Source: an uncultured Nodularia sp.
Lineage (GTDB): Bacteria > Cyanobacteriota > Cyanobacteriia > Cyanobacteriales > Nostocaceae
DNA length: 64,000 nt
Assembly: GCA_903911355.1 (NCBI GenBank)
Contig: CAIWDD010000040.1
Coordinates: 1 to 64,000 of the forward strand
Direction: 5' to 3'
The notes beneath the pieces were generated by a model. The model was not told the DNA's origin. It saw nothing but the letters and a program-made list of their open reading frames with translations, and did no database searches. The position numbers were made by a program, and so were the translations under genes. Positions 1-64,000 of this stretch are shown in pieces (position 1 is the first letter of the stretch; each line of letters starts with the position of its first letter).

Positions 1-1
1 A

Positions 2-265
2 TCCACAGCAGTTTTAGCTGGGTTAGTATTGAAGCAAGAAGTGATTCAACGCTTATTACGGCAGGATATTATGCGCGAATCAGTGATTTATCAGTTGATT
101 AGAACTGAAGGGAAACAAGAGGGTATACAACAGGGTATACAGGAAGGTAAAAAGCAAATAGCCCTCAACTTGCTAGGGGAAGGGATGACAATAGAAGCGA
201 TCGCCCGAGTTACCGGATTATCTGTAGAAGTAGTACAAAAATTACAGCAAGAATACCAGCCATGA
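2..265 (+). CDS. Rpn-family nuclease/transposase-like protein, C-terminal part (cut by window edge)
   Basis: The frame is open from base 2 with no convincing start, so the gene begins outside the window and only about 87 C-terminal residues are seen. The tail has the look of cyanobacterial Rpn/PD-(D/E)XK 'recombination-promoting nuclease/putative transposase' proteins: a segment resembling VIQRLLRQDIMRESVIYQ, then a Gly/Gln/Glu-rich linker (KQEGIQQGIQEGKKQ), then a short helix-turn-helix-like tail (EAIARVTGLSVEVVQKL). The nuclease core itself is not visible. These proteins are common multicopy accessory genes. The family call rests on the linker and tail pattern only. Confidence 0.6.
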   Translation, partial: STAVLAGLVLKQEVIQRLLRQDIMRESVIYQLIRTEGKQEGIQQGIQEGKKQIALNLLGEGMTIEAIARVTGLSVEVVQKLQQEYQP

Positions 266-424
266 TAGAATTTGATGATGTTTGACAACATCTGTAAATT
301 CATCGCGGAAACATTTGCCACCGACTTTTGGCTAGGGTGTACTATAACAGGACAATAACCATATTGCCCTGCTTAGTGTTGATATTTCCGTCAACAAAGC
401 CCATTAATTAGCTTTAGGGCTTTG

Positions 425-787
425 TCAACGTCTAAAACCATACTCAAGAGTAAAAAACTGGGGCTTCAAGTCGGCTAAAGGTTCCCTGAGTTTACTTAGT
501 TCTGCTTCTGGTCCGTGAATTTCCAAACGAGTCAGCTGGGCAATTTTCAGGGCTTCTTCCAGTAAGTAACCAACATTATCAAGATGAGTTAGCAGTCCCT
601 CTGCATCTTCATACCCTTCACGACAGTGAACTTGGTCTTGATCAAAACTAAATCCATAATAGAGACACCTAGATTCCTCACTAGTTTTTTTGACAACCTG
701 CTCACACAAATCCTTGAAAGCGTCTAGCTTACCACTATTAACTTGGAAGTAGGGGACAATGGTACAGCATTTATCTTCAGTGGGCAT
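425..787 (-). CDS. Small ABM-like (dimeric alpha-beta barrel) protein
   Basis: A 120-residue soluble protein with no signal peptide. Its layout resembles antibiotic-biosynthesis-monooxygenase (ABM) proteins: an opening beta strand (TIVPYFQV), a helix (LDAFKDLCEQVVKKT), a central strand with LYYGFSF, a REGYEDAEGLLTHL segment and a closing strand near FTLEYGFR. Family members are often small quinol or heme monooxygenases or stress proteins; no catalytic residue can be fixed here. It lies downstream of ppsA on the same strand, separated by 88 bases. The fold assignment is moderate and the substrate is unknown. Confidence 0.5.
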   Translation of the reverse strand: MPTEDKCCTIVPYFQVNSGKLDAFKDLCEQVVKKTSEESRCLYYGFSFDQDQVHCREGYEDAEGLLTHLDNVGYLLEEALKIAQLTRLEIHGPEAELSKLREPLADLKPQFFTLEYGFRR

Positions 788-875
788 AAATTTATTGTAG
801 TAATTGTTAACGTGGTTATCTAACTGAAATTACATTTACCACGTGTTTAAGCAAACTTATTTGGTTAAGCCGATT

Positions 876-3323
876 TTAGATATTTTCCTCTACCTTTGCT
901 ATCTCCAATAGCGTCTTTAAAACCGAATCGGGATTAAGACTAATAGAATCAATTCCTTCTTCCACTAAAAACCGCGCAAATTCTGGGTAATCGCTGGGTG
1001 CTTGTCCACAAATGCCGATTTTACGCTGCTGCTTTTTAGCGGATTGTATAGCCATTTTCACCATTTGCTTAACTGCTGGGGTGCGTTCATCAAACAAATG
1101 TGCTACTAATGCCGAATCTCTATCTAATCCTAGGGTTAGCTGGGTTAAGTCATTGGAACCGATGGAAAAGCCATCAAAAACTTGTGCAAACTCCTCAGCC
1201 ATAATCACATTACTAGGTAACTCACACATAACATAAACCTGTAAGCCATTGGCACCTTGTTTGAGATGATTTTTTGCCATTTCCGCCAACACTAAACGCC
1301 CCTCATCGGGAGTGCGACAGAAGGGAATCATGGGGATGACATTAGTCAAACCCATATCATCACGTACTCCCTTGATGGCTTGACATTCTAGAGCAAAAGC
1401 TTCTCTATAACCCGGGTCATAGTAACGTGATGCACCGCGCCAACCCAGCATGGGGTTTTCTTCCTTGGGTTCAAACTGCTGACCGCCTAAGAGATTAGCA
1501 TATTCATTGGTCTTGAAATCTGACATTCTGACAATTACCGGCTTAGGATAAAAAGCTGCTGCAATTCTGCCTATACCCTGGGCTAATTTATCGACAAAAT
1601 ACTGGGGTTTGTCTTCGTAAAGGGCGGTAATTTGATCAATTTTGGTTTTGACTTCATCCTCTAGCTTTTCATAGTGAATCAAGGCCATAGGGTGAACTTG
1701 GATGTGGTTAGCAATAATAAATTCTGTGCGTGCTAAACCAACTCCGTCGTTGGGAATTGCAGATAAACTTAATGCTTCTTGGGGGTTACCCACATTCATT
1801 AAAATTTGGGTACGGGTGCGGGGTAAGTTTTCTAAAGCAACTTCTTTAATTTCAAAGGGTAACAAGCCATGATAAACTCTACCTTCATCACCCTCGGCGC
1901 AAGAAATGGTGACTTCTTGACTGGTTTTTAATATGGCTGTAGCATTGCCACATCCCACAATTGCGGGTACTCCCAATTCTCGCGCGATAATAGCCGCATG
2001 ACAGGTGCGCCCACCAGCATTAGTAATAATCGCCCCGGCGCGTTTCATAATTGGTTCCCAGTCTGGGTCTGTTCTCTCTGTTACTAATATGTCTCCTGGT
2101 TCAAACTGTTCAATCTTATTGACATTTAAAATTAGCTTAACTTTACCTTGAGCAATGGCTTCGCCAATGGCGCGACCAGTCACTAGAGGTTGGGGGGGGT
2201 TGGCTTCCTTATGGGTTTTAACGAAGTGATAGCCGCGTAATAGGTTTCCTGTTTTCTGTGATTGGACTGTTTCGGGACGGGCTTGGACAATGAATAATTG
2301 ATTAGTAATACCATCTTTAGCCCATTCAATATCCATGGGGGAGTAATTACCGTTGGCTTGGGTATAGTGGTCTTCTATTAAACAAGCCCAATGTGCCAGC
2401 TGGAGAATTTCGCTATCACTGAGGGCAAATTTACCTTGTTCTGTTTTCGGGACTGGGACATTTTTTGTATGTTTTGAGCCATCATCATAAATCATTTTTA
2501 GCTCTTTGCTGCCCAATTTCTTATCGATGATGGGGCGAAAACCTGCTTTTAATGTCGGTTTAAATACGTAGTATTCATCGGGGTTGACGGTCCCTTGAAC
2601 TACGTTCTCTCCTAAACCGTAGGCGGCGTTAATTAGTGCTGCATCTTTAAACCCGGTTTCGGTGTCAATGGAGAACATCACCCCGGATGTGGCTAGGTCG
2701 GAACGTACCATTTTTTGAACGCCGACGGTGAGGGCAATGCTAAAGTGGTCAAATCCCTTGGTGTGGCGATAGGAAATGGCGCGATCTGTAAATAGGGATG
2801 CAAAGCAACGATGACAAGCTGCTAGGACTCCCTCTACACCGACAACATTTAAGTAGCTTTCTTGCTGTCCGGCAAAACTAGCGTCGGGAAGGTCTTCGGC
2901 GGTGGCGCTAGAACGGACTGCTACATCTGTGTCTTGGTGATATTTCTTACATAATTTCAGATATGCGGTGGCGATCGCATCCCGTAAGTCTTGAGGAAAC
3001 GGTGTTTCCATGACTAGCAATCGGGCTTTTTTGCCTCGTGCTTTTAAATTTGTGACATCCTCAACATCCAAGTCAGCAAACAGTTGACGTAATTTGGCTT
3101 CTAACCCTGCTGAGGCGATGAAATAGCGATAAGCGTAGGCGGTGGTAGCAAATCCCGTGGGGACGTTTACCCCTTGATGTGTCAGTTGTTGAATCATTTC
3201 TCCCAGTGAGGCATTTTTCCCACCCACTAGGGGTATATCACTAATACCAATTTCATCAAACCAGAGAATGAGCGATCGCGCTTTATCAGATTGAGACCCC
3301 GTATTCTGAGATACTGTAACCAT
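876..3323 (-). CDS. ppsA: Phosphoenolpyruvate synthase
   Basis: This 815-residue enzyme converts pyruvate, ATP and water to phosphoenolpyruvate, AMP and phosphate, for gluconeogenesis. All three PEP-utilising parts are seen in order. The N-terminal ATP-grasp pyruvate-phosphate dikinase domain carries VGGKNASLGEM near residue 35 and AVRSSATAEDLPDASFAGQQ. The swivelling phosphohistidine domain carries GGRTCHAAIIARELG with catalytic His442. The C-terminal TIM barrel carries GLARTEFII, PMLGWRGASRY and GSNDLTQLTLGLDRD. Length is normal for the family. The start follows a purine-rich region and the protein opens directly into the expected fold. It appears to be a single-gene unit. Confidence 0.95.
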   Translation of the reverse strand: MVTVSQNTGSQSDKARSLILWFDEIGISDIPLVGGKNASLGEMIQQLTHQGVNVPTGFATTAYAYRYFIASAGLEAKLRQLFADLDVEDVTNLKARGKKARLLVMETPFPQDLRDAIATAYLKLCKKYHQDTDVAVRSSATAEDLPDASFAGQQESYLNVVGVEGVLAACHRCFASLFTDRAISYRHTKGFDHFSIALTVGVQKMVRSDLATSGVMFSIDTETGFKDAALINAAYGLGENVVQGTVNPDEYYVFKPTLKAGFRPIIDKKLGSKELKMIYDDGSKHTKNVPVPKTEQGKFALSDSEILQLAHWACLIEDHYTQANGNYSPMDIEWAKDGITNQLFIVQARPETVQSQKTGNLLRGYHFVKTHKEANPPQPLVTGRAIGEAIAQGKVKLILNVNKIEQFEPGDILVTERTDPDWEPIMKRAGAIITNAGGRTCHAAIIARELGVPAIVGCGNATAILKTSQEVTISCAEGDEGRVYHGLLPFEIKEVALENLPRTRTQILMNVGNPQEALSLSAIPNDGVGLARTEFIIANHIQVHPMALIHYEKLEDEVKTKIDQITALYEDKPQYFVDKLAQGIGRIAAAFYPKPVIVRMSDFKTNEYANLLGGQQFEPKEENPMLGWRGASRYYDPGYREAFALECQAIKGVRDDMGLTNVIPMIPFCRTPDEGRLVLAEMAKNHLKQGANGLQVYVMCELPSNVIMAEEFAQVFDGFSIGSNDLTQLTLGLDRDSALVAHLFDERTPAVKQMVKMAIQSAKKQQRKIGICGQAPSDYPEFARFLVEEGIDSISLNPDSVLKTLLEIAKVEENI

Positions 3324-3493
3324 CTGTATTACCTCTCAAGTAGACGCTTTGGTTGTCAGTGATTCTTAAAATATTTTTCCCATGTCTAATTTTATCCTTA
3401 ATACTTGAGATTGTGCTATTAGATGCAACAATATAGTTAGAAAATTAAATTTTCGAGATCATTACCAGAGCACAATCCCAGATTGATCATACA

Positions 3494-3898
3494 ATGGCAC
3501 AACTAGAAAGACTACTACAAATGGCTGAAGATGAACTAACTCAATACAGTACTGATGCCCGCAAAATTGAAAAAATGCGCCGTAAAATCGGTTTGTCTGT
3601 ATCGATGGCGGAACAGAGGCAAGTTAAAGCTGAACTATTAGCTACTATGAAACCTAGTATTATTACTAATCTGGTGGAAGAACAAAGGCAAGCAGTAGCC
3701 TTACCATTTTGGGGTATTGCAGGGTTAGGTTTGTTATTCGGAATTTCCGTCAATCAACCGGTGCTTTTATTAGCAGGTGTGTTGGGGAGTGTGGCGGCTT
3801 TCCGAATCCAAAAGTGGGGATGGCAATTACAAGCGAAGCGTTTATTATTACAAACTCTCGAAGATATTGAGGTGCGGGTGTCCCCACCCAGAAACTAA
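3494..3898 (+). CDS. Small membrane protein, unknown function
   Basis: A 134-residue protein not assigned to a named family. The first ~70 residues are charged and helical with coiled-coil character (LERLLQMAEDELTQYS, KIEKMRRKIGLS). Two closely spaced hydrophobic segments follow (ALPFWGIAGLGLLFGISV and PVLLLAGVLGSVAAF), then a basic-amphipathic tail. This predicts a two-pass membrane hairpin with both ends on the same side. It is transcribed divergently from ppsA across a 170-base promoter region. The ATG start gives an uninterrupted amphipathic N-terminus, so I consider the gene real. Confidence 0.6.
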   Translation: MAQLERLLQMAEDELTQYSTDARKIEKMRRKIGLSVSMAEQRQVKAELLATMKPSIITNLVEEQRQAVALPFWGIAGLGLLFGISVNQPVLLLAGVLGSVAAFRIQKWGWQLQAKRLLLQTLEDIEVRVSPPRN

Positions 3899-4367
3899 AG
3901 CGGATTATCCGTATATTTTTCTAAATTTTATGTATTATTACAAACAATTTAGAGGTAACATCTTGCTCATGGTATAAAAATCTATTCCTAGCTGGTTAAA
4001 AATTCTTACCATAGATGAAATTAATTTACCAGATCATTCCAGCAAAAGATAATTACTGCTATGGTAATTGAATTGTAGAGTAATTGTAGAGTAAATATTA
4101 AGGATAAAATATTTAAAAATCCCAGGGTTAAACAAAACACCAATATTACTATATATGCTGTGGATCTTGGTATGACTGAAATTTAGGATCAGGTCAATCA
4201 GGAGTTAGACAAAGATGGTAGGCTTAATTGGCACTCTTTGTTACTCATGAGATATCCAGTTAACTAAACAATAGCGAATCCTTGGTACCAGAGGTTAGCT
4301 AAATTAGAAAAGTGACCATTGTTACTTTTAATATGCTCGTACTACTTAAAAACAGGAGGTAGTAATT
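3899..4367. other. Non-coding stretch, no gene seen
   Basis: About 470 AT-rich bases. I see no convincing ORF or RNA gene. A perfect 12-bp tandem duplication (ATTGTAGAGTAA) lies near 4072-4096. The 3' end holds a strong Shine-Dalgarno sequence (AGGAGGT) about 7 bases before the ATG at 4368, so the promoter of that gene is probably here. Confidence 0.5.
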
Positions 4368-5429
4368 ATGACTAAATATGACCAGATTTTTAATTCTACA
4401 AAGACCACCAAAGAATCACTGACTCCAGAAGAAGCAGTAGCAGCGATGGCAGTGGTGACAGAAATTGCTCATTATTCCATAGAGGAAGCGGATGCAGAAG
4501 TTTTAGCAAGTATCCTTTGGGACCTTGAAGTATTTGAGGAATACTCAGAAGATGGAATTGCCCAAATAGTTCATAGACTCATAGACATTGCCGCAAATGA
4601 GGGACTGGGAAGCCTATTTAATGTTGCGAGTAAAAGCCTTACCCTGGAACTAGTGCTAGATGCTTTTGCTGTGGGGGTAATGGTGATTATAGATGAAGAC
4701 GATTTAATTATCCCCAAAGACAAACAGCCATATCTCAAGCAATTACAGAAAGCCTTAGACTTGGAAGATGAAGAAGCCCATGAAATTATACAAGAAGTAA
4801 TTGCTGCCTATCAAGAAGGAGAAGAAGCACTTTACCTAGAAGATGAAAAGGACATAATCATAGACAGAGATTATGGCGAAGATGTATATGAATCGCCCTC
4901 TGGTAATTTTTCAGTTCCCATTCCTGTTGACCCACAGCAGGGAGGTCAGGTAAAAAGTGAAGACGGGGTAGTGGGCTTTTTTGATAGTTTCGGTACTATG
5001 CTGAGAATTGATCATTACCCCATATCCTCAGAAGAACTAGAACAGGTAGAATCTATTGGGCAGGAAGAATATTTGCAGTCAATTTTGCTCAACAAGTATG
5101 TTCCAGAAGTAATTTTTACTAATCTACCCAAGGCAGAAGTCATATATACTGAGTATTTAAAAAACGCTATTGAAGGTTCTTTCTTTGCGTTAATTGATAT
5201 GCCCCAGGGGTCAACAATTTCCCAAGCACAAAATAACGGTAATACTACCAGACTAGACGCATACCGAGGGCTTTTAGCATTTATGCATTCTAACTATTTA
5301 TATATAGTTAGCAGTCAGGAAAGCTTTGATAGGGGTGAAAAACCCAGTTCTATTAAAGAAGGAGCCGAGGAGATTAAGGAGAGTATTTTGGATTTTGTGG
5401 AAACTATAGACTTCATCGAAACCGATTAA
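4368..5429 (+). CDS. Acidic two-domain protein with TerB-like N-terminal region
   Basis: A 353-residue, strongly acidic cytosolic protein. Residues ~15-150 read like a TerB/tellurite-resistance-type all-helical domain: ESLTPEEAVAAMAVVTEIA, then alternating hydrophobic/acidic helices, ending with VGVMVIIDEDDLIIPKDK and LEDEEAHEIIQEVIAAY. An acidic linker (~155-175) leads to a beta-rich C-terminal domain starting SPSGNFSVPIPVDPQQGG, which I do not recognise. An excellent AGGAGGT ribosome site supports the ATG. A hairpin follows the stop, so the gene appears monocistronic. The TerB relation is inferred from helix and acidic-residue pattern only; the function is unknown. Confidence 0.55.
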   Translation: MTKYDQIFNSTKTTKESLTPEEAVAAMAVVTEIAHYSIEEADAEVLASILWDLEVFEEYSEDGIAQIVHRLIDIAANEGLGSLFNVASKSLTLELVLDAFAVGVMVIIDEDDLIIPKDKQPYLKQLQKALDLEDEEAHEIIQEVIAAYQEGEEALYLEDEKDIIIDRDYGEDVYESPSGNFSVPIPVDPQQGGQVKSEDGVVGFFDSFGTMLRIDHYPISSEELEQVESIGQEEYLQSILLNKYVPEVIFTNLPKAEVIYTEYLKNAIEGSFFALIDMPQGSTISQAQNNGNTTRLDAYRGLLAFMHSNYLYIVSSQESFDRGEKPSSIKEGAEEIKESILDFVETIDFIETD

Positions 5430-5436
5430 AAGTTCA

Positions 5437-5457
5437 AAGGGGGTGAAAAACCCCCTT
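5437..5457 (+). terminator. Hairpin terminator after the TerB-like gene
   Basis: The inverted repeat AAGGGGGT / ACCCCCTT encloses a short A-rich loop, 8 bases after the stop codon. The following U run is weak (TTCTAGCTT), so termination may be partial. Confidence 0.55.
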
Positions 5458-5718
5458 CTAGCTTAATTCTCTAGGCCAATTAAATGCCAATTAAATGAAA
5501 TCTGGTGGAAATAAGAGTGTTAAAACTCTTGTGGTGAGTCCGTTTCTATAACGCAACCTTAAATTTTAAATTTTAGTTTTAGTTGATAAATCATCTCTGA
5601 GAGGATGTTTGTCAAGTCATGATTAGTGTATCAACTATTGTTTGACCCCTCCCTAACCCTCCCCTTGTCAGGGGAGGGGACTGGATTTTATTGTTTTTTG
5701 TGTGTTCGGTGAGCGAAG

Positions 5719-5747
5719 TCGATAGCGATAGCGTGGCGTTAGCCATA
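5719..5747 (-). repeat. Short dispersed repeat, copy inside the MITE-like element
   Basis: Contains the full consensus, read on the minus strand as TATGGCTAACGCCACGCTAT followed by CGCTATCGA. The TGGC-TAAC-GCCA part can form a small hairpin and is followed by two GCTATC units. The identical 29-mer occurs at 34563-34591. Confidence 0.75.
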
Positions 5748-5756
5748 CCGTGTTCC

Positions 5757-5796
5757 CCAATCCTTCCCAATCCTTCCCAATCCTTCCCAATCCCTG
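5757..5796. repeat. Tandem repeat of a 10-bp unit (CCAATCCTTC)
   Basis: Three exact copies and one degenerate fourth copy of CCAATCCTTC lie head to tail. The related segment near 34543 has a single copy, so the array looks expanded here after the two segments separated. Confidence 0.8.
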
Positions 5797-5868
5797 TTCC
5801 GGTGTTCCCTGTTCCCTAAGATAAAAATTACCTGTTTAATACTTTCCAAACATCCTCTGAGTAATGAA

Positions 5869-7119
5869 TTAAATCCTAACTATTAAGCGCCGCAGCAAAT
5901 CCAAAGCTGTATTAGCACTGACATGACGAATTAAAGCACGTCCCCGCATCGCTCCAAAGCGATACTCAAAACTAGTCACTTCATCCTGCGGTCCGGCTAA
6001 ACCGATGTAAACTAAACCCACGGGCTTAGTATCAGTTCCTCCAGTGGGGCCAGCAATACCAGTAATACTTAATCCCCAGGTAGTTGACAGGCGGTTTTTC
6101 ACCCCCATAGCCATTTGTTCAGCAACAGTAGCACTGACAGCGCCGAATTTATCTAAATCCTCTGGGTTCACTCCTAGTAACTTGACCTTGGCGGAGTTAT
6201 CATAAGCAATTACCCCACCGCAAAAGTAATCAGAACTACCGGAAATATCCGTTAACATTTGTCCCAGTCCTCCACCTGTACAGGACTCGGCTACGGAAAT
6301 AGTCTCAGTTTTAATACGTAATAATTTACCAACAACAGCCGCTAAAGTATCATTACCACTACCGTAGTAATCTAACCCAGCAATGTCTTTTAGCTGTTCT
6401 TCCACAGGGGTAATTAAAGCCTCTGCGGCTTCTTCTGTGGGGGCTTTAGCGGAAATGCGTAATCTGACTTCGCCTTTACCGGCGTAAGGGGCGACAGTGG
6501 GGTTAGGTAAGTTAAAATACGGGGCAACTTTTTCTGCTAGAGCTGATTCACCAATACCCCAGAACTTTAAACTGCGGCTGTAAATAATTTCTTTTCCCCA
6601 ACCTTGATTTTTGAGAAAAGGTACTGCTGTTTCTGTCCACATCTGATGCATTTCTGAGGGAACCCCAGGAAAGGTAAAAATAGTTACATTAGGTCTGGGT
6701 TGCCAAATAATCCCTGGGGCTGTCCCACTCGGATTAGGTAAAATTTCTGCACCTTGGGGAATTAATGCTTGTTTGCGGTTGGTAGGGCTCATGACCCGAC
6801 CTCGTTGGGCGAATTTATCGGTAATGTCTGCAATGATTTCTGGACGTTCTATCAAAGGAACGCCAAAAAAATCGGCGATGGTTTCACAGGTGAGGTCGTC
6901 GGGTGTGGGACCTAAACCACCGGTGAAAATCAGAATTTGCGCCCTTGATATGGCAATTTCTATGACTTGTTTGACTCTTTCTGGGTTGTCCCCTACTACT
7001 GTTTGATAGTAGTGGGGTATTCCTAGTTGGGCTAGTTGTTGGGCTATATATTGGGAGTTACTATTCAGGATGTCCCCTAGGAGTAGTTCTGTACCAACAC
7101 AAATAATTTCTGCACTCAT
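5869..7119 (-). CDS. cinA: CinA-family protein (nicotinamide-nucleotide amidohydrolase type)
   Basis: A 416-residue two-domain protein. Residues ~1-170 form a molybdopterin-binding-like (MoCF/COG1058) domain with IICVGTELLLGDILNSNSQY and FTGGLGPTPDDLT. Residues ~255-416 form the CinA C-terminal domain with SVAESCTGGGLGQ and ITGIAGPTGGT, which in characterised homologues deamidates NMN for NAD recycling. Length is typical of cyanobacterial CinA. It lies downstream of glyA on the same strand, separated by ~145 bases that contain an inverted repeat, so co-transcription is uncertain. No key residue is missing. Confidence 0.93.
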   Translation of the reverse strand: MSAEIICVGTELLLGDILNSNSQYIAQQLAQLGIPHYYQTVVGDNPERVKQVIEIAISRAQILIFTGGLGPTPDDLTCETIADFFGVPLIERPEIIADITDKFAQRGRVMSPTNRKQALIPQGAEILPNPSGTAPGIIWQPRPNVTIFTFPGVPSEMHQMWTETAVPFLKNQGWGKEIIYSRSLKFWGIGESALAEKVAPYFNLPNPTVAPYAGKGEVRLRISAKAPTEEAAEALITPVEEQLKDIAGLDYYGSGNDTLAAVVGKLLRIKTETISVAESCTGGGLGQMLTDISGSSDYFCGGVIAYDNSAKVKLLGVNPEDLDKFGAVSATVAEQMAMGVKNRLSTTWGLSITGIAGPTGGTDTKPVGLVYIGLAGPQDEVTSFEYRFGAMRGRALIRHVSANTALDLLRRLIVRI

Positions 7120-7167
7120 GGAGGTGAATGGGGTTAGGGAGAGGTTTTTTTAGGTCAAGTCGCAAAG

Positions 7168-7257
7168 GCGCAAAGGTATCAGGAGTTAAAGGTTTGATTT
7201 TTTATCCCCTCTGTATTTTGGCGACTTTCTCCACCGATACAACTTCTACCTTTGCGC
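7168..7257. repeat. Inverted repeat between glyA and cinA
   Basis: A perfect 11-bp inverted repeat (GCGCAAAGGTA at 7168-7178, complement at 7247-7257) flanks 68 bases. The left arm is preceded by a second partial CGCAAAGG unit. It may be a transcript hairpin or a short dispersed palindromic repeat. There is no U run, so it is not a classical terminator. Confidence 0.5.
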
Positions 7258-7265
7258 GAATTTAA

Positions 7266-8549
7266 CTAAGCTAAGGCTGGTACGGGAATGTGCAGATGTG
7301 GGTACAAGGGGAAGCGATCGCACAATGCTGCTACCCGTTGGCGACAATCTTGTGTTACCGTTTCAGAATCTGGGGAAAGTAGCCTATCAGCGATAATGTT
7401 ACCAATCTCGGTAAATTCTGCGATTCCCATACCCCGTGTAGTCATAGCTGGGGAACCCAATCTGAGACCACTAGTAACAAATGGTGATTGTGGGTCAAAG
7501 GGAACTGTATTCTTATTGGCGGTAATATTTACCTCACTCACGAGTTGATCAGCTTGTTTACCTGTGAGTCCAATATTCTGTAAATCTACTAACATTAAAT
7601 GGTTATCTGTCCCATTAGACACCAGCTTTAAGCCACGGGTTTGCAGTTGACTAGCCAAAGCCCGGGCATTATCAATTACTTGAGCCGAATACTGTTGAAA
7701 ATCGGGTTTTAGTGCTTCGCCAAAAGCCACTGCCTTACCGGCGATGACGTGTTCTAGGGGTCCGCCTTGGCTACCGGGAAAAACTGACTTATCTAGCTTC
7801 TTACCCAACTCAGCATCCCGGGTCAAAATCAAACCACCACGGGGACCACGGAGAGTTTTATGGGTAGTGGTTGTCACTACATCACAGAAAGGAATCGGGT
7901 TTGGGTGCAGACCGCTAGCCACTAAACCGGCAATATGGGCAATATCTGCTAGTAAGTAAGCCCCTACTTCATCGGCAATGCTGCGGAACTTTTCAAAGTC
8001 AATCACCCGGGGATAAGCCGAATATCCGCAGATTATGAGCTTAGGACGCTCCCTTAGCGCCTGCTCGCGGATTTGTTCGTAGTCTAGCTGTTCTGTTTCT
8101 TGGCTAACACCATAGTGGCAAACTTGGAACCACTTTCCGGAAACATTTACCGGCGAACCGTGGGTCAGATGTCCACCGTGGGACAAATCCATCCCCATTA
8201 TTTTATCACCTGGTTGCAGTAATGTCAAGAAAACTGCAAAATTTGCCTGAGCGCCGGAATGGGGTTGGACATTAGCATGAGCCGCACCAAATAGCTGTTT
8301 AGCTCGGTCGATGGCTATTTGTTCGATTTGATCAACAAATTCACAACCGCCATAATAACGTTTACTTGGTAAACCTTCGGCATATTTATTAGTCAATACT
8401 GAACCTTGAGCCGCTAGTACAGCAGCTGAGGTAAAGTTTTCACTAGCAATTAATTCTAGGTGCTGGCGTTGACGCTGTAGTTCTTGGTTAATTAACTCAG
8501 CGATGGCGGGATCGGAGTTAGCCAAAATTTCGGAATTGGTTTTAGTCAC
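7266..8549 (-). CDS. glyA: Serine hydroxymethyltransferase
   Basis: A PLP enzyme of 427 residues interconverting serine and glycine with tetrahydrofolate; in cyanobacteria it also serves photorespiratory glycine metabolism. Family signatures are intact: [42 protein letters not shown], the [12 protein letters not shown] block and the PLP-lysine segment [14 protein letters not shown]. Length and start ([15 protein letters not shown] after Met) agree with cyanobacterial homologues. The upstream 8550-8831 stretch holds the promoter region shared divergently with a small gene. Confidence 0.96.
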
Positions 8550-8831
8550 TGAAAGTTATCCTTGGTAGAAATTTGCTAAACAATCTGTTTCTAGTTCCTG
8601 TGGAGGAGGGATGAGGGCGTGTTTACCCTGGGACATTGAGGGTAAAACCCATAGCTGTTTCCTGAATCTCAAATTTTACCCTTCATGGGGAATAGGTTAT
8701 TTTACCTTTCGTTACATACTTTGGTTTTTTAGGTCGTTATACATACAATAAGTTAAAGTTCACCGGATTTTTGAGTGCGATCGCGATTTTTTATGAGGTG
8801 AGCCATTGTTAGCATTTTGGAATCGGATGCG

Positions 8832-9032
8832 ATGTTAGTCATTTTAATGGATAATCAAATCCTTGCTCCTGGGAAAGTTTGCCAATCTTGTTTACTGGCT
8901 GACGGTAGCGGTCAACCCCGTTGGTATGGCGGTCAACTGCGATGTGCTCAAGCTATTATTCACAAACTGGCGGCACAGCAAGCACAGCAATATGAATGTA
9001 TGATGGGTTTCCGAATTGCCGATATTGAATAA
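8832..9032 (+). CDS. Small conserved cysteine-containing protein, unknown
   Basis: A 66-residue protein from the ATG at 8832; an in-frame TTG at 8817 is possible but less likely. The sequence has a CQSC pair near the N-terminus, a further Cys in the LRCAQ segment and one near the C-terminus (ECMMGFRIADIE), with QPRWYGGQL between. This could be a small metal-binding or redox protein, but four appropriately spaced ligands are not certain. I believe I have seen it as a conserved cyanobacterial hypothetical; no function is known to me. Confidence 0.5.
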   Translation: MLVILMDNQILAPGKVCQSCLLADGSGQPRWYGGQLRCAQAIIHKLAAQQAQQYECMMGFRIADIE

Positions 9033-9113
9033 TCGGATTTTGCCGCTAGACTACATAACTGCGTTATCCTAGGCTCAAGTAACTCTTGAAATTTAGCCAT
9101 AGGAGAACCCACA

Positions 9114-9590
9114 ATGACTTGGCGCGGGTCTACAACGGTTCCTGACCGGATTTTTGCTTGTTTACCTTATTTACTCCCCCTGGTTGAAAGTCTCAGCTTT
9201 GGTAGCTTTTTGTTTGGACAGTTTCCTGTACTAAAATTGCTGCTTATCCCTTTGAGTCCCATAGTAGCAATTTATGGCAGTATTCCCTATGCTAGTCTGA
9301 TTATTTTCTTGGCTTTGTTTGCCCTGGTAATCAGAAACGAAAAAATAAATCACTTTATTCGTTTCAATGCTATGCAAGCAATTCTTCTAAGCATTGTTTT
9401 ATTTTTGTGTTCCATCCTACTGGAAGTCGTGGGTTTGGTTCCTGGTGCTGGCTTGGCCACAGAAACCCTCACGAACACCATCTTTATCGGCATATTAGCA
9501 GCATTTGTATATTCTGTAGCCCAATCCTTGTTGGGGCGTTATGCAGAAATTCCCGCCATTTCCGATGCAGTGTATATGCAAATACGGTAA
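9114..9590 (+). CDS. Tic20-family membrane protein
   Basis: A 158-residue protein with four hydrophobic segments, matching the size and arrangement of cyanobacterial homologues of chloroplast Tic20, an inner-envelope protein-import component. It opens with STTVPDRIFACLPYLLPLVE; the loop RNEKINHFIRFNAMQAILL between segments 2 and 3 is a hallmark of the family. The AGGAGAA site before the ATG supports the start. It ends 3 bases before the convergent FAH gene. The cyanobacterial role is not settled. Confidence 0.85.
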   Translation: MTWRGSTTVPDRIFACLPYLLPLVESLSFGSFLFGQFPVLKLLLIPLSPIVAIYGSIPYASLIIFLALFALVIRNEKINHFIRFNAMQAILLSIVLFLCSILLEVVGLVPGAGLATETLTNTIFIGILAAFVYSVAQSLLGRYAEIPAISDAVYMQIR

Positions 9591-9593
9591 GTG

Positions 9594-10367
9594 TTAACGT
9601 TTGGTGACTGTGTTCTCTAGGCGACCAATGCCTTCAATTTCTACCCGAATGCGATCGCCGATGTGTAATTGTCCTACGCCAAATGGCGTACCGGTGAGCA
9701 CTACATCCCCTGGTAGTAGTGTCATCACCTGACTAATGTAGGAAACTAGGAGATCAGGGGGAAATACCATCTCATCAATACAAGCAGATTGTACAGGAGT
9801 GCGATCGTCATTCAAGAAAGTCTGTAACCTCGCCCCGGGATTGACTTCGCGCACAATCCAAGGGCCTAGGGGACAGAAGGTATCAAAACCCTTGGCGCGA
9901 GTCCATTGGCCATCCTGTTTTTGTAAGTCCCTTGCCGTGACATCGTTAGCGATAGTGTAGCCCCAGATTTTAGTTTGGGCTTCTTCTGGTGTGCAGTCAC
10001 AAGTGCGATCGCCAATTACTATTGCTAGCTCACCCTCGTAGTCCACCCGCTGCGACTGGGGAGGATACTTAATCTGTGTTTCCGTAGGAATAATAGACGT
10101 TGATGGCTTGAGAAATATTAATGGTTCTTTGGGGACTGTAGATCCCATTTCCTGAGCATGGTCTGCATAATTCTTGCCTACCGCCACTACTTTTGAGGGC
10201 GCACAGGGGGTGAGAATTTGATAATTTTCCGGTTTGAGAATTAAATCTGTGGGTTGTCCTTCTAACCAGGGTGGAGCATCTAACACCTGCACGCTCAGGG
10301 ATAGTTGTAGCAATCCATAGTAAATCTTGCCTTCTAGATTTTGAACTCGCACATAGCGCTGCGCCAT
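9594..10367 (-). CDS. Fumarylacetoacetate hydrolase (FAH) family protein
   Basis: A 257-residue enzyme with the FAH fold of acylpyruvate hydrolases, oxaloacetate decarboxylases and catechol-pathway hydratases. Seen are VGKNYADHAQEMG, FLKPSTSII, the metal-binding segment VDYEGELAIVIG, GYTIANDVTARDLQ, KGFDTFCPLGPWIV and LLPGDVVLTGTPFGVG. The usual metal-binding acidic residues are present. The exact substrate cannot be told from sequence; many bacterial members act on oxaloacetate or acylpyruvates. It converges with the Tic20 gene and is transcribed divergently from rpsF. Confidence 0.9.
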   Translation of the reverse strand: MAQRYVRVQNLEGKIYYGLLQLSLSVQVLDAPPWLEGQPTDLILKPENYQILTPCAPSKVVAVGKNYADHAQEMGSTVPKEPLIFLKPSTSIIPTETQIKYPPQSQRVDYEGELAIVIGDRTCDCTPEEAQTKIWGYTIANDVTARDLQKQDGQWTRAKGFDTFCPLGPWIVREVNPGARLQTFLNDDRTPVQSACIDEMVFPPDLLVSYISQVMTLLPGDVVLTGTPFGVGQLHIGDRIRVEIEGIGRLENTVTKR

Positions 10368-10601
10368 AAACTTGATTAATATCCTTTTGTTTGCGATTAC
10401 AATCTGCTTTGGATTTTAGAGCCAATCTAAAATCTAAAATCTAAAATCTAAAAATTGGCGCATTTGGCTCATGATTTTGATGAAAAACTGATAAGATTAT
10501 AATTCCTTGTTGCTGAGATGTTGATAATTCTTAGTATCATTTGTGATATTCATGTATCAAATCACATCAGCAGCCCTTTGTCCATAAGGTGACTGAAAAT
10601 C

Positions 10602-10949
10602 ATGTCTATAGTTTACGAAACAATTTACATTCTCCGTCCAGACCTAGGAGATGAACAGGTAGAGCAAGCAATTGCTAAATACCAAAACTTGCTGACTGAA
10701 CAAGGTGCTGAAAACATCGAAATTCAAAACCGTGGTAAACGTCGCCTAGCTTATGAAATTAAAAAGCATCGGGATGGCATTTATGTTCAAATGAACTACA
10801 CAGGACCCGGAAATGCCATCGCTGTTATGGAACGTGCTATGCGTTTAAGTGAAGAAGTAATTCGTTACTTGACCATTAAGCAGGAACTACCAAAGGAAAC
10901 AGCACCAGCAGAAGCAGAAGCAGAACAGACAGAAGCTGTTGCTGTCTAA
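10602..10949 (+). CDS. rpsF: 30S ribosomal protein S6
   Basis: A 115-residue primary ribosomal protein that binds 16S rRNA with S18 in the 30S platform. The start [11 protein letters not shown] and the segments [20 protein letters not shown] and [12 protein letters not shown] are diagnostic. The last ~18 residues are an Ala/Glu-rich tail typical of cyanobacterial S6. rpsR is not adjacent, so S6 is expressed as a separate unit. A hairpin terminator lies ~45 bases past the stop. Confidence 0.97.
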
Positions 10950-10992
10950 CAAGGTAATGTCACACTTGCGTAGCTGATCCCTTGAAAACAAG

Positions 10993-11020
10993 AATCCCCG
11001 AGTTTTTAATTCGGGGAATT
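10993..11020. terminator. Hairpin between rpsF and the STAS gene
   Basis: The stem TCCCCGA / TCGGGGA surrounds a T-rich 9-base loop between two convergent genes. It can serve rpsF and, on the other strand, the STAS gene. U runs are short on both sides. Confidence 0.6.
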
Positions 11021-11052
11021 TCAACGGTACAATCTCACCAAAGGTGAATATA

Positions 11053-11400
11053 TCAAGCCACCACTAGATTTTTATCATGACTGTGAGTGAAAATATCCTC
11101 ATAAGTATCAAATATCTCAAATACTGAGTCCAGCTGTGTTAGCTCCAAAATTAATCTCACCGGAGCTTGTACGTTACACAAAACTAGACGACAATTATTT
11201 TCACGCGCATAAGTTAGTCCATTGATGAGGGGGACTAATCCTGAACTGTCCATGAAATCTACTTCTGACATATCAAGAACCCAGAGTTGATGAGGCCGGG
11301 GTACCACTTCAAGCATCTGTTTGCTAAAAGCCATTCCACCTTGCAAGTCTATACTGCCGTGGGGCTTAAATAAAACTACTTGATCTTGTGAGATAATCAT
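11053..11400 (-). CDS. STAS-domain protein (anti-sigma-factor antagonist type)
   Basis: A 115-residue single STAS domain. The strand-helix core VLDMSEVDFMDSSGLVPLIN carries the conserved Ser (52/53) that is phosphorylated in SpoIIAA-type antagonists. Such proteins bind anti-sigma or Ser-kinase partners in partner-switching signalling. No partner kinase or phosphatase gene adjoins it, so the partner must be elsewhere. Length is close to the family norm, with a short charged tail. Confidence 0.85.
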   Translation of the reverse strand: MIISQDQVVLFKPHGSIDLQGGMAFSKQMLEVVPRPHQLWVLDMSEVDFMDSSGLVPLINGLTYARENNCRLVLCNVQAPVRLILELTQLDSVFEIFDTYEDIFTHSHDKNLVVA

Positions 11401-11823
11401 GAATTTAACAAACTAGTTGGAACACGTGACAGAACAGAAATTTGACATCAATACTGATTCGGTTTCAACGACAAAATCACTGTTTTATCTTTAAAATGTC
11501 GTATAATTTATTATGACTCCTATAAGTATATGCATGATTGTCTACTAATTTCGGTATCAAGGGTATCTTTTACCATATCTTTATATCTTACCATACCATT
11601 GATAAATATTTAATAAAAACCGCTAAATAAAGTTGCATAAATATATATTTAATGCTAATGCATGAAGTCAAGGTTTGGAGAGACAAGTAAATCTGCATCC
11701 AAAAATCTCCTTGACAAGTGGCAATCTGGAAATCTCAATTGTGGAAGCAGCTTGATTGACACCTCAGCCATAGAAGCGCCAAGATATATAAAAGGTAAAA
11801 AATTGTAAAGGCGGCGGTGCGGG
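11401..11823. other. Divergent promoter region, no gene seen
   Basis: A 423-base AT-rich region between the STAS gene and the DedA gene, which diverge from it. Apart from degenerate ACCATA-type direct repeats around 11570-11600, no ORF, RNA or repeat is convincing. Confidence 0.5.
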
Positions 11824-12453
11824 ATGTCTGTTGATCTGATTTCACTAGAAAACATCCAGGAATTTGCTCACCAGTACGGTTACTGGGCAATTTTTTGGGG
11901 AATTTTGCTAGAAAATTTGGGCATTCCTCTTCCAGGTGAAACCGTAACCCTAGTGGGCGGGTTTCTCTCCGGTAGTGAGGAACTAAACTATTGGTTAGTT
12001 CTTAGTGATGCTGTTGCAGGTGCTGTCATTGGTGGTGCTTGCGGCTATTGGCTTGGTAAATGGGGAGGCTGGCCTTTTCTAGTAAAAATAGGTAAACTCT
12101 TTCGGATTTCCGATGAGCGGTTATTGAATATTAAAGATCAATTTAGTGAAAATGCGACTAAAGCCGTATTTTTTGGGCGGTTTTTCGCATTGTTACGGAT
12201 TTTTGCCGCACCACTGGCTGGTATAGCCGAAATGCCTTTCAGAAAATTCTTTTTGTACAACTTAGCAGGAGCCACTGCCTGGGCCAGTCTCATGGTAACC
12301 TTAGCTTTCTTTGCTGGTAGAGTTGTCTCCCTAGAACAACTAGTTGCTTGGGTGAGTCAATTTGCGATCGCAGCCTTACTAATCCTTGTTACCTTGATTG
12401 TCATACCCATCTGGTTAGAATCCCGCCAGGTCAAGGGCGCGGCCGGTGAGTAA
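11824..12453 (+). CDS. DedA-family (SNARE-associated) membrane protein
   Basis: A 209-residue inner-membrane protein of the DedA/VTT family, whose members translocate lipids such as undecaprenyl phosphate or phosphatidylethanolamine. Key segments are GILLENLGIPLPGETVTLVGG near residue 26, the central CGYWLGKWGG, and FFGRFFALLRIFAAPLAGIA. These carry the conserved Glu, Gly and Arg residues of the re-entrant helices. Length fits the family. It converges with argG and is separated from it by a strong hairpin. The substrate cannot be deduced. Confidence 0.9.
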   Translation: MSVDLISLENIQEFAHQYGYWAIFWGILLENLGIPLPGETVTLVGGFLSGSEELNYWLVLSDAVAGAVIGGACGYWLGKWGGWPFLVKIGKLFRISDERLLNIKDQFSENATKAVFFGRFFALLRIFAAPLAGIAEMPFRKFFLYNLAGATAWASLMVTLAFFAGRVVSLEQLVAWVSQFAIAALLILVTLIVIPIWLESRQVKGAAGE

Positions 12454-12460
12454 GTAAAAC

Positions 12461-12476
12461 GGGGACTACAGTCCCC
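12461..12476 (-). terminator. Terminator between DedA gene and argG
   Basis: A perfect GGGGACT-ac-AGTCCCC hairpin lies between convergent genes. On the minus strand it is followed by GTTTTACTT, which suits argG termination; the opposite orientation lacks a U run. Confidence 0.65.
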
Positions 12477-12489
12477 ACATACCCTCAGA

Positions 12490-13686
12490 TTAAGATTGAG
12501 AAGCCCAAATGCGAGTGGGTAAGCCCCAAACGTAAATAAACCCTTCAGCTGCTTTGTGGTCAAACTGGTCTTCAGAACCATAAGTCGCTAAATCGGGGCT
12601 ATAGAGTGAATGGTCACTCCAACGCCCGACAATGGTGGCGCTACCTTTAAACAGTTTGACTCGCACAGTTCCCATAACTCGTTCCTGTGTCTTTTGAATA
12701 AAAGCATCTAGTGCGCCTTTCAGGGGGCTGTACCACAGACCATTATAAACAATTTGGGTGTAAGTCTCTTCAATACCTCGCTTGTAGTGGCTGACATCTG
12801 CTGTTAGAGTCAGACTTTCTAAATCCCGGTGTGCCTGAATTAACACAAGCATCGCCGGCGATTCGTAGATTTCCCTGGACTTAATTCCAACTAGGCGGTT
12901 TTCAATCATATCTATCCGGCCAATACCGTGATTTCCTACTACCTGATTGAGCTGTTCAATTAACTCCACTGGGTTTTTAGGCGTCCCGTTGAGGCTGGTG
13001 GGAATACCACGGGTAAAACCAATTTCAATGTACTCGGGTTCATTCGGCGTGTCAGCGATCGCCTTAGTCATTTCATAAATTTCAGCTGGTGGTTCCGCCG
13101 CAGGATCTTCCAGTACGCCAGCTTCGATACTACGACCAAGTAAATTTTTATCAATGCTGTAGGGGGAGGACTTTTTCACCGGTGAGGGGATACCAAATTC
13201 CTCACCATAAGCGATGGTTTGCTCGCGACTCATTCCCCATTCTCTGGCTGGTGCTAGGATCTTCAATTTGGGGTCAAGTGCAGCACAAGACACATCAAAG
13301 CGCACCTGATCATTACCCTTACCAGTGCAACCATGAGCGATCGCATCAGCGCCATATTTATGAGCAGTTTCTACTAATATTTTGGCAATTAATGGGCGAG
13401 CCAGAGCAGTCCCCAAAGGATAACGATTTTCATAGAGGGCGTTGGCTTGAATGGCCGCAAAGGCATAATCTTTAACGAAACTGTCTTTCACATCAGCCAC
13501 CAATGACTCACTAGCACCGGATTTGAGCGCTTTTTCTCGGATTGGCTCTAATTCATCTCCCTGACCTAAATCTGCTGCGAGGGTAATCACCTCCTCCACA
13601 CCCCACTCATTTTTCAGGTAGGGAATACAAACAGAGGTATCCACCCCCCCAGAATATGCCAAAACAACCTTTTTAGCGCGACCCAT
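12490..13686 (-). CDS. argG: Argininosuccinate synthase
   Basis: The 398-residue enzyme joins citrulline and aspartate using ATP, the penultimate step of arginine synthesis. The N-terminal PP-loop [16 protein letters not shown] binds [32 protein letters not shown] and [20 protein letters not shown] are the conserved substrate-binding segments. Length is normal. It stands alone on its strand, ~57 bases upstream of the stop of the next minus-strand gene's neighbour region. No anomaly is seen. Confidence 0.97.
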
Positions 13687-13742
13687 TGGTTTCTCCAGTT
13701 AGAAAAACAAAGAATGAGTCATCATTATAAGGTATGTAGGGT

Positions 13743-16148
13743 TTAAAAATTACCTCTGAGAAACAGAGTAAATACATTCTCGTTGATTTTCAATTCCTGT
13801 CCATTGTTATCTGTGCCAAAGTCGTACTCATTATTACTCCAGGATAGGTTAAATATAGGACTATTCTGATTGCTACCCATTCTCCATCTAGCTCCCGCAC
13901 CATAAACAGCACGAGCGGCATTTTCATTCACGGGATGATAATAGGCTGATAATGACAAATTCTGGCTAAATTCAATACCAGCACTTGTCAGCAAAGTATT
14001 TTTAATTGCATCCGGTAAAACATCCCCAAAATAGTTAGTTAAACCGAACCAAACATTACCTAAATTAGCCCTAGCTCTCAGGTTAATAGAATTTACAAAG
14101 TCATCGGCTCGAGTTTCCCTGTCAAAAGCATAATTAACCCCCGTGGAGATGACTAAATTACTACTCCGATTCCAGGGGATAACTTTATCAATACTACCTG
14201 TAACTTGACTGTAATTATCAACATCTGGATTAAGATAACCAATTATGGCTCCAGAAAAACGCCATCTGTCCGCAGTATTTTTCGTATAATCCACACCAGT
14301 GTAAGCTTGAATTTCTTCTGCGCCGATCACACCTGTATAATATCGCAATACATCCTGACTCCCGGTGATATTACCAGTAAAACTCAAATGTGGTACATAT
14401 ACTGTTTCTTGTTTATATTTGCTAGATGTGACACTATTCGCCTCTTGGTTAAAAACAGTCACATAAACTTGAGCATAAAAATTCGGCACATTTCGCGGTG
14501 AAAAACTTTGATTATTAATAGTAGATCTAAAATCTATATTAGACTCAGATCCCCCTTCTAAACCCTGAGAGGATAATATTTTCAGGTTACCAATATCTTC
14601 AAACCGAGTACTAACACCAGAACTAAGTTGGATAGTGGGTGATGCTCCTACCCAAATACTATTAAAACTAGCAGCAGGTACTTGTGACCAACTTGTCAAT
14701 CCTGGGGGACTACTCTCGGCTCTAGCAATTCCGCCGTGATAAGCAGTTAAACTATTAGCAGGAATTCTTACGTTATTAGCAGCTAAAAACAAATTTCTGT
14801 TAACAGTCCTCCTCCCAGAAGGTTTGTGATGATTATCCCCAGGTGAAGCTAAATTGTTTTTCCCACTTGAGTTAAATCTGGTTTCTGAACTAGCTATGTT
14901 GGGTACAATATCAGGTAATACAGTATATCCCAATTGCAAAGCTGTATTCAACAAAGTATTATCATCATTTAAAATGAAGCTAAAGCCGCGTACAGTTCGA
15001 CCCATGACAGCTTCCCGGTCATTCATCCTCACAATTTGCCTAACTATAGAATAACTAGCAACCGGAGTATTTTCAACTTCTTCTTTTCTAATGACTGATA
15101 TCTGGTCGCCATTACTATTACCAACGGATCCACCGGTGTTGGGTATTAACAAATCTATACCAATTTGTTGACCATTTTCTAACCCGGGTTGAAATTCCGG
15201 TTTGCTGATTTCCTCTGCTGTTCTTGTTGCTACTACATCCCCCAGTGTTGCAGTTTGGGAAATCCTAAATGGTAGTAGATTATCAGAGTTAATATTCCCA
15301 GATTGTAAAGCCGGAATATATGTACATATTTGATCGGGGTTAGTCCCAGGAAAGATACATGAACCTGTCATACTCAATTGCAGGTTTGTACCCAACACAG
15401 TTTGTGGTTGTTTGAAGCTAACCGTAACTTCTCTAGTTTGTCTGGTGGTTTGCAGTTGTAAATATTCTCCTACTTGGTCTACAGTCAAGATATTATTTGT
15501 TGTTAAGTTTTCCTTAACTGTTCCGTTCAGCTTGACAATTCCGTTAATATTAAAAATATTATTGGGGCTATTATTAAAGTTGTAACCTAAATTTAATCGT
15601 CTCTCGGTTAAGTGGTCAATCAATAGACCATTGATAGGTAAGGTCGTTGTGCGGCGATGGATTTTTCGCTCATCAGCAATTCTCGGAGCAATGATATATT
15701 CTTGATTATCCCCTGGATGTGATTTTTCTATTGCTAATTTTTGTTTAATTTCTAATTCATCAACTCTAGGTTGTGAAACTAATTCTAGGGTATGAGATTC
15801 TGTGGTCTTAGTAGGTATACAAGAATGAATTATAGAATTACTTGTTAGTAAGTCCCTGACGGCGGTAAATTCTGCTTGTCCAGGATGAATGAACGGACAA
15901 AAGGGAAGCTGAGAACTACTTTCTGCTAAATTTGTCACCTTTAGCTGGTGGATAATACCAGATGCTGATATGTCCTCCAGATTATTAAATATTTTCTTTT
16001 CCACCTCGGAAGTGGTAAAAACTTCTAATTGGCTATTGCTTGTATTTTTAGACATCTCAGCAACTGCTGTTTGAGCCAGGAATATCACTGCTGAACTCAA
16101 GAGAAGACCAATTGTCCAGTTTAATTTTTGGTAGTGCAGAATCAACAT
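13743..16148 (-). CDS. Putative outer-membrane beta-barrel protein, unknown
   Basis: An 801-residue exported protein that I cannot name. The N-terminus is a typical Sec signal peptide with a hydrophobic core (IGLLLSSAVIFLAQ) and an AVAEM cleavage region near residue 31. The middle is Asn/Ser/Thr-rich and extended. From about residue 560 the pattern alternates hydrophobic and polar residues with aromatic girdles (e.g. LVISTGVNYAFD, VWFGLTNYFGD, LSLSAYYHPVNE), and it ends in FTLFLRGNF. A terminal Phe is the usual outer-membrane assembly signal. It lies downstream of a small secreted protein and PhoX on the same strand. A role in uptake or cell-surface structure is conceivable but unproven. Confidence 0.55.
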   Translation of the reverse strand: MLILHYQKLNWTIGLLLSSAVIFLAQTAVAEMSKNTSNSQLEVFTTSEVEKKIFNNLEDISASGIIHQLKVTNLAESSSQLPFCPFIHPGQAEFTAVRDLLTSNSIIHSCIPTKTTESHTLELVSQPRVDELEIKQKLAIEKSHPGDNQEYIIAPRIADERKIHRRTTTLPINGLLIDHLTERRLNLGYNFNNSPNNIFNINGIVKLNGTVKENLTTNNILTVDQVGEYLQLQTTRQTREVTVSFKQPQTVLGTNLQLSMTGSCIFPGTNPDQICTYIPALQSGNINSDNLLPFRISQTATLGDVVATRTAEEISKPEFQPGLENGQQIGIDLLIPNTGGSVGNSNGDQISVIRKEEVENTPVASYSIVRQIVRMNDREAVMGRTVRGFSFILNDDNTLLNTALQLGYTVLPDIVPNIASSETRFNSSGKNNLASPGDNHHKPSGRRTVNRNLFLAANNVRIPANSLTAYHGGIARAESSPPGLTSWSQVPAASFNSIWVGASPTIQLSSGVSTRFEDIGNLKILSSQGLEGGSESNIDFRSTINNQSFSPRNVPNFYAQVYVTVFNQEANSVTSSKYKQETVYVPHLSFTGNITGSQDVLRYYTGVIGAEEIQAYTGVDYTKNTADRWRFSGAIIGYLNPDVDNYSQVTGSIDKVIPWNRSSNLVISTGVNYAFDRETRADDFVNSINLRARANLGNVWFGLTNYFGDVLPDAIKNTLLTSAGIEFSQNLSLSAYYHPVNENAARAVYGAGARWRMGSNQNSPIFNLSWSNNEYDFGTDNNGQELKINENVFTLFLRGNF

Positions 16149-16358
16149 AGACGCTTATTACCAGTCCTGAAATAATTATCAAGTCTGGTTAAAAGATTAT
16201 CATAGGGATTTATGGTTTGTATTTTTTTTCTAACTTAAAAAAAGTTAGGGCTAAAAGAATTGGATAACGGGATCAATTTAACTGCCCCTATTGATAATTT
16301 TAAATTCTTGACACCCTAACAATTTTTTGGAAACAAAAGCGCTACCATTCCAGATTAC

Positions 16359-16784
16359 TTAAAATCCAGTTTCTATGGTTCCAATGGGGAGGTCTGTGAA
16401 GGTAGCAATGCTGTTAGCTTGGACGGTTTCTAACTTAGAATCTTCACCACCTATGATAGTAACATTGTTGTAAACTTCGCTCTCAGACTGACCACCTTCT
16501 TCACTGAAGGAATAATTCCCACTGTCGCTGATGATTTGAATCACGCCAGCACTACCTAAAGCAGTTGCGGAAATCACACCAGAGTTGGATGTGGCTAAAG
16601 CGGCCGCATCGTTTTTACCAATAGCGCCAGCAGCAGTCATTTCAATTACTAAACCATTTTCATCAAGTGTAGCTGCTACAGCCCCAGCAGCAGCGCCTTC
16701 ACCAGCAGAGGCTACAGAACCAAAGCCAAATACACTAGCGGAAACTGCAACTAAGGCGATCGCTACTTGTTTGTGGAATTTCAT
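16359..16784 (-). CDS. Small secreted Ala/Gly-rich protein, unknown
   Basis: 141 residues from the ATG at 16784; the TTG one codon earlier is rejected because AGGAG sits ~9 bases upstream of the ATG. A clear signal peptide (VAIALVAVSASVFGFGSVASAG) is cut near residue 28. The mature part is acidic and low in complexity (EGAAAGAVAATLDENG, alternating Ala/Ser/Gly strands), without Cys and almost without Lys/Arg. This suits a periplasmic or extracellular structural protein. A two-copy Pho-box-like repeat and a possible -10 element lie upstream. I do not recognise a family. Confidence 0.6.
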   Translation of the reverse strand: MKFHKQVAIALVAVSASVFGFGSVASAGEGAAAGAVAATLDENGLVIEMTAAGAIGKNDAAALATSNSGVISATALGSAGVIQIISDSGNYSFSEEGGQSESEVYNNVTIIGGEDSKLETVQANSIATFTDLPIGTIETGF

Positions 16785-16951
16785 CAACTTGTACTCCTCT
16801 TATTTCAACTTTGATCTAGTTGCGATGTATACACATTAACCTCTGTAGGTTGCTAATTCTTTCACTATTAGTTACTTTTAGCACCACAGAGAAAGCTTAC
16901 AACATGTGTATAACTACCATCACTACTATTTAGTATCTCATTAAAAAAGAG

Positions 16952-16990
16952 GTTATACTTTAGCTTCCTTAAAGTTAACTTTAAGTTAAG
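16952..16990 (-). promoter_or_regulatory. Candidate Pho-box half array plus -10 for the small secreted protein
   Basis: Read on the minus strand, CTTAACTT-AAA-GTTAACTT (16990 to 16972) gives two 8-bp direct repeats with a 3-base spacer. They are close to the cyanobacterial Pho-box unit PyTTAAPyPy(T/A). A TATAAC element follows after 14 bases (16957-16952). The second repeat starts with G instead of a pyrimidine and no third copy is present, so the call is tentative. Confidence 0.4.
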
Positions 16991-17067
16991 TTTTTCCTTG
17001 TTATATCTGTAATTTGACAATTCTCCTGGAGGTGATACCCTAGGTCAGATATCCAACCCATAACCCA

Positions 17068-17103
17068 TTAAAAAATATCCCCGACCATTATTAAGTCGAG
17101 GAT
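17068..17103 (-). terminator. Rho-independent terminator of phoX
   Basis: On the minus strand, an ATCCTCGAC / GTCGGGGAT stem with a 9-base loop (17077-17103) is followed directly by ATTTTTTAA. It lies ~40 bases past the PhoX stop codon and separates it from the small secreted protein gene. Confidence 0.8.
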
Positions 17104-17140
17104 AGGAAAATAATCTTGACGCTTGTCACCTGTCTAGGAT

Positions 17141-19330
17141 TTAAGTACCAATAATACCGCCGTCATTCTTGGTAATTACCACGGTAGCGGAACGGGGGCG
17201 ACCCGATGGGCCATGACCTTGACTATGTGGCCAGTTGCTAACCTTGTTGGGTTCTGCAATGGTACCACTATCACCTGGGTGCTGAATATTGATAAACATG
17301 GTTCTATGATCCGGTGTAGTAGTTACACCAGTGACTTCACACTCGGTGGGACTGGTAAGGAAAAGCTTGATCTGTCTAGGATCATTAGGGTTAGCACATA
17401 ACATGGTGTTACTACCAATGTTAACTAAATTACCAGTACCATCACCGGCGTGGTCAGTTTGAATCCACAGACGACCATAATAGTCAAACCACAGACCATC
17501 CGGTGAACTAAAGTCATCACCGTTAATATTACCCACCAGATTAGCTTCAGTTCTTTGGCTATCACCAGCTAAGACATAAATATCCCAGGTAAAGGTGGTA
17601 GCTGCAACGCTGCGTCCAGTCTCCCGCCAACGGATAATGTGACCGTAACGATTATCTGGTCGGGGGTTAGCCGCATCCACAGGAGGACGAGCAGAACCTC
17701 CGGGAGTTGTGCCATCTGGATTATTCACCGATGGGGTTCCTGTACCGCGACGAGAGTTGTTAGTCAATGTGCAGTAAACTTCTACTTCATTGAATTCACC
17801 AATACGAGGACGCACAGCAATCCACTCTGGGCGGTCCATCATAGTAGCGCCAACTCTATCTGCAGCCTGTCTGGTTTTAATCAGCACTTCTGCTTGGTTA
17901 TTAAATCCATTTTCCGGTGTAAGTCCCCGTTGACCCCACACTAAAGGTAGCCATTCACCAGTACCATTGTCATTGAACTTGGCAACGTAGAGAGTACCCT
18001 GGTCAAGGAGATCACGGTTATTGGCACGTACTTGAGGATCGTAGGTACGAGAACAAACGAACTTATAGATATATTCGTTGACATTATCGTCACCTGTATA
18101 GAAAGCTAGACGATTGTTGTCATCAACAACATATTGAGCGCTCTCGTGTCTGATGCGACCCATGGAGGTACGCTTAACTGGCTTGCTGTTGGGTTCGTAG
18201 GGGTCAATTTCCACTATCCAGCCGAATAAATGGGGTTCTAGGGGATTATTAAAAGCGTCAAAGCGGGGATCAACCTCAGCCCAGCGATAGTAGCTAGAGG
18301 CTGCGGGGATACCATAACGTCTTTGTCCATTGATGATATCAGCCTTTTTAGCCTCCAGACCTGGAATATTAACTATATCCGCAGTTTGCCCAGATCCAAA
18401 TGTGCTGTTAGCGAAATAACCTTGGAAGTTCTCTTCACAGGTGAGGTAAGTACCCCAGGGTGTAATGCCATGGGCGCAGTTGTTGAGAGTACCATAGGCA
18501 GTGAAACCGTCATTCACCCCAATTTCAACTGATCCATTAGGTTGAATGGAGAATTTCTTAGACCTCATCAACGCATCGCCAGCCGCAGGCCCAGAAACCC
18601 GCATTTCCGTATTGACAGTAATGCGGCGACCATAGCGGGAATTGCGATCAACACTCCAACCACCCCCAAATCTATCCTTAGATACCTCTAGGATGGATAC
18701 ACCATGAGCAGCCTGAGATTTTCTGGCTTTCTCAATGGTCATTACAGTATTACCGTCAGTATGCAAGAAGTGTTCTTGAGTATACTCATGGTTAACACAC
18801 AGTATTCCCCTACGATTGAAAGCCTGACCTTGTACAGGGACATCTAACCCCGATGTCTTGTTGTAATAGCTTTTTCCTGGTAGAGGGAAAAAGTGCATCC
18901 CGTCATGGTTTTCCCCCATTTGTTTTTCTTGGGCTGCTGCACCTTGAGAAGCATCGGGTAGCCAATCAGGGGCACCAGGCATGATGGGGTCTCCCCAAGC
19001 CGCTAAAATCCGCGCTGTGTAACCAGGGGGAACACTAACTAAATCTTTCTCTAACAGTCCAGTTTCTGCGTTGCGCAGATTTGGTTCAATACTTTGGAAT
19101 CCTATACCAGCAAAGCCAAGCCCAGCAGGTACTGTGGATGTGGAAGCAGTTGCTGTTTGCAGCAAGCCGCTGACGGTAGTATCACCCAAAACTGCCAATA
19201 TAGATGTACTAGCTGCTGTCACCACAAAGCGCCGGCGCTTCATGCTTACCCGTCCAATTACGTCGAGAATTGACTCATTACCGGATGGGTTGATGGTTAT
19301 GTTGTTCTTCGGATGAAGATGACTTTTCAT
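17141..19330 (-). CDS. phoX: PhoX-family (DUF839) phosphatase, Tat-exported
   Basis: A 729-residue protein of the PhoX alkaline phosphatase family (calcium/iron enzymes that release phosphate from organic esters outside the cytoplasm). The N-terminus has the long extension typical of the family, then a twin-arginine signal (MKRRRFVVTAAST) and a hydrophobic stretch. The mature part shows NHDGMHFFPLPG, LCVNHEYTQEHF, NNCAHGITPWGTYLTCEENF, GRIRHESAQYVVD, SPDGLWFDYYGRLWIQTD and VTGVTTTPDHRTMFINIQHPG, all usual DUF839 blocks. Length is normal. An array matching the Pho-box consensus lies ~205-230 bases upstream, suggesting control by phosphate starvation (SphS-SphR). It has its own terminator. Confidence 0.88.
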   Translation of the reverse strand: MKSHLHPKNNITINPSGNESILDVIGRVSMKRRRFVVTAASTSILAVLGDTTVSGLLQTATASTSTVPAGLGFAGIGFQSIEPNLRNAETGLLEKDLVSVPPGYTARILAAWGDPIMPGAPDWLPDASQGAAAQEKQMGENHDGMHFFPLPGKSYYNKTSGLDVPVQGQAFNRRGILCVNHEYTQEHFLHTDGNTVMTIEKARKSQAAHGVSILEVSKDRFGGGWSVDRNSRYGRRITVNTEMRVSGPAAGDALMRSKKFSIQPNGSVEIGVNDGFTAYGTLNNCAHGITPWGTYLTCEENFQGYFANSTFGSGQTADIVNIPGLEAKKADIINGQRRYGIPAASSYYRWAEVDPRFDAFNNPLEPHLFGWIVEIDPYEPNSKPVKRTSMGRIRHESAQYVVDDNNRLAFYTGDDNVNEYIYKFVCSRTYDPQVRANNRDLLDQGTLYVAKFNDNGTGEWLPLVWGQRGLTPENGFNNQAEVLIKTRQAADRVGATMMDRPEWIAVRPRIGEFNEVEVYCTLTNNSRRGTGTPSVNNPDGTTPGGSARPPVDAANPRPDNRYGHIIRWRETGRSVAATTFTWDIYVLAGDSQRTEANLVGNINGDDFSSPDGLWFDYYGRLWIQTDHAGDGTGNLVNIGSNTMLCANPNDPRQIKLFLTSPTECEVTGVTTTPDHRTMFINIQHPGDSGTIAEPNKVSNWPHSQGHGPSGRPRSATVVITKNDGGIIGT

Positions 19331-20024
19331 TTATAGTGACTCCGTTTAATCTTTATAACCAAAGCAATTTAGTTCGCACACTCAAACAAGACTTGAAGGG
19401 GATAATTGCAATATCCATTGAGTGGTTTTTACTCTTGTGATAACCAATTACCCATAGGTGAGGAAATTGGAAAATCAGATATTTTTCTGACTGAACATAA
19501 ACACCAATATTTTGTCCTCAATTTATGTAATAAAGATTAAAATATGGTTATAACCTGATTAATTTAAGTTTATTCAGTAGCTTTATTTGAGAATAATTAT
19601 GTTTTTTTAATAAAATAAAACACTGCTATGACAGCAGCTAAATTTCAGCTATAGGCTTATAAATTAGCTATTTAACTTTGGTTGACATTTATCTAAATTG
19701 ATGATTTTTCCTACCTTATTAAAAATAGTTCTCATTTTATTTTGAATAATAAACATTTCATTTATTCAGATATATCTTGATTAAGAATAATTTTTGTGCA
19801 TAGAAAAATACTCTAAATAAATTAGTAAAATTATTCTATAAACTGCTAAAACTATACTTGATTTATTATTTAATTTATGATCTGGAGTAACTAGGCAAAA
19901 CTGTGTGAATCCAACTCAACACCCCTATAAACACCAGTAATCAAAAATGACTGCTCTATTTTTGATTAAAGTCAGGGGCTAGCTCGCCGCAGTTATCTTG
20001 GTCTGTTGTTGTCTTATCCTGGAG
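19331..20024. other. Long AT-rich divergent intergenic region
   Basis: Nearly 700 AT-rich bases between phoX and the glycosyltransferase gene. Apart from the candidate Pho box at 19534-19563 I see no ORF, RNA or repeat. The untranslated leader of phoX would be ~200 bases if the box is functional. Confidence 0.5.
19534..19563 (-). promoter_or_regulatory. Candidate Pho box upstream of phoX
   Basis: Read on the minus strand, three 8-bp units are separated by exactly 3 bases: ATTAATCA-GGT-TATAACCA-TAT-TTTAATCT. The published cyanobacterial Pho-box unit is PyTTAAPyPy(T/A), usually in three or more copies 3 bases apart. The third unit matches fully and the first two each differ at one base. A TACATAAAT stretch just downstream may be the -10 region. 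Confidence 0.55.
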
Positions 20025-21005
20025 ATGGGTAATTCTGTTGTGGGTGAGACTGTGTTTTTCAGTGTTGTTATACCGACTTATAATCGCCGACCAATTCTAG
20101 AAAAGTGCCTCCGCGCTTTGGAGGTGCAAGAGTTGAGTGGATCAAGTGCATACGAAGTTGTTTTAGTAGATGATGGCTCTACTGATGGCACATTGGACTG
20201 GTTGAAAGCACATAAGGAAGAATTTCCCCATGTGCGATGGTTTGAGCAAGACCACGCCGGCCCCGCGGCGGCTCGGAATTTGGGGATTTCCCAAGCACGG
20301 GGAGATATCATAGTTTTTATTGACAGTGATTTGGTGGTGGTGAAGAATTTTCTGCAAGCCCATGGGGAGGCGCTGGTGCAGGGGCGCAAAAAACTAGGAA
20401 GCGATCGGGAAAGGCTACAGGAAGCAGATGGCTTTTTTACATATGGTGCAGTAATTAATACTTGCAATTTCCATGAACCCACGGCTGAACCCTATAAAAT
20501 CACAGATTTTTCTGCGGCTTTTTTTGCTACAGGTAACGTAGCCATCCCCAAGCATTGGCTAGAGAAGGCGGGAATGTTCGATAATAGCTTCCAACTGTAT
20601 GGTTGGGAAGATTTAGAATTAGGTGTGAGACTGAAAAAATTGGGGCTAAAACTAATTAAATGTCCAGCAGCAGTGGGCTATCATTGGCATCCACCATTTA
20701 ACTTAGAACAAATTCCCCGTTTGATTGACCAAGAAATTCAACGCGGACGCATGGGAGTTTTATTTTATCAAAAGCATCCCTGTTGGGAAGTACGCATGAT
20801 GATTCAAATGACCTGGTTACATCGTTTACTGTGGGGTATTCTCTCCCTGAATGGCTTACTGAATGAGCGGACTATGGCGCCTTTGTTACGGTGGCTAATT
20901 AACTTAGGTAAACCCCAGTTAGCCTTGGAAGTTGCCCGAATTTTCCTTAATTGGTACAACGTCAAGGGAGTTTATGCTGCTTACGCCCAAGTCAGAAACC
21001 AGTAA
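20025..21005 (+). CDS. Family 2 glycosyltransferase
   Basis: A 326-residue GT-A-fold glycosyltransferase. It opens with SVVIPTYNRRPILEKCLRAL, followed by VLVDDGSTDGT, the acceptor region GPAAARNLGISQARGDII and the metal-binding FIDSDLVVV (DxD type). GWEDLELGVRLKKLG near residue 200 is the catalytic-base (ED) region. The C-terminal third is amphipathic and may touch the membrane. I use the ATG at 20025; an in-frame TTG at 19998 would add nine residues. Sugar donor and acceptor are unknown. Confidence 0.9.
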   Translation: MGNSVVGETVFFSVVIPTYNRRPILEKCLRALEVQELSGSSAYEVVLVDDGSTDGTLDWLKAHKEEFPHVRWFEQDHAGPAAARNLGISQARGDIIVFIDSDLVVVKNFLQAHGEALVQGRKKLGSDRERLQEADGFFTYGAVINTCNFHEPTAEPYKITDFSAAFFATGNVAIPKHWLEKAGMFDNSFQLYGWEDLELGVRLKKLGLKLIKCPAAVGYHWHPPFNLEQIPRLIDQEIQRGRMGVLFYQKHPCWEVRMMIQMTWLHRLLWGILSLNGLLNERTMAPLLRWLINLGKPQLALEVARIFLNWYNVKGVYAAYAQVRNQ

Positions 21006-21072
21006 AATTGAGTTGAAATAGTACATTTATTGTGATATGCTCGGAGGGTTGTCTAAACTCGCACATCCAGTA

Positions 21073-21126
21073 ATTCGGGTGTTTCCTCACCAGGGAAATA
21101 CAACTGGGTGGAGGTTTAACCCGAAT
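21073..21126 (+). promoter_or_regulatory. Structured leader of rpsB (possible S2 autoregulation site)
   Basis: A perfect 8-bp long-range pairing (ATTCGGGT at 21073-21080, ACCCGAAT at 21119-21126) encloses a second hairpin (TTTCC...GGAAA). The 3' arm ends right before the AGGAG ribosome site of rpsB, so pairing could affect initiation. Ribosomal protein S2 regulates its own mRNA leader in other bacteria; that it does here is inference. Confidence 0.45.
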
Positions 21127-21140
21127 AGGAGTAAAAAAAT

Positions 21141-21923
21141 ATGCCAGTAGTTTCATTGGCTCAAATGATGGAGTCAGGGGTACATTTTGGGCATCAAACC
21201 CGGCGTTGGAACCCAAAAATGTCTCCCTACATTTATACTTCCCGCAATGGCGTACACATCATTGACTTGGTGCAAACTGCCCAGTTGATGGAAGATGCCT
21301 ATAGCTATATGCGATCGCAGTCTGAACAAGGTAAGAAATTCCTGTTCGTTGGGACAAAACGCCAAGCAGCCGGAATCGTTGCCCAAGAAGCGGCACGTTG
21401 TGGCTCTTTCTACATTAATCAGCGTTGGTTGGGTGGAATGCTGACCAATTGGGCAACCATCAAAACCAGAGCAGACCGTCTCAAAGATTTGGAACGCCGG
21501 GAAGAAAACGGCGCTCTAGATTTACTACCCAAAAAAGAAGCTTCTATGTTACGTCGCGAGATGGTGAAGCTTCAGAAATACCTGGGTGGGATTAAGAACA
21601 TGCGGAAAGTACCCGATGTGGTGGTGATTGTAGACCAACGGCGGGAATATAATGCAGTTCAAGAATGCCAAAAACTGGGACTGCCTATTGTGTCTATGTT
21701 AGATACAAACTGCGACCCAGACGTAGTAGATATTCCCATACCAGCTAACGATGATGCCATCAGATCAATTAAATTGATAGTGGGCAAATTGGCGGATGCA
21801 ATTTATGAAGGTCGTCACGGTCAGCTAGAAACTGACGAATACGAAGATTATGATGCTTCTGAGTATGACGAGGAGTACGAGGAGTACGAAGATCCTGACT
21901 CCACCTCTGACGACGAGGAATAA
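21141..21923 (+). CDS. rpsB: 30S ribosomal protein S2
   Basis: A 260-residue protein of the small subunit, needed for S1 docking. [20 protein letters not shown] at the start, [31 protein letters not shown] and the [15 protein letters not shown] block are diagnostic. The C-terminal ~35 residues are a strongly acidic Asp/Glu/Tyr tail, as in other cyanobacterial S2. It is followed by tsf, the near-universal partner, after 256 bases that contain a repeat. Confidence 0.97.
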
Positions 21924-21976
21924 TCATCATCAATCAGCATCTGGCGTTGCTGAGTGTTCAAAGGGGAAGAAACAAG

Positions 21977-21994
21977 TATGGCTAAGGCCATGCT
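21977..21994 (+). repeat. Degenerate short dispersed repeat
   Basis: TATGGCTAAGGCCATGCT resembles the first half of the dispersed repeat consensus (TATGGCTAACGCCACGCT). It lies in the rpsB-tsf spacer and is a weak match with an otherwise local palindrome. Confidence 0.4.
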
Positions 21995-22018
21995 AATGAG
22001 AATAAGTATATTATGATT

Positions 22019-22062
22019 CCCCCTCCGCTTTTGAGGGGAGGGGGCGATGGGGGTGGGGTTCT
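22019..22062. repeat. GGGGAGGGG palindromic repeat in rpsB-tsf spacer
   Basis: A CCCCCTCC / GGAGGGGG hairpin is followed by a GGGGTGGGGTT segment. The same arrangement (CCCCTCCCC-loop-GGGGAGGG, then GGGTGGGGTC) occurs at ~34628-34668 and, inverted, near 5640-5680. It looks like a dispersed palindrome that could also attenuate tsf transcription. Confidence 0.6.
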
Positions 22063-22179
22063 TCTTTCACCATCTCTATCAGATTTCACAGCTTTTTCTT
22101 CCCCAGCCCTGAGTAATATAGAAATACTCAACACCCGTGAGCGATAACAACTCAAGGTAAAGTTAGGAATTAAGGCAAC

Positions 22180-23124
22180 ATGGCGGAAATATCGGCAAAA
22201 CTTGTCCAAGAGCTACGCCAAAAAACTGGTGCAGGCATGATGGACTGCAAAAAAGCCCTCAAAGAAAATGAAGGCGACATAGAAAAATCTATAGAATGGC
22301 TGCGACAAAAAGGCATTGCTTCGGCAGGGAAAAAAAGCGATCGCATTGCGGCAGAAGGTCTAGTAGAGACCTACATTCAACCCGGTGGTGAGGTTGGTGT
22401 ACTCATAGAAGTTAACTGCCAAACCGATTTCGTCGCCCGTAACGAAGCGTTTAAAGCTCTCGTGAAAAACCTAGCCCAGCAAGCAGCCACAGCTGATAGT
22501 GTAGAGTCTTTATTGACTCAGCCCTATCTTGAAGATCAAAGCGTCACGGTAGACCAGTTTATCAAGCAAACCATTGCCCAGCTTGGTGAAAATATCCAGG
22601 TACGTCGCTTTATCAATTTTGCCATCCCAGAAGGTAAAGAAGGTATCGTAGACAGCTACATTCACACTGGTGGTCGAGTTGGGGTTTTAGTAGAGCTTAA
22701 CGCCGAAACTGATTCAGCAGCTAAAAATGAAGAGTTTCAAACATTGGCGAAGAATGCTGCTATGCAAGTGGCTGCTTGTCCCAATGTTGAGTATGTTAGC
22801 ATCGAGGAAATCCCAGCGGAAATTGCTCAAAAGGAAAAGGCGATTGAAATGGGGCGGGATGATTTGGCTAATAAGCCGGATAACATCAAAGAGAAAATTG
22901 TTCAAGGTCGCATTGAGAAACGCCTGAAAGAAATGACTTTGTTGGATCAGCCTTTCATTCGCGACCAGGGTATTTCTGTGGAAGACTTGGTAAAACAAGT
23001 TAAAGGCAAAGTAGGGGAACCTATTAAGGTGAGTCGCTTTGTGCGCTACATCCTGGGTGAAGGTATTGAGAAGCAAGAAAGTAATTTTGCCGAAGAAGTT
23101 GCTGCACAAATGGGTGCTAAGTAA
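22180..23124 (+). CDS. tsf: Elongation factor Ts
   Basis: A 314-residue nucleotide-exchange factor of EF-Tu. The N-terminal UBA-like part [20 protein letters not shown] and the EF-Tu contact [10 protein letters not shown] are clear. There are two related core halves, the second containing [17 protein letters not shown], and a C-terminal segment [20 protein letters not shown]. The length fits cyanobacterial EF-Ts, which is longer than plastid-type fragments. A strong terminator follows the stop. Confidence 0.97.
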
Positions 23125-23173
23125 TTTTACTGGTGATTATGAGTTATTTTGATAACTCTTTGGTTGTGTAATA

Positions 23174-23209
23174 ACAGGTCAGTGATAATTAACTGGCCTG
23201 TGTTTTTTT
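23174..23209 (+). terminator. Rho-independent terminator of rpsB-tsf
   Basis: The 10-bp stem ACAGGTCAGT / ACTGGCCTGT (one G-U pair) has an 8-base loop and is followed by GTTTTTTT. It lies 49 bases past the tsf stop and is the clearest terminator in the window. Confidence 0.92.
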
Positions 23210-23273
23210 GGGGTAGTGGTGGGTTGTCGAAGTTAGCGGCTTGACCTAGGGTACACAGATAAGTAAGGAAGAT

Positions 23274-24134
23274 ATGACCAGAGCAATTGAGCTAATTGAA
23301 CGGGATATTACAGCTTTACAAGAGGCTATCCGGGCGATCGCCAGGTCGCTCCAAAATGCTTATGCTAGTTATTGTCATAGTTTGGGGACAGCTTGCACCA
23401 AGCAGTTGATTTTGGCAAGTTACTATCTATGTACTCAAGGGTATCCCGAAAAGTTTCTCAATTTATCCCTGAATCAGCGCCAAAAGTTGCAGCAAGGTAT
23501 CCGCAATTTGGGTGCCCAAGGTGCAGAGTTATTAAGTTCTTATCTCCAAGCTCAAGGGATAAGCTCTGATCAAGTAGATGAGGAAGTCAGGGAGATGTTA
23601 TCTGAGTCATCAGACTTACCTATGAGCAATGTAACTAAAAAAAATTCCCCGCCTGATTTATCCAACCCCATGGAAATATTAGAATGGCAAGAGAGCATAG
23701 AAGAATTCATCCAAGGTGTCCTGAAAAATATCTCCCGTGAGACAAATCTTTTATTACAAAAATTTTGTATTATAAGCGAAAAAATACCGGAGCCTCTTTT
23801 AGAAGCAGCTGCGGCTGTTATGGAACCAAATGCCACGCTATCGCTATCAGAAGCATCTGCTCAGGTTATACCAGGGCTACCCAACCTGTTAAACTTGGTG
23901 GTGGAAATTGAAAATGAACAAAGTCCGGAAAACTCAAAACTCACACAGGTTATGGCGATTAATCTCCGATTGGCAGAAATGGAATTTGCTGATCCAAAAC
24001 TTTCATCTGATCGTAAACAAATTCGCCATATTCTAGTTCAACTTCAGAGCGTAGGACGAGATTATCAAAAAAAGCAACGGGAGCGCTCAGTTGCTCAAGC
24101 TGAGTCTGCATGGCGCGCGAGTTGGTTTGAGTAG
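23274..24134 (+). CDS. Conserved helical protein, unknown
   Basis: A 286-residue soluble, mostly helical protein that I cannot assign. The first ~100 residues are the best ordered (LIERDITALQEAIRAIARSL, CTKQLILASYYLCTQGYPE, RQKLQQGIRNLGAQGAELL). A Ser/Pro/Asp-rich linker follows, then a second helical region. Residues around 186-194 (NATLSLSEA) are encoded by a copy of the short dispersed repeat (23831-23848). The gene lies between tsf and recG in the same direction, 40 bases before recG, so co-transcription with recG is likely. Confidence 0.55.
   Translation: MTRAIELIERDITALQEAIRAIARSLQNAYASYCHSLGTACTKQLILASYYLCTQGYPEKFLNLSLNQRQKLQQGIRNLGAQGAELLSSYLQAQGISSDQVDEEVREMLSESSDLPMSNVTKKNSPPDLSNPMEILEWQESIEEFIQGVLKNISRETNLLLQKFCIISEKIPEPLLEAAAAVMEPNATLSLSEASAQVIPGLPNLLNLVVEIENEQSPENSKLTQVMAINLRLAEMEFADPKLSSDRKQIRHILVQLQSVGRDYQKKQRERSVAQAESAWRASWFE
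23831..23848 (+). repeat. Short dispersed repeat inside a reading frame
   Basis: TGCCACGCTATCGCTATC matches the 3' two thirds of the dispersed repeat and is translated as part of NATLSLS within the unknown helical protein. Confidence 0.55.
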
Positions 24135-24161
24135 AGATATTCCCATTTACCCCATTCCCCA

Positions 24162-24189
24162 TGACCAGTGACCAATGACCAATGACCAA
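24162..24189 (+). repeat. Heptanucleotide tandem repeat (STRR type) spanning the recG start
   Basis: Four tandem heptamers TGACCAG/TGACCAA lie head to tail. The complement TTGGTCA matches one of the short tandemly repeated repetitive (STRR) families described for heterocystous cyanobacteria. The ATG of recG at 24175 lies inside the array. Confidence 0.8.
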
Positions 24190-26673
24190 CCAGATTGGGT
24201 AAGATTGCAGAAAGCCTTGGCAATAGAAGCAGACCAGGGCTTTACAGACTTGATGGGCAAACAATACCGCTTCAGTGAATTTCTGTGCTTGACTTTTGGG
24301 AAATTCCCCACAGTTTCGCCCTCTACGGAACAAACTACCACCCTATCGCCATCAGAACGTAGCCGTTGGGAAGAACTAGCGGCGAGGTTTGCTAATTATC
24401 CCCATCTGGAACTAGAGGAAAGACAGCACTTAGTGGCTGAAACTCGCCGGTATCTCTACCAACTACAGCAAGAACCAAAGGAAACTACCACACAGCCACA
24501 GCAGAAATACCAAAGCCAAAATCCTCAACCTAAAACCCCAATTGTAGCAGAGGTGTCTCGGCGTTTAGCGCCTAAGATTGACCAAAAACTCAGTGATTTA
24601 CCAGAAATAGGCATCCGCAATGCTGAAAAATTGGCAGCGCTGAATTTGTACACGGTGCGTGATTTACTTTACTACTATCCCCGTGACCACATTGACTATG
24701 GTCGTCAGGTGAATATCCGAGACTTACAGGGGGGTGAAACAGTTACCATAATTGCCAGCGTCAAGCGTTGTAACTGTTTTACTAGCCCCAAAAATAAGAA
24801 ATTATCGATTTTAGAATTAGTCCTCAAGGATAATACAGGCGAAATTAAAATTAGTCGCTTTGCTGCTGGTGCGCGTTTTGCTAGTCGCGGTTGGCAAGAA
24901 GGTTTAAAACGCCGCTACCCTGTGGGTAGTATTTTGGCGGCTTGCGGGTTGGTGAAGGAAAGTAAATATGGTTTGACTCTGGATAACCCAGAACTGGAAG
25001 TATTAGCGCATCCTGGGGATAGTATTGATTCTCTCACTATTGGCCGGGTAGTGCCCATTTATCCTCTCACTGAGGGTGTGGTGGCCAATACTGTCAGACA
25101 GGCGGTTAGGGCTACTTTGCCTGCTGTGGTTAATCTGAAAGACCCTTTACCTAAGGGGTTACGGGAAAAGTATGGTTTAATGGAGTTGAAGGATGCGATC
25201 GCTAATATCCATTTTCCTGATGACAGTGCCAGTTTACAAGTTGCCCGTCGTCGTCTAGTCTTTGATGAATTTTTCTACCTGCAACTGGGCTTACTACAAC
25301 GTCAGCAGCAAGCTAAGGCTATCCAAACTAGTGCTATTATCGCCCCTAAAGGTCAGCTAATTGAGAAGTTCTCGGAAATTCTGCCTTTTCAACTCACAGG
25401 GGCGCAGCAACGGGTAATTAATGATATTCTCAAGGATTTACAACAATCCACACCCATGAATCGTTTAGTACAGGGGGATGTGGGTTCGGGTAAAACTGTG
25501 GTAGCGGTAATTGCTATTTTGGCGGCGATTCAGTCCGGCTATCAAGCTGCGTTAATGGCTCCTACGGAGGTTTTAGCAGAACAGCATTATCGTAAGTTAG
25601 TTAGCTGGTTTAACTTGTTGCATTTACCAGTAGAATTACTCACAGGTTCCACTAAAATTCCTAAACGCCGGGAAATTCACTCGCAGCTAGGAACCGGTGA
25701 ATTACCTCTGTTGGTGGGGACTCACGCCTTAATTCAAGATACTGTTAACTTCCAGCACCTGGGGCTGGTGGTAATTGATGAACAGCACCGTTTTGGGGTG
25801 AAACAAAGGGCGCTGTTACAGCAAAAAGGTGAGCAACCCCATGTGTTAACTATGACGGCTACCCCCATTCCTCGGACTTTGGCATTAACTATACATGGGG
25901 ATATGAATGTTAGTCAGATTGATGAGTTACCACCGGGACGGCAAAAAATTCAGACTACTGTATTAACGGGTCAACAGCGCCGCCAAGCTTATGATTTAAT
26001 CCGCAGGGAAGTTGCCCAAGGAAGACAGGTGTATATAGTTTTACCAATTGTCGAAGAGTCGGAAAAGTTAGATTTGCGATCGGCGGTGGAGGAGCATCAA
26101 AAGTTACAGGAAACTGTTTTCCCAGACTTTCAGGTGGGATTGTTGCATGGTCGCATGAGTGCGGCACAAAAGGAAGCAGCAATTACTAAATTCCGCGATC
26201 GCCAAACCCAGATTTTAGTTTCTACCACCGTCGTAGAAGTGGGTGTGGATGTCCCTAATGCAACCGTTATGCTCATAGAAAATGCGGAGAGATTTGGCTT
26301 GTCACAACTGCACCAATTACGGGGGCGTGTGGGTCGGGGGGCAGCAAAGTCCTTTTGTTTGTTAATGAGTAGTTCTCGGTCTCCTGACGCTCAACAACGG
26401 TTAAAGGTGTTGGAACAGTCCCAAGATGGCTTTTTTATTGCGGAGATGGATATGCGGTTACGTGGACCCGGGGAAGTGCTGGGAACTCGTCAATCTGGTG
26501 TAGCTGATTTTACTTTAGCCAGCTTGGTGGAAGATGAGGAGGTTTTACTGTTAGCTAGACAAGCGGCGGAGAAGGTAATAGAGATAGATGTCACTCTGGA
26601 TCGTTGGGATCTGATGAAAGCTGAGTTGAAGTATCGCTATGAGCGGTTAATGGGTGGGGCGATTTTAACATAG
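24175..26673 (+). CDS. recG: ATP-dependent DNA helicase RecG
   Basis: An 832-residue branch-migrating helicase acting on stalled forks and Holliday junctions. A cyanobacterial N-terminal extension of ~140 residues precedes the wedge domain (LPEIGIRNAEKLAALNLYTV, then the OB-fold region GGETVTIIASVK). The helicase core has motif I GDVGSGKTVVA, motif II DEQHRFG (DEQH box), motif III TMTATPIPRTL and the TRG-region RFGLSQLHQLRGRVGRG. The C-terminal MDMRLRGPGEVLGTRQSG is diagnostic. The start codon falls within the tandem heptamer, which encodes MTNDQ. Confidence 0.96.
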   Translation: MTNDQPDWVRLQKALAIEADQGFTDLMGKQYRFSEFLCLTFGKFPTVSPSTEQTTTLSPSERSRWEELAARFANYPHLELEERQHLVAETRRYLYQLQQEPKETTTQPQQKYQSQNPQPKTPIVAEVSRRLAPKIDQKLSDLPEIGIRNAEKLAALNLYTVRDLLYYYPRDHIDYGRQVNIRDLQGGETVTIIASVKRCNCFTSPKNKKLSILELVLKDNTGEIKISRFAAGARFASRGWQEGLKRRYPVGSILAACGLVKESKYGLTLDNPELEVLAHPGDSIDSLTIGRVVPIYPLTEGVVANTVRQAVRATLPAVVNLKDPLPKGLREKYGLMELKDAIANIHFPDDSASLQVARRRLVFDEFFYLQLGLLQRQQQAKAIQTSAIIAPKGQLIEKFSEILPFQLTGAQQRVINDILKDLQQSTPMNRLVQGDVGSGKTVVAVIAILAAIQSGYQAALMAPTEVLAEQHYRKLVSWFNLLHLPVELLTGSTKIPKRREIHSQLGTGELPLLVGTHALIQDTVNFQHLGLVVIDEQHRFGVKQRALLQQKGEQPHVLTMTATPIPRTLALTIHGDMNVSQIDELPPGRQKIQTTVLTGQQRRQAYDLIRREVAQGRQVYIVLPIVEESEKLDLRSAVEEHQKLQETVFPDFQVGLLHGRMSAAQKEAAITKFRDRQTQILVSTTVVEVGVDVPNATVMLIENAERFGLSQLHQLRGRVGRGAAKSFCLLMSSSRSPDAQQRLKVLEQSQDGFFIAEMDMRLRGPGEVLGTRQSGVADFTLASLVEDEEVLLLARQAAEKVIEIDVTLDRWDLMKAELKYRYERLMGGAILT

Positions 26674-26717
26674 TATATTTGGGTACACTCTTATTTACCA
26701 AGACTGAATATAGCTTA

Positions 26718-27119
26718 ATGGCAATACCTTTCACAGACCGAGAAATGGAAAGAGCTTGGCGTAATAATCTGTCTGCTTATCATAACTCTCGGCAGATACC
26801 CCGAACTAATGCCCATCGGTTACTCTTATTTTATGCTGTTGAATGTGGACTTAAGGTAATCTTGATGAAGCGAAAGCGGAAAAAACGTACTGATGATTGT
26901 GCAGAAATTTCTGAATGTCAGCATAATATAAATAAGTTATTAGATTGTCTGGGTGCAGGAGGCTCTCTAAACCTACCGGAAATATTTATTGAGGAAATCA
27001 GCGATACAAGAAATAATAAAAAGCCGAGAAAATTAAACAGTGGTCAAATTAACCAAATGTGGCGCTATGGCGGACAAGTTGTTTCAATAGTTACTGAAGA
27101 ACCGATAATGGCTACATAG
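26718..27119 (+). CDS. HEPN-like protein, probably 3'-truncated
   Basis: A 133-residue ORF from the ATG at 26718. RTNAHRLLLFYAVECGLK followed by a basic loop (MKRKRKKR) and HNINKLLDCLGAG resembles small HEPN-type proteins, and INQMWRYGG resembles their C-terminal motif. The reading frame then runs into a hicB-like sequence in a different frame and stops at TAG, so the end is probably not native. HEPN proteins are often RNases of toxin or defence systems; no RxxxxH motif is obvious here. Family assignment is tentative. Confidence 0.45.
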   Translation: MAIPFTDREMERAWRNNLSAYHNSRQIPRTNAHRLLLFYAVECGLKVILMKRKRKKRTDDCAEISECQHNINKLLDCLGAGGSLNLPEIFIEEISDTRNNKKPRKLNSGQINQMWRYGGQVVSIVTEEPIMAT

Positions 27120-27289
27120 CTGATATTCCTGATTTGAAATATTGTTCGGCTTTTGGTTCGACTGAAGAAGAAGCACTTAGTGAAGTATTACAAGCAAAAG
27201 CAGCATGGCTAGAAGCTGCCAAAATCGAAGGTAAACCAATACCTGAACCGAGATATCGACCTGCAATTTATAGCAGGGGGAAGCCTTGA
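27104..27289 (+). pseudogene. HicB-like antitoxin remnant
   Basis: In the frame beginning at 27104 the translation reads DNGYIADIPDLKYCSAFG, then STEEEALSEVLQAKAAWLEA and a PIPEPRYRPAIY ending before TGA at 27287. This is the conserved core and tail of HicB-type antitoxins. No start or N-terminal strand exists in this frame. The upstream SIVTEE lies in the frame of the preceding ORF, implying a frameshift or fusion. No hicA toxin gene is nearby. Confidence 0.6.
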
Positions 27290-27393
27290 AATGCTTGAAT
27301 TTCAATGGTTTTATCTTCTGTTTATGTCCTAACTACCTTGGCGGTTGCTATATTAGAAAACTTGATGATTAGAGTTCGTATAAACGTATCTAC

Positions 27394-28041
27394 TCATCCC
27401 CCTAGAAGAGAACGCAGCCACTGCCGAAAAGCTCGCCGCGCTGCACTAGCACCCTCTATCTCGCTCAACTTCAAAAATTGCAAAATGCCCTCAATCACAG
27501 GCAAATCTCCAAATGTGGGGCTATTTTGTACCTGCACATACTCACCTTCACGTAACAGAAAAATCTGCAATTGACTATCCGCATAACACCAAAGTTCAGG
27601 AACACCCAACGCCACATAAGCTGAAAGTTGAGTCTTTGAGGTTACGTCTATTTCAATCGCTAAATCTGGAGGCGGATCAACTAATAAATTCAGTCGATTT
27701 TTACCGATCATTCGTGCTGCATTTTGAATATAAAAACAATCATCTGGTTCTAAACCTGCGGCCATTTCTTGACGCTTAAATGTAGTTGAACCATAAGGTT
27801 CCCAGTCTATTTCTAATTCATCAAGCAAAATTTTCACAAATTCGCCAATTATTATCTTAGCTTTTTCATGTTCTGGCAACGGCATCCGAATTTCTAACAC
27901 TCCCTGATAGTAAGCAACTCGCGCACCGCGATGTTCTCCTAATTCCTCTAAAATTGCTTCAAATTCTGCCCAACTAATCTCGCGTAATATCAAACATTGT
28001 CCTGGTTGAACATCAATTTGGCGCAGTTGTAGTGTAACCAC
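27394..28041 (-). CDS. Uma2-family (DUF820) PD-(D/E)XK endonuclease-like protein
   Basis: A 215-residue member of the large cyanobacterial Uma2 family. The catalytic-type motif is spread over LEPDDCFYIQN, DLAIEIDVTSKTQL (Asp...Glu-x-x with nearby Ser/Lys) and the following LGVPELWCYAD. The N-terminal region VLEIRMPLPEHEKAK is also usual. Members are numerous and mostly uncharacterised. It begins with QLRQIDVQPGQCLIL, a common opening. The neighbouring HEPN/HicB relics make this a small accessory spot. Confidence 0.85.
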   Translation of the reverse strand: MVTLQLRQIDVQPGQCLILREISWAEFEAILEELGEHRGARVAYYQGVLEIRMPLPEHEKAKIIIGEFVKILLDELEIDWEPYGSTTFKRQEMAAGLEPDDCFYIQNAARMIGKNRLNLLVDPPPDLAIEIDVTSKTQLSAYVALGVPELWCYADSQLQIFLLREGEYVQVQNSPTFGDLPVIEGILQFLKLSEIEGASAARRAFRQWLRSLLGG

Positions 28042-28335
28042 CGTTGTTCCTCCGTATCATTTGCGGTTTAGGGTCTAGTCTACTCTCCCTGAAATCCTGA
28101 AATCTGCACTCTTAACTAAAACCCAATCCATAATTAATATTTTGACGTTGAATCGATTCGTGAACAACAAGAATTTGGGTTTCCGAGATAAAATAATGTA
28201 ATATATGACACATTTAAACATCAATTATCACCTCTCGCTCACCTCACCATCAGCAAAATGAATGTGGGGATCGCTTGCTGTATTCTTCACAATTTGTTAC
28301 AAAAGTATAAAGAACTTCTAGAGACCCAAAACTTC

Positions 28336-29130
28336 ATGTTCGGCGGACTTACTGGTTTAAAAGATTCTCAAGGTACAGATTGGGGAGAGCGAATGCTTAA
28401 CACAGTCGCTAGCCAAACGATTCGCCACTTGTTTACCCAAAGCGAGTCAGTAGAAGTCTTTGTACGCTGCTATCCCTCCAGCAAACTCTTGCAAGGTAGT
28501 ATTGACAGCTTTAAAATGAGCGGTCGCGGCTTAGTGATTCGCAAAGATTTCTTGGTAGAGGAAATGTCCTTTGAAACCGATGCTGTTGCCATTGACTTCG
28601 GCGCAGTTATGAGTGGTAAACTCAACCTCAAGCAGCCTACTCAAGCGATCGCTCACGTAGTCTTATCAGAAGCTGGCATTAACCAAGCCTTCAATGCCAA
28701 ACTAGTAACACAGCATCTGGTTAACCTTACTATACCCTCCTTGACGGCAATATCTGGCGGTGAACCGGTAACATTCACTAATATTCAAGTAGAACTGTTG
28801 GCAGAAAATCGTCTGCGAATGATGGCTAAGGCGGATTTAAATAATGGGGAGCTAATACCCCTATGCATGACCATGGTTGTCGCGGTGGAAAGACGGCGAC
28901 GGATTTCTTTTAAAGACCCTAAAATTGAACTGGATACAGTACCTGTAGCACAACGAGAACTGTCCCAAGTATTGGGGATAGCATTCGCAGAAATTTTAGA
29001 TAATATGGTTGACTTAGATCGCTTTGACCTTGATGGTGTAAAAATGCGGCTGAATCGTTTAGAAACTGAAGGTAAAAAGTTAATCTTTAGTGGATATGCA
29101 GAAATAGAACGTATACCTCGTAATCCTTAG
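28336..29130 (+). CDS. DUF2993 (LmeA-like) protein
   Basis: A 264-residue protein from the ATG at 28336 (start MFGGLTGLKD); the longer ORF from 28258 adds an unrelated N-terminus. It shows the extended beta pattern of DUF2993/LmeA-type lipid-binding proteins: SVEVFVRCYPSSKLLQGSID, FKMSGRGLVIRKDFLVEEM and the C-terminal half with FDLDGVKMRLNRLETEG. No signal peptide is visible. In mycobacteria LmeA affects lipomannan synthesis; the cyanobacterial role is unknown. It converges with the UDP-glucose dehydrogenase gene through a shared terminator. Confidence 0.7.
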   Translation: MFGGLTGLKDSQGTDWGERMLNTVASQTIRHLFTQSESVEVFVRCYPSSKLLQGSIDSFKMSGRGLVIRKDFLVEEMSFETDAVAIDFGAVMSGKLNLKQPTQAIAHVVLSEAGINQAFNAKLVTQHLVNLTIPSLTAISGGEPVTFTNIQVELLAENRLRMMAKADLNNGELIPLCMTMVVAVERRRRISFKDPKIELDTVPVAQRELSQVLGIAFAEILDNMVDLDRFDLDGVKMRLNRLETEGKKLIFSGYAEIERIPRNP

Positions 29131-29149
29131 TTACACCACCGTTAATTAG

Positions 29150-29207
29150 CTCCCGGACTTCTTTCATAAATTCCCAAACCTTGAGTATCTATACAGAAGT
29201 CCGGGAG
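29150..29207. terminator. Long bidirectional terminator hairpin
   Basis: A perfect 13-bp inverted repeat (CTCCCGGACTTCT and complement) with a 32-base loop lies between the convergent DUF2993 and UDP-glucose dehydrogenase genes. It is followed by TTCTATCTT on the plus strand. Confidence 0.7.
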
Positions 29208-29209
29208 TT

Positions 29210-30589
29210 CTATCTTCCCACGCCTATATATTGGAAACCAGCCCTCACCATAGTGTCGGGGTCAAGAAAGTTCCGACCATCTATAATTACCGCATGGTTC
29301 ATTAACTGCGCCATTTTAGCGTAATCTAGACTACTGAACTGTTGCCATTCAGTCACCAATACCAGAGCGTCGCAGCCATCAGCTAACCTTTCGGCGTCGG
29401 TTTCTACTAGTACACCGGTTAAACCATCACGTATACCTGTTTGGGAAACAATGGGGTCATAGGCTTTGACTTTTGCGCCTAGTCGGTTCAGGTGCTCAAT
29501 CAGGTTGAGTGCTGGAGCGTCGCGCATATCATCTGTATCTGGCTTGAAGGTCAAACCCAAAAGTCCCACAGTTTTACCTTTGAGGATTTTTAAGGCTTGT
29601 TGGAGTTTTTCTAAAGCGATTAAGCGTTGGCGTTCATTTACACTAACAGCAGCTTTCATAATTTGGGCTTCGTAGCCATAATCATCAGCAGTGTGAATCA
29701 GTGCGGCCACATCTTTGGGGAAGCAGGAACCACCCCAACCAATACCAGCGTTTAAAAACTTGTGACCAATCCGGGAGTCTAGACCTATCCCTTTTGCTAC
29801 TTGGGTGACATCAGCACCGACGCGATCGCAGATATTAGCAACTTCGTTAATAAAACTGATTTTGGTAGCTAAAAAGGCGTTAGCAGCGTATTTGATCATT
29901 TCTGCCGAACTCAGGTCTGTGGTCAGCACCGGCACTGGAGGTAAAGATTTATCGACAGCGTACTGACGTTCAACAATGGGAATATATAATTCTTGCATTA
30001 AAGCGATCGCTCTTTGACTATTACCCCCCAAGACAATGCGATCGGGATTAAAAGTATCATATACTGCCGAACCTTCACGTAAGAACTCTGGATTGCTGAC
30101 AACATCAAACTCAGGTAATTTCTCCTGGACAGCCAACCCACGGTTGGGTATAAGTGTTTTTTGACGTTCTGCAATACCATCTAAAACAATCATCCGCACC
30201 CAGTCACCAGAACCAATGGGTACTGTAGACTTATTGACAATTACCTTATAACCACCGTTGAGATTCGCGCCAATGCTATGAGCCACAGCTTCCACATAAC
30301 GGGTATCACTTTCACCAGTAGGTAAGGGTGGTGTTCCCACAGCAATAAACAGAATCTCACCATGGGCTACTCCTGCGGCAATATCTGTAGTAAAGTGAAT
30401 CTTCTCCTCTCGAATAGCAGACTGCATAATTTCCGAGAGTCCCGGTTCAAAAATGGGGGACTGTCCCGATTTCATTAACTTAACTTTTTCTTCATTATTA
30501 TCGACACAAATTACATCATGCCCGATATGGGCCAAGCAAGCGCCCGTCACCAAACCAACGTAACCAGTACCAATTACGCAAACACGCAT
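29210..30589 (-). CDS. ugd: UDP-glucose 6-dehydrogenase
   Basis: A 459-residue enzyme oxidising UDP-glucose to UDP-glucuronate with two NAD. The N-terminal Rossmann motif is GTGYVGLVTGACLAHIGHDV, VNKSTVPIGSG follows, and catalytic Cys lies in GWGGSCFPKDVAAL. LLGLTFKPDTDDMRDAPALN marks the C-terminal UDP-binding domain. Its product is the substrate of the decarboxylase encoded 157 bases upstream on the same strand, so the two genes form one pathway unit for UDP-xylose and surface polysaccharides. Confidence 0.95.
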   Translation of the reverse strand: MRVCVIGTGYVGLVTGACLAHIGHDVICVDNNEEKVKLMKSGQSPIFEPGLSEIMQSAIREEKIHFTTDIAAGVAHGEILFIAVGTPPLPTGESDTRYVEAVAHSIGANLNGGYKVIVNKSTVPIGSGDWVRMIVLDGIAERQKTLIPNRGLAVQEKLPEFDVVSNPEFLREGSAVYDTFNPDRIVLGGNSQRAIALMQELYIPIVERQYAVDKSLPPVPVLTTDLSSAEMIKYAANAFLATKISFINEVANICDRVGADVTQVAKGIGLDSRIGHKFLNAGIGWGGSCFPKDVAALIHTADDYGYEAQIMKAAVSVNERQRLIALEKLQQALKILKGKTVGLLGLTFKPDTDDMRDAPALNLIEHLNRLGAKVKAYDPIVSQTGIRDGLTGVLVETDAERLADGCDALVLVTEWQQFSSLDYAKMAQLMNHAVIIDGRNFLDPDTMVRAGFQYIGVGR

Positions 30590-30746
30590 TGAGTTTAACT
30601 CCTCGTTTTTCGGGGTTAGCCTTGAAAAAAATCGTTAAAATATTACATTAATCTCGGAAGCACCGATAATGCAAAATAACGAATAGGAACATAGTTAGCC
30701 TACAGGCTAATTAAGCACAACAGTAAATACCGCAAAAAGCTGATAT

Positions 30747-31682
30747 TTAAGTACCGGCTTTTATCCGCTCGCAGAAATCTGCCACTGTCAGCTTTAACCC
30801 CTCTTGCAGCGGGACAGTAGGTGACCAATCTAACAAGGTTTTCGCTTTAGTAATATCAGGCTGGCGACGACGCGGATCATCAGATGGTAAAGGCTCGTAG
30901 TTAATTTCCACATCCGGGTTAACCATATTTTGTACAGTCTGCGCCAATTCTAGAATCGTATATTCCCCAGGGTTACCCAAATTCACCGGACCAACATACT
31001 CACTATTCATTAAGCGGATAAATCCCTCCACCAAGTCGGAAACATAGCAGAAACTGCGAGTTTGGGAACCATCACCATACACAGTTAAAGGAATACCCCG
31101 TAAAGCTTGAACAATAAAATTACTGACTACTCGACCATCGTTTTCTAACATTCTCGGACCATAAGTATTGAAAATCCGCACCACGCGAATATCAACTTTA
31201 TTTTGTCTGTAGTAATCAAATGTTAAAGTTTCAGCAATGCGTTTGCCTTCGTCGTAACATGAACGAATGCCGATGGGATTAACATTACCCCAATACTCTT
31301 CTGTTTGGGGATGAACTTCGGGGTCACCATAAACTTCGCTGGTTGAGGCTAAAAAGAATCTGGCCTTAACACGTTTAGCTAGTCCCAACATATTTAATGT
31401 CCCCATCACATTAGTTTTTACAGTTTTTACCGGGTTGTACTGGTAATGTACTGGAGAAGCTGGACAGGCTAGATGATATATTTGATCGACTTCTAAGCGA
31501 ATTGGCTCGGTGATATCATGACGAATCACCTCAAAATATGGATTATTTATCCATTTGAGGATATTACTTTTACGACCTGTATAAAAGTTATCCAAACAAA
31601 TAACCTCATGGCCTGCTGACATTAATCTGTCAATCAGATGAGAACCAATAAATCCAGCGCCGCCCGTAACCAAAATTCTCAT
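30747..31682 (-). CDS. uxs: UDP-glucuronate decarboxylase (UDP-xylose synthase), extended SDR
   Basis: A 311-residue extended short-chain dehydrogenase. NAD binding is by [19 protein letters not shown]; the catalytic YxxxK lies in [12 protein letters not shown], with [14 protein letters not shown] before it and [10 protein letters not shown] after it. The sequence [14 protein letters not shown] together with [18 protein letters not shown] is characteristic of UDP-glucuronate decarboxylases rather than epimerases. It precedes ugd in the same direction. Confidence 0.9.
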
Positions 31683-31864
31683 AATTTGTAGTTGCTACTG
31701 AAGTTAGTATGAATTTATCCAGTTGTGGGTATTTTAAACTTTACTGCTCAATAATTCATAGTAGAAACATAACAAGTCTGATAATTGATCCAATCTTAAT
31801 AGAGAAGGCAAGGCTGAAAACCCTGCCCCATAACTTCATATTCAACTAGCCAACACCATTTTTT

Positions 31865-34084
31865 CTATAGCACAGCCCGATATTTCCCAGTCTCTGGCTG
31901 TAACACTCCCCCTTGACTCTGTTGTGGTGTTCCCACCATGACGATAGAGCAGGTAAGTTCTCCAGCTAACTGGCCGGTGACATCACTAATAGCTAACCCT
32001 CCGGGACTTGTACGATTACGTATCAAGGGTAATACTACTAAATCATATAATCGTGCTGCCTGTAAAATCCCTTGGGCAGCATTTTCATAAACCATGATTT
32101 GAATTTCTGGGGGAATAGGTACAGCTAGTTGAGATATTAATGAGGCTAGGTGCGATCGCCGGTTGGCGATTTTCTCTGATAGCGATAGTGTGGGGTTAGC
32201 CACACTGCTGCGGTTATGAGTCCGCCATAACGCACCGCAATTAAAAGCTGGACGAGTCCATACATTCAGTACGGTAACTATGGCGTTCTGATTAGCCTCA
32301 GCCAACATCTGGGCAAATTTTATAAGTGGCAATGATGATGCTGTTAAATCTTCTAAGGGTACTAAGATGCGTTGAATTTTCTTTGGCGAGTCCACCAGAC
32401 GGGTCACTACTACCGGACAATGACATGACCACAGGACATTATCAATTACATTGCCAAATAAACGCGCTCTCAACCCAGTGCGGTTACCCCAACCCATGAT
32501 GATTAAATTAGCTTTTTGTTCCCGAGCTGCTCTACTAATACCCGAAGCAAAAGCATCATCAATTCTCAGTAATGGTTCTGCTTTTACTCCCAAGAGTCGA
32601 CTTTGTGCTCTAGCTTTTGCTAATAACCGCTCACTGCGGCGCAGAGCAGTTTCTAAATGCGGTGCTTCCATATTACCAGTAGCAGTAGCAATGGCCAATG
32701 GTACAATTTTACCTTCAGCTTGATTTGCTAATAATCCTGCCATTTCAATTAAATACTGCTGAGTTTGAGGATTACACACAGGTACAACTATGGTCATACA
32801 ACTGTGTTTTGCTTCTGTTTTCTCTTTAGATAGAGTTGCGGTTGATGTAGGAACAGGGGTAGAGACTAAAGCTACAGTTGTCTGACTGGTTATCCATGGA
32901 CCTAAGATCGAGGTAACGATCATTAAAACAAGGACACTGTTTAATACTGCTTCTGAGAGCAAACCGGCCCGATATCCCACTAAAGTGGCTGCTAAAGTTA
33001 GCCCCATCTGAGGTATTGACAATGACCACATAGTCAATATTTCCCCCCAGTTGTAGCCGTAAAGCAGTTTTGTGAATAAAGCTGCTATGAATTTGCTGCT
33101 GATTAAACTGACTACAATCACAAGTGTTAATTGCAGGGTGGTAATACTGGTAATTAAGCCGGTTAAATCAATAATTGAGCCAAAATTAATCAAGAAAATG
33201 GGAATAAATAAGACACTACCAATAAATATCAGCTTTTCTTTAACTGGCCCGTCACCCAAGGCTGCATTAACCGCCAAACCTGCTAAAAAGGCTCCGACAA
33301 TTGTTTGCACTCCTATCAATTGAGCACCCAGCGCAGCCAGAAATACACTGAGTAACACAAATAAAAACTGATTACCCTCGTCGTCTCTAAATTGGCGGAA
33401 AAATTCTTTACCCAGAATGCTTAAACCAACTACAATGAGGATGGTGTAAATACTCAACCAGATCAATAAGCGCATTAGTGACGCCCAGCTGAATAACTCC
33501 GGGTCAGGGGTCGCTATACAAACAGCTAATACCAGTACAGCGCTGAGGTTGGTAAAAGTGGCTGCTCCCACGGTGATACTGACAGCTTCATTATTTATCA
33601 TCCCCAGACGAGTGATAATGGGATATGCCACAAGGGTATAGGAACCTAATAAGGAGCCGATTAAAATCGAGGTGTTCCATTGAAAATCAAAAATCTGTCC
33701 TACCAAGATTCCCATGAGCAGGGGAAAACTAAAGGTAAGGATACCAAACCCTAAAGAGCGTTGTTTCTGGCGTTGGAAATGCTTCAGTTCCAGTTCTAAA
33801 CCAGCTACAAACATCACGTAAAGTAAGGCAATGTCTGATAAGGGCTTCATAACCCCTGATTCTGTGTGCAAGAGATTCCACCCTGATGGACCCAGTACTA
33901 ACCCAGATAAGACTAAGCCGATAAATCCTGGTAGTCTCAGTCGCTCAAAGAGGATGGGTATAACTAAGATGACCACCAGCAAAACAGCAAAGGTCACAAT
34001 TGCTTCCTCGCCGATAATCTGAGTAGTTGGTATGGCTACGCCACGCAAGCTATCGGTGAGCAGAACTTGTGATATTAGTTCCAT
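31865..34084 (-). CDS. CPA2-type cation:proton antiporter with C-terminal USP domains
   Basis: A 739-residue membrane protein. Residues ~25-400 form 11-13 transmembrane segments of the KefB/NhaS-type CPA2 family (LVLSGLVLGPSGWNLL, YVMFVAGLELELKHF, GAFLAGLAVNAALGDGPVKE). Residues ~425-560 and ~570-725 read as two universal stress protein-like domains with IIMGWGNRTGLRARLFGNV. Two copies of the short dispersed repeat are translated in it, one near the N-terminus (SLRGVAIPTTQ, 34031-34055) and one in the second USP domain (VANPTLSLSEK, 32178-32202). The transported cation (Na or K) is not certain. Confidence 0.88.
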   Translation of the reverse strand: MELISQVLLTDSLRGVAIPTTQIIGEEAIVTFAVLLVVILVIPILFERLRLPGFIGLVLSGLVLGPSGWNLLHTESGVMKPLSDIALLYVMFVAGLELELKHFQRQKQRSLGFGILTFSFPLLMGILVGQIFDFQWNTSILIGSLLGSYTLVAYPIITRLGMINNEAVSITVGAATFTNLSAVLVLAVCIATPDPELFSWASLMRLLIWLSIYTILIVVGLSILGKEFFRQFRDDEGNQFLFVLLSVFLAALGAQLIGVQTIVGAFLAGLAVNAALGDGPVKEKLIFIGSVLFIPIFLINFGSIIDLTGLITSITTLQLTLVIVVSLISSKFIAALFTKLLYGYNWGEILTMWSLSIPQMGLTLAATLVGYRAGLLSEAVLNSVLVLMIVTSILGPWITSQTTVALVSTPVPTSTATLSKEKTEAKHSCMTIVVPVCNPQTQQYLIEMAGLLANQAEGKIVPLAIATATGNMEAPHLETALRRSERLLAKARAQSRLLGVKAEPLLRIDDAFASGISRAAREQKANLIIMGWGNRTGLRARLFGNVIDNVLWSCHCPVVVTRLVDSPKKIQRILVPLEDLTASSLPLIKFAQMLAEANQNAIVTVLNVWTRPAFNCGALWRTHNRSSVANPTLSLSEKIANRRSHLASLISQLAVPIPPEIQIMVYENAAQGILQAARLYDLVVLPLIRNRTSPGGLAISDVTGQLAGELTCSIVMVGTPQQSQGGVLQPETGKYRAVL
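32178..32202 (-). repeat. Short dispersed repeat inside the antiporter gene (USP region)
   Basis: GATAGCGATAGTGTGGGGTT followed by AGCCA differs from the consensus at two positions and stays in frame, encoding VANPTLSLS. Confidence 0.65.
34031..34055 (+). repeat. Short dispersed repeat inside the antiporter gene (N-terminus)
   Basis: TATGGCTACGCCACGCAAGC followed by TATCG is the second sub-type of the family, also present at 42670-42693. It lies in frame on the opposite strand and encodes residues around SLRGVAI. Confidence 0.65.
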
Positions 34085-34542
34085 GGATTTAGACTTTAAG
34101 GGGTTACGCCGAACTTGTGATTACCTAGCAGGCAATCAACTCAAAATGATTAATTAACGTAAAATCCACCCTGGCGAAAAATTAAAAAAAATAAAAGATT
34201 ATGGTTCGTCCCAATAGGGACACCATTTGTTATTTGCCTACTTTAATATTACAACTGAAGTGGGTGTTTAATAAAGAAGCTCCCACCGGATTAATTGGCG
34301 ATTTGTCATACATACCATTCCATCTTAAACCTTGCGGTTGATATTAGTCAGGTATGCAATCCTCATTTTGCCGGTTCCCTATCCCCACCCTACGACTACG
34401 TTAAGGGTGGGTACTTCCACGTAATGTTAACTCCAATGATATCTTTGATACTCCCCACTGATAGAAGCCGGGGGATTATTGAAGAGTCCACAAACGAACT
34501 TTCAATGGTGCTATCAAATACAGCTTACTGATTCGGCACACC
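34085..34542. other. Non-coding block with hairpins, possible insertion-element debris
   Basis: No supported gene. It contains a CCCACCCT...AGGGTGGG inverted repeat (~34384-34411), an imperfect CTCCCC...GGGGGA hairpin (~34448-34474) and AAGCTCCCACCGG near 34279. These resemble the ends of IS200/IS605-type elements, but I see no transposase frame, so the assignment is speculative. Confidence 0.3.
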
Positions 34543-34710
34543 GGAAGGATTGGGGAACACGGTATGGCTAACGCCACGCTATCGCTATCGACTTCGCTCA
34601 CCGACCGCACAAAAAACAATAAAATCCAGTCCCCTCCCCTTACAAGGGGAGGGTTAGGGTGGGGTCAAACAATAGTTGATACAGTAATCATGACTTATCA
34701 AACATCCTCT
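34543..34710 (-). repeat. Inverted partial copy of the MITE-like element
   Basis: These 168 bases are the near-identical reverse complement of 5600-5767, including the GGGGAGGGG palindrome, the 29-bp dispersed repeat (34563-34591) and one terminal repeat (34699-34710). The second terminal repeat is missing. The end of the element overlaps the TAG stop codon of the adjacent HAS-barrel gene. Confidence 0.8.
34563..34591 (+). repeat. Short dispersed repeat, copy in the inverted element
   Basis: Identical over 29 bases to the complement of 5719-5747. Confidence 0.8.
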
Positions 34711-35365
34711 AAGGATGGATTTGACTTAAAATAAACCTTAAGCGATCATAATCGTCTTTTAACAAAATACTGAGAGTACGCCCGGCTTTGATCAGCCACT
34801 GTCGGTCAGCTTCGCGTAATTGGTAAACATGGCGGATGGCTGCTGCTGTTAATGACTCTACTGGGGCGCTAGTTAGAGAAAGCAATGTCCGTAAAAAATC
34901 CAGTTCTTCGGTGAATTTGATGATGGTTTCTGATTCACACAGATAAACAGCTTGATGAATTTGCGGAGGACGGGGTGGTAAATACTGATATAGGCCTTGG
35001 TTTAGCCCTAGAGTCCGGGACGAATGCTTAAACCCTACAATAACCGCCCGAAATTCAGTTTTCAACATGGCAAAAATTTGGGGCTGTTCCTCGCGTAAGT
35101 CCTGCAAAGACAACCCCAAGGCCACGGCGCGATGTACTGAATCTATGGGAGTCGTGGTAGCAAGATACACCACAGCATAAATCTGATGGCCTGACTCTTC
35201 ATCCACGGCACAAACCCAACTACCAAAAGGCGGCATGGCGGGAACACTTAAGTCTTCCGGTTCCAAGCACTGGGCAAGAAATTCAGTAGAACTAGTTTCT
35301 ATCACCTCCGCAATATGCCGGGGCTGGCGATCGCCTGTGGTAAACTGTGGTAGTGGTAGACGCAT
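34709..35365 (-). CDS. HAS-barrel-like conserved cyanobacterial protein
   Basis: A 218-residue soluble protein. The N-terminal ~100 residues (RHIAEVIETSSTEFLAQC, PPFGSWVCAVDEESGHQIYA) look like the HAS-barrel domain found at the start of HerA-type ATPases, but no ATPase follows. The C-terminal half is helical (LREADRQWLIKAGRTLSILL). It starts 17 bases after ndhS on the same strand, so the two are probably co-transcribed. Function is unknown. Its stop codon is formed at the junction with the inverted repeat element. Confidence 0.65.
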   Translation of the reverse strand: MRLPLPQFTTGDRQPRHIAEVIETSSTEFLAQCLEPEDLSVPAMPPFGSWVCAVDEESGHQIYAVVYLATTTPIDSVHRAVALGLSLQDLREEQPQIFAMLKTEFRAVIVGFKHSSRTLGLNQGLYQYLPPRPPQIHQAVYLCESETIIKFTEELDFLRTLLSLTSAPVESLTAAAIRHVYQLREADRQWLIKAGRTLSILLKDDYDRLRFILSQIHP

Positions 35366-35382
35366 CTTAGTTGAGTTAAACC

Positions 35383-35571
35383 TTATCTGCCGGCATTGAG
35401 TTCTACGGGTTCCAATTCTGATAAGCGAAAGGTAATTAATTTATCCCAGTTACCACCTTCAAACAGCACAGCTACCTTGCCGTCACTGACACGTTGTACA
35501 AGTCCTTCGTAGCGATAATAGGTGTCTGCGGGATTTTTAACCCTAACTATTGATCCAGGCAGAATCATCAT
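35383..35571 (-). CDS. ndhS: NAD(P)H-quinone oxidoreductase subunit S
   Basis: A 62-residue SH3-like subunit that forms the ferredoxin-docking site of the cyanobacterial/chloroplast NDH-1 complex (CRR31 homologue). The motifs [40 protein letters not shown] and [12 protein letters not shown] are diagnostic. Length is normal for cyanobacterial NdhS. It is followed closely by the HAS-barrel gene. Confidence 0.88.
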
Positions 35572-35882
35572 GTTTACCCTCGCTGGTTTACTGTTTTTGA
35601 CAATACATTAACGGGAGATTCCTATTCAACTTAGTGAGAGCGTCACCTTTCCCACTAGTTTGCAAAACCCTCAGTGAAACTTTCCCGGGGGTGGTAACCC
35701 CAAAGACTGCCATTTATCCTAGCCGATAGCGTGGCGTTAGCCATAAACCACTAACCAGGCTTTAATTGGCACAATTACCTGTCTAGGCTACCTGATTTTA
35801 ACATATTCTCAGTGGTTTAGGTGGCGTAGCCATGCTTTCAGGGACAATAATTATATATAACAATACTTGATTAATTTTAATA
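35572..35882. other. Divergent spacer carrying two dispersed repeats
   Basis: About 310 bases between ndhS and the hydrolase gene. It holds a full short repeat (35725-35745) and a partial one (35821-35836). No gene is seen. Confidence 0.5.
35725..35745 (-). repeat. Short dispersed repeat
   Basis: GATAGCGTGGCGTTAGCCATA matches the consensus with one GCTATC unit instead of two. Confidence 0.7.
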
Positions 35883-36797
35883 ATGACCGGAACTACACAG
35901 CAGCCATCTATGGCTAACGCCACCCCATCGCCATCAGTCACCTTAGAAAAACTTGTTTGGACTTGGCGAGGTCACAAAATTCAATACACCCTCATGGGTA
36001 CGGGCCGCCCTTTGGTACTGGTTCACGGCTTTGGTGCTTCCATTGGACACTGGCGGAAAAATATCCCGGTTTTAGCTGACGCGGGCTATCGGGTTTTTGC
36101 TTTAGATCTTTTGGGTTTTGGTGGTTCTGATAAGGCGATAATCAACTACAGTGTAGAAGTCTGGGTAGAACTACTGAAAGATTTTTGGGAAGCACATATC
36201 CAAGAACCTGCTGTATTTATCGGTAACTCTATTGGTGCGCTTTTAAGCTTGATAGTGCTGGCAGAACATCCAGAAATTACGGCGGGAGGTGTTTTAATTA
36301 ACTCGGCGGGTGGTTTGAGTCATCGTCCCCATGAGTTGAATCCACCTTTGCGCATAGTAATGGCAGCTTTTAATAAATTCGTGCGATCGCCCATCACAGG
36401 TAAATTTGTCTATAACCGCATTCGTCAAAAATCCCAAATTCGTCGCACCCTATACCAAGTTTACCGCCACCGGGAAGCTGTAACAGATGAATTAGTAGAT
36501 ATTCTTTATACTCCATCTTGTGACCCAGGGGCGCAGGAAGTTTTCGCCTCCATCCTCACAGCCCCACCAGGGCCTAGCCCAGAGGAACTATTGCCCAACA
36601 TCCAACGTCCTTTATTAGTAATTTGGGGTGCTGATGATCCTTGGACACCAATTACCGGGGCGAAGATTTATGAACAAGCGCGTGAGAATGGCAAAGACAT
36701 CAAAATTATCCCCATTCCTAACGCCGGTCACTGTCCCCACGATGAAGTTCCAGACATTGTTAACGCCCACATTGTCGCTTGGTTGGCGCAAAATTAA
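35883..36797 (+). CDS. Alpha/beta hydrolase
   Basis: A 304-residue alpha/beta-hydrolase-fold enzyme. The oxyanion region is PLVLVHGFGASIGHW. The nucleophile elbow is FIGNSIGALLSL (Ser of G-N-S-I-G), with the acid around WGADDPWTP and the base in NAGHCPHDE. Residues ~9-20 (SMANATPSPSV) are encoded by a short dispersed repeat (35909-35935), so this N-terminus may be recent and dispensable; the conserved fold starts at LEKLVWTWRGH. The substrate is unknown. Two hairpins follow the gene. Confidence 0.85.
   Translation: MTGTTQQPSMANATPSPSVTLEKLVWTWRGHKIQYTLMGTGRPLVLVHGFGASIGHWRKNIPVLADAGYRVFALDLLGFGGSDKAIINYSVEVWVELLKDFWEAHIQEPAVFIGNSIGALLSLIVLAEHPEITAGGVLINSAGGLSHRPHELNPPLRIVMAAFNKFVRSPITGKFVYNRIRQKSQIRRTLYQVYRHREAVTDELVDILYTPSCDPGAQEVFASILTAPPGPSPEELLPNIQRPLLVIWGADDPWTPITGAKIYEQARENGKDIKIIPIPNAGHCPHDEVPDIVNAHIVAWLAQN
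35909..35935 (+). repeat. Short dispersed repeat inside the hydrolase N-terminus
   Basis: TATGGCTAACGCCACCCCAT followed by CGCCATC differs from the consensus at two positions. It is translated as MANATPSPS. Confidence 0.7.
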
Positions 36798-36811
36798 TAC
36801 TTGAGCTATAC

Positions 36812-36867
36812 AGACGCCTTTTGGGCGTCTAGCCGGTGAATAGATGCACAAACTATCTTCTATTCAC
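36812..36867 (+). terminator. Two hairpins downstream of the hydrolase gene
   Basis: AGACGCC-ttttg-GGCGTCT (36812-36830) is followed by GTGAATAGA...TCTATTCAC (36836-36867). Both are strong stems but lack clear U runs. They may terminate transcription or protect the mRNA 3' end. Confidence 0.5.
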
Positions 36868-36924
36868 ACAATACGCTCAGTGTGGGTAAGGTGACAAAAC
36901 TGGGTCAACACCTCTTATTTTTTC

Positions 36925-36951
36925 TATGGCTTACGCAAGCGGTAGCTGTCG
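36925..36951 (+). repeat. Degenerate short dispersed repeat
   Basis: TATGGCTTACGCAAGCGGTA followed by GCTGTCG retains the outer parts of the family consensus; the middle is rearranged. Confidence 0.45.
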
Positions 36952-36974
36952 CCCCTGGAGCAAATCAGACGTAG

Positions 36975-37985
36975 ATGGTGTGTGTAATGGAGCTTGATGT
37001 ACACAATGCAGAAGCAATTCCCCTCACTCATAGTCCTGATTTTTCTCAGCTAGGCTATGAAGTGATCAGAGAACTAGGACGGAACCAGATAGAGGGGCGC
37101 ATTACTTACCTGGCTCAGGTCTGTAAGTCTCATCAACAGGTGGTAATTAAACAGTTCAATTTTGCCTATACGAATGCTGACTGGTCAGGTTTAAAAACTT
37201 ACGAACGGGAAATAGAAATTCTGCAACAACTTGATCATCCTCGTATCCCCCGCTACATAGACTCTTATGCCACCTCCAATCATTTTTATCTGGTACAGGA
37301 GTATAAAAATGCTCCATCTTTGGGGTTAAGACGCAGCTTTCAGCCGGAAGAAGTCAAACAAATAGCCCTATCGGTTTTAGAGATTTTAGTTTATTTGCAG
37401 ACAAGACCCAATCCAATTATTCATCGGGATATCAAACCAGAAAACATTTTAGTTGATGAGGATCTCAACGCTTACCTAGTGGATTTTGACTTAGCCTGGT
37501 TACAGGAGGTGAAAATGCCTCTCACTAGCATTGCTTCTGGAACGCCTGGTTTCATGCCTCCAGAGGAGCAACTTGGTCATCCCCTCACCCAAGCTACAGA
37601 CCTGTACAGTTTAGGGGTAACATTGATTTGCTTACTCAGTGGTACTAGTTCTCTTGAGATTTGTCAATTGATAGACAAGCAGTATGGGTTTAATTGCCGG
37701 GAAATACTTCCCCAATTACATCCGCGTTTTCAATCGTGGTTAATCAAACTGGTGAAATTTCAGGGTAGATATCGCTATGCTAGTGCATCTCTGGCTTTAA
37801 AAGCACTGCAGGAAATTCCAGTTATTTGTGCTGATCATCACATCGACACTTTGGCCAGGTCAATCAAACTCAGACAAAAAACCGCTCTGCTATGCCTGGG
37901 GATCACAGGCATACTAGCAGTAGCGACAACAACCTTAATACTTTCCCACAAAAGTGAGGTAGCCCAGCAGTTGACTAACGACTAA
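36975..37985 (+). CDS. Serine/threonine protein kinase with C-terminal membrane anchor
   Basis: A 336-residue Hanks-type kinase. ATP-binding Lys is in QVVIKQFNF, the catalytic loop [12 protein letters not shown] is intact, and [11 protein letters not shown] is the activation/APE region. The DFG triad reads Asp170-Phe171-Asp172, an unusual Gly-to-Asp change. A single transmembrane segment ([20 protein letters not shown]) lies near residue 305, leaving a very short extracytoplasmic tail. The glycine-rich loop is poorly conserved, so activity may be altered. Its last 11 bases overlap convergent rimM. Confidence 0.85.
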
Positions 37986-38601
37986 TGGCTAGTTCCAACA
38001 AACCAGGAGGGGGAGTAATTTCAATCCGACGGGATGATAAATCTACCACCGGAGCAATCTCTTTGACAAATGGGATCAAAACACTCTTAAGTGATTTTTC
38101 TGAGGTTACAGGTTCATTTTGCTGATGCATCTCCACTTGTAATAAATCGTTACCGGCAGAAATTACATCTACCACCTCCCCCACAAGTTCCCCTGATTCT
38201 TGCATAAAAACCAACATCCCCAATAAATCGGTGACATGATATTCATCTTCACCTAATTGGGGGCGATCGCTTGCGGGTACTAGTAACATATAATCACGCA
38301 GAGCCTCTGCTTGGTTACGATTTTCCACACCCGCCAAAGAAATCACACACAAATTTTTACCTTCTACATAACGTCCCGACAACAACTCCACTGGTTGTGG
38401 CTCCTCGTCACCTGGATGCCATAACCAACGTATTCCCGGAACCTCAAACCGTTCGGGAAAATCCGACTGGGGATAAACCCGCAACTCCCCAGACAAGCCT
38501 TGAGGTGCGACGATTTTACCAATTTCCAACCATTCATCAAGATTCGGGACTGAGGTAATTTGATTCTTGGCGGTTTTTGCGCCTTGGCTCTTGGTTTTCA
38601 T
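37975..38601 (-). CDS. rimM: Ribosome maturation factor RimM
   Basis: A 208-residue factor for 30S assembly that binds S19. The N-terminal RimM barrel contains [19 protein letters not shown] and the PRC-barrel half contains [14 protein letters not shown] and [20 protein letters not shown]. The ~20-residue basic N-terminus before the barrel and the Gly/Leu-rich end are typical for cyanobacteria. It starts 3 bases after the aminotransferase stop on the same strand, suggesting one transcript. Confidence 0.93.
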
Positions 38602-38604
38602 AAT

Positions 38605-39888
38605 TTATGCATTTACTACAGCAGGCTGATACACTTGTGCTGCCACTTGTGCCAAACGTTGCATAGCTATGGCGATTTCCTCATCACTACCCGTTAGACT
38701 AATACGTAAACATTGATGCTTGTGCTGCCATTGTTCCCGCAAACCAGGGAAAAAGCTACTACCAGGAACAACAATTACACCCACTTGCTTGAGTTCCTGG
38801 TAAAATTCCCAGTCAGTAATGGGTAGATCCTGGAGCCACAACCAAGCAAATATAGCACCTTCACCGCGATGGAGGAACCAAGGTAAATCTTGGGGCATTG
38901 CGGCATCTAGAGTATTTTCTAGCACAGAAAACTTCTTCTGGTAGAAGGGACGAATCACTGCTTCAGCTATTTGGGCTAAAGCACCAGAGTTAATAGCACT
39001 AGCGGCTATAGCTTGTCCATACCGTGAGGGATGAATACACAAATTTGTCTGAAAGCACTCTAAGGCTTGAATCATGCTTTCATCACCAATGGCGATACCG
39101 ATACGTTCCCCCGGTAATCCCGCCTTGGATAAACTCATGCAATGTAGAATATTACCACCGAATACCGGTGTCATTTCTGTGAAGTTCAAAGCCGGGAAAG
39201 GAGGCGCATAAGCTGAGTCAATTAACACGGGTATATCGTGAGGTGCTGCCAAAGCTGCAATTTTTTTCACTTCATCCTGAGTCAGAACATTACCCGTGGG
39301 GTTACAGGGACGAGAGAAGATCACGCAACCGGTACTTTCTGTAATTGACAGTTGGCTGAAATCTGGACGATATTTAAACCTGTGAGCCTCTACATCAATG
39401 TCTAAAGTGGGTTTATATGCGATTAAGGCTTCTGGCTCTAAACACACACCGCCATAGCCTGTATAGTCGGGACTGAGGGGCAGAACAATTTGCTTAATAT
39501 CACCGTTACTTGTGTAACCGCCGAAGGCATTAGCAGCGTAGAAGTAGAGGCTTTGACTACCGGGTGTAATTAAAATATTGCGATCGCTTAAATTTAAACC
39601 ATATCGGTTGTTAAAGTCATGGGCGATCGCTTCAATTAACGGTGCATACCCTTGACTCGAACCGTAACGACAAACCACTTCCCCATATTCGGAACTAGCT
39701 AATAATTCAGCCGTGCAGTCTCGCCATAACTGTTCTACCTCTGGCAAAATCAACGGGTTACCAGCGCTCAAATTAATAAATTCTTGCCCCGCCCCGGCTT
39801 TCAAAGTTTCGATAATATCTTTCATAATTGCTCTAACGCCAGTTAGGTTAGACATTTGAGCGCCAATTTTTGTGAGGGCAGGATTCAT
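38605..39888 (-). CDS. avtA: Valine--pyruvate (AvtA-like) aminotransferase
   Basis: A 427-residue fold-type I PLP aminotransferase. The start MNPALTKIGAQMSNLTG is chosen because upstream residues to 40017 derive from insertion-element debris. FINLSAGNPLILPEVEQLW, GSQSLYFYAANAFGG, IFSRPCNPTGN, SLSKAGLPGERIGIAIGD (PLP lysine) and CLRISLTGSDEEI fit valine--pyruvate transaminase, which transfers the amino group from valine to pyruvate. No key residue is missing. The specificity is family-based inference. It is upstream of rimM. Confidence 0.82.
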   Translation of the reverse strand: MNPALTKIGAQMSNLTGVRAIMKDIIETLKAGAGQEFINLSAGNPLILPEVEQLWRDCTAELLASSEYGEVVCRYGSSQGYAPLIEAIAHDFNNRYGLNLSDRNILITPGSQSLYFYAANAFGGYTSNGDIKQIVLPLSPDYTGYGGVCLEPEALIAYKPTLDIDVEAHRFKYRPDFSQLSITESTGCVIFSRPCNPTGNVLTQDEVKKIAALAAPHDIPVLIDSAYAPPFPALNFTEMTPVFGGNILHCMSLSKAGLPGERIGIAIGDESMIQALECFQTNLCIHPSRYGQAIAASAINSGALAQIAEAVIRPFYQKKFSVLENTLDAAMPQDLPWFLHRGEGAIFAWLWLQDLPITDWEFYQELKQVGVIVVPGSSFFPGLREQWQHKHQCLRISLTGSDEEIAIAMQRLAQVAAQVYQPAVVNA

Positions 39889-39982
39889 AAGCTTTGTAAA
39901 AATATCGATGAGGTAGAAATGGACAAAATTATTAAGTTCTATGATGGCATCAGGTTTGCCACCTGTAACTAATGTAGCAATC

Positions 39983-40321
39983 TCAAGGGAAAAAGTAATT
40001 TGGAAATTTTTTGACATCTCCCCTACCCAACTTGGCTAGGCTAACACCTAGCTGTGTGGCTACTTTTGTTAAGATATTCGCGGCATCGTTACAGTCAGCG
40101 TTTAGCAGTATCCCAGCAGAAGTTTTATAAAATCCCGGTTTTACCCTTTGACCTGACGGTTTCCATCCCCTGGGTTTTTCACCATGTTTGTAGAGGCGAT
40201 CGCCATCCAGGTAAGACGCTTTTGAAGTATACGCCTCTTTGGTAATCGTTAATTTTATGCCATATTCTGGACAAATTTGTTCATGAAGTTGAATTAGCCG
40301 CCCTGTGGGAATGGGGATAAA
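39983..40321 (-). pseudogene. TnpB (IS200/IS605 family) C-terminal remnant
   Basis: On the minus strand an open segment translates as FIPIPTGRLIQLHEQICPEY, then LTITKEAYTSKASYLDGD, GEKPRGWKPSGQRVKPGFY and ILLNADCNDAANILTKVA. This is the C-terminal RuvC-III and nucleic-acid-binding end of TnpB. A TAG interrupts the frame just upstream, and no zinc-ribbon CxxC or N-terminal RuvC domain exists here. The stop is at 39983. It is a dead fragment whose 3' end abuts the aminotransferase gene. Confidence 0.78.
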
Positions 40322-40350
40322 GTTTCGATTCCCCTTGAGTCGCGTTTCAG

Positions 40351-40371
40351 CCCCTCGCTAAAGCGTAGGGG
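40351..40371 (-). repeat. Hairpin of the TnpB-associated end (RE/omega-RNA-like)
   Basis: CCCCTCGCT-aa-AGCGTAGGGG forms a near-perfect stem flanked by TGAGAAC and GCTGAAAC motifs on the minus strand. This resembles terminal hairpins of IS200/IS605 elements. It lies upstream rather than downstream of the TnpB remnant, suggesting a rearrangement or two merged fragments. Confidence 0.45.
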
Positions 40372-40465
40372 TTCTCACGCCCCCACTATGTTTTGATAGT
40401 TAATTTACATGAAAGTGAAAAAAACTTCCTCTCACCAATTGCCGATCAACACAAAAATTACCCAC

Positions 40466-40963
40466 CTACCGACTGTCATCACCTGGTAAATTAGCAAACA
40501 CCTGGGAAACTAAATCCCTAGTCTTATCTTCCAAGCGCTGCCAATCCACCTCCCCCGCATCATCAATTAAACTAGGATCAATATTTGCCCCTGCATTGGC
40601 AGCAGTGTAATTTATAAAACACACTTGATAACAAATTTCCCATAAATCTATACTCACCTGATGCTGTTGACGCTGCAAAAGTAAATGATATCCTGGATGA
40701 GGCATTGGTAGATCAGCAAGAGTAGCGCGAATTTCTTCTGTCTTTTCTACGGTGGCAGTTTCCATTTCTTGCAACAACCGAGTTACCAAAGCCTGAATTT
40801 CATCAGTAGTGTTGGCGGGCCAAATCAGGACATCCTGGTAAGTCCCTTTCCAAGTAGACGCGTCAAGACCCTTGCGAATATTATCCACAACACGAATAAA
40901 AGCAGGTTGCATCAGGAGTTCAGCCTGCTGCCATGTGACTGGGTTAGTAATTTTAGGAGGCAT
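40466..40963 (-). CDS. Conserved cyanobacterial protein, unknown
   Basis: A 165-residue soluble protein from the ATG at 40963 (start MPPKITNPVTWQQAELLMQP). The ORF upstream of this ATG adds 11 unlike residues. It has a Trp-rich N-terminal helix pair, WKGTYQDVLIWPANT, and a C-terminal acidic region VDWQRLEDKTRDLVSQVFAN. Length and composition suggest an ordered domain, but I cannot name a family. It stands alone between the TnpB remnant and a divergent kinase gene. Confidence 0.55.
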   Translation of the reverse strand: MPPKITNPVTWQQAELLMQPAFIRVVDNIRKGLDASTWKGTYQDVLIWPANTTDEIQALVTRLLQEMETATVEKTEEIRATLADLPMPHPGYHLLLQRQQHQVSIDLWEICYQVCFINYTAANAGANIDPSLIDDAGEVDWQRLEDKTRDLVSQVFANLPGDDSR

Positions 40964-41130
40964 TGCTAGTAAACGGGAACAGTAAATGCTAAACAAACAG
41001 TCTAAGTTTATTAAAAAACTAAATTTTTTAGTTCAAATCTTTATCCCAAAATAGCGGATTTCATCCCTATAATTTTTCATGAAATGAAAAATTACGTAAG
41101 ATCATTAAGTAATAACTTTGATGGGAAAAT

Positions 41131-42960
41131 ATGATCGGTAAGCTGTTAGACCATCGTTACCAAGTCATTCAAGTCCTCGCTCAAGGGGGATTTGGTCAAA
41201 CCTATATAGCCCAAGATACCAAGCGACCGGGCAACCCTATCTGTGTTGTTAAGCACCTCACGCCCTTAACCTCCGACCCCAGAGCTTTTGAGACAGCCCA
41301 GCGTTTATTTAACAGCGAAGCGGAAACCTTGGAAAATCTAGGCCATCATGACCAAATACCCCGGCTACTGGCTTACTTTCATGAAAACCAAGAATTTTAC
41401 CTAGTACAAGAATTTATTGCCGGACAGACCCTAGGGGCTGAACTCATACCCGGTCAGCCTTGGAGTGAAAGCCGAGTCATGGAACTGTTGCTAGGAGTCC
41501 TGGAAATCCTCCAATTTGTTCACCAAAAAGGCGTAATTCACCGTGATATTAAACCAGACAACATTATCCGTCGCGCCTGTGACCAGAAATTGGTTTTAGT
41601 AGATTTTGGGGCAGTTAAGCAGCTAAGATTACCAATGGCCACTGTTGGGGGAAAAACTACTGCTACAGTTGCCGTGGGGACTCCTGGCTATATGCCTACG
41701 GAACAAGGGCAAGGTAAACCCCGCCCTAATAGTGATATTTATTCACTAGGGATTATTGCGATTCAAGCCCTTACAGGAATACCAGCCCTGGAATTAGAAG
41801 AAAACCCCAATACAGGGGAATTGCTATGGCAGCATTTAGCAACGGTCAACTACCGGTTGGCGGCAGTGCTGACGAAAATGGTACATTATCACTTCAAAGA
41901 CCGTTACCAAAGCGCAACGGAAGCATTGCAAGCTTGTCATAAAATTCATCCAGTATTTACACCCGCCACACCTCCAGAATCTTCTCACCATCATCACCAT
42001 CAACCCACTCAATCTTTATCCCCAGTATCCCCAGAAAAAACTGTTGCAGTAGCGCCGGCGAATTTTGTCTCTGTCAAACCAACTAGTCAAAAAGCTAACA
42101 AAATAGACCCGTGGCCGTTCTTGATTGGTTTATTTTTAGCAGGTGGGGCTGCGGCTTTAGTCACAAATGTATATCCTAATGTGCGGAAATTAGCGGATAA
42201 TTCTATCAGAAACAACTGCTCGGCTGTGGTTGCTGGTAATTCCAATATTCGTTCTCAACCTAGCTCCATTAATTCTGATAATATTTTGCAAAAAACCAGC
42301 ACCCATAAAGAGTTTGAGGTTACAGGCAAGCAGACAAAACTAGGTTGGGTACAAGTTAAATTGAATTCTGGTCATTTGGGTTGGGCCCATCTAGATGTCA
42401 TTACCAATCATCAGGAGTGGGTTTCTTGTCTGGCAGATCAAGGTATTGCTATTAACACAGTAGATGATAGTAATTTGATTGCATCTTCACCAGTTCCTCA
42501 GCCCCAACCGGTACAGACATTCAATCAGTCACCGTCTACCAATGATCCTGAGAAAATTAGAGAAAAAGCTCCACATGAGTCTGAATCAGGAGATTTACAA
42601 GGCTCCCCCGCTTTGGGTCGGTCTATTCCTGGTATGGCTACGCCAGGTAAGCTATCGCCTTCTTCTGCCCATGGCTACGCCACGCAAGCTATGAAACAGA
42701 CAGTAACTATGATTCATCAGTGGCAAAAAGACTGGGCTAAGGCCGAGGCGCTATTTAATGATATCAATAGAGCTATAGAAGACGGTGAATGGGACAAAGT
42801 TTTAGATTATAAAAATCATCCCGAAAAGTTGCCAGATACCCAATACTGGCGCGACAAAATACAATCGTTATTTGAACAGGCAGACGAAAATCTGACAAAA
42901 GAGACATCACCGAAATTAGATCATCAGCAAAGTAAAAAAGTCACTCCTTTACCAAGGTAA
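41131..42960 (+). CDS. Serine/threonine kinase with membrane segment and SH3-like sensor domain
   Basis: A 609-residue Hanks-type kinase. The N-terminal catalytic domain (1-~270) has a glycine-rich loop (LAQGGFGQTYIAQD), Lys in CVVKHLTPL, VIHRDIKPDNII, a normal DFG (LVDFGAVKQL) and GTPGYMPTEQ. A His/Pro-rich linker precedes the membrane helix (FLIGLFLAGGAAALVTNVYP, ~330). An extracytoplasmic bacterial SH3-like domain follows (~368-435, NSGHLGWAHLDVI). The region at ~502-521 (GMATPGKLSP, HGYATQAM) is encoded by two short dispersed repeats. The C-terminus is helical and charged. The outside signal is unknown. Confidence 0.9.
   Translation: MIGKLLDHRYQVIQVLAQGGFGQTYIAQDTKRPGNPICVVKHLTPLTSDPRAFETAQRLFNSEAETLENLGHHDQIPRLLAYFHENQEFYLVQEFIAGQTLGAELIPGQPWSESRVMELLLGVLEILQFVHQKGVIHRDIKPDNIIRRACDQKLVLVDFGAVKQLRLPMATVGGKTTATVAVGTPGYMPTEQGQGKPRPNSDIYSLGIIAIQALTGIPALELEENPNTGELLWQHLATVNYRLAAVLTKMVHYHFKDRYQSATEALQACHKIHPVFTPATPPESSHHHHHQPTQSLSPVSPEKTVAVAPANFVSVKPTSQKANKIDPWPFLIGLFLAGGAAALVTNVYPNVRKLADNSIRNNCSAVVAGNSNIRSQPSSINSDNILQKTSTHKEFEVTGKQTKLGWVQVKLNSGHLGWAHLDVITNHQEWVSCLADQGIAINTVDDSNLIASSPVPQPQPVQTFNQSPSTNDPEKIREKAPHESESGDLQGSPALGRSIPGMATPGKLSPSSAHGYATQAMKQTVTMIHQWQKDWAKAEALFNDINRAIEDGEWDKVLDYKNHPEKLPDTQYWRDKIQSLFEQADENLTKETSPKLDHQQSKKVTPLPR
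42633..42659 (+). repeat. Short dispersed repeat inside the SH3 kinase gene, copy 1
   Basis: TATGGCTACGCCAGGTAAGC followed by TATCGCC is in frame and encodes MATPGKLSP. Confidence 0.7.
42670..42693 (+). repeat. Short dispersed repeat inside the SH3 kinase gene, copy 2
   Basis: CATGGCTACGCCACGCAAGC followed by TATG is nearly identical to 34031-34054. It is separated from copy 1 by 10 bases and encodes GYATQAM. Confidence 0.7.
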
Positions 42961-43017
42961 GGGAGTGGGACCCTGGTCAATAACTAAAATCAATATTCTG
43001 ATTTGGCTATATTGCTC

Positions 43018-43683
43018 TTAGTGCATCTGGTCATATTCTCTGGCTTCAAATCCTCTGGACTCCATCCGTGAAGAAGGCAAAATCTCCGCGCGACGTACAG
43101 GGGCTAAGGGTGGGGTGGGACCCTGGTAAGGATGTATGACTTGTACTGTACGACCGGGACGCTGGCGTGGTGCAAATAAAGCCAGTACACCAGCGACTAC
43201 AACACCACCGCCAATGGTGAGAGTTGCGCCTCCTACTGCCCAAATGATGGGTGAAGACCACAGGGCTGCTGGAGTTTGAGGCTTTAATGCTTCTGATGTC
43301 AGTTTTTGGCTATTTTGTTGAGTTAACTGTACCTGCTCGTTCTGCCAATTTTGGAATTGGAACTGGAGTTGTTGGTTTTGCGCTCTGAGCTGTTCGTTGT
43401 CGCTTTTTAAGCGTTCCAACTGCATATTTAGCCGTTCCATTTCCACCCGCTGCTCTGGATTAGCCTGGGAGGGCGGTTGATTGGGTTGGGGATAATATGG
43501 ATTCACCCCATAGGGGGAATACATCTGGGGTTGGGGCATTATGGGCGGCGCTATAGTAGCCGGTATCTGGGGAGCAGAAACAGCGAAATTACTTTGTATG
43601 GGACTATCTGCCCCCCTGAGCAAGACAAGCGCCGCTAGTCCGGCCACGGCAACACCGCCGATAAATGCCATACTCTCACTCAT
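43018..43683 (-). CDS. Membrane protein with central coiled coil, unknown
   Basis: A 221-residue protein with an N-terminal hydrophobic segment (AFIGGVAVAGLAALVLL) that may be a signal anchor. A Pro/Gln-rich stretch with YSPYGVNPYYPQPNQPPSQ leads to a clear coiled coil (~78-128, MERLNMQLERLKSDNEQLRA). A second membrane segment (IIWAVGGATLTIGGGVVVAG) and a basic C-terminus follow. No named family is recognised. It converges with the kinase gene and may be an envelope-associated scaffold, but this is a guess from architecture only. Confidence 0.6.
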   Translation of the reverse strand: MSESMAFIGGVAVAGLAALVLLRGADSPIQSNFAVSAPQIPATIAPPIMPQPQMYSPYGVNPYYPQPNQPPSQANPEQRVEMERLNMQLERLKSDNEQLRAQNQQLQFQFQNWQNEQVQLTQQNSQKLTSEALKPQTPAALWSSPIIWAVGGATLTIGGGVVVAGVLALFAPRQRPGRTVQVIHPYQGPTPPLAPVRRAEILPSSRMESRGFEAREYDQMH

Positions 43684-43882
43684 CGCTTTTGCTCCTCTGT
43701 TACTCGTGACTGACTCACTCTCACACTGATCATAATTCGCCTACTCAACTTTACATAATACTCAACTATAAGCGACCGGACTAGCTAGTTTTTTTACAGC
43801 TTATTTGTGCTGTTAATATTCAAAACTATATTTGCTCAATTGTCCACAAAGTCACTTTCACAAAGTTATGGTTCCATTAGTT

Positions 43883-44725
43883 TTAACCAACTTTGTCTTC
43901 TGGCGCTTGAGTATTTGTGATGTTATCGCTTGTTTTGATCGCAGCCTTGAGATGCTGACAAAATTGGGCGATCGCATTTAGTCCCTGTTCTGGTGTACCT
44001 TCTGCTAAACGTTTGACAAATGCACTACCCACAATTGCCGCATCTGCTCCCCATTCTCTGACTTGACGAGCTTGTGCAGCTTCAGAAATGCCAAATCCCA
44101 CACCGATGGGTTTATCTGTAACCTCACGTATTTGTTGGAGTAATTCCGAGACTCGTGACTCCATTTGAGTTCGCATCCCGGTAACACCAGTGACACTGAC
44201 CAAATAAATAAATCCTTGGGAAGAGCGAGCAATGGCTTTGATTCTGGCGGGGGAACTGGTAGGAGCCACCAACAAAGTTAAGTCAATACCCATTTCACTT
44301 GCTGGTTGCAGCAATTCTGCTGCTGACTCTAAAGGTAAATCGGGGACTACTAATCCTGAAACCCCTGCGTCCGCAATTTGCCCAAGAAACTTGTCAATCC
44401 CCCTGTGCAAAATGGGATTGTAGTAACTAAACAGGATAATAGGCGATCGCAAGCCGGGAGTAGTAGCTTGCAACATTTCTAAAACCTGTTCTAACTTTGT
44501 CCCTCGTTCCAAGGCGCGGGTAGCAGCCGCTTGAATTACCGGCCCATCTGCTAGAGGATCGGAGTAAGGAATACCGAGTTCAATCATATCGGCTCCGTGA
44601 CGATCCAGAACTTGCAAAGCTGCGGCTGTCGTTGCTAAGTCTGGGTCTCCAGCAGTAATAAACGGAATCAGAGCGCACTCTCGATTTCGTCCCAAGGTGT
44701 TAAAGCAATCAGAAATCGCGGTCAT
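43883..44725 (-). CDS. trpA: Tryptophan synthase alpha subunit
   Basis: A 280-residue TIM-barrel enzyme cleaving indole-3-glycerol phosphate to indole and glyceraldehyde-3-phosphate. Catalytic Glu lies in [20 protein letters not shown] and Asp in the [10 protein letters not shown] segment; [14 protein letters not shown] and [13 protein letters not shown] bind the phosphate. The length is normal. It is the downstream gene of ndhL-DUF3007-trpA, a cluster recurrent in cyanobacteria. trpB is not in the window. Confidence 0.96.
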
Positions 44726-44783
44726 GTGTCCAGAATAATTATGAGTCAGTGGTCAGTTTATCAATAACTGATCAATGATAACT

Positions 44784-45095
44784 TTACACTTGACTTTGTT
44801 CTTCTTGTGCGATTTCTGCCTGAATTTTGGCCAGTTCTTCAGGAGTAAGTTCATCTAGGCGTTTTTGGAGGAAGGCCTGTTCATACTGTTCCCGTTGTTC
44901 ATGGTAGGTCATTTTATTTCCCACCGCCCGGAATATATAGGAAGCCAACCAGCCGAGCAAGGCACTCACTAGTAAGACTTGGCTCCAGATCCCAGCTTGT
45001 GCAGCTTCTAAACCCACTAACTGTAATCCTACGTATCCCAAACCACCAGCAATAAAAACACCCAAGCCAATACCAATAGCATCAATGCGTCGCAT
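44784..45095 (-). CDS. DUF3007 membrane protein
   Basis: A 103-residue protein with two membrane segments (IGIGLGVFIAGGLGYVGLQL and VLLVSALLGWLASYIFRAVG) and a charged cytosolic tail (LDELTPEELAKIQAEIAQE). This is the usual look of cyanobacterial/plastid DUF3007 proteins. It sits 23 bases after ndhL and 58 bases before trpA, so all three are probably one transcript. Function is not known. Confidence 0.8.
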   Translation of the reverse strand: MRRIDAIGIGLGVFIAGGLGYVGLQLVGLEAAQAGIWSQVLLVSALLGWLASYIFRAVGNKMTYHEQREQYEQAFLQKRLDELTPEELAKIQAEIAQEEQSQV

Positions 45096-45118
45096 GAGAG
45101 TTATGACCTAACAATCTG

Positions 45119-45328
45119 TTAAACTTCAAGCCGGGGACGGGGTCGCAGATTCACAAACGGCGATAAAACTAATAACCCTGGCAAAAAGAAAAACACCATA
45201 AAGTACATCACAGTTCGCTCAATGGATCCGGCTACATACCAGCGCTGTTTGAGGTACAGCATCACAGCAATAGGGATTACTAACAGGTAAGCTCCAGCCA
45301 AAGCCAGATACAGCAGGGCTACAATCAT
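45119..45328 (-). CDS. ndhL: NAD(P)H-quinone oxidoreductase subunit L
   Basis: A 69-residue two-helix membrane subunit of cyanobacterial NDH-1 (first found as inorganic-carbon-transport gene ictA). The segments [19 protein letters not shown] and [20 protein letters not shown] and the end [13 protein letters not shown] match the family closely. It is the first gene of the ndhL-DUF3007-trpA cluster. Confidence 0.9.
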
Positions 45329-45666
45329 ATATCTTCTCTTGAGGTGGACAATAGCATTAAGTGGATCTATTCCCCATCATAGGCTGAACCCCTCGCCTGA
45401 GGAAAGTCTAGCTATTGCAGTTGTCAAGAAGAAATTGTTTGTATATTCTTGACATAGATGCTACAATCACAAAGGCAACAAAAAAGAGTTAAAGTTAGGC
45501 ACAATTGTAGATACTCAATCCCAGAAAACTAGGAAGAAACACCATAAACTACCAAATCTGGAAAAAAAAATCTCAATTTGCTTGTACAAATGACCTACTT
45601 GATGCTAATGTAAACTAGGTAGATTGGCTGCCTTAAACAAAAGGGCTACCCAATGTATATAGATAT
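45329..45666. other. Spacer between ndhL and tRNA-Leu, promoters only
   Basis: About 340 AT-rich bases divergent between ndhL and tRNA-Leu. No ORF or RNA gene other than the following tRNA is seen. It should contain both promoters. Confidence 0.45.
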
Positions 45667-46004
45667 GGGGGTGTGGCGGAATGGTAGACGCTACGGACTT
45701 AGAAAACTGAGCCTTGATAGAGAAATCTTTCAAGTGTAAGCTGTCAAACTCAGGGAAACCTAAATCTGTTCACAGATATGGCAATCCTGAGCCAAGCCGA
45801 AACAAGTGGTGAGTGTTAAAACTCATAACTAATCGGAAGGTGCAGAGACTCGACGGGAGCTACCCTAACGTAAAGCCGAGGGTAAAGGGAGAGTCCAATT
45901 CTCAAAGCCGCAGGTTGTCAAAACCCGGCAGTAGTGAAAACTGCGAGAGAATGAAAATCCGTTGACCGTAAAAGGTCGTGTGGGTTCAAGTCCCTCCACC
46001 CCCA
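45667..46004 (+). tRNA. trnL-UAA: tRNA-Leu(UAA) interrupted by a group I intron
   Basis: Exon 1 (45667-45700, 34 nt) begins GGGGGTGTGGCGGAATGG and ends CTACGGACTT. Exon 2 (45954-46004, 51 nt) begins AAAATCCGTTG and ends CACCCCCA. The acceptor stem GGGGGTG/CACCCCC, the anticodon stem ACGGA/TCCGT around loop CTTAAAA, a long class II variable arm (GACC/GGTC) and the T-loop TTCAAGT are all present. The intron interrupts the UAA anticodon after its first base. The 3' CCA is not encoded. Confidence 0.95.
45701..45953 (+). other. Group I intron of tRNA-Leu(UAA)
   Basis: A 253-nt intron inserted between anticodon positions 34 and 35, the conserved cyanobacterial and plastid site. It follows a U and ends with G (omega-G), as group I introns do. 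The core includes GACGGGAGCTACCCTAACG and GCCGAGGG-type pairing elements. It has no ORF and so is a small self-splicing intron. Boundaries come from tRNA pairing. Confidence 0.92.
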
Positions 46005-46071
46005 CTAAAAATTTAACGTAAAAGTACACCTGCCTAGTTAAACATGGGCAGGTTTGATTTTTGGCACAATC

Positions 46072-46989
46072 TTAGGGTATGGGTTTAGTTAGGGAGGCTA
46101 GGGCAGCACCAGCAGTTTCGGCGATAATACTAACCAGACGATAAAAAGCGATCGCACTAATTATCACAGCAGAAGGAAACCGATGCTGCAAAAGAGCCAT
46201 GGCTGTCACTTCAAACACACCCAAGCCGGACGGTGCACCGGGAACCACAAAACCTAATAACCAAGAAAAGCAAAAAGCACCTAATAATAAAGGTAATTGG
46301 CTCAAATGCAATGGAGTCAGGGCAAAAACAGTTAAAACAAACCCAGAACCACGCAAGACTAAAAACCCCAATTCCCCCAACAAAGCCCTAAGGGGATAAC
46401 GTTTAACTTGCAAAGGAATAGTAGGCTCAGTAGCAGACCTTTTCACCTTGATTTTCTGACAGAAGCAAATCACCGGATTTAAAAATCGGGGATGAACACC
46501 AACCAGGACTACAGCCAAACTAAAAAATTGTAATATTTGCACAGAACCGGTAATATAATGAGGGGCAAATTGATTACCGAAGATAATAATCATAATTAAA
46601 GCTGCCGCCGCCATTAATAGGGGTTCGAGCAATACGCTTAAAGTAGCAGCACCCACAGGAATCTGAGCATTTTTCGCTGCCATAATTCTGCCATAATGAT
46701 GCCAGATATTACCAGGTAAATATTTAGCAATATTGGTTTTGAGATAGACCTGAATAAATTCCACAGGTGGGACTGGTTGATTTAAGTCGTGGAGAATCCA
46801 AGTCCATATCCAACCACCCCAAGTATGTGCTAGTAAAGTTACCCCTGTGGCTATGCACAGAATTGCCCATGCGAATGCATCAACTTGGATTGTTATCACC
46901 TCATACCAATGATCCTTGAGGGCTTTCCCTAAAAAAAATATGGTTACACCGAAAATTAGCCCGCGTAAAATTTGCTTCGTCATTTGCAA
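46072..46989 (-). CDS. UPF0104/LPG-synthase-type flippase-like membrane protein
   Basis: A 305-residue integral membrane protein with about eight hydrophobic segments, resembling the AglD/MprF transmembrane family (lysylphosphatidylglycerol synthase TM region). Typical points are YLKTNIAKYLPGNIWHHYGR early and SWLLGFVVPGAPSGLGVFEV late. Soluble catalytic domains are absent. Such short members are thought to move lipid-linked substrates or export polysaccharide precursors. It converges with tRNA-Leu at 67 bases. Confidence 0.8.
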   Translation of the reverse strand: MQMTKQILRGLIFGVTIFFLGKALKDHWYEVITIQVDAFAWAILCIATGVTLLAHTWGGWIWTWILHDLNQPVPPVEFIQVYLKTNIAKYLPGNIWHHYGRIMAAKNAQIPVGAATLSVLLEPLLMAAAALIMIIIFGNQFAPHYITGSVQILQFFSLAVVLVGVHPRFLNPVICFCQKIKVKRSATEPTIPLQVKRYPLRALLGELGFLVLRGSGFVLTVFALTPLHLSQLPLLLGAFCFSWLLGFVVPGAPSGLGVFEVTAMALLQHRFPSAVIISAIAFYRLVSIIAETAGAALASLTKPIP

Positions 46990-47304
46990 GAAATAAAGAT
47001 ATCTTAAATCACCCGAATATAATCAATTGCTGGTATTAATCTCTCTACAGTTAGATCATAGTCTGATTTTGGTAGCAAGTATAATGTTACCTACGCTAGA
47101 GGTTAAATGATAGTTTTATTTCTAATCTTGAGTGGGGTTATGAAACATAGATGTTTGTAATCCGGTGAGTAAATGGCAAGCTTAGGAAACACAGATAAAC
47201 AGGGATGAAATTGATATCTGTTAACCGATAAATGTCAGAATTTGCTGATCATATCAAATAATCAATTAAATGGGTAACCTATTTTCCTGTAAAAGGAGGA
47301 TTTG
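46990..47304. other. Divergent spacer, promoters only
   Basis: About 315 AT-rich bases with no gene. The right end holds AAGGAGGA, an ideal ribosome site, 5 bases before the ATG at 47305. Confidence 0.45.
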
Positions 47305-47847
47305 ATGGACAATATGATAGCTTTCTGGAAAAAGTTAAAACTACGCCAGTTTGTGGTTATCTTTGTGGCTGGTCTATTGTTGATAGTTACTACTGCTTGT
47401 AGTGGAGCAAATCCTCAAGGATTAAAACCACAAAACCCTGCAGTTCAGGCTGGTGGTGGAGATAAATATACTAAATATAGGATGAGTACAGATACTAAAG
47501 CGATTAATTCAGAAGAGAAAAAGGAAATTCAACGAGCTAGTTCACAATCAGATTTACAACTTTTGATAGCCATAAGTAGAGACTCCGAAATACTTTACCC
47601 CGGTGCGGATACACCTCAAGGTAGAGTTGAAAAAGAAAAAGAATTGCCTATCATCACTGACAAAAACTTCCAAAGACCTGCGCCTGGTGGTTTGATTCAA
47701 AGAGAACCAGATATAGGAACTCGCATTCAAGAACGGGTGGAAACAGTACAAGATTCAGTTAAAGAAGCTTCTGGTTTTTTACAAGAAAAAGCAAAAGAAG
47801 CCAATTCTAGACCTGAGTTACAAAAAAATCCAGCAGTCGGTAAGTAG
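47305..47847 (+). CDS. Lipoprotein, unknown (first of a tandem pair)
   Basis: A 180-residue protein starting at the ATG at 47305; the TTG at 47302 is rejected because the AGGAGGA spacing suits the ATG. The N-terminus is basic, then hydrophobic (FVVIFVAGLLLIVTTAC), with a lipobox Cys at ~32 followed by SGANPQG. The mature chain is charged and extended, with an amphipathic helical end (RIQERVETVQDSVKEASGF). The next gene encodes a protein of the same plan. Together they may be periplasmic or surface lipoproteins with LEA-like repeats. No function is known. Confidence 0.65.
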   Translation: MDNMIAFWKKLKLRQFVVIFVAGLLLIVTTACSGANPQGLKPQNPAVQAGGGDKYTKYRMSTDTKAINSEEKKEIQRASSQSDLQLLIAISRDSEILYPGADTPQGRVEKEKELPIITDKNFQRPAPGGLIQREPDIGTRIQERVETVQDSVKEASGFLQEKAKEANSRPELQKNPAVGK

Positions 47848-47876
47848 AAACTTAAAACCGTCACAAGAGTAAGGTT

Positions 47877-48485
47877 ATGAATAAATTCATTAATTGGCTG
47901 AAAAATATTAGTCCTGTGAAGATTTTAACAGTCTTTGTGGCAGTAACATTGCTGTTAATGACACAGGCTTGCAATCGTCCGGGAATAGCTCAACAACCAC
48001 CGCAACCCAGTGGTCAACCGCCTAATGTGGAAAGATACGACCCGACAAAAATTTATAAACTTAACACCCCAGAAGGTGGAATGAATAACTTTAGTGATGT
48101 CGATCCTAGAGCCAAAGAGGCTGAAAGAGAAGCAAATGCTAGAGCCGCAGAATTGGCGAGAAAAGCGCGGGAAAACGTTCAAAAAAAGGGTATTGATAGT
48201 TCTGAGCAATATATTCGCAATTATCAGGAAGGTACACCTTTAGATGAGCGGGTCAGGCGTCTGGGGGAGGACATTGGTAGTTCTGCGGAGGAATTAGGTA
48301 AAGGTGTGATTAAGGGGACTCAGCGCGGAGTAGAAAATATTGAGAAAAGCACTGAACGCACTGCCGAAGACCTGACGACAAATATCCAACGCGGCGCACA
48401 GGACACCGCAAAGAGTGTTCAACGCCAAGGGGAGGATGCAGCGGAGGCAGTGAAAAGGAAAATCAGAGAAATTGAGATAGATTAA
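47877..48485 (+). CDS. Lipoprotein with amphipathic 11-mer-like helices, unknown (second of a pair)
   Basis: A 202-residue protein with the same plan as its upstream neighbour: a basic start, a hydrophobic core (KILTVFVAVTLLLMTQAC), a lipobox Cys near 32 and a Pro/Gln linker. The C-terminal half consists of amphipathic helices with repeated Ala/Glu/Lys/Arg periodicity (AEREANARAAELARKARENV, then GAQDTAKSVQRQGEDAAEAV). It resembles apolipoprotein or LEA-type proteins that bind membranes. The 29-base gap suggests an operon with the first gene. Confidence 0.65.
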   Translation: MNKFINWLKNISPVKILTVFVAVTLLLMTQACNRPGIAQQPPQPSGQPPNVERYDPTKIYKLNTPEGGMNNFSDVDPRAKEAEREANARAAELARKARENVQKKGIDSSEQYIRNYQEGTPLDERVRRLGEDIGSSAEELGKGVIKGTQRGVENIEKSTERTAEDLTTNIQRGAQDTAKSVQRQGEDAAEAVKRKIREIEID

Positions 48486-48497
48486 TACCAGGTAAAA

Positions 48498-49754
48498 CTA
48501 GGTGTAATTAACTCCAGATTGATGATGCTGCAAATACCAAGCTTGTAATGCTAATCGTTGAACTTCGCGCCAGGGGATATTATGCTTTCGAGCTAATTGT
48601 GCACAATCTTCATATTCTGGCTGGACGTTGGCAATAAGCTGATCTTGTCTTGGTCCGTGCCATGCAACTTTAACCCGGACAGTGCCATATTCCAGTTCCA
48701 CTGATTGAATTTCCCGTTGTAAAATGGCTCGCTGTTGGGTGCTGCGGCGAATTCCTAAAGTAGTGGTTTCGCGAAATAAAACTGCTTCACAAGGGAGTAA
48801 ATTCTCAGGATGGCAAATGACAGTGAGTAAAATTCCTGGGCGTGACTTTTTCATTCCTATGGGTTGGGTGAACACATCCACTGCACCAACGGTAAACAAG
48901 GCTTCAAAGACATAGCCGAGGGCTTGGGGATTTAAGTCATCAATTTGGGTTTCAAGTACGGTGATGGTTTCTAAATCGGCATTGGTATCTTCAAAATTAT
49001 GGGCGGAATCCCCCAGCCACAGACGTAATATATTAGGGATAGGTAAATTAATGGTTCCTGCTCCCAGTCCCACCTGTTTAATGGTCATTGGTGGCGGTGA
49101 ACCAAACTCTCTAGTTAGGGTAGTAACGATGGCGGCACCGGTTGGTGTCACGAGTTCCTGATCAATACCATTACTAAAAACTGGACAACCCCGCATTTCC
49201 CACAATTTCAATACTGCTGGTACTGGTACAGCCATTTCACCGTGGGCGGCGCGTACTGTTCCCCCTCCTGTGGGTAAGGCTGAACAGTATAGTAAGGGTA
49301 ATCCTTGATGATTACTGGAAATCCCTAACCAGTCCAAGCCCAAGCAGGTACCGACAATATCGACAATTGCATCTACAGCGCCCACTTCATGGAAATGTAC
49401 CTTTTCTGGCGCGATACCATGCACTGCACCCTCAGCTACTGCTAGCTGTCGAAATACTGCCAAACTCCAAGCTTCTACCCGTGATGGCAAGTTAGCTTTG
49501 CAGATGATTTTTTCAATTTCTGGGAGGTGGCGGCCGTGGTGGTGATGCTTATGTAGTAAATCTACATGAACTTTGGTGGCCTGTTGACCATGGCGTTGCA
49601 CAAGTTCGGCTGTGAGCTGATAATCCTGGTCAATCCCCAATTTATTGAGTGTTTCACGTAAATATTCCACGGGAACACCCAAGCTAACTAAAGCCCCTAG
49701 GCACATATCACCAGAAATTCCTGTGGGACATTGAAGATAAGCGACTTTACTCAT
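48498..49754 (-). CDS. larC: LarC-like nickel-pincer cofactor biosynthesis protein (DUF111)
   Basis: A 418-residue protein of the LarC family, which inserts nickel into the pincer nucleotide of lactate racemase and relatives. It opens with [21 protein letters not shown] His-rich segment ([15 protein letters not shown], ~70) probably binds nickel. The downstream blocks [20 protein letters not shown] and [18 protein letters not shown] are family hallmarks. LarB and LarE are not in the window, so the cofactor pathway must be encoded elsewhere or this member works alone. Length is normal. Confidence 0.88.
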
Positions 49755-49921
49755 ATAGATAACTTCAACAACTTTATTTTTAGACTTTGCACAATTATTC
49801 TGATGTAAATTATGGCCTATTTGAGGCAGGCGCTCATCTATATCGGTGACAATATGTGTAACGCTTAATTTGATATTTTTCCTCGTTGAGACAATTCTCC
49901 ACCTCTAATTCAAAATTGGCT

Positions 49922-50572
49922 ATGGCAAAAATTTTCGCTGTCCATCCTGATAATCCACAAACTCGACGTATAGAGGAAATAAAGTCAGCGCTCTCTAGTG
50001 GCGCAGTGATGCTCTACCCTACAGACACAGTTTATGCTATTGGTTGTGATTTAAATGCCAAGTCGGCAGTAGAACGAGTGCGGCAAATTAAACAGCTAGC
50101 CAATGATAAACCACTGACATTTTTGTGTCCTTCATTATCAAATGTGGCAACTTATGCGTTTGTCAGTGATACAGCCTATCGGATTATGAAGCGCTTGATA
50201 CCTGGTACTTACACGTTTTTACTACCTGCTACCAAGTTAGTACCCCGACTAGTACAAAGTCCTAAGCGAAAAACTACTGGGATTCGTGTACCAGACCATC
50301 CGGTATGCTTGGCATTGCTAGCAGCATTGGAAAATCCGATTATTTCCACTTCGGCACATTTACCGCCAGATGATGAATCTGTAGACCTAGATTTACAACC
50401 TAGACTATCGCGGATGGAACTGTTTGACCGTTTGGATAATTTAGTAGATTTAATTATAGACACGGGTGAGGAATCAACTTATGAAGTGTCTACGATTTTG
50501 GACTTAACGGGAGACGAACCAATGATCACAAGGCAGGGGTTAGGTTGGGAAGCAGCAGCAGCTTGGGTATAA
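49922..50572 (+). CDS. L-threonylcarbamoyladenylate synthase family protein (TsaC/Sua5/YciO)
   Basis: A 216-residue protein from the ATG at 49922. SGAVMLYPTDTVYAIGCDLN binds the substrate; KQLANDKPLTFLCPS and KRKTTGIRVPDHPVCLALLA follow, with PIISTSAHLP. TsaC/Sua5 proteins form threonylcarbamoyl-AMP for t6A37 of tRNAs. The sequence also fits the YciO side branch, so the exact role is uncertain. No C-terminal Sua5 domain is present. Confidence 0.85.
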   Translation: MAKIFAVHPDNPQTRRIEEIKSALSSGAVMLYPTDTVYAIGCDLNAKSAVERVRQIKQLANDKPLTFLCPSLSNVATYAFVSDTAYRIMKRLIPGTYTFLLPATKLVPRLVQSPKRKTTGIRVPDHPVCLALLAALENPIISTSAHLPPDDESVDLDLQPRLSRMELFDRLDNLVDLIIDTGEESTYEVSTILDLTGDEPMITRQGLGWEAAAAWV

Positions 50573-51023
50573 CAAACAAACTACACAGGTTTATCTTTTA
50601 GTTTCTCCAGAAATGTCATAGAAAAACTCAAGTTTTGAGAGTGACATACTTACATTATCTGGCAGTGGTTAAAACACAATGGCAATAAATGTAGAGATAG
50701 CAAGTCTTTTAACCACATTTGAGGCGTGGTCAATATCTATGTGTCATATCTAACCTGCTGGTTGATATATAGTATTTGCCGTTCTCATAGTTAGCCTCAC
50801 ATCTGTGGTTGATTAACTCTTGCGTGTACTTCACTGGGGCGAGAACATCTATAAGAAGTAACACACTATTTTCCGTGTAAATTTTTCAATTGCCTACAGT
50901 CTTGTATCTGAGCAGTGCTTGCAGTGGGTTTTGAGAATGCTAAATAGTTCTCCAGCCAAGGCTGGCCTTATTTGCTGTACCTGCGTTGTAGTTATGGTGC
51001 AATACCACACTCACCGAAAAGTC
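50573..51023. other. Long 5' region of the hetZ-like gene
   Basis: About 450 bases without a supported gene. An ORF extension from TTG at 50919 reaches in here but reads like junk with several Cys. The stretch probably carries promoters and a leader of the hetZ-like gene. Confidence 0.45.
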
Positions 51024-52244
51024 ATGAAAGCCAACCTTGTAAATCTACCAACTTCAAAATCTGCTGTTTTCTGCAATGTTTCGCCTGCAGAATTGCTCCG
51101 AGACGATGACAATACCTTGAGACAATTCTTGTATCAAGAAATGCTTTTGTCTGTGAAAGCGGCATCTGAGTGTATACAAGCAGTATCACAGCGGATAGCT
51201 ACAGAAGTTGAACGAATATGTCATAAAAGCTCCCGTATCCAAGAATCTGGAGAAGTCCAGTCATGGCAACTTAATTTAGCTAGACATCGCTTGCAAAAGT
51301 GCCTGCATTACTACCAACTAGGTTCCCGGCGGGGGAGGGTGGAATTACATAGTACTTTAGGTGCTATGGTTTACCGTCATGTCGCGACTGCTGGTTCAGA
51401 GTTGGGGTTTAATGCTCGTTACACTCTGATTGAAGATTTTTTACAAGCGTTTTACATCGAAGCTATTAAAGCTTTCCGCCGGGAAAACCAATTGTCAGAA
51501 GATTATCAACCCCGGACTCAGTTGCAATTGGCAGAATACATGGCTTTTACAGAGCAATATGCTAAACGCCGAATTAATTTACCTGGTGGGAATAATCAGC
51601 AATTGATTATCCTTCGCGCTCAAGGTTTTGCTCGTCGTCAGCCCCAAGAAACTACTGTAGATATTGAAATGGCGGTGGAATCTGCTAGGAGTGAAGAGGC
51701 GGAATCTTACCAGCGTCACTCGGCGGTGCAACAGATTAGATCCCAGATGGTTGCTCAAACTAATTTTGATCCGTCGGAGGAGTCGGAGCGCGATCGCGTG
51801 ATTGCGGAATTGGCAAAATACCTGGAATCTCAAGGTCAGTCTGACTGTGTGGAATACCTGAAGCTGAAATTACAAGACCTCTGTGCCCCAGAAATTGACC
51901 AAATCCTGGGTTTAACTAGCCGTGAGCGCGACTATCTACAACAGCGTTTTAAATACCATGTGGAAAAATTCGCCAAGAACCACCAATGGCAATTAGTTCA
52001 TCAATGGTTGGGTGCAGGTCTAGAGCAAAAGTTGGGTTTAACTTCTGGACAATGGGACATCTTTGTGAGTGTGTTATCTCCTGAGCAGCAACAGATTTTG
52101 CAGTTGAAAATTACTCGACACAGTGATCAGGCGATCGCTAAAGCGATAAAATGTACACCTAAGCAGCTGCAAAAGCGCTGGACTCAAATGCTAGAGGTGG
52201 CATGGGATATTCGTAATGGCGAGAATCATATCCAAGCCAGTTAA
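51024..52244 (+). CDS. hetZ: HetZ-family protein
   Basis: A 406-residue protein from the ATG at 51024, close to the ~400 residues of HetZ. Conserved parts include LYQEMLLSVKAASECIQAV, SWQLNLARHRLQKCLHYYQ, LGSRRGRVELHSTLGAMVYR, MAFTEQYAKRRINLPGGNNQ and IILRAQGFARRQPQETTVDI. The C-terminus has a helix-turn-helix-like tail (ITRHSDQAIAKAIKCTPKQL). HetZ is a DNA-binding regulator of early heterocyst differentiation. PatU genes, which usually follow hetZ, are absent, so this could be the widespread HetZ-related paralogue. Confidence 0.65.
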   Translation: MKANLVNLPTSKSAVFCNVSPAELLRDDDNTLRQFLYQEMLLSVKAASECIQAVSQRIATEVERICHKSSRIQESGEVQSWQLNLARHRLQKCLHYYQLGSRRGRVELHSTLGAMVYRHVATAGSELGFNARYTLIEDFLQAFYIEAIKAFRRENQLSEDYQPRTQLQLAEYMAFTEQYAKRRINLPGGNNQQLIILRAQGFARRQPQETTVDIEMAVESARSEEAESYQRHSAVQQIRSQMVAQTNFDPSEESERDRVIAELAKYLESQGQSDCVEYLKLKLQDLCAPEIDQILGLTSRERDYLQQRFKYHVEKFAKNHQWQLVHQWLGAGLEQKLGLTSGQWDIFVSVLSPEQQQILQLKITRHSDQAIAKAIKCTPKQLQKRWTQMLEVAWDIRNGENHIQAS

Positions 52245-52416
52245 AATGGTTTTGGAGTTTTGTCCTCTTTTGAGACTCCTATTTCTTCCAGTAAAAGAAT
52301 ACTATTTTCTATTTGTTGTTCAGGTGGCAAAATTAAAAATTTATTAACCTAGTATTTACTGTTGCTTGTAGGAAATCCTAAAATCAGGAAATCTTGTCAA
52401 ATCAAGCAAAATCAAC

Positions 52417-52899
52417 ATGAGTCAAGGCGGAAAGGCAGTTACATCTGGTAATGTCTTAGAAAACTGTGTGGAAGGTACTTTGCAGGGACATGGATATCTT
52501 CAAGTTGGCTGCAACTTACCCAGAAAACAGCGCCTTGAATATCTCTTGAGTGCGAATAATATACCCAAAAGATATGCCAGACAGGTTTATATCGGACCAG
52601 GAATTTATGGCAGCGATATAAATGTAGATTTTTATATTATTGGTAGCAGTCCAATTGCTTCTGGACTAATTATTGAATGTAAATGGCAGCAAACTAGTGG
52701 TTCAGTAGATGAAAAACTTCCCTATCTCAACTTGAATATTCAAAACTGCTATCCCACACGAGCAATGGTCTTAATCGATGGTGGAGGCGCGAAACCACAA
52801 GCCATCTCATGGTTAGAAACACAAGTTGTTTCTAATCAAAAGTTATTAGCAGTTTTTGACTTGAGAGGCTTTATTACCTGGTCTAACAATAACCTTTAA
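52417..52899 (+). CDS. PD-(D/E)XK endonuclease, probable restriction enzyme
   Basis: A 160-residue protein with the nuclease core SDINVDFYII (Asp) and GLIIECKWQQ (Glu-x-Lys), the PD-(D/E)XK signature. It begins SQGGKAVTSGNVLENCVEGT, a pattern seen in small type II restriction endonucleases. It converges with a DNA adenine methylase gene and the two stop codons overlap. That pairing makes a type II restriction-modification system likely. The recognition site is not deducible from the sequence alone. Confidence 0.7.
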   Translation: MSQGGKAVTSGNVLENCVEGTLQGHGYLQVGCNLPRKQRLEYLLSANNIPKRYARQVYIGPGIYGSDINVDFYIIGSSPIASGLIIECKWQQTSGSVDEKLPYLNLNIQNCYPTRAMVLIDGGGAKPQAISWLETQVVSNQKLLAVFDLRGFITWSNNNL

Positions 52900-53723
52900 T
52901 AGGAAGTTACCAATACCTCAGTTATCTGTCCTCGCTTTTTAGGATTAGAATTAATTGACCTACTGGCTGATATTCTATAAATCTGGAAGCCGGCATAAAG
53001 TTGGCGAATAAAGTCACAATCTGAATTAGATAGCATAACTTTTACTCCCCGCCGGGCTAGTTCTACAAATATATCTCTGAGTTGAAGTTGTTGGGTTTCA
53101 CCAAAGCAATAGTGACTATAAGCTGTAAAATAACTGGTTGCACTGACAGGATAGTATGGCGGGTCAAAATAGACAAAATCATTACTACTAGTGGCATAAT
53201 TTAACACATCTGTAAAATCTGCTTGTTTAATTTCCGCTGTCTTAAGGGCTGCTGATGCGCCTCGCAGTATATCTTCCGGGCAAATATTAGGATTTTTATA
53301 TTTTCCCAGAGGGACATTAAATTTACCTTGAGCATTGACTCGATAAAGTCCATTGAAACAAGTCTTATTTAGATATATGAAACGAGCAGCTTGTTGTAAG
53401 TCAGTCCCTCCCGGCGAAGCTCTGACATGATAGTAATAGTCTTGACTATGCTGCTGATGATGTGCTTGTAACAGAGAGATTAATTCTTCAACACTATCCT
53501 TGACACAGCGATAAGTTGTAATTAATTCTGTATTAATATCACTTAATATAGATCCGGGGGGATGGAGATAGAAAAAAACTGCCCCACCTCCTAAAAATGG
53601 CTCATAGTAGGTTTGATATTCCTGGGGAAAATATTGATTATATTGTGTGATTAACCGAGCTTTACCACCAGCCCACTTTAAAAATGGACGCGGAAAAATT
53701 TTGCGAGATATTTGACTTACCAT
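52896..53723 (-). CDS. D12-class (Dam-like) DNA adenine methyltransferase
   Basis: A 275-residue N6-adenine methylase. The SAM-binding block is RPFLKWAGGKARLITQYN with PFLGGGAVFFYL, and the catalytic motif IV is YFDPPYYPVS. Motif order is alpha (Dam/DpnIIA/EcoRV type). The start at the ATG at 53723 opens directly into the family N-terminus (SQISRKIFPRPF); the longer ORF start is unlikely. Dam-type enzymes often methylate GATC but other D12 members do not. It overlaps the 3' end of the restriction gene by 4 bases. Confidence 0.85.
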   Translation of the reverse strand: MVSQISRKIFPRPFLKWAGGKARLITQYNQYFPQEYQTYYEPFLGGGAVFFYLHPPGSILSDINTELITTYRCVKDSVEELISLLQAHHQQHSQDYYYHVRASPGGTDLQQAARFIYLNKTCFNGLYRVNAQGKFNVPLGKYKNPNICPEDILRGASAALKTAEIKQADFTDVLNYATSSNDFVYFDPPYYPVSATSYFTAYSHYCFGETQQLQLRDIFVELARRGVKVMLSNSDCDFIRQLYAGFQIYRISASRSINSNPKKRGQITEVLVTSY

Positions 53724-53867
53724 TGATTCCAACTCAGCTAGCAAACATAAGAAATATAGCGCAGGCAGCATATTTTATCTGAGTTGAGTAATTTTTTGGC
53801 TGCATAGATTACAATAAGATGAATGTGAAAGCAAGTGTAATTGTATAACAAGGCAGTATATATTGAA

Positions 53868-54074
53868 ATGTTTGACGGATTTTGGGATAACGTCTTTCGC
53901 TACCCGCGCTACTTTGTTACTATCCTCTTAGGGGTGTTTCTCAACACGGTGGAGCCATTAATGCCGTTGTTAAAACGCCCTGTAACCCTGATTGCTCTTT
54001 TGGGTTTCTTTTTGGGTAGCCTAGTGTTTGTGAGTCTTACACTGCGGGCGATGCTAGGCTTGAATCCAGTCTAG
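53868..54074 (+). CDS. ycf33: DUF751 (Ycf33) membrane protein
   Basis: A 68-residue protein from the ATG at 53868 with two membrane segments (YPRYFVTILLGVFLNTVEPL and LIALLGFFLGSLVFVSLTL). This matches Ycf33/DUF751, conserved in cyanobacteria and some plastids. It is directly upstream of rbfA in the same direction, a common cyanobacterial pairing. Function is unknown. Confidence 0.82.
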   Translation: MFDGFWDNVFRYPRYFVTILLGVFLNTVEPLMPLLKRPVTLIALLGFFLGSLVFVSLTLRAMLGLNPV

Positions 54075-54183
54075 ACTCAAACCATCAGGGTGTTTTTGTG
54101 TGGGGTATTGAGTGCTTCTAACTCGGTCCTGTGCAATTTATATATAATTATGTCGTACAACCTCTGTGAGGAGGCACAACTTT

Positions 54184-54588
54184 ATGGCTACTAATCGCCG
54201 CGTTTCCCGCGTTGCTGAATTGATTAAACGGGAAGTTAGCCAAATGCTACTCCATGGTATTAAAGATGACCGTGTAGGTACAGGAATGGTCAGTGTTACT
54301 TATGTAGATGTTTCTGGTGATCTCCAACACGCCAAGGTCTACGTCAGTATTTATGGTACAGAGTCGGCTAAGTCAGAAACAATGGCGGGATTAAGGTCTG
54401 CAACTGGTTTTGTCCGCAGCGAACTTGGTTCACGAGTTAGGCTGCGTCGCACACCAGAAGTGATTTTTATCGAGGACGATTCTATAGAGCGGGGTACTAA
54501 GGTGCTGTCGCTTTTAAACCAACTAGAGTATCAGCGATCGCCAGAAAATCCGCAAGTAGCGGATAATACTAGCGATGAAGATGATTAA
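54184..54588 (+). CDS. rbfA: Ribosome-binding factor A
   Basis: A 134-residue KH-fold factor for 16S rRNA 5'-end maturation and cold adaptation. It begins [20 protein letters not shown], with [20 protein letters not shown] and the [21 protein letters not shown]-terminal core, then an acidic tail. The GAGGAGG site 9 bases before the ATG at 54184 fixes the start; the longer ORF begins with the GTG that overlaps this site and is spurious. Confidence 0.95.
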
Positions 54589-54660
54589 TCTTCAGAAGAA
54601 GTAACTCGCTAACAATGTCACTTGAGAACAATTAATCCCTAGTGAATTCGCTAAACACTT

Positions 54661-54689
54661 AACAGACGGGATGTGATCACGTCTGTTTT
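54661..54689 (+). terminator. Terminator after rbfA
   Basis: AACAGACG / CGTCTGTT stem with a ~10-base loop, then TTTTAATC, 72 bases past the rbfA stop. Confidence 0.75.
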
Positions 54690-55116
54690 AATCTAACTAT
54701 GAGGATATTTTCTGGCAAAATTCCCATTATTACTGCAATTTATTGATGATCATTGAGCTTTCGGCTAATTATTTGTCAATTACCAGGAATTATATGCTAT
54801 AATTATCAGTAATAAAATATACTAATCATTCATATAAGCAAACCCCCAAAAAATATTGACATTATCTTGCCAGCAAGTTAATTTAATTGCCCTTAATTGC
54901 CCTCAAAGCATTAATCCTAGTACTTTTCGTCTGAAAGTTATAATTTATTGACATTCTTAACATTTCTTTAGATAATTTGAAGGTGTATAGCGTCAAAATA
55001 AGATTAGTTCCGTATAGCAAACTACAAAATCCTAGCCACAAGTCTGATGCTGTTCATGTTTGTTCCTAGTGTTTGATGGGAACAATGTCTACTTGTAAAC
55101 TTTGTGAGTAAAAACC
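54690..55116. other. AT-rich spacer before the DUF4327 gene
   Basis: About 430 bases between the terminator and a small gene. AT-rich and free of convincing ORFs or RNA genes; it should hold the promoter of the DUF4327 gene. Confidence 0.45.
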
Positions 55117-55362
55117 ATGACTGTGAATACGGTGCCTTCTATTAATTACTACTCCTACTACTCTTTGGATTTGATCCGAGACGAAGCACGCCGACTGGTA
55201 CAAAAGGGAATTGTTAGTCGGCAACAGCCTATATATACATTGTGTCAATATATACCAGCTAGAGAGTGGGTAGGCGTGGAGTGTGAGTTAGAAAAATGTG
55301 ACTTTTTATTACGCGATCGCATTGGCGACCTAATTGGCCGGGAAGAATGGGACAATGACTAA
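55117..55362 (+). CDS. DUF4327 family protein
   Basis: An 81-residue soluble protein. The segments LDLIRDEARRLVQKGIVSRQ, PIYTLCQYIPAREWVGVECE and LRDRIGDLIGREEWDND fit the cyanobacterial DUF4327 family closely. The Tyr/Ser-rich N-terminus is slightly longer than usual. It appears to be a single gene. No function is known. Confidence 0.8.
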   Translation: MTVNTVPSINYYSYYSLDLIRDEARRLVQKGIVSRQQPIYTLCQYIPAREWVGVECELEKCDFLLRDRIGDLIGREEWDND

Positions 55363-55712
55363 TCAGTCTTGAGATTTGGAATTCTCTGTTTATAGATTAA
55401 GGAATCACAGCACTTTTAGGGCGGTGAGCTTGTTAACTTGGATGTTTGTTTGTAATTGAGAGCAAGGGATTTCATGGCGAATTGGAACGGATAATCTCTA
55501 GTTTTGATATGTATTTCCTCATGCAGAATTTTAGTTTTTGCACTAACGCAACCAGCATTAGAACCTGAATATATACAATTTTGCCAGTTAAGAAGGGGTG
55601 GAGGCAATTTTTGGTTTAGATGCGCCACTCATTGAAAATTTAGTATCTTACTATACATTAAATTGCCGTAGTAGTTTAACATATGAAACTGCTGCGGTAA
55701 TTTTTTGATAGT
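55363..55712. other. Spacer without a supported gene
   Basis: About 350 bases. A short minus-strand ORF at 55416-55628 lacks a ribosome site and reads like random sequence. I see no RNA gene or repeat. Confidence 0.4.
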
Positions 55713-56069
55713 TCATCCTACCTGTTCTAAATACTGGTGAACATCTTCAAGGATTTGTGTCAGTTCAGCTTCTGTAGTTAAGCGAATATTCAAGTCGCGT
55801 ACAGTCAGGAGAACTTTAGCAGCAAAGGGACTCGGCCAAATATTGGGATTACAAAAAATCTCTAAAAATACTTCACCAGTGTAGCGATATTCTAGGGGAG
55901 GCTGAGGGGTAACTTTACCGACGCTGGGATTATTGGTTTTAGCGGCGACAGCTTTGAGACTTAACATTAATTTATCTATGGCGGCTTTTAATTCCCGTGC
56001 TTTTTCGGCTGAAAAACTGAAGGAAACAGAACCGGAAATCAGATTCAGGGTTAGAGGAGTGTAAGACAT
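55713..56069 (-). CDS. Conserved small protein, unknown
   Basis: A 118-residue soluble protein. The first half has a strand-helix layout (LNLISGSVSFSFSAEKAREL, AIDKLMLSLKAVAA), then a Pro-rich turn and a second strand group (YRYTGEVFLEIFCNPN, AAKVLLTVRDLNIRL) ending with a helix. No family is recognised. The gene is complete, with an ATG and no frame damage, and its neighbours are a short-repeat cluster and a CDF transporter. Confidence 0.5.
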   Translation of the reverse strand: MSYTPLTLNLISGSVSFSFSAEKARELKAAIDKLMLSLKAVAAKTNNPSVGKVTPQPPLEYRYTGEVFLEIFCNPNIWPSPFAAKVLLTVRDLNIRLTTEAELTQILEDVHQYLEQVG

Positions 56070-56087
56070 GAGCTATTTCTCAAGATT

Positions 56088-56113
56088 GATAGCGTAGAGT
56101 GGCGTCAGCCATA
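56088..56113 (-). repeat. Short dispersed repeat
   Basis: GATAGCGTAGAGTGGCGTCA followed by GCCATA resembles the consensus with an extra TAGA segment. Confidence 0.6.
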
Positions 56114-56163
56114 TAATATTACCTATCTTACCCGAATAGGTGGTATTGACAAAACTTGTACCC

Positions 56164-56198
56164 GATAGCGATCGCTAGCTTCCGTAGAGTAAGCCATA
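56164..56198 (-). repeat. Short dispersed repeat, expanded variant
   Basis: Starts GATAGCGATCGCTAGCTTCC and ends AGTAAGCCATA. The outer parts match the family; the centre contains a HIP1 octamer and is longer. Confidence 0.5.
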
Positions 56199-56393
56199 TA
56201 TTTTAGTTTAGGGGAGGAAAAAGTATTTTTACTAGGATAAGACCAAAGTTTATTTAAAAAAAATCTCAGTAAAGCAGTTGAATAACAGCGATTATAGCGA
56301 GATATAGCCAACAGTGTGTAATATTTTTACACATTGAATCTTGGTTGGAAGTTTTATATTACAACTCATAGCAATAAATGTTAAATATGTTTT

Positions 56394-57278
56394 ATGACTA
56401 AGGACAACCGCCCGGAAATACAAAAGGTGTTAATTATCACCTTACTGCTGAATATGTTGGTGGTAGGATTGAAGGGATTTTTGGGGTATGCTACAGGCTC
56501 TTTAAGCTTGTTAGCTGATGCTCTACATAGTATGACAGATGGAGCCAGTAATATTTTAGGGTTAGTCGCCAATAGATATTCTGCGCCGGAACCAGATAGA
56601 GAACACCCTTACGGACACCAGAAATTTGAATCTGTGGGAGCTTTAGGAATTGCGGTTCTGTTGCTTATCGCCTGCTTTGAAATTCTGCAAGGTATAGTGG
56701 AGCGAATTACTCAAGGTAGTGAACCTGTAGAGATATCCCCAGTAGAGTTGTGGTTATTGCTTGTGGTGCTAGGTATCAATATTTTTGTCGCTTTTTACGA
56801 ACGTGGTGTAGGTCAGCGTTTAGGTAGTGCAATTTTGATTGCTGATGCTACACACACCATGAGTGATGTTTGGGTGACAATTTCTGTCATTGGCGGTTTG
56901 ATAGGGGTTTGGCGAGGTTATCAATGGTTGGATGTGGTGTTAGCTTTTCCTGTCGCTTTGTTAGTATTGAGGAGTGCTTGGTCAGTGGTGAAAACCAATT
57001 TACCTTGGTTGGTAGATCAAATGGCGATCGCACCGGAAACCATTGAGGCGATCGCCACTGCTGTTCCTGGGGTGATTAATTGTCATGACATCGCCTCCCG
57101 GGGTATTTTAGGTCGCCAAGTCTTCATAGAAATACATTTAATCACAGATGCAGTAGATGTAGAAACAGCCCATAAAATTAGTGAAGAAGTAGAAAGGCGA
57201 TTAGAAAGACATTTCAGCCCCAGTAGAATTTTAATTCATATCGAGCCGCCGGTATACCAGCCTGAGCAAATCAGCTAA
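56394..57278 (+). CDS. Cation diffusion facilitator (CDF) family transporter
   Basis: A 294-residue cation/proton exchanger (zinc, cobalt, iron or manganese). Membrane helix 2 carries LLADALHSMTDGASNILG with the DxxxD-type metal site (helix 2 Asp residues), and helix 5 carries LIADATHTMSDVWVTIS. The extended HPYGHQKFESVGAL loop is typical. The C-terminal cytoplasmic domain (VPGVINCHDIASRGILGRQV, IEIHLITDAVDVETAHKISE) completes the family. Metal specificity is not certain; the ADxxHxxxD pattern suits Zn or Fe. Confidence 0.92.
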   Translation: MTKDNRPEIQKVLIITLLLNMLVVGLKGFLGYATGSLSLLADALHSMTDGASNILGLVANRYSAPEPDREHPYGHQKFESVGALGIAVLLLIACFEILQGIVERITQGSEPVEISPVELWLLLVVLGINIFVAFYERGVGQRLGSAILIADATHTMSDVWVTISVIGGLIGVWRGYQWLDVVLAFPVALLVLRSAWSVVKTNLPWLVDQMAIAPETIEAIATAVPGVINCHDIASRGILGRQVFIEIHLITDAVDVETAHKISEEVERRLERHFSPSRILIHIEPPVYQPEQIS

Positions 57279-57650
57279 AACTTGACACTCCCCACCTCTA
57301 ACCGATAGCTTGCGTGGTGTAGTCATAGAACAGGGAGGGACGAATCATTGACTTGAAAGACACTAGTTGAAAAGATTGATACCTTATATTAAGATGTAAC
57401 TATAATTAATATTATTTTAATTTTATTTACCCAGCTGCAAATACAGTTTTAGGCGAAAAAACAGCAATTTTACATAAATTGTCAACTACTACTCCAGACA
57501 GTCAGCAGTCATTAGTCTAAATGCAATTAATTATGTCCGTCCTATGGTTATGCTGGGATAAAGGACTATGTAAATCCAAGCATGAAGAGTGTTTGACACA
57601 GAACTGCTAAATCACAATAGTAGAGCTAGTCTCAAAACTACTTATAATCT
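57279..57650. other. Spacer before the phytochrome operon
   Basis: About 370 bases with one dispersed repeat (57304-57327) and otherwise AT-rich sequence. The operon promoter is expected here; no gene is seen. Confidence 0.45.
57304..57327 (-). repeat. Short dispersed repeat, diverged
   Basis: GATAGCTTGCGTGGTGTAGT followed by CATA corresponds to the GGCTACGCCACGCAAGCTATC sub-type with two changes. Confidence 0.5.
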
Positions 57651-59948
57651 ATGGAACCCACGCCACAGAGACGCTATCAGGAATTAAACGTGAGTAATAA
57701 CGATATTACTATCCCCTTGCCAATTGATGTCAGCAACTGCAACAAAGAGCCAATTCATATTCCTGGCTCTATTCAGCCTCATGGAGTGATTTTTGCGCTC
57801 AAAGAACCGGATTTAACCATCCTCCAAGTTAGTGATAATCTCCTCAAATTCTTTAGTTTACCGCCAGAAGAAGTAATCAATAAAAATCTCAGCCAATTAC
57901 TCGATGCCGAGCAAATCAGGTTAATCAAAGAGTCTTTAAATGAAGATGATTTACCAATTGTTAATCCCATAGAAATGAGCATAAATGTGGATAATCATCC
58001 TGTGAATTTTGATGGAATTATTCACCGTTATCAGGGGGGGGTAGTTTTAGAATTAGAACCAAGGGTAGCAGAAAGAGGTGATGCTTTTTTCAAATTTTAC
58101 CACTTGATAAAAAGCGCAATTTCCAAACTAAAAGCCGCATCAAATATAGGAGAATTTAGTCAGACTCTTGTTAAAGAAACTAAGAAAATTACCGGTTTCC
58201 ATAGAGTGATGGTTTATCGATTTGATCAGGATTGGAATGGTGTAGTTATTGCTGAGGAAAAGCCAGAATATCTGACATCTTATTTAGGATTACATTACCC
58301 AGCCTCCGACATTCCCGCACAAGCCAGAAAACTCTATAGCCAAAACTGGCTGAGACTGATACCAAATATAGACTATGAACCGGCGGTAATTGTGCCCAGG
58401 AATAATCCTTTAACTGAGGAACCTTTAGATTTAAGTAATTCTGTGTTAAGGAGCGTATCGCCTTTACACATTGAGTATATGCAGAATATGGGCGTGGCTG
58501 CTTCCATGTCAATTTCGATTATGAAAGATGGAAAACTGTGGGGATTAATTGCTTGTCATCACCAATCACCGAAATTTATCCCCTATGAAATTCGGAATGC
58601 TTGTGAATTTTTAGGACAAATAGCCTCTTTAGAAATTGCAGGTAAACAAGAGCATGAGGATATTGAATATAAGCTGTATTTGCAATCTTGCAACTCCAAA
58701 TTAGTGGAGTATATGTCATTGGAACAGAACTTCATTGATGGTTTAATTAACCACGACCCAAATCTGTTAAATATTGTCAACGCTCAAGGAGCAGCAGTAT
58801 GCTTTGATGGCGAATATTTTACGGTGGGGAACACTCCGGAAAAACAGCAGATGCAAGAGTTAGTACAATGGATTCATCAAAACCAAAAGGACGAGATTTT
58901 CTACACTGATTCCCTATCTCAAGTTTACCCAGAAGCAGAGAAATTGCGGGATGTGGCTAGCGGTTTGATGGTAGTTTCCATTTCCCAAATTCAGAAAAAC
59001 TATGTTTTATGGTTTCGCCCGGAGGTAGTGCAAACTGTAGATTGGGGAGGTAACCCCAATAAACCGGTAGAAGCCCAAGAAAATGGCAGTATACGCCTAT
59101 CACCGCGCAAATCCTTTGAGTTATGGCAAGAAACAGTACTATTAAAGTCTCTCCCTTGGAAATCCCATGAAATCAATGCAGCGCTGGAGTTGAGAAGTGC
59201 AATTATTGGCTTAGTGCTGCGCAAAGCGGATGAATTAGCACAGCTAAATGTGGAACTGGAACGGAGTAATAGAGAATTAGATGCTTTTGCCTATATAGCC
59301 TCCCATGATTTAAAGGAGCCACTGCGGGGTATTCACAATTATTCTAACTTCCTGATGGAAGATTACGGCGGGCTGCTCAACGAAGAAGGCAAGAACAAGT
59401 TACAAACCTTGATCCGTCTCACTCAGCGGATGGAGGATTTAATCGATTCACTGCTGCATTTTTCTCGATTAGGGAGAGCAGACCTGGCTATGGCTCCCAC
59501 AGACCTGAATCATATACTACATGGTAGTTTAGAGTTATTGCGTCCGCGTATTGAGGATATGAAAGTAGATATTCAGATTTCCAGACCCCTACCGACAGTG
59601 TATTGCGATCGCGTCCGAGTAGGTGAACTGTTTAACAATTTGATTACTAACGCCATCAAATACAATGATAAAGCCAATAAATGCATTTCCATAGGTTACA
59701 TAGAGGAACCACCATCCCCCACGATATTTTATGTCAGAGATAATGGGATTGGGATTCGAGAGAAGCACTTTGAGTCAATTTTCCGAATTTTCAAACGACT
59801 ACACGCTCCCAGTAAATATGGGGGAGGTACAGGAGCGGGGTTAACCATCGCCAAAAAAATAGTAGAAAGACACGGGGGGAGAATTTGGGTAGATTCCACC
59901 TACGGCGAGGGTACTACCTTTTATTTCACATTAGAAGGAGTGAAATAA
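57651..59948 (+). CDS. cphB: Biliverdin-type cyanobacterial phytochrome histidine kinase (CphB-like)
   Basis: A 765-residue red/far-red photoreceptor. The N-terminal PAS domain carries [16 protein letters not shown], with Cys30 at the biliverdin-attachment place of bacteriophytochromes. The GAF domain has [20 protein letters not shown], but the Cys that holds phycocyanobilin in Cph1 is Leu272 ([14 protein letters not shown]), as in CphB. PHY follows. The kinase has His552 ([13 protein letters not shown]), N box [13 protein letters not shown] and G boxes DNGIGI and GGGTGAGLT. It is followed after 4 bases by its response regulator gene. Confidence 0.92.
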
Positions 59949-59952
59949 ACTG

Positions 59953-60417
59953 ATGATTGGCAATCATACCAAGCCTTTACTTGTAATTGAAGATAGCGAC
60001 GAAGATTTTGAGGCCCTGTGTCGGATTATGAAGAAACAAGCTGTAGTTAATCCTGTGTTTCGCTGTACTGATGGCGATGAGGCGCTGGACTTCCTTTACC
60101 ACACCGGGATTTACAGTAATACCCAAAACTTACCGCGTCCGTCGATTATTTTGCTCGACCTGAACTTACCGGGAACTGATGGGCGAGAAGTCTTACAGAA
60201 AATCAAGCAGGATGAGGAGTTTAAATATATCCCTGTAGTTGTATTTACCACATCATCTAATCCCAAAGACATTGAAGTATGTTATCAATCTTGCGTTGCC
60301 AGTTATATGTTAAAGCCCATTGATATTAACAGACTAGTGGAAACTATTCAAAGTTTCGTCACTTATTGGTTAGATATAGTCATCCTCCCCGATAGCGTAG
60401 CATGGCGTAAGCCATAG
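59953..60417 (+). CDS. rcpB: Phytochrome-partner response regulator (RcpB-like)
   Basis: A 154-residue single-domain receiver. Acidic pocket [17 protein letters not shown], phosphoacceptor Asp69 in [16 protein letters not shown], Thr/Ser in [13 protein letters not shown] and Lys in [11 protein letters not shown]. This Rcp1/RcpB pattern matches partners of cyanobacterial phytochromes. The start lies 4 bases past the phytochrome stop. The last ~8 residues (DSVAWRKP) and the stop codon are encoded by a short dispersed repeat (60391-60416), so the native C-terminus was replaced or extended. Confidence 0.92.
60391..60416 (-). repeat. Short dispersed repeat forming the end of the response regulator
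   Basis: GATAGCGTAGCATGGCGTAA followed by GCCATA. The TAG stop codon of the response regulator (60415-60417) lies at its edge. Confidence 0.7.
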
Positions 60418-60433
60418 CTGTTAGTAAATAGTT

Positions 60434-63136
60434 ATGACAGAACCGGTTACTGTTTTAATTATCGATGATTGTCAGGAAGACCGCCAGGCCTATCGTCGTT
60501 ATCTACTGCAAGACCAGGAATACATCTACACAGTCATGGAAGAGGAATCAGGGGAAGGAGCCTTGAAATTGTGTCAGCAGTTTCACCCTGATGCCATTTT
60601 ATTAGACTTTTTACTACCGGACTTAGATGGCTTGGAATTTCTGGCAGAATTACAACAGCAGTCACAGAAAATCATGCCAGCAGTGATTATGTTAACTGGT
60701 TATGGTAACGAAACTGTGGCTGTAGCTGCAATGAAAAGTGGTGTTCAAGACTATTTGGTCAAAGGACAAACCACTGGTGAGCGTCTGCGCTCAACGATTC
60801 ACTCAGCGATTAAAAATGTGCAACTTAGTCAAGATCTGCAACGCAGTGAGGAACGTTTCCGCACATCCATTGACAATATGCTGGATTGTTTCGGCATTTT
60901 TTCGGCTGTACGTCAGCAGATGGGGGAAATCCTGCGCTTTCGTGTGGATTATATGAACGCCGCTGCTTGTGAATTTAGCCAAATTATGTCAGGCGCCCAG
61001 GGCGAATATCTGTGCAACATTCTCCTGAATATCCGCGATAATGGCTTGTTTGATGAATGTTGTCGAGTTGTGGAAACAGGTCAGCCTTTAGAGAAAGAAT
61101 CTGTCGTCTGGACTGCTTGTGACCAGGGACTGCAATCAGCTAAAGTGATTGACATTCGCATCACAAAAATGGGGGATGGCTTCGTTGCTTCTTGGCGAGA
61201 TGTCACCGCCAAAAAACAGGCGGAAGACCAATTACGCGACAGTCAGCAGTTTATCGAAGCTATTACTAATACTATACCAGGGATGTTATACGTTTATGAT
61301 TTAATTCAACAGCAGAATATCTATACTAATAATCAATTTACCAAACTCCTTGGTTATACTGCCCAAGAAATTCAGGACATGGGTACTGAGTTGCTCCCAT
61401 TGTTAATGCATCCTGAAGATTGGGTACGATTTACTAGAAACTTGCAAGTAATTAACTCCGCTGAGGATGGTGAAATTGTCGAATTTGAATACCGGATGCG
61501 CCACGCCAATGGTGAATGGCGGTGGTTTGTCAGTCGAGATACTGTATTTAACAGGAGTGTTGACGGTTCGCCACACCACATTGTGGGTACAGCTTTTGAT
61601 ATCACTGGGCGTAAGCAAGTAGAGGAACAGCTGCGTTTAAGTAATGAGCGTTTTCAACTAGCCGCAGCTGCGGTAAATTGTCTAATTTATGACATAGATT
61701 TTAAGAATAATACTGTTAGCAGAACTGAGGGTTTAACCCGAATTTTGGGTTATTCCTTAGCAGAAGCAGCTCCCACCCATAAATGGTGGATAGAGAAAAT
61801 TCATCCCCAAGATAGAAAGCGTGTGGGAGAGCAATGGAGAAATGTTCTTACTAAGGGTCAATACTATTCTATTGAGTATAGAATACTTCATAAAGACCAA
61901 GGGTATCGCTATATATTAGACCAGGGCATAATTGTCAGAGACCCTCATGGTCAGATTATCATACGAGCCGTAGGCAGTGCTACAGACATTAGCGATCGCA
62001 AGGCTACTGAAACCGCTTTGCGCGACAGTGAGGAACGCTACCGTTATTTATCTAATGCCATTCCACAACTGGTGTGGATTTGCAATCTTGAGGGTGAATA
62101 CGAGTATGTAAATCAACAGTGGTGTGAATTTACGGGTCAAACTATGGAGCAAGCCCTAGGGTTAGGCTGGCGACAAGTTATACATCCAGATGATCTTCCC
62201 TCAGCTATCCACTCCGGGATGAAAGCCTTGGAGACAGGAGAAGCTATGAACACCGAAATGCGTTACCGGAAATTTGACGGTAGCTATTGTTGGCATTTAG
62301 CCAGGGGTTTACCAATTAAGAATGACCAAGGACAGGTAATTAAGTGGTTTGGTACTAGCACTGATATAGACCAGCACAAGCAGTTAGAAGCTGAACGGGA
62401 TAGGCTGTTACAGCTCGAACAAGCAGCCAGAACCGCCGCGGAAACAGCTAACCAAACTAAAGATGAGTTTGTGGCTATGGTATCTCATGATTTGCGATCG
62501 CCACTTAATGCCATTCTCGGCTGGGCTAAATTACTACGGACTCGTGAACTACCTCCAGATACAGTTGACAGAGCTTTAGAAACCATCGAGCGTAATGCTC
62601 AATCTCAGTCCAAACTTTTAGAAGATCTGTTAAATATGACCCGTATCCTCCGGGGTCAGCTACAGATAGAACTCCGCTCAGTCAATTTGGTGAGTCTGGT
62701 CAAAGCATCTGTGGAAACTGTTTACCCGGATGCCAGTAGTAAAGGCATTCATTTAGAGTCTGTAATTGATGAATCTATCCCCCCTATAGTTGGGGATACC
62801 CATCGATTGTTACAAGTTTTAGGTAATTTACTTTCCAACGCTATTAAGTTTACCCCATCTGGTGGCAAAGTGCAAGTACAACTAGCAAAAAATGATCAGT
62901 CTTCAATACTTATCCAGGTGAGTGATACTGGTGTGGGTATTAAACCGGAATTTCTGCCCCACGTGTTTAAGCGGTATCATCAGGCAGAGTGTAGTCATCA
63001 ACAAACTGGTTTGGGACTGGGTTTAGCGATCGCCCGTCATTTGGTAGAATTACACGGGGGTACTATTGAAGCCCATAGTCCCGGTGAAGGGCTAGGGGCT
63101 ACTTTTACGGTTAAGTTGCCTTTATTTACTGAATAA
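60434..63136 (+). CDS. Hybrid histidine kinase: receiver, four PAS, kinase
   Basis: A 900-residue protein. The N-terminal receiver (1-~125) has Asp58 in ILLDFLLPDLDG. Four PAS-type modules follow: ~140-270 (degenerate), ~275-395 (PGMLYVYDLIQQQN, closing VGTAFDITGRKQ), ~400-525 (closing AVGSATDISDRK) and ~530-655 (IPQLVWICNLEGEYEYVNQQ). A kinase core with phospho-acceptor His685 (VAMVSHDLRSPLNAILG), N box LGNLLSNAIKFTPSGG and G boxes VSDTGVGI and QTGLGLGLAI ends the protein. It follows the response regulator in the same operon 16 bases on. It may read the phytochrome output through its receiver; this is inference. Confidence 0.9.
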   Translation: MTEPVTVLIIDDCQEDRQAYRRYLLQDQEYIYTVMEEESGEGALKLCQQFHPDAILLDFLLPDLDGLEFLAELQQQSQKIMPAVIMLTGYGNETVAVAAMKSGVQDYLVKGQTTGERLRSTIHSAIKNVQLSQDLQRSEERFRTSIDNMLDCFGIFSAVRQQMGEILRFRVDYMNAAACEFSQIMSGAQGEYLCNILLNIRDNGLFDECCRVVETGQPLEKESVVWTACDQGLQSAKVIDIRITKMGDGFVASWRDVTAKKQAEDQLRDSQQFIEAITNTIPGMLYVYDLIQQQNIYTNNQFTKLLGYTAQEIQDMGTELLPLLMHPEDWVRFTRNLQVINSAEDGEIVEFEYRMRHANGEWRWFVSRDTVFNRSVDGSPHHIVGTAFDITGRKQVEEQLRLSNERFQLAAAAVNCLIYDIDFKNNTVSRTEGLTRILGYSLAEAAPTHKWWIEKIHPQDRKRVGEQWRNVLTKGQYYSIEYRILHKDQGYRYILDQGIIVRDPHGQIIIRAVGSATDISDRKATETALRDSEERYRYLSNAIPQLVWICNLEGEYEYVNQQWCEFTGQTMEQALGLGWRQVIHPDDLPSAIHSGMKALETGEAMNTEMRYRKFDGSYCWHLARGLPIKNDQGQVIKWFGTSTDIDQHKQLEAERDRLLQLEQAARTAAETANQTKDEFVAMVSHDLRSPLNAILGWAKLLRTRELPPDTVDRALETIERNAQSQSKLLEDLLNMTRILRGQLQIELRSVNLVSLVKASVETVYPDASSKGIHLESVIDESIPPIVGDTHRLLQVLGNLLSNAIKFTPSGGKVQVQLAKNDQSSILIQVSDTGVGIKPEFLPHVFKRYHQAECSHQQTGLGLGLAIARHLVELHGGTIEAHSPGEGLGATFTVKLPLFTE

Positions 63137-63952
63137 GGTTTTAAATTGCCTGATAGAACCCAGAGAATAATTTTCTAACTTAAAATCAGCGAAAGGTTTA
63201 TTTTCTAACCTATCTCTTAAGGCTTCATCTAAAATCAGACCTGCTGGTGCTTCCTTCACCCCGATGATAATTATACTTGTTTGGTATGCCGTCAACTCCT
63301 GATTTTCCTGACAGGTGCTTCCTTGAAATTGACCCAGGTTTAACAAACGATAACCTTTAACGCTGGGTGTATTCTCAAATAATTTAGTTGCTAAACCTTG
63401 AATTTGTTGAGCGCGTTCTAAAGCCAGGCGTTGTTTAACTCCCGGTTTCCCGCCACAATTCGCCAGACCCACAGCAATAATTTCACTAGGTTCTTGCATG
63501 ATTTCCTGGATATTTTCTGGCTGTAGTTTTAATTTTAGAAGCTCAAGACTAATAATTTCATCATTATATTTAACTTGAAAATTGCTCCCAGGTAACCATT
63601 TATATTTAACTGACAAAACAGCTATATTAAACTTAGCAATTTTACCTTGACTATCCATACCTTCCTGATAAGGAAAGTAATCAACCATCCCTTTTCTTTC
63701 GGGAGATTGTGTTGATGGTGTCAAGGTGGCAACCTGGGGAGAGTATATCACTAAAGCTATCAAACCCAGAATCCCCAAGGAAGCTAACAGAGCCGCTAAT
63801 AGTCCTTGTAAAGGAACTTTCTTTGATGGCTGTGTGGGGCTGATATTTGTAGGTATAAATTTTCTTAACCAATCCACAGCCTCCCCAGGGGAACCCAGTC
63901 TATTCTGCTGCTCTAGCCACACATCCAAATGAGGCTGCTCCATTGTTTCCAT
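63122..63952 (-). CDS. Single-pass membrane protein with OmpA-like C-terminal region, unknown
   Basis: A 276-residue protein from METMEQPHLDVWL (ATG at 63952; another ATG at 63943 is possible). One membrane helix (LLAALLASLGILGLIALVIY, ~60-80) follows a cytosolic N-terminus. The outer part ends in ANCGGKPGVKQRLALERAQQ and IQGLATKLFENTPSVKGYRL, reminiscent of OmpA-like peptidoglycan-binding domains. This weak likeness is the only clue to function. It converges with the hybrid kinase, overlapping by 15 bases. Confidence 0.5.
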   Translation of the reverse strand: METMEQPHLDVWLEQQNRLGSPGEAVDWLRKFIPTNISPTQPSKKVPLQGLLAALLASLGILGLIALVIYSPQVATLTPSTQSPERKGMVDYFPYQEGMDSQGKIAKFNIAVLSVKYKWLPGSNFQVKYNDEIISLELLKLKLQPENIQEIMQEPSEIIAVGLANCGGKPGVKQRLALERAQQIQGLATKLFENTPSVKGYRLLNLGQFQGSTCQENQELTAYQTSIIIIGVKEAPAGLILDEALRDRLENKPFADFKLENYSLGSIRQFKTLFSK

Positions 63953-64000
63953 GATGATACAGTGGAGAACCAAACCATTTCTAGTTTCATGCTGAAAATA

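Follow-up and report, generated by a model that had tools for sequence, protein, structure and literature searches.

A conserved three-unit candidate Pho box at the phoX promoter of an uncultured Nodularia and its relatives

The window, by which we mean the whole stretch of 64,000 nucleotides that was analysed, carries on its minus strand a gene for the alkaline phosphatase PhoX. A family-2 glycosyltransferase gene diverges from it on the plus strand, as do two further genes that are probably rpsB and tsf. The phoX start codon is an ATG at 19330, and the element described here lies 233 to 204 nt upstream of it, in the intergenic DNA between the divergent genes.

17141..19330, minus strand: phoX, encoding the 729-aa alkaline phosphatase PhoX (Pfam PhoX, 591.6 bits; PDB PhoX, E = 3.8e-133)
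19534..19563, minus strand: three-unit candidate Pho box upstream of phoX (22/24 consensus positions, matrix rank 1, core conserved in orthologues)
19563-19556, minus strand: unit 1 of the box, ATTAATCA
19552-19545, minus strand: unit 2 of the box, TATAACCA
19541-19534, minus strand: unit 3 of the box, TTTAATCT
20025..21005, plus strand: glycosyltransferase gene, divergent from phoX (Pfam Glycos_transf_2, 102.6 bits; an earlier TTG start at 19998 is possible)

The earlier note had named the gene downstream of the box as phoX, which is borne out both by the Pfam PhoX score, to be read against a cut-off of 24, and by a phmmer comparison of the window's protein with the solved PhoX structures 3zwu/4amf, which gave the E value listed above. 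The protein is 87-88% identical to PhoX of Anabaenopsis elenkinii CCIBt3563. Outside the Nostocales, most of the close relatives among the matches listed come from beta- and gammaproteobacteria, at 42-57% identity, and these proteobacterial relatives may reflect transfer between phyla.

Read on the minus strand from 19563 down to 19534, the box is ATTAATCA-GGT-TATAACCA-TAT-TTTAATCT, in which the linkers GGT and TAT are both 3 bases long and set an 11-bp period. Against three copies of PyTTAAPyPy(T/A), or YTTAAYYW, it agrees at 22 of 24 positions, the mismatches being an A for a pyrimidine at position 1 of unit 1 and an A for T at position 2 of unit 2. That this segment holds three such units with exact 3-base spacers had been claimed before and is confirmed here, on the minus strand. 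A Pho box has at least three tandem direct 8-mers near CTTAACCT or YTTAAYYW, and such 8-mers are found at the site, with a matrix score of 17.9.

By consensus alone, the phoX box stands moderately above chance. The 30-mer pattern, searched with up to 3 mismatches, matches only once in the 64 kb, at the phoX box, against 0.15 matches expected, and at least one match appeared in 12 of 100 shuffles of the 64 kb. Within the 400 nt upstream of phoX, 22/24 was reached in 2 of 3,000 dinucleotide shuffles on the sense strand, and in 2 of 1,500 when either strand was allowed. Genome-wide, the best agreement is 2 mismatches, reached at six sites, and 38 sites have at most 3 against 12 for the reversed pattern. 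None of the six 2-mismatch sites falls within an ORF of at least 70 aa, and one of them, besides the phoX site, precedes phnC. Since the genome holds six such sites, the phoX box is not unique by consensus alone, and it is conservation that makes the case. Plain consensus counting was weak in single orthologues, where the best scores average 19.4/24 against 17.6 in shuffles and are mostly not significant row by row; it was therefore replaced by a matrix of published sites and by conservation.

The SphR matrix was made for this analysis from the 8-mer units, linkers ignored, of 27 distinct sites pooled from Table 1 of Su et al. 2007 (PMC1906773), and it differs from the profile of those authors. 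A scan of this kind, which the earlier note had proposed, puts the phoX box first among the 127,942 positions on both strands of the window, its score falling inside the 5.3 to 24.0 spanned by the training sites. Only 1 of 2,000 shuffled phoX upstreams equalled this score, and among the 42 upstream regions of the window phoX again comes first, the next reaching 10.9. In 44 control upstreams of the window's genome there was no sense match of at least 12.5, and three when either strand was counted; in 100 kb of it, scores of at least 14 occur at 4 positions, both strands counted, the highest being 16.0. The second-ranking position in the window, a plus-strand match at 2125 scoring 16.5, was taken as chance; it lies inside a long, presumably PEP-synthase-like gene on the opposite strand.

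Conservation was followed in 217 genomes of the family, 69 of which have a PhoX match at E <= 1e-150 (71 matches). The resulting set holds 69 phoX upstreams, the window's included, which represent 23 genera of one family and are not independent of one another; two partial genes (G201, G135) and ten low-identity phoX-like upstreams (L019-L027, L030) were left out of it, and 80 named loci that served for names only stand outside all counts over the 69. The core TTAA-N7-WTAA-N7-TTAA is found upstream of 59 of the 69 orthologues, in 17 of the 23 genera, and a stricter form of it upstream of 55, compared with 5/69 and 0/69 in a reversed-upstream control. The 3-base linkers, and with them the 11-bp period that belongs to a Pho box, are kept in the same 59 of 69. 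Ten upstreams lack the core, and for two of these only 244-250 nt of sequence are present. The best matrix score has a mean of 14.9 across the 67 upstreams that reach 400 nt or more, compared with 6.2 after shuffling. An alignment-free profile over the 22 other genera places the best-conserved 30-nt stretch at the box, with a peak of 20.2 starting 2 nt before it and 19.4 at the exact box, whereas positions more than 30 nt away have a mean of 16.5 and a maximum of 18.5, and the reversed control a maximum of 18.4. This conservation is the strongest evidence for the candidate box.

In the footprint of 59 rows, conservation at the TTAA, WTAA and TTAA columns is true by construction. The usual form in Nostoc is ATTAATCAATATATAACCTGATGTTAATAC, and the boxes of the relatives deviate from the SphR consensus in a fixed way, with ATAA in unit 2 and YC mostly missing in unit 3, for which reason many of them score only 14-15. 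Some linker bases are conserved as well across the 59 footprints. Together, the fixed deviations and the conserved linker bases are a point against a plain SphR site, which would not require them. The element could also be read as an inverted repeat (ATTAATCA...TGATgTTAAT in Nostoc), a reading rejected here since the second arm is lost in the window and in A. elenkinii, both of which retain the direct units. Four relatives (L007, L011, L183, L185) have a second Pho-like box, with matrix scores of 15.1-19.6, at about 163-190 nt before phoX, downstream of the conserved box but ahead of the start codon; the matrix scan found no such second box in the window.

The following features lie around the box.

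19331..19513, minus strand: predicted 5' untranslated leader of phoX, placed from the position of TAAATT
19520..19525, minus strand: -10-like hexamer TAAATT, 8 nt after unit 3 (TANNNT there in 54/59 footprints)
19567..19574, minus strand: possible fourth unit AATAAACT, weaker and in phase with the 11-bp period (37/59 footprints have NWTAAAYT here)
19622..19638, minus strand: terminator-like hairpin upstream of the box, in the phoX direction (1 found; shuffles mean 0.2, sd 0.5)

TANNNT begins exactly 8 nt downstream of unit 3 in 54 of the 59 footprints, against 0 to 3 at the other offsets from +30 to +49, a count slightly favoured by the choice, in the 4 rows with several core matches, of the one followed by TA at +38. 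From this hexamer, transcription of phoX would start near 19513. A Pho box is expected at the promoter of a phosphate-acquisition gene, and here phoX lies downstream and the -10-like hexamer adjoins the box. A sigma-70 scan of 19330-20030 gave two -35/-10 pairs, both elsewhere and none at the box, as expected for an activator-dependent promoter. The hairpin may insulate the phoX promoter, and an Rfam search of 16000-21200 returned nothing. In Synechocystis, the boxes of SphR-activated promoters overlap or precede the -35 region, while SphR represses urtA from boxes close to -10 (PMC13226834); by this comparison, the layout of the candidate phoX box is that of an activated promoter.

A Pho box also presupposes that the genome encodes SphR and SphS, and candidates for both are found on contig C5, where an OmpR-type response regulator, a histidine kinase and PhoU stand in a row that fits SphR-SphS-PhoU. 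Of 34 matches to the PhoB model, some of them partial, that of the response regulator is the best; at 243.1 bits it is below the curated cut-off of 296.2, so that the name SphR rests on gene order. In the gene list of N. spumigena, phoB (SphR), phoR (SphS) and phoU likewise appear under nearby consecutive tags (PMC3610870). Elsewhere in the window's genome, the matrix finds sense-strand boxes at phnC (20.1), pstS (16.6) and one of two phoD genes (15.9), and lower scores at a second PhoX-like gene (13.5), a second pstS-like gene (12.9) and the other phoD (11.6). At a third locus of the PBP family, no matrix score exceeds 5.8.

Some further matches deserve mention in their own right. The top matrix score in the window's genome (G000), 21.4, belongs to a site on contig C114 (L207:979-1008) with no recognised phosphate gene downstream, the nearest downstream ORF of at least 70 aa on that strand being 470 nt away. 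On C5, a match of 14.9 (L145:6505-6534) follows closely on the SphR-SphS-PhoU-like cluster and precedes a 213-aa ORF. A second, shorter PhoX-family gene is divergent from an RpaB-like response regulator in the window's genome (L146:3221-5803, C79) and in N. spumigena (L281:2157-4848, G150); the regulator scores 227.9 bits, below the model cut-off of 330. The boxes of this second gene are weak (13.5 in G000, 12.1 in G150), although nsp18960 is strongly induced in PMC9846622.

Expression data from the literature can be brought to bear through N. spumigena (G150), whose phoX is 78% identical to that of the window, syntenic with it and preceded by the three-unit element. There, phoX is divergent from a glycosyltransferase gene and a ribosomal S2 gene, and is followed downstream by a cation-efflux gene and an alkaline phosphatase. 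The order of phoX, cation-efflux gene and alkaline phosphatase fits nsp12940, nsp12930 and nsp12920, tags assigned on the basis of gene family, gene order and succession along the chromosome rather than of sequence identity with named records. The log2 changes reported at days 7 and 14 of phosphate limitation were 7.0 and 5.4 for nsp12940, 7.1 and 5.0 for nsp12930, and 6.6 and 7.8 for nsp12920, which makes the phoX orthologue up about 130-fold after 7 days without phosphate (PMC9846622). The authors of that study state that a search for a conserved P-box was unsuccessful, and propose other factors for the N. spumigena stimulon.

With the SphR matrix, a sense-strand box of at least 12.5, a threshold chosen after the scores were first seen, precedes 5 of the 8 induced N. 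spumigena operons tested: phoX (14.9), the cation efflux-phosphatase operon (20.7), pstS nsp28900 (18.3), phnD nsp7480 (16.3) and phnC1 (21.0). The other three have no sense match at this level (pstS nsp52600, 11.0; phoX2, 12.1; ptxA, 6.5), nor have the two weakly or not induced operons (sphX, 5.0; phnD2, 8.1), nor any of 43 control upstreams (Fisher p = 2.4e-5). Of these sites, the pst one is similar to sites on which the matrix was trained, and the phoX, phn and cation-efflux operons lie outside the training set. The test omits operons 448, 480, 481, 514-516, 706, 1934, 2214, 2215, 2312 and 3474 of Table 1 in PMC9846622. The 20.7 match (L278:7192-7221, minus strand) lies between phoX and the downstream cation-efflux/alkaline-phosphatase operon, which is among the most induced operons in PMC9846622 and for which that source reports no P-box.

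Taken together, the sequence, its conservation and spacing, the regulator-like genes and the sister boxes make it highly probable that the phoX box is the operator of an SphR-activated phoX promoter. The matrix, the footprint, the -10-like hexamer and the SphR-SphS-PhoU-like cluster support the earlier reading of the element as an SphR Pho box of phoX. When phosphate is scarce, the kinase SphS would phosphorylate the response regulator SphR, and SphR~P would bind the three, perhaps four, TTAAYC-type units, arranged head to tail at 11-bp spacing on one face of the DNA. Bound in this way, it would occupy the place of the -35 element, 8 nt upstream of the TAAATT hexamer, and recruit RNA polymerase, so that phoX would be switched on and the PhoX phosphatase could free phosphate from organic esters. 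For the organism of the window, we infer that SphR binds the box, that it activates phoX and that phoX is induced by low phosphate.

Other readings of the element have to be weighed against this one. The TTAA repeats could be a functionless accident of AT-rich intergenic DNA, since the phoX upstream has a GC content of 0.26, shuffled upstreams already average 17.7/24, and the pattern has 38 genomic sites with at most 3 mismatches, against 12 for its reverse. The footprint makes such an accident very unlikely: 59 of 69 orthologues retain the core, but not the remaining upstream (20.2 at the box, against a mean of 16.5 and a maximum of 18.5 outside it), and a single shuffle in 2,000 equals the matrix score. 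That the conserved element is the operator of a regulator other than SphR, of OmpR/PhoB type (for example of the RpaA/RpaB type) or an unknown factor, is also unlikely, if less so. The footprint is more constant than the loose SphR consensus requires, with its ATAA in unit 2 and its conserved linker bases, the 34 PhoB-model matches, partial ones included, point to several further PhoB-like regulators in the genome, and other factors are what the authors of PMC9846622 propose for the N. spumigena stimulon. However, three direct units at an 11-bp period are the layout of SphR, boxes at pst, phn and phoD come up with the same matrix, and neither the RpaB HLR1 nor the NtcA pattern is present at the box. 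The HLR1 motif is a pair of TTACA-type units separated by 2 bases; when 3 mismatches at most are allowed, none of its matches falls at the box (46 in the window against 39.8 expected), and the same is true of the NtcA pattern GTA-N8-TAC (18 in the window against 12.1 expected).

It is extremely unlikely that SphR binds the box but represses phoX, as it does urtA, or that the box mainly serves the divergent glycosyltransferase gene. Repression has its precedent in Synechocystis urtA, where the boxes are near -10, but the phoX box ends 8 nt before its -10-like hexamer and covers the -35 zone, which is the layout of activated promoters (PMC13226834), and the N. spumigena orthologue is induced, not repressed (PMC9846622). 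The position between two divergent genes would allow the glycosyltransferase gene as target, but the box faces phoX and is about 435-460 nt from the glycosyltransferase start.

The phoX promoter would accordingly rank, as an SphR-activated promoter, among the well-supported but ordinary ones, for this kind of site has long been known and a pho box has already been reported before phoX of Trichodesmium. We lean towards a wider reading, in which the phoX promoter of the Nostocaceae is a fixed module some 45-55 bp long (three to four SphR units, joined by partly fixed linkers and followed after 8 nt by TAAATT) that marks a family-wide SphR regulon, comprising in N. spumigena phoX, the cation-efflux/alkaline-phosphatase operon, a pst operon and two phn operons. 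If this is true, the published inference that the N. spumigena stimulon lacks P-boxes and is controlled by other factors would not hold for the majority of the operons most strongly induced in it. A phosphatase gene would be tied to the known phosphate sensor across many Nostocaceae, including the bloom-formers Nodularia and Anabaenopsis. It would also supply operators where a published RNA-seq study found none, so that the regulator of the stimulon becomes testable by changes of a few bases.

The closest known counterparts are the SphR Pho boxes of sphX, pstS2 and phoA in Synechocystis sp. PCC 6803 (Suzuki et al. 2004, quoted in PMC1906773 and PMC13226834), which as quoted there share with the phoX box the three 8-mers YTTAAYYW, the 3-base linkers and the place of the -35 element of an induced promoter. 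The phoX box differs in having ATAA rather than TTAA in unit 2 and in the gene it precedes, and binding has been tested for the PCC 6803 boxes while the phoX box is known here from its sequence. Predicted Pho boxes at phoA, pst, sphX and nucH of PCC 7120 and ATCC 29413 (Su et al. 2007, PMC1906773) come from the same order of cyanobacteria and have the same layout, that of PCC 7120 phoA beginning ATTAATCT-tta-GTTAACCT; unlike here, the word phoX is absent from the main text of that paper, and the parts of it consulted do not describe a conserved -10 either. In Trichodesmium, of another cyanobacterial order, a pho box before phoX (Tery_3845) is cited from Su 2007 and Orchard 2009 (PMC6411698), and by this description it is likewise a pho box at a phosphate-regulated phoX. 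A collection of cyanobacterial Pho boxes in RegPrecise is mentioned in PMC7546424; a literature search that included PMC9490380, PMC6713934, PMC12260270 and PMC7546424, and that stopped short of most subscription journals and of the RegPrecise cyanobacterial Pho boxes, found no earlier report of the element before phoX of the Nostocales. Nearest of all is the P-stimulon of N. spumigena CCY9414, in which nsp12940 is syntenic with the window's phoX, carries the element and is induced by phosphate limitation (PMC9846622); unlike that study, which as described there found no conserved P-box, the present analysis finds boxes before five of the eight induced operons tested.
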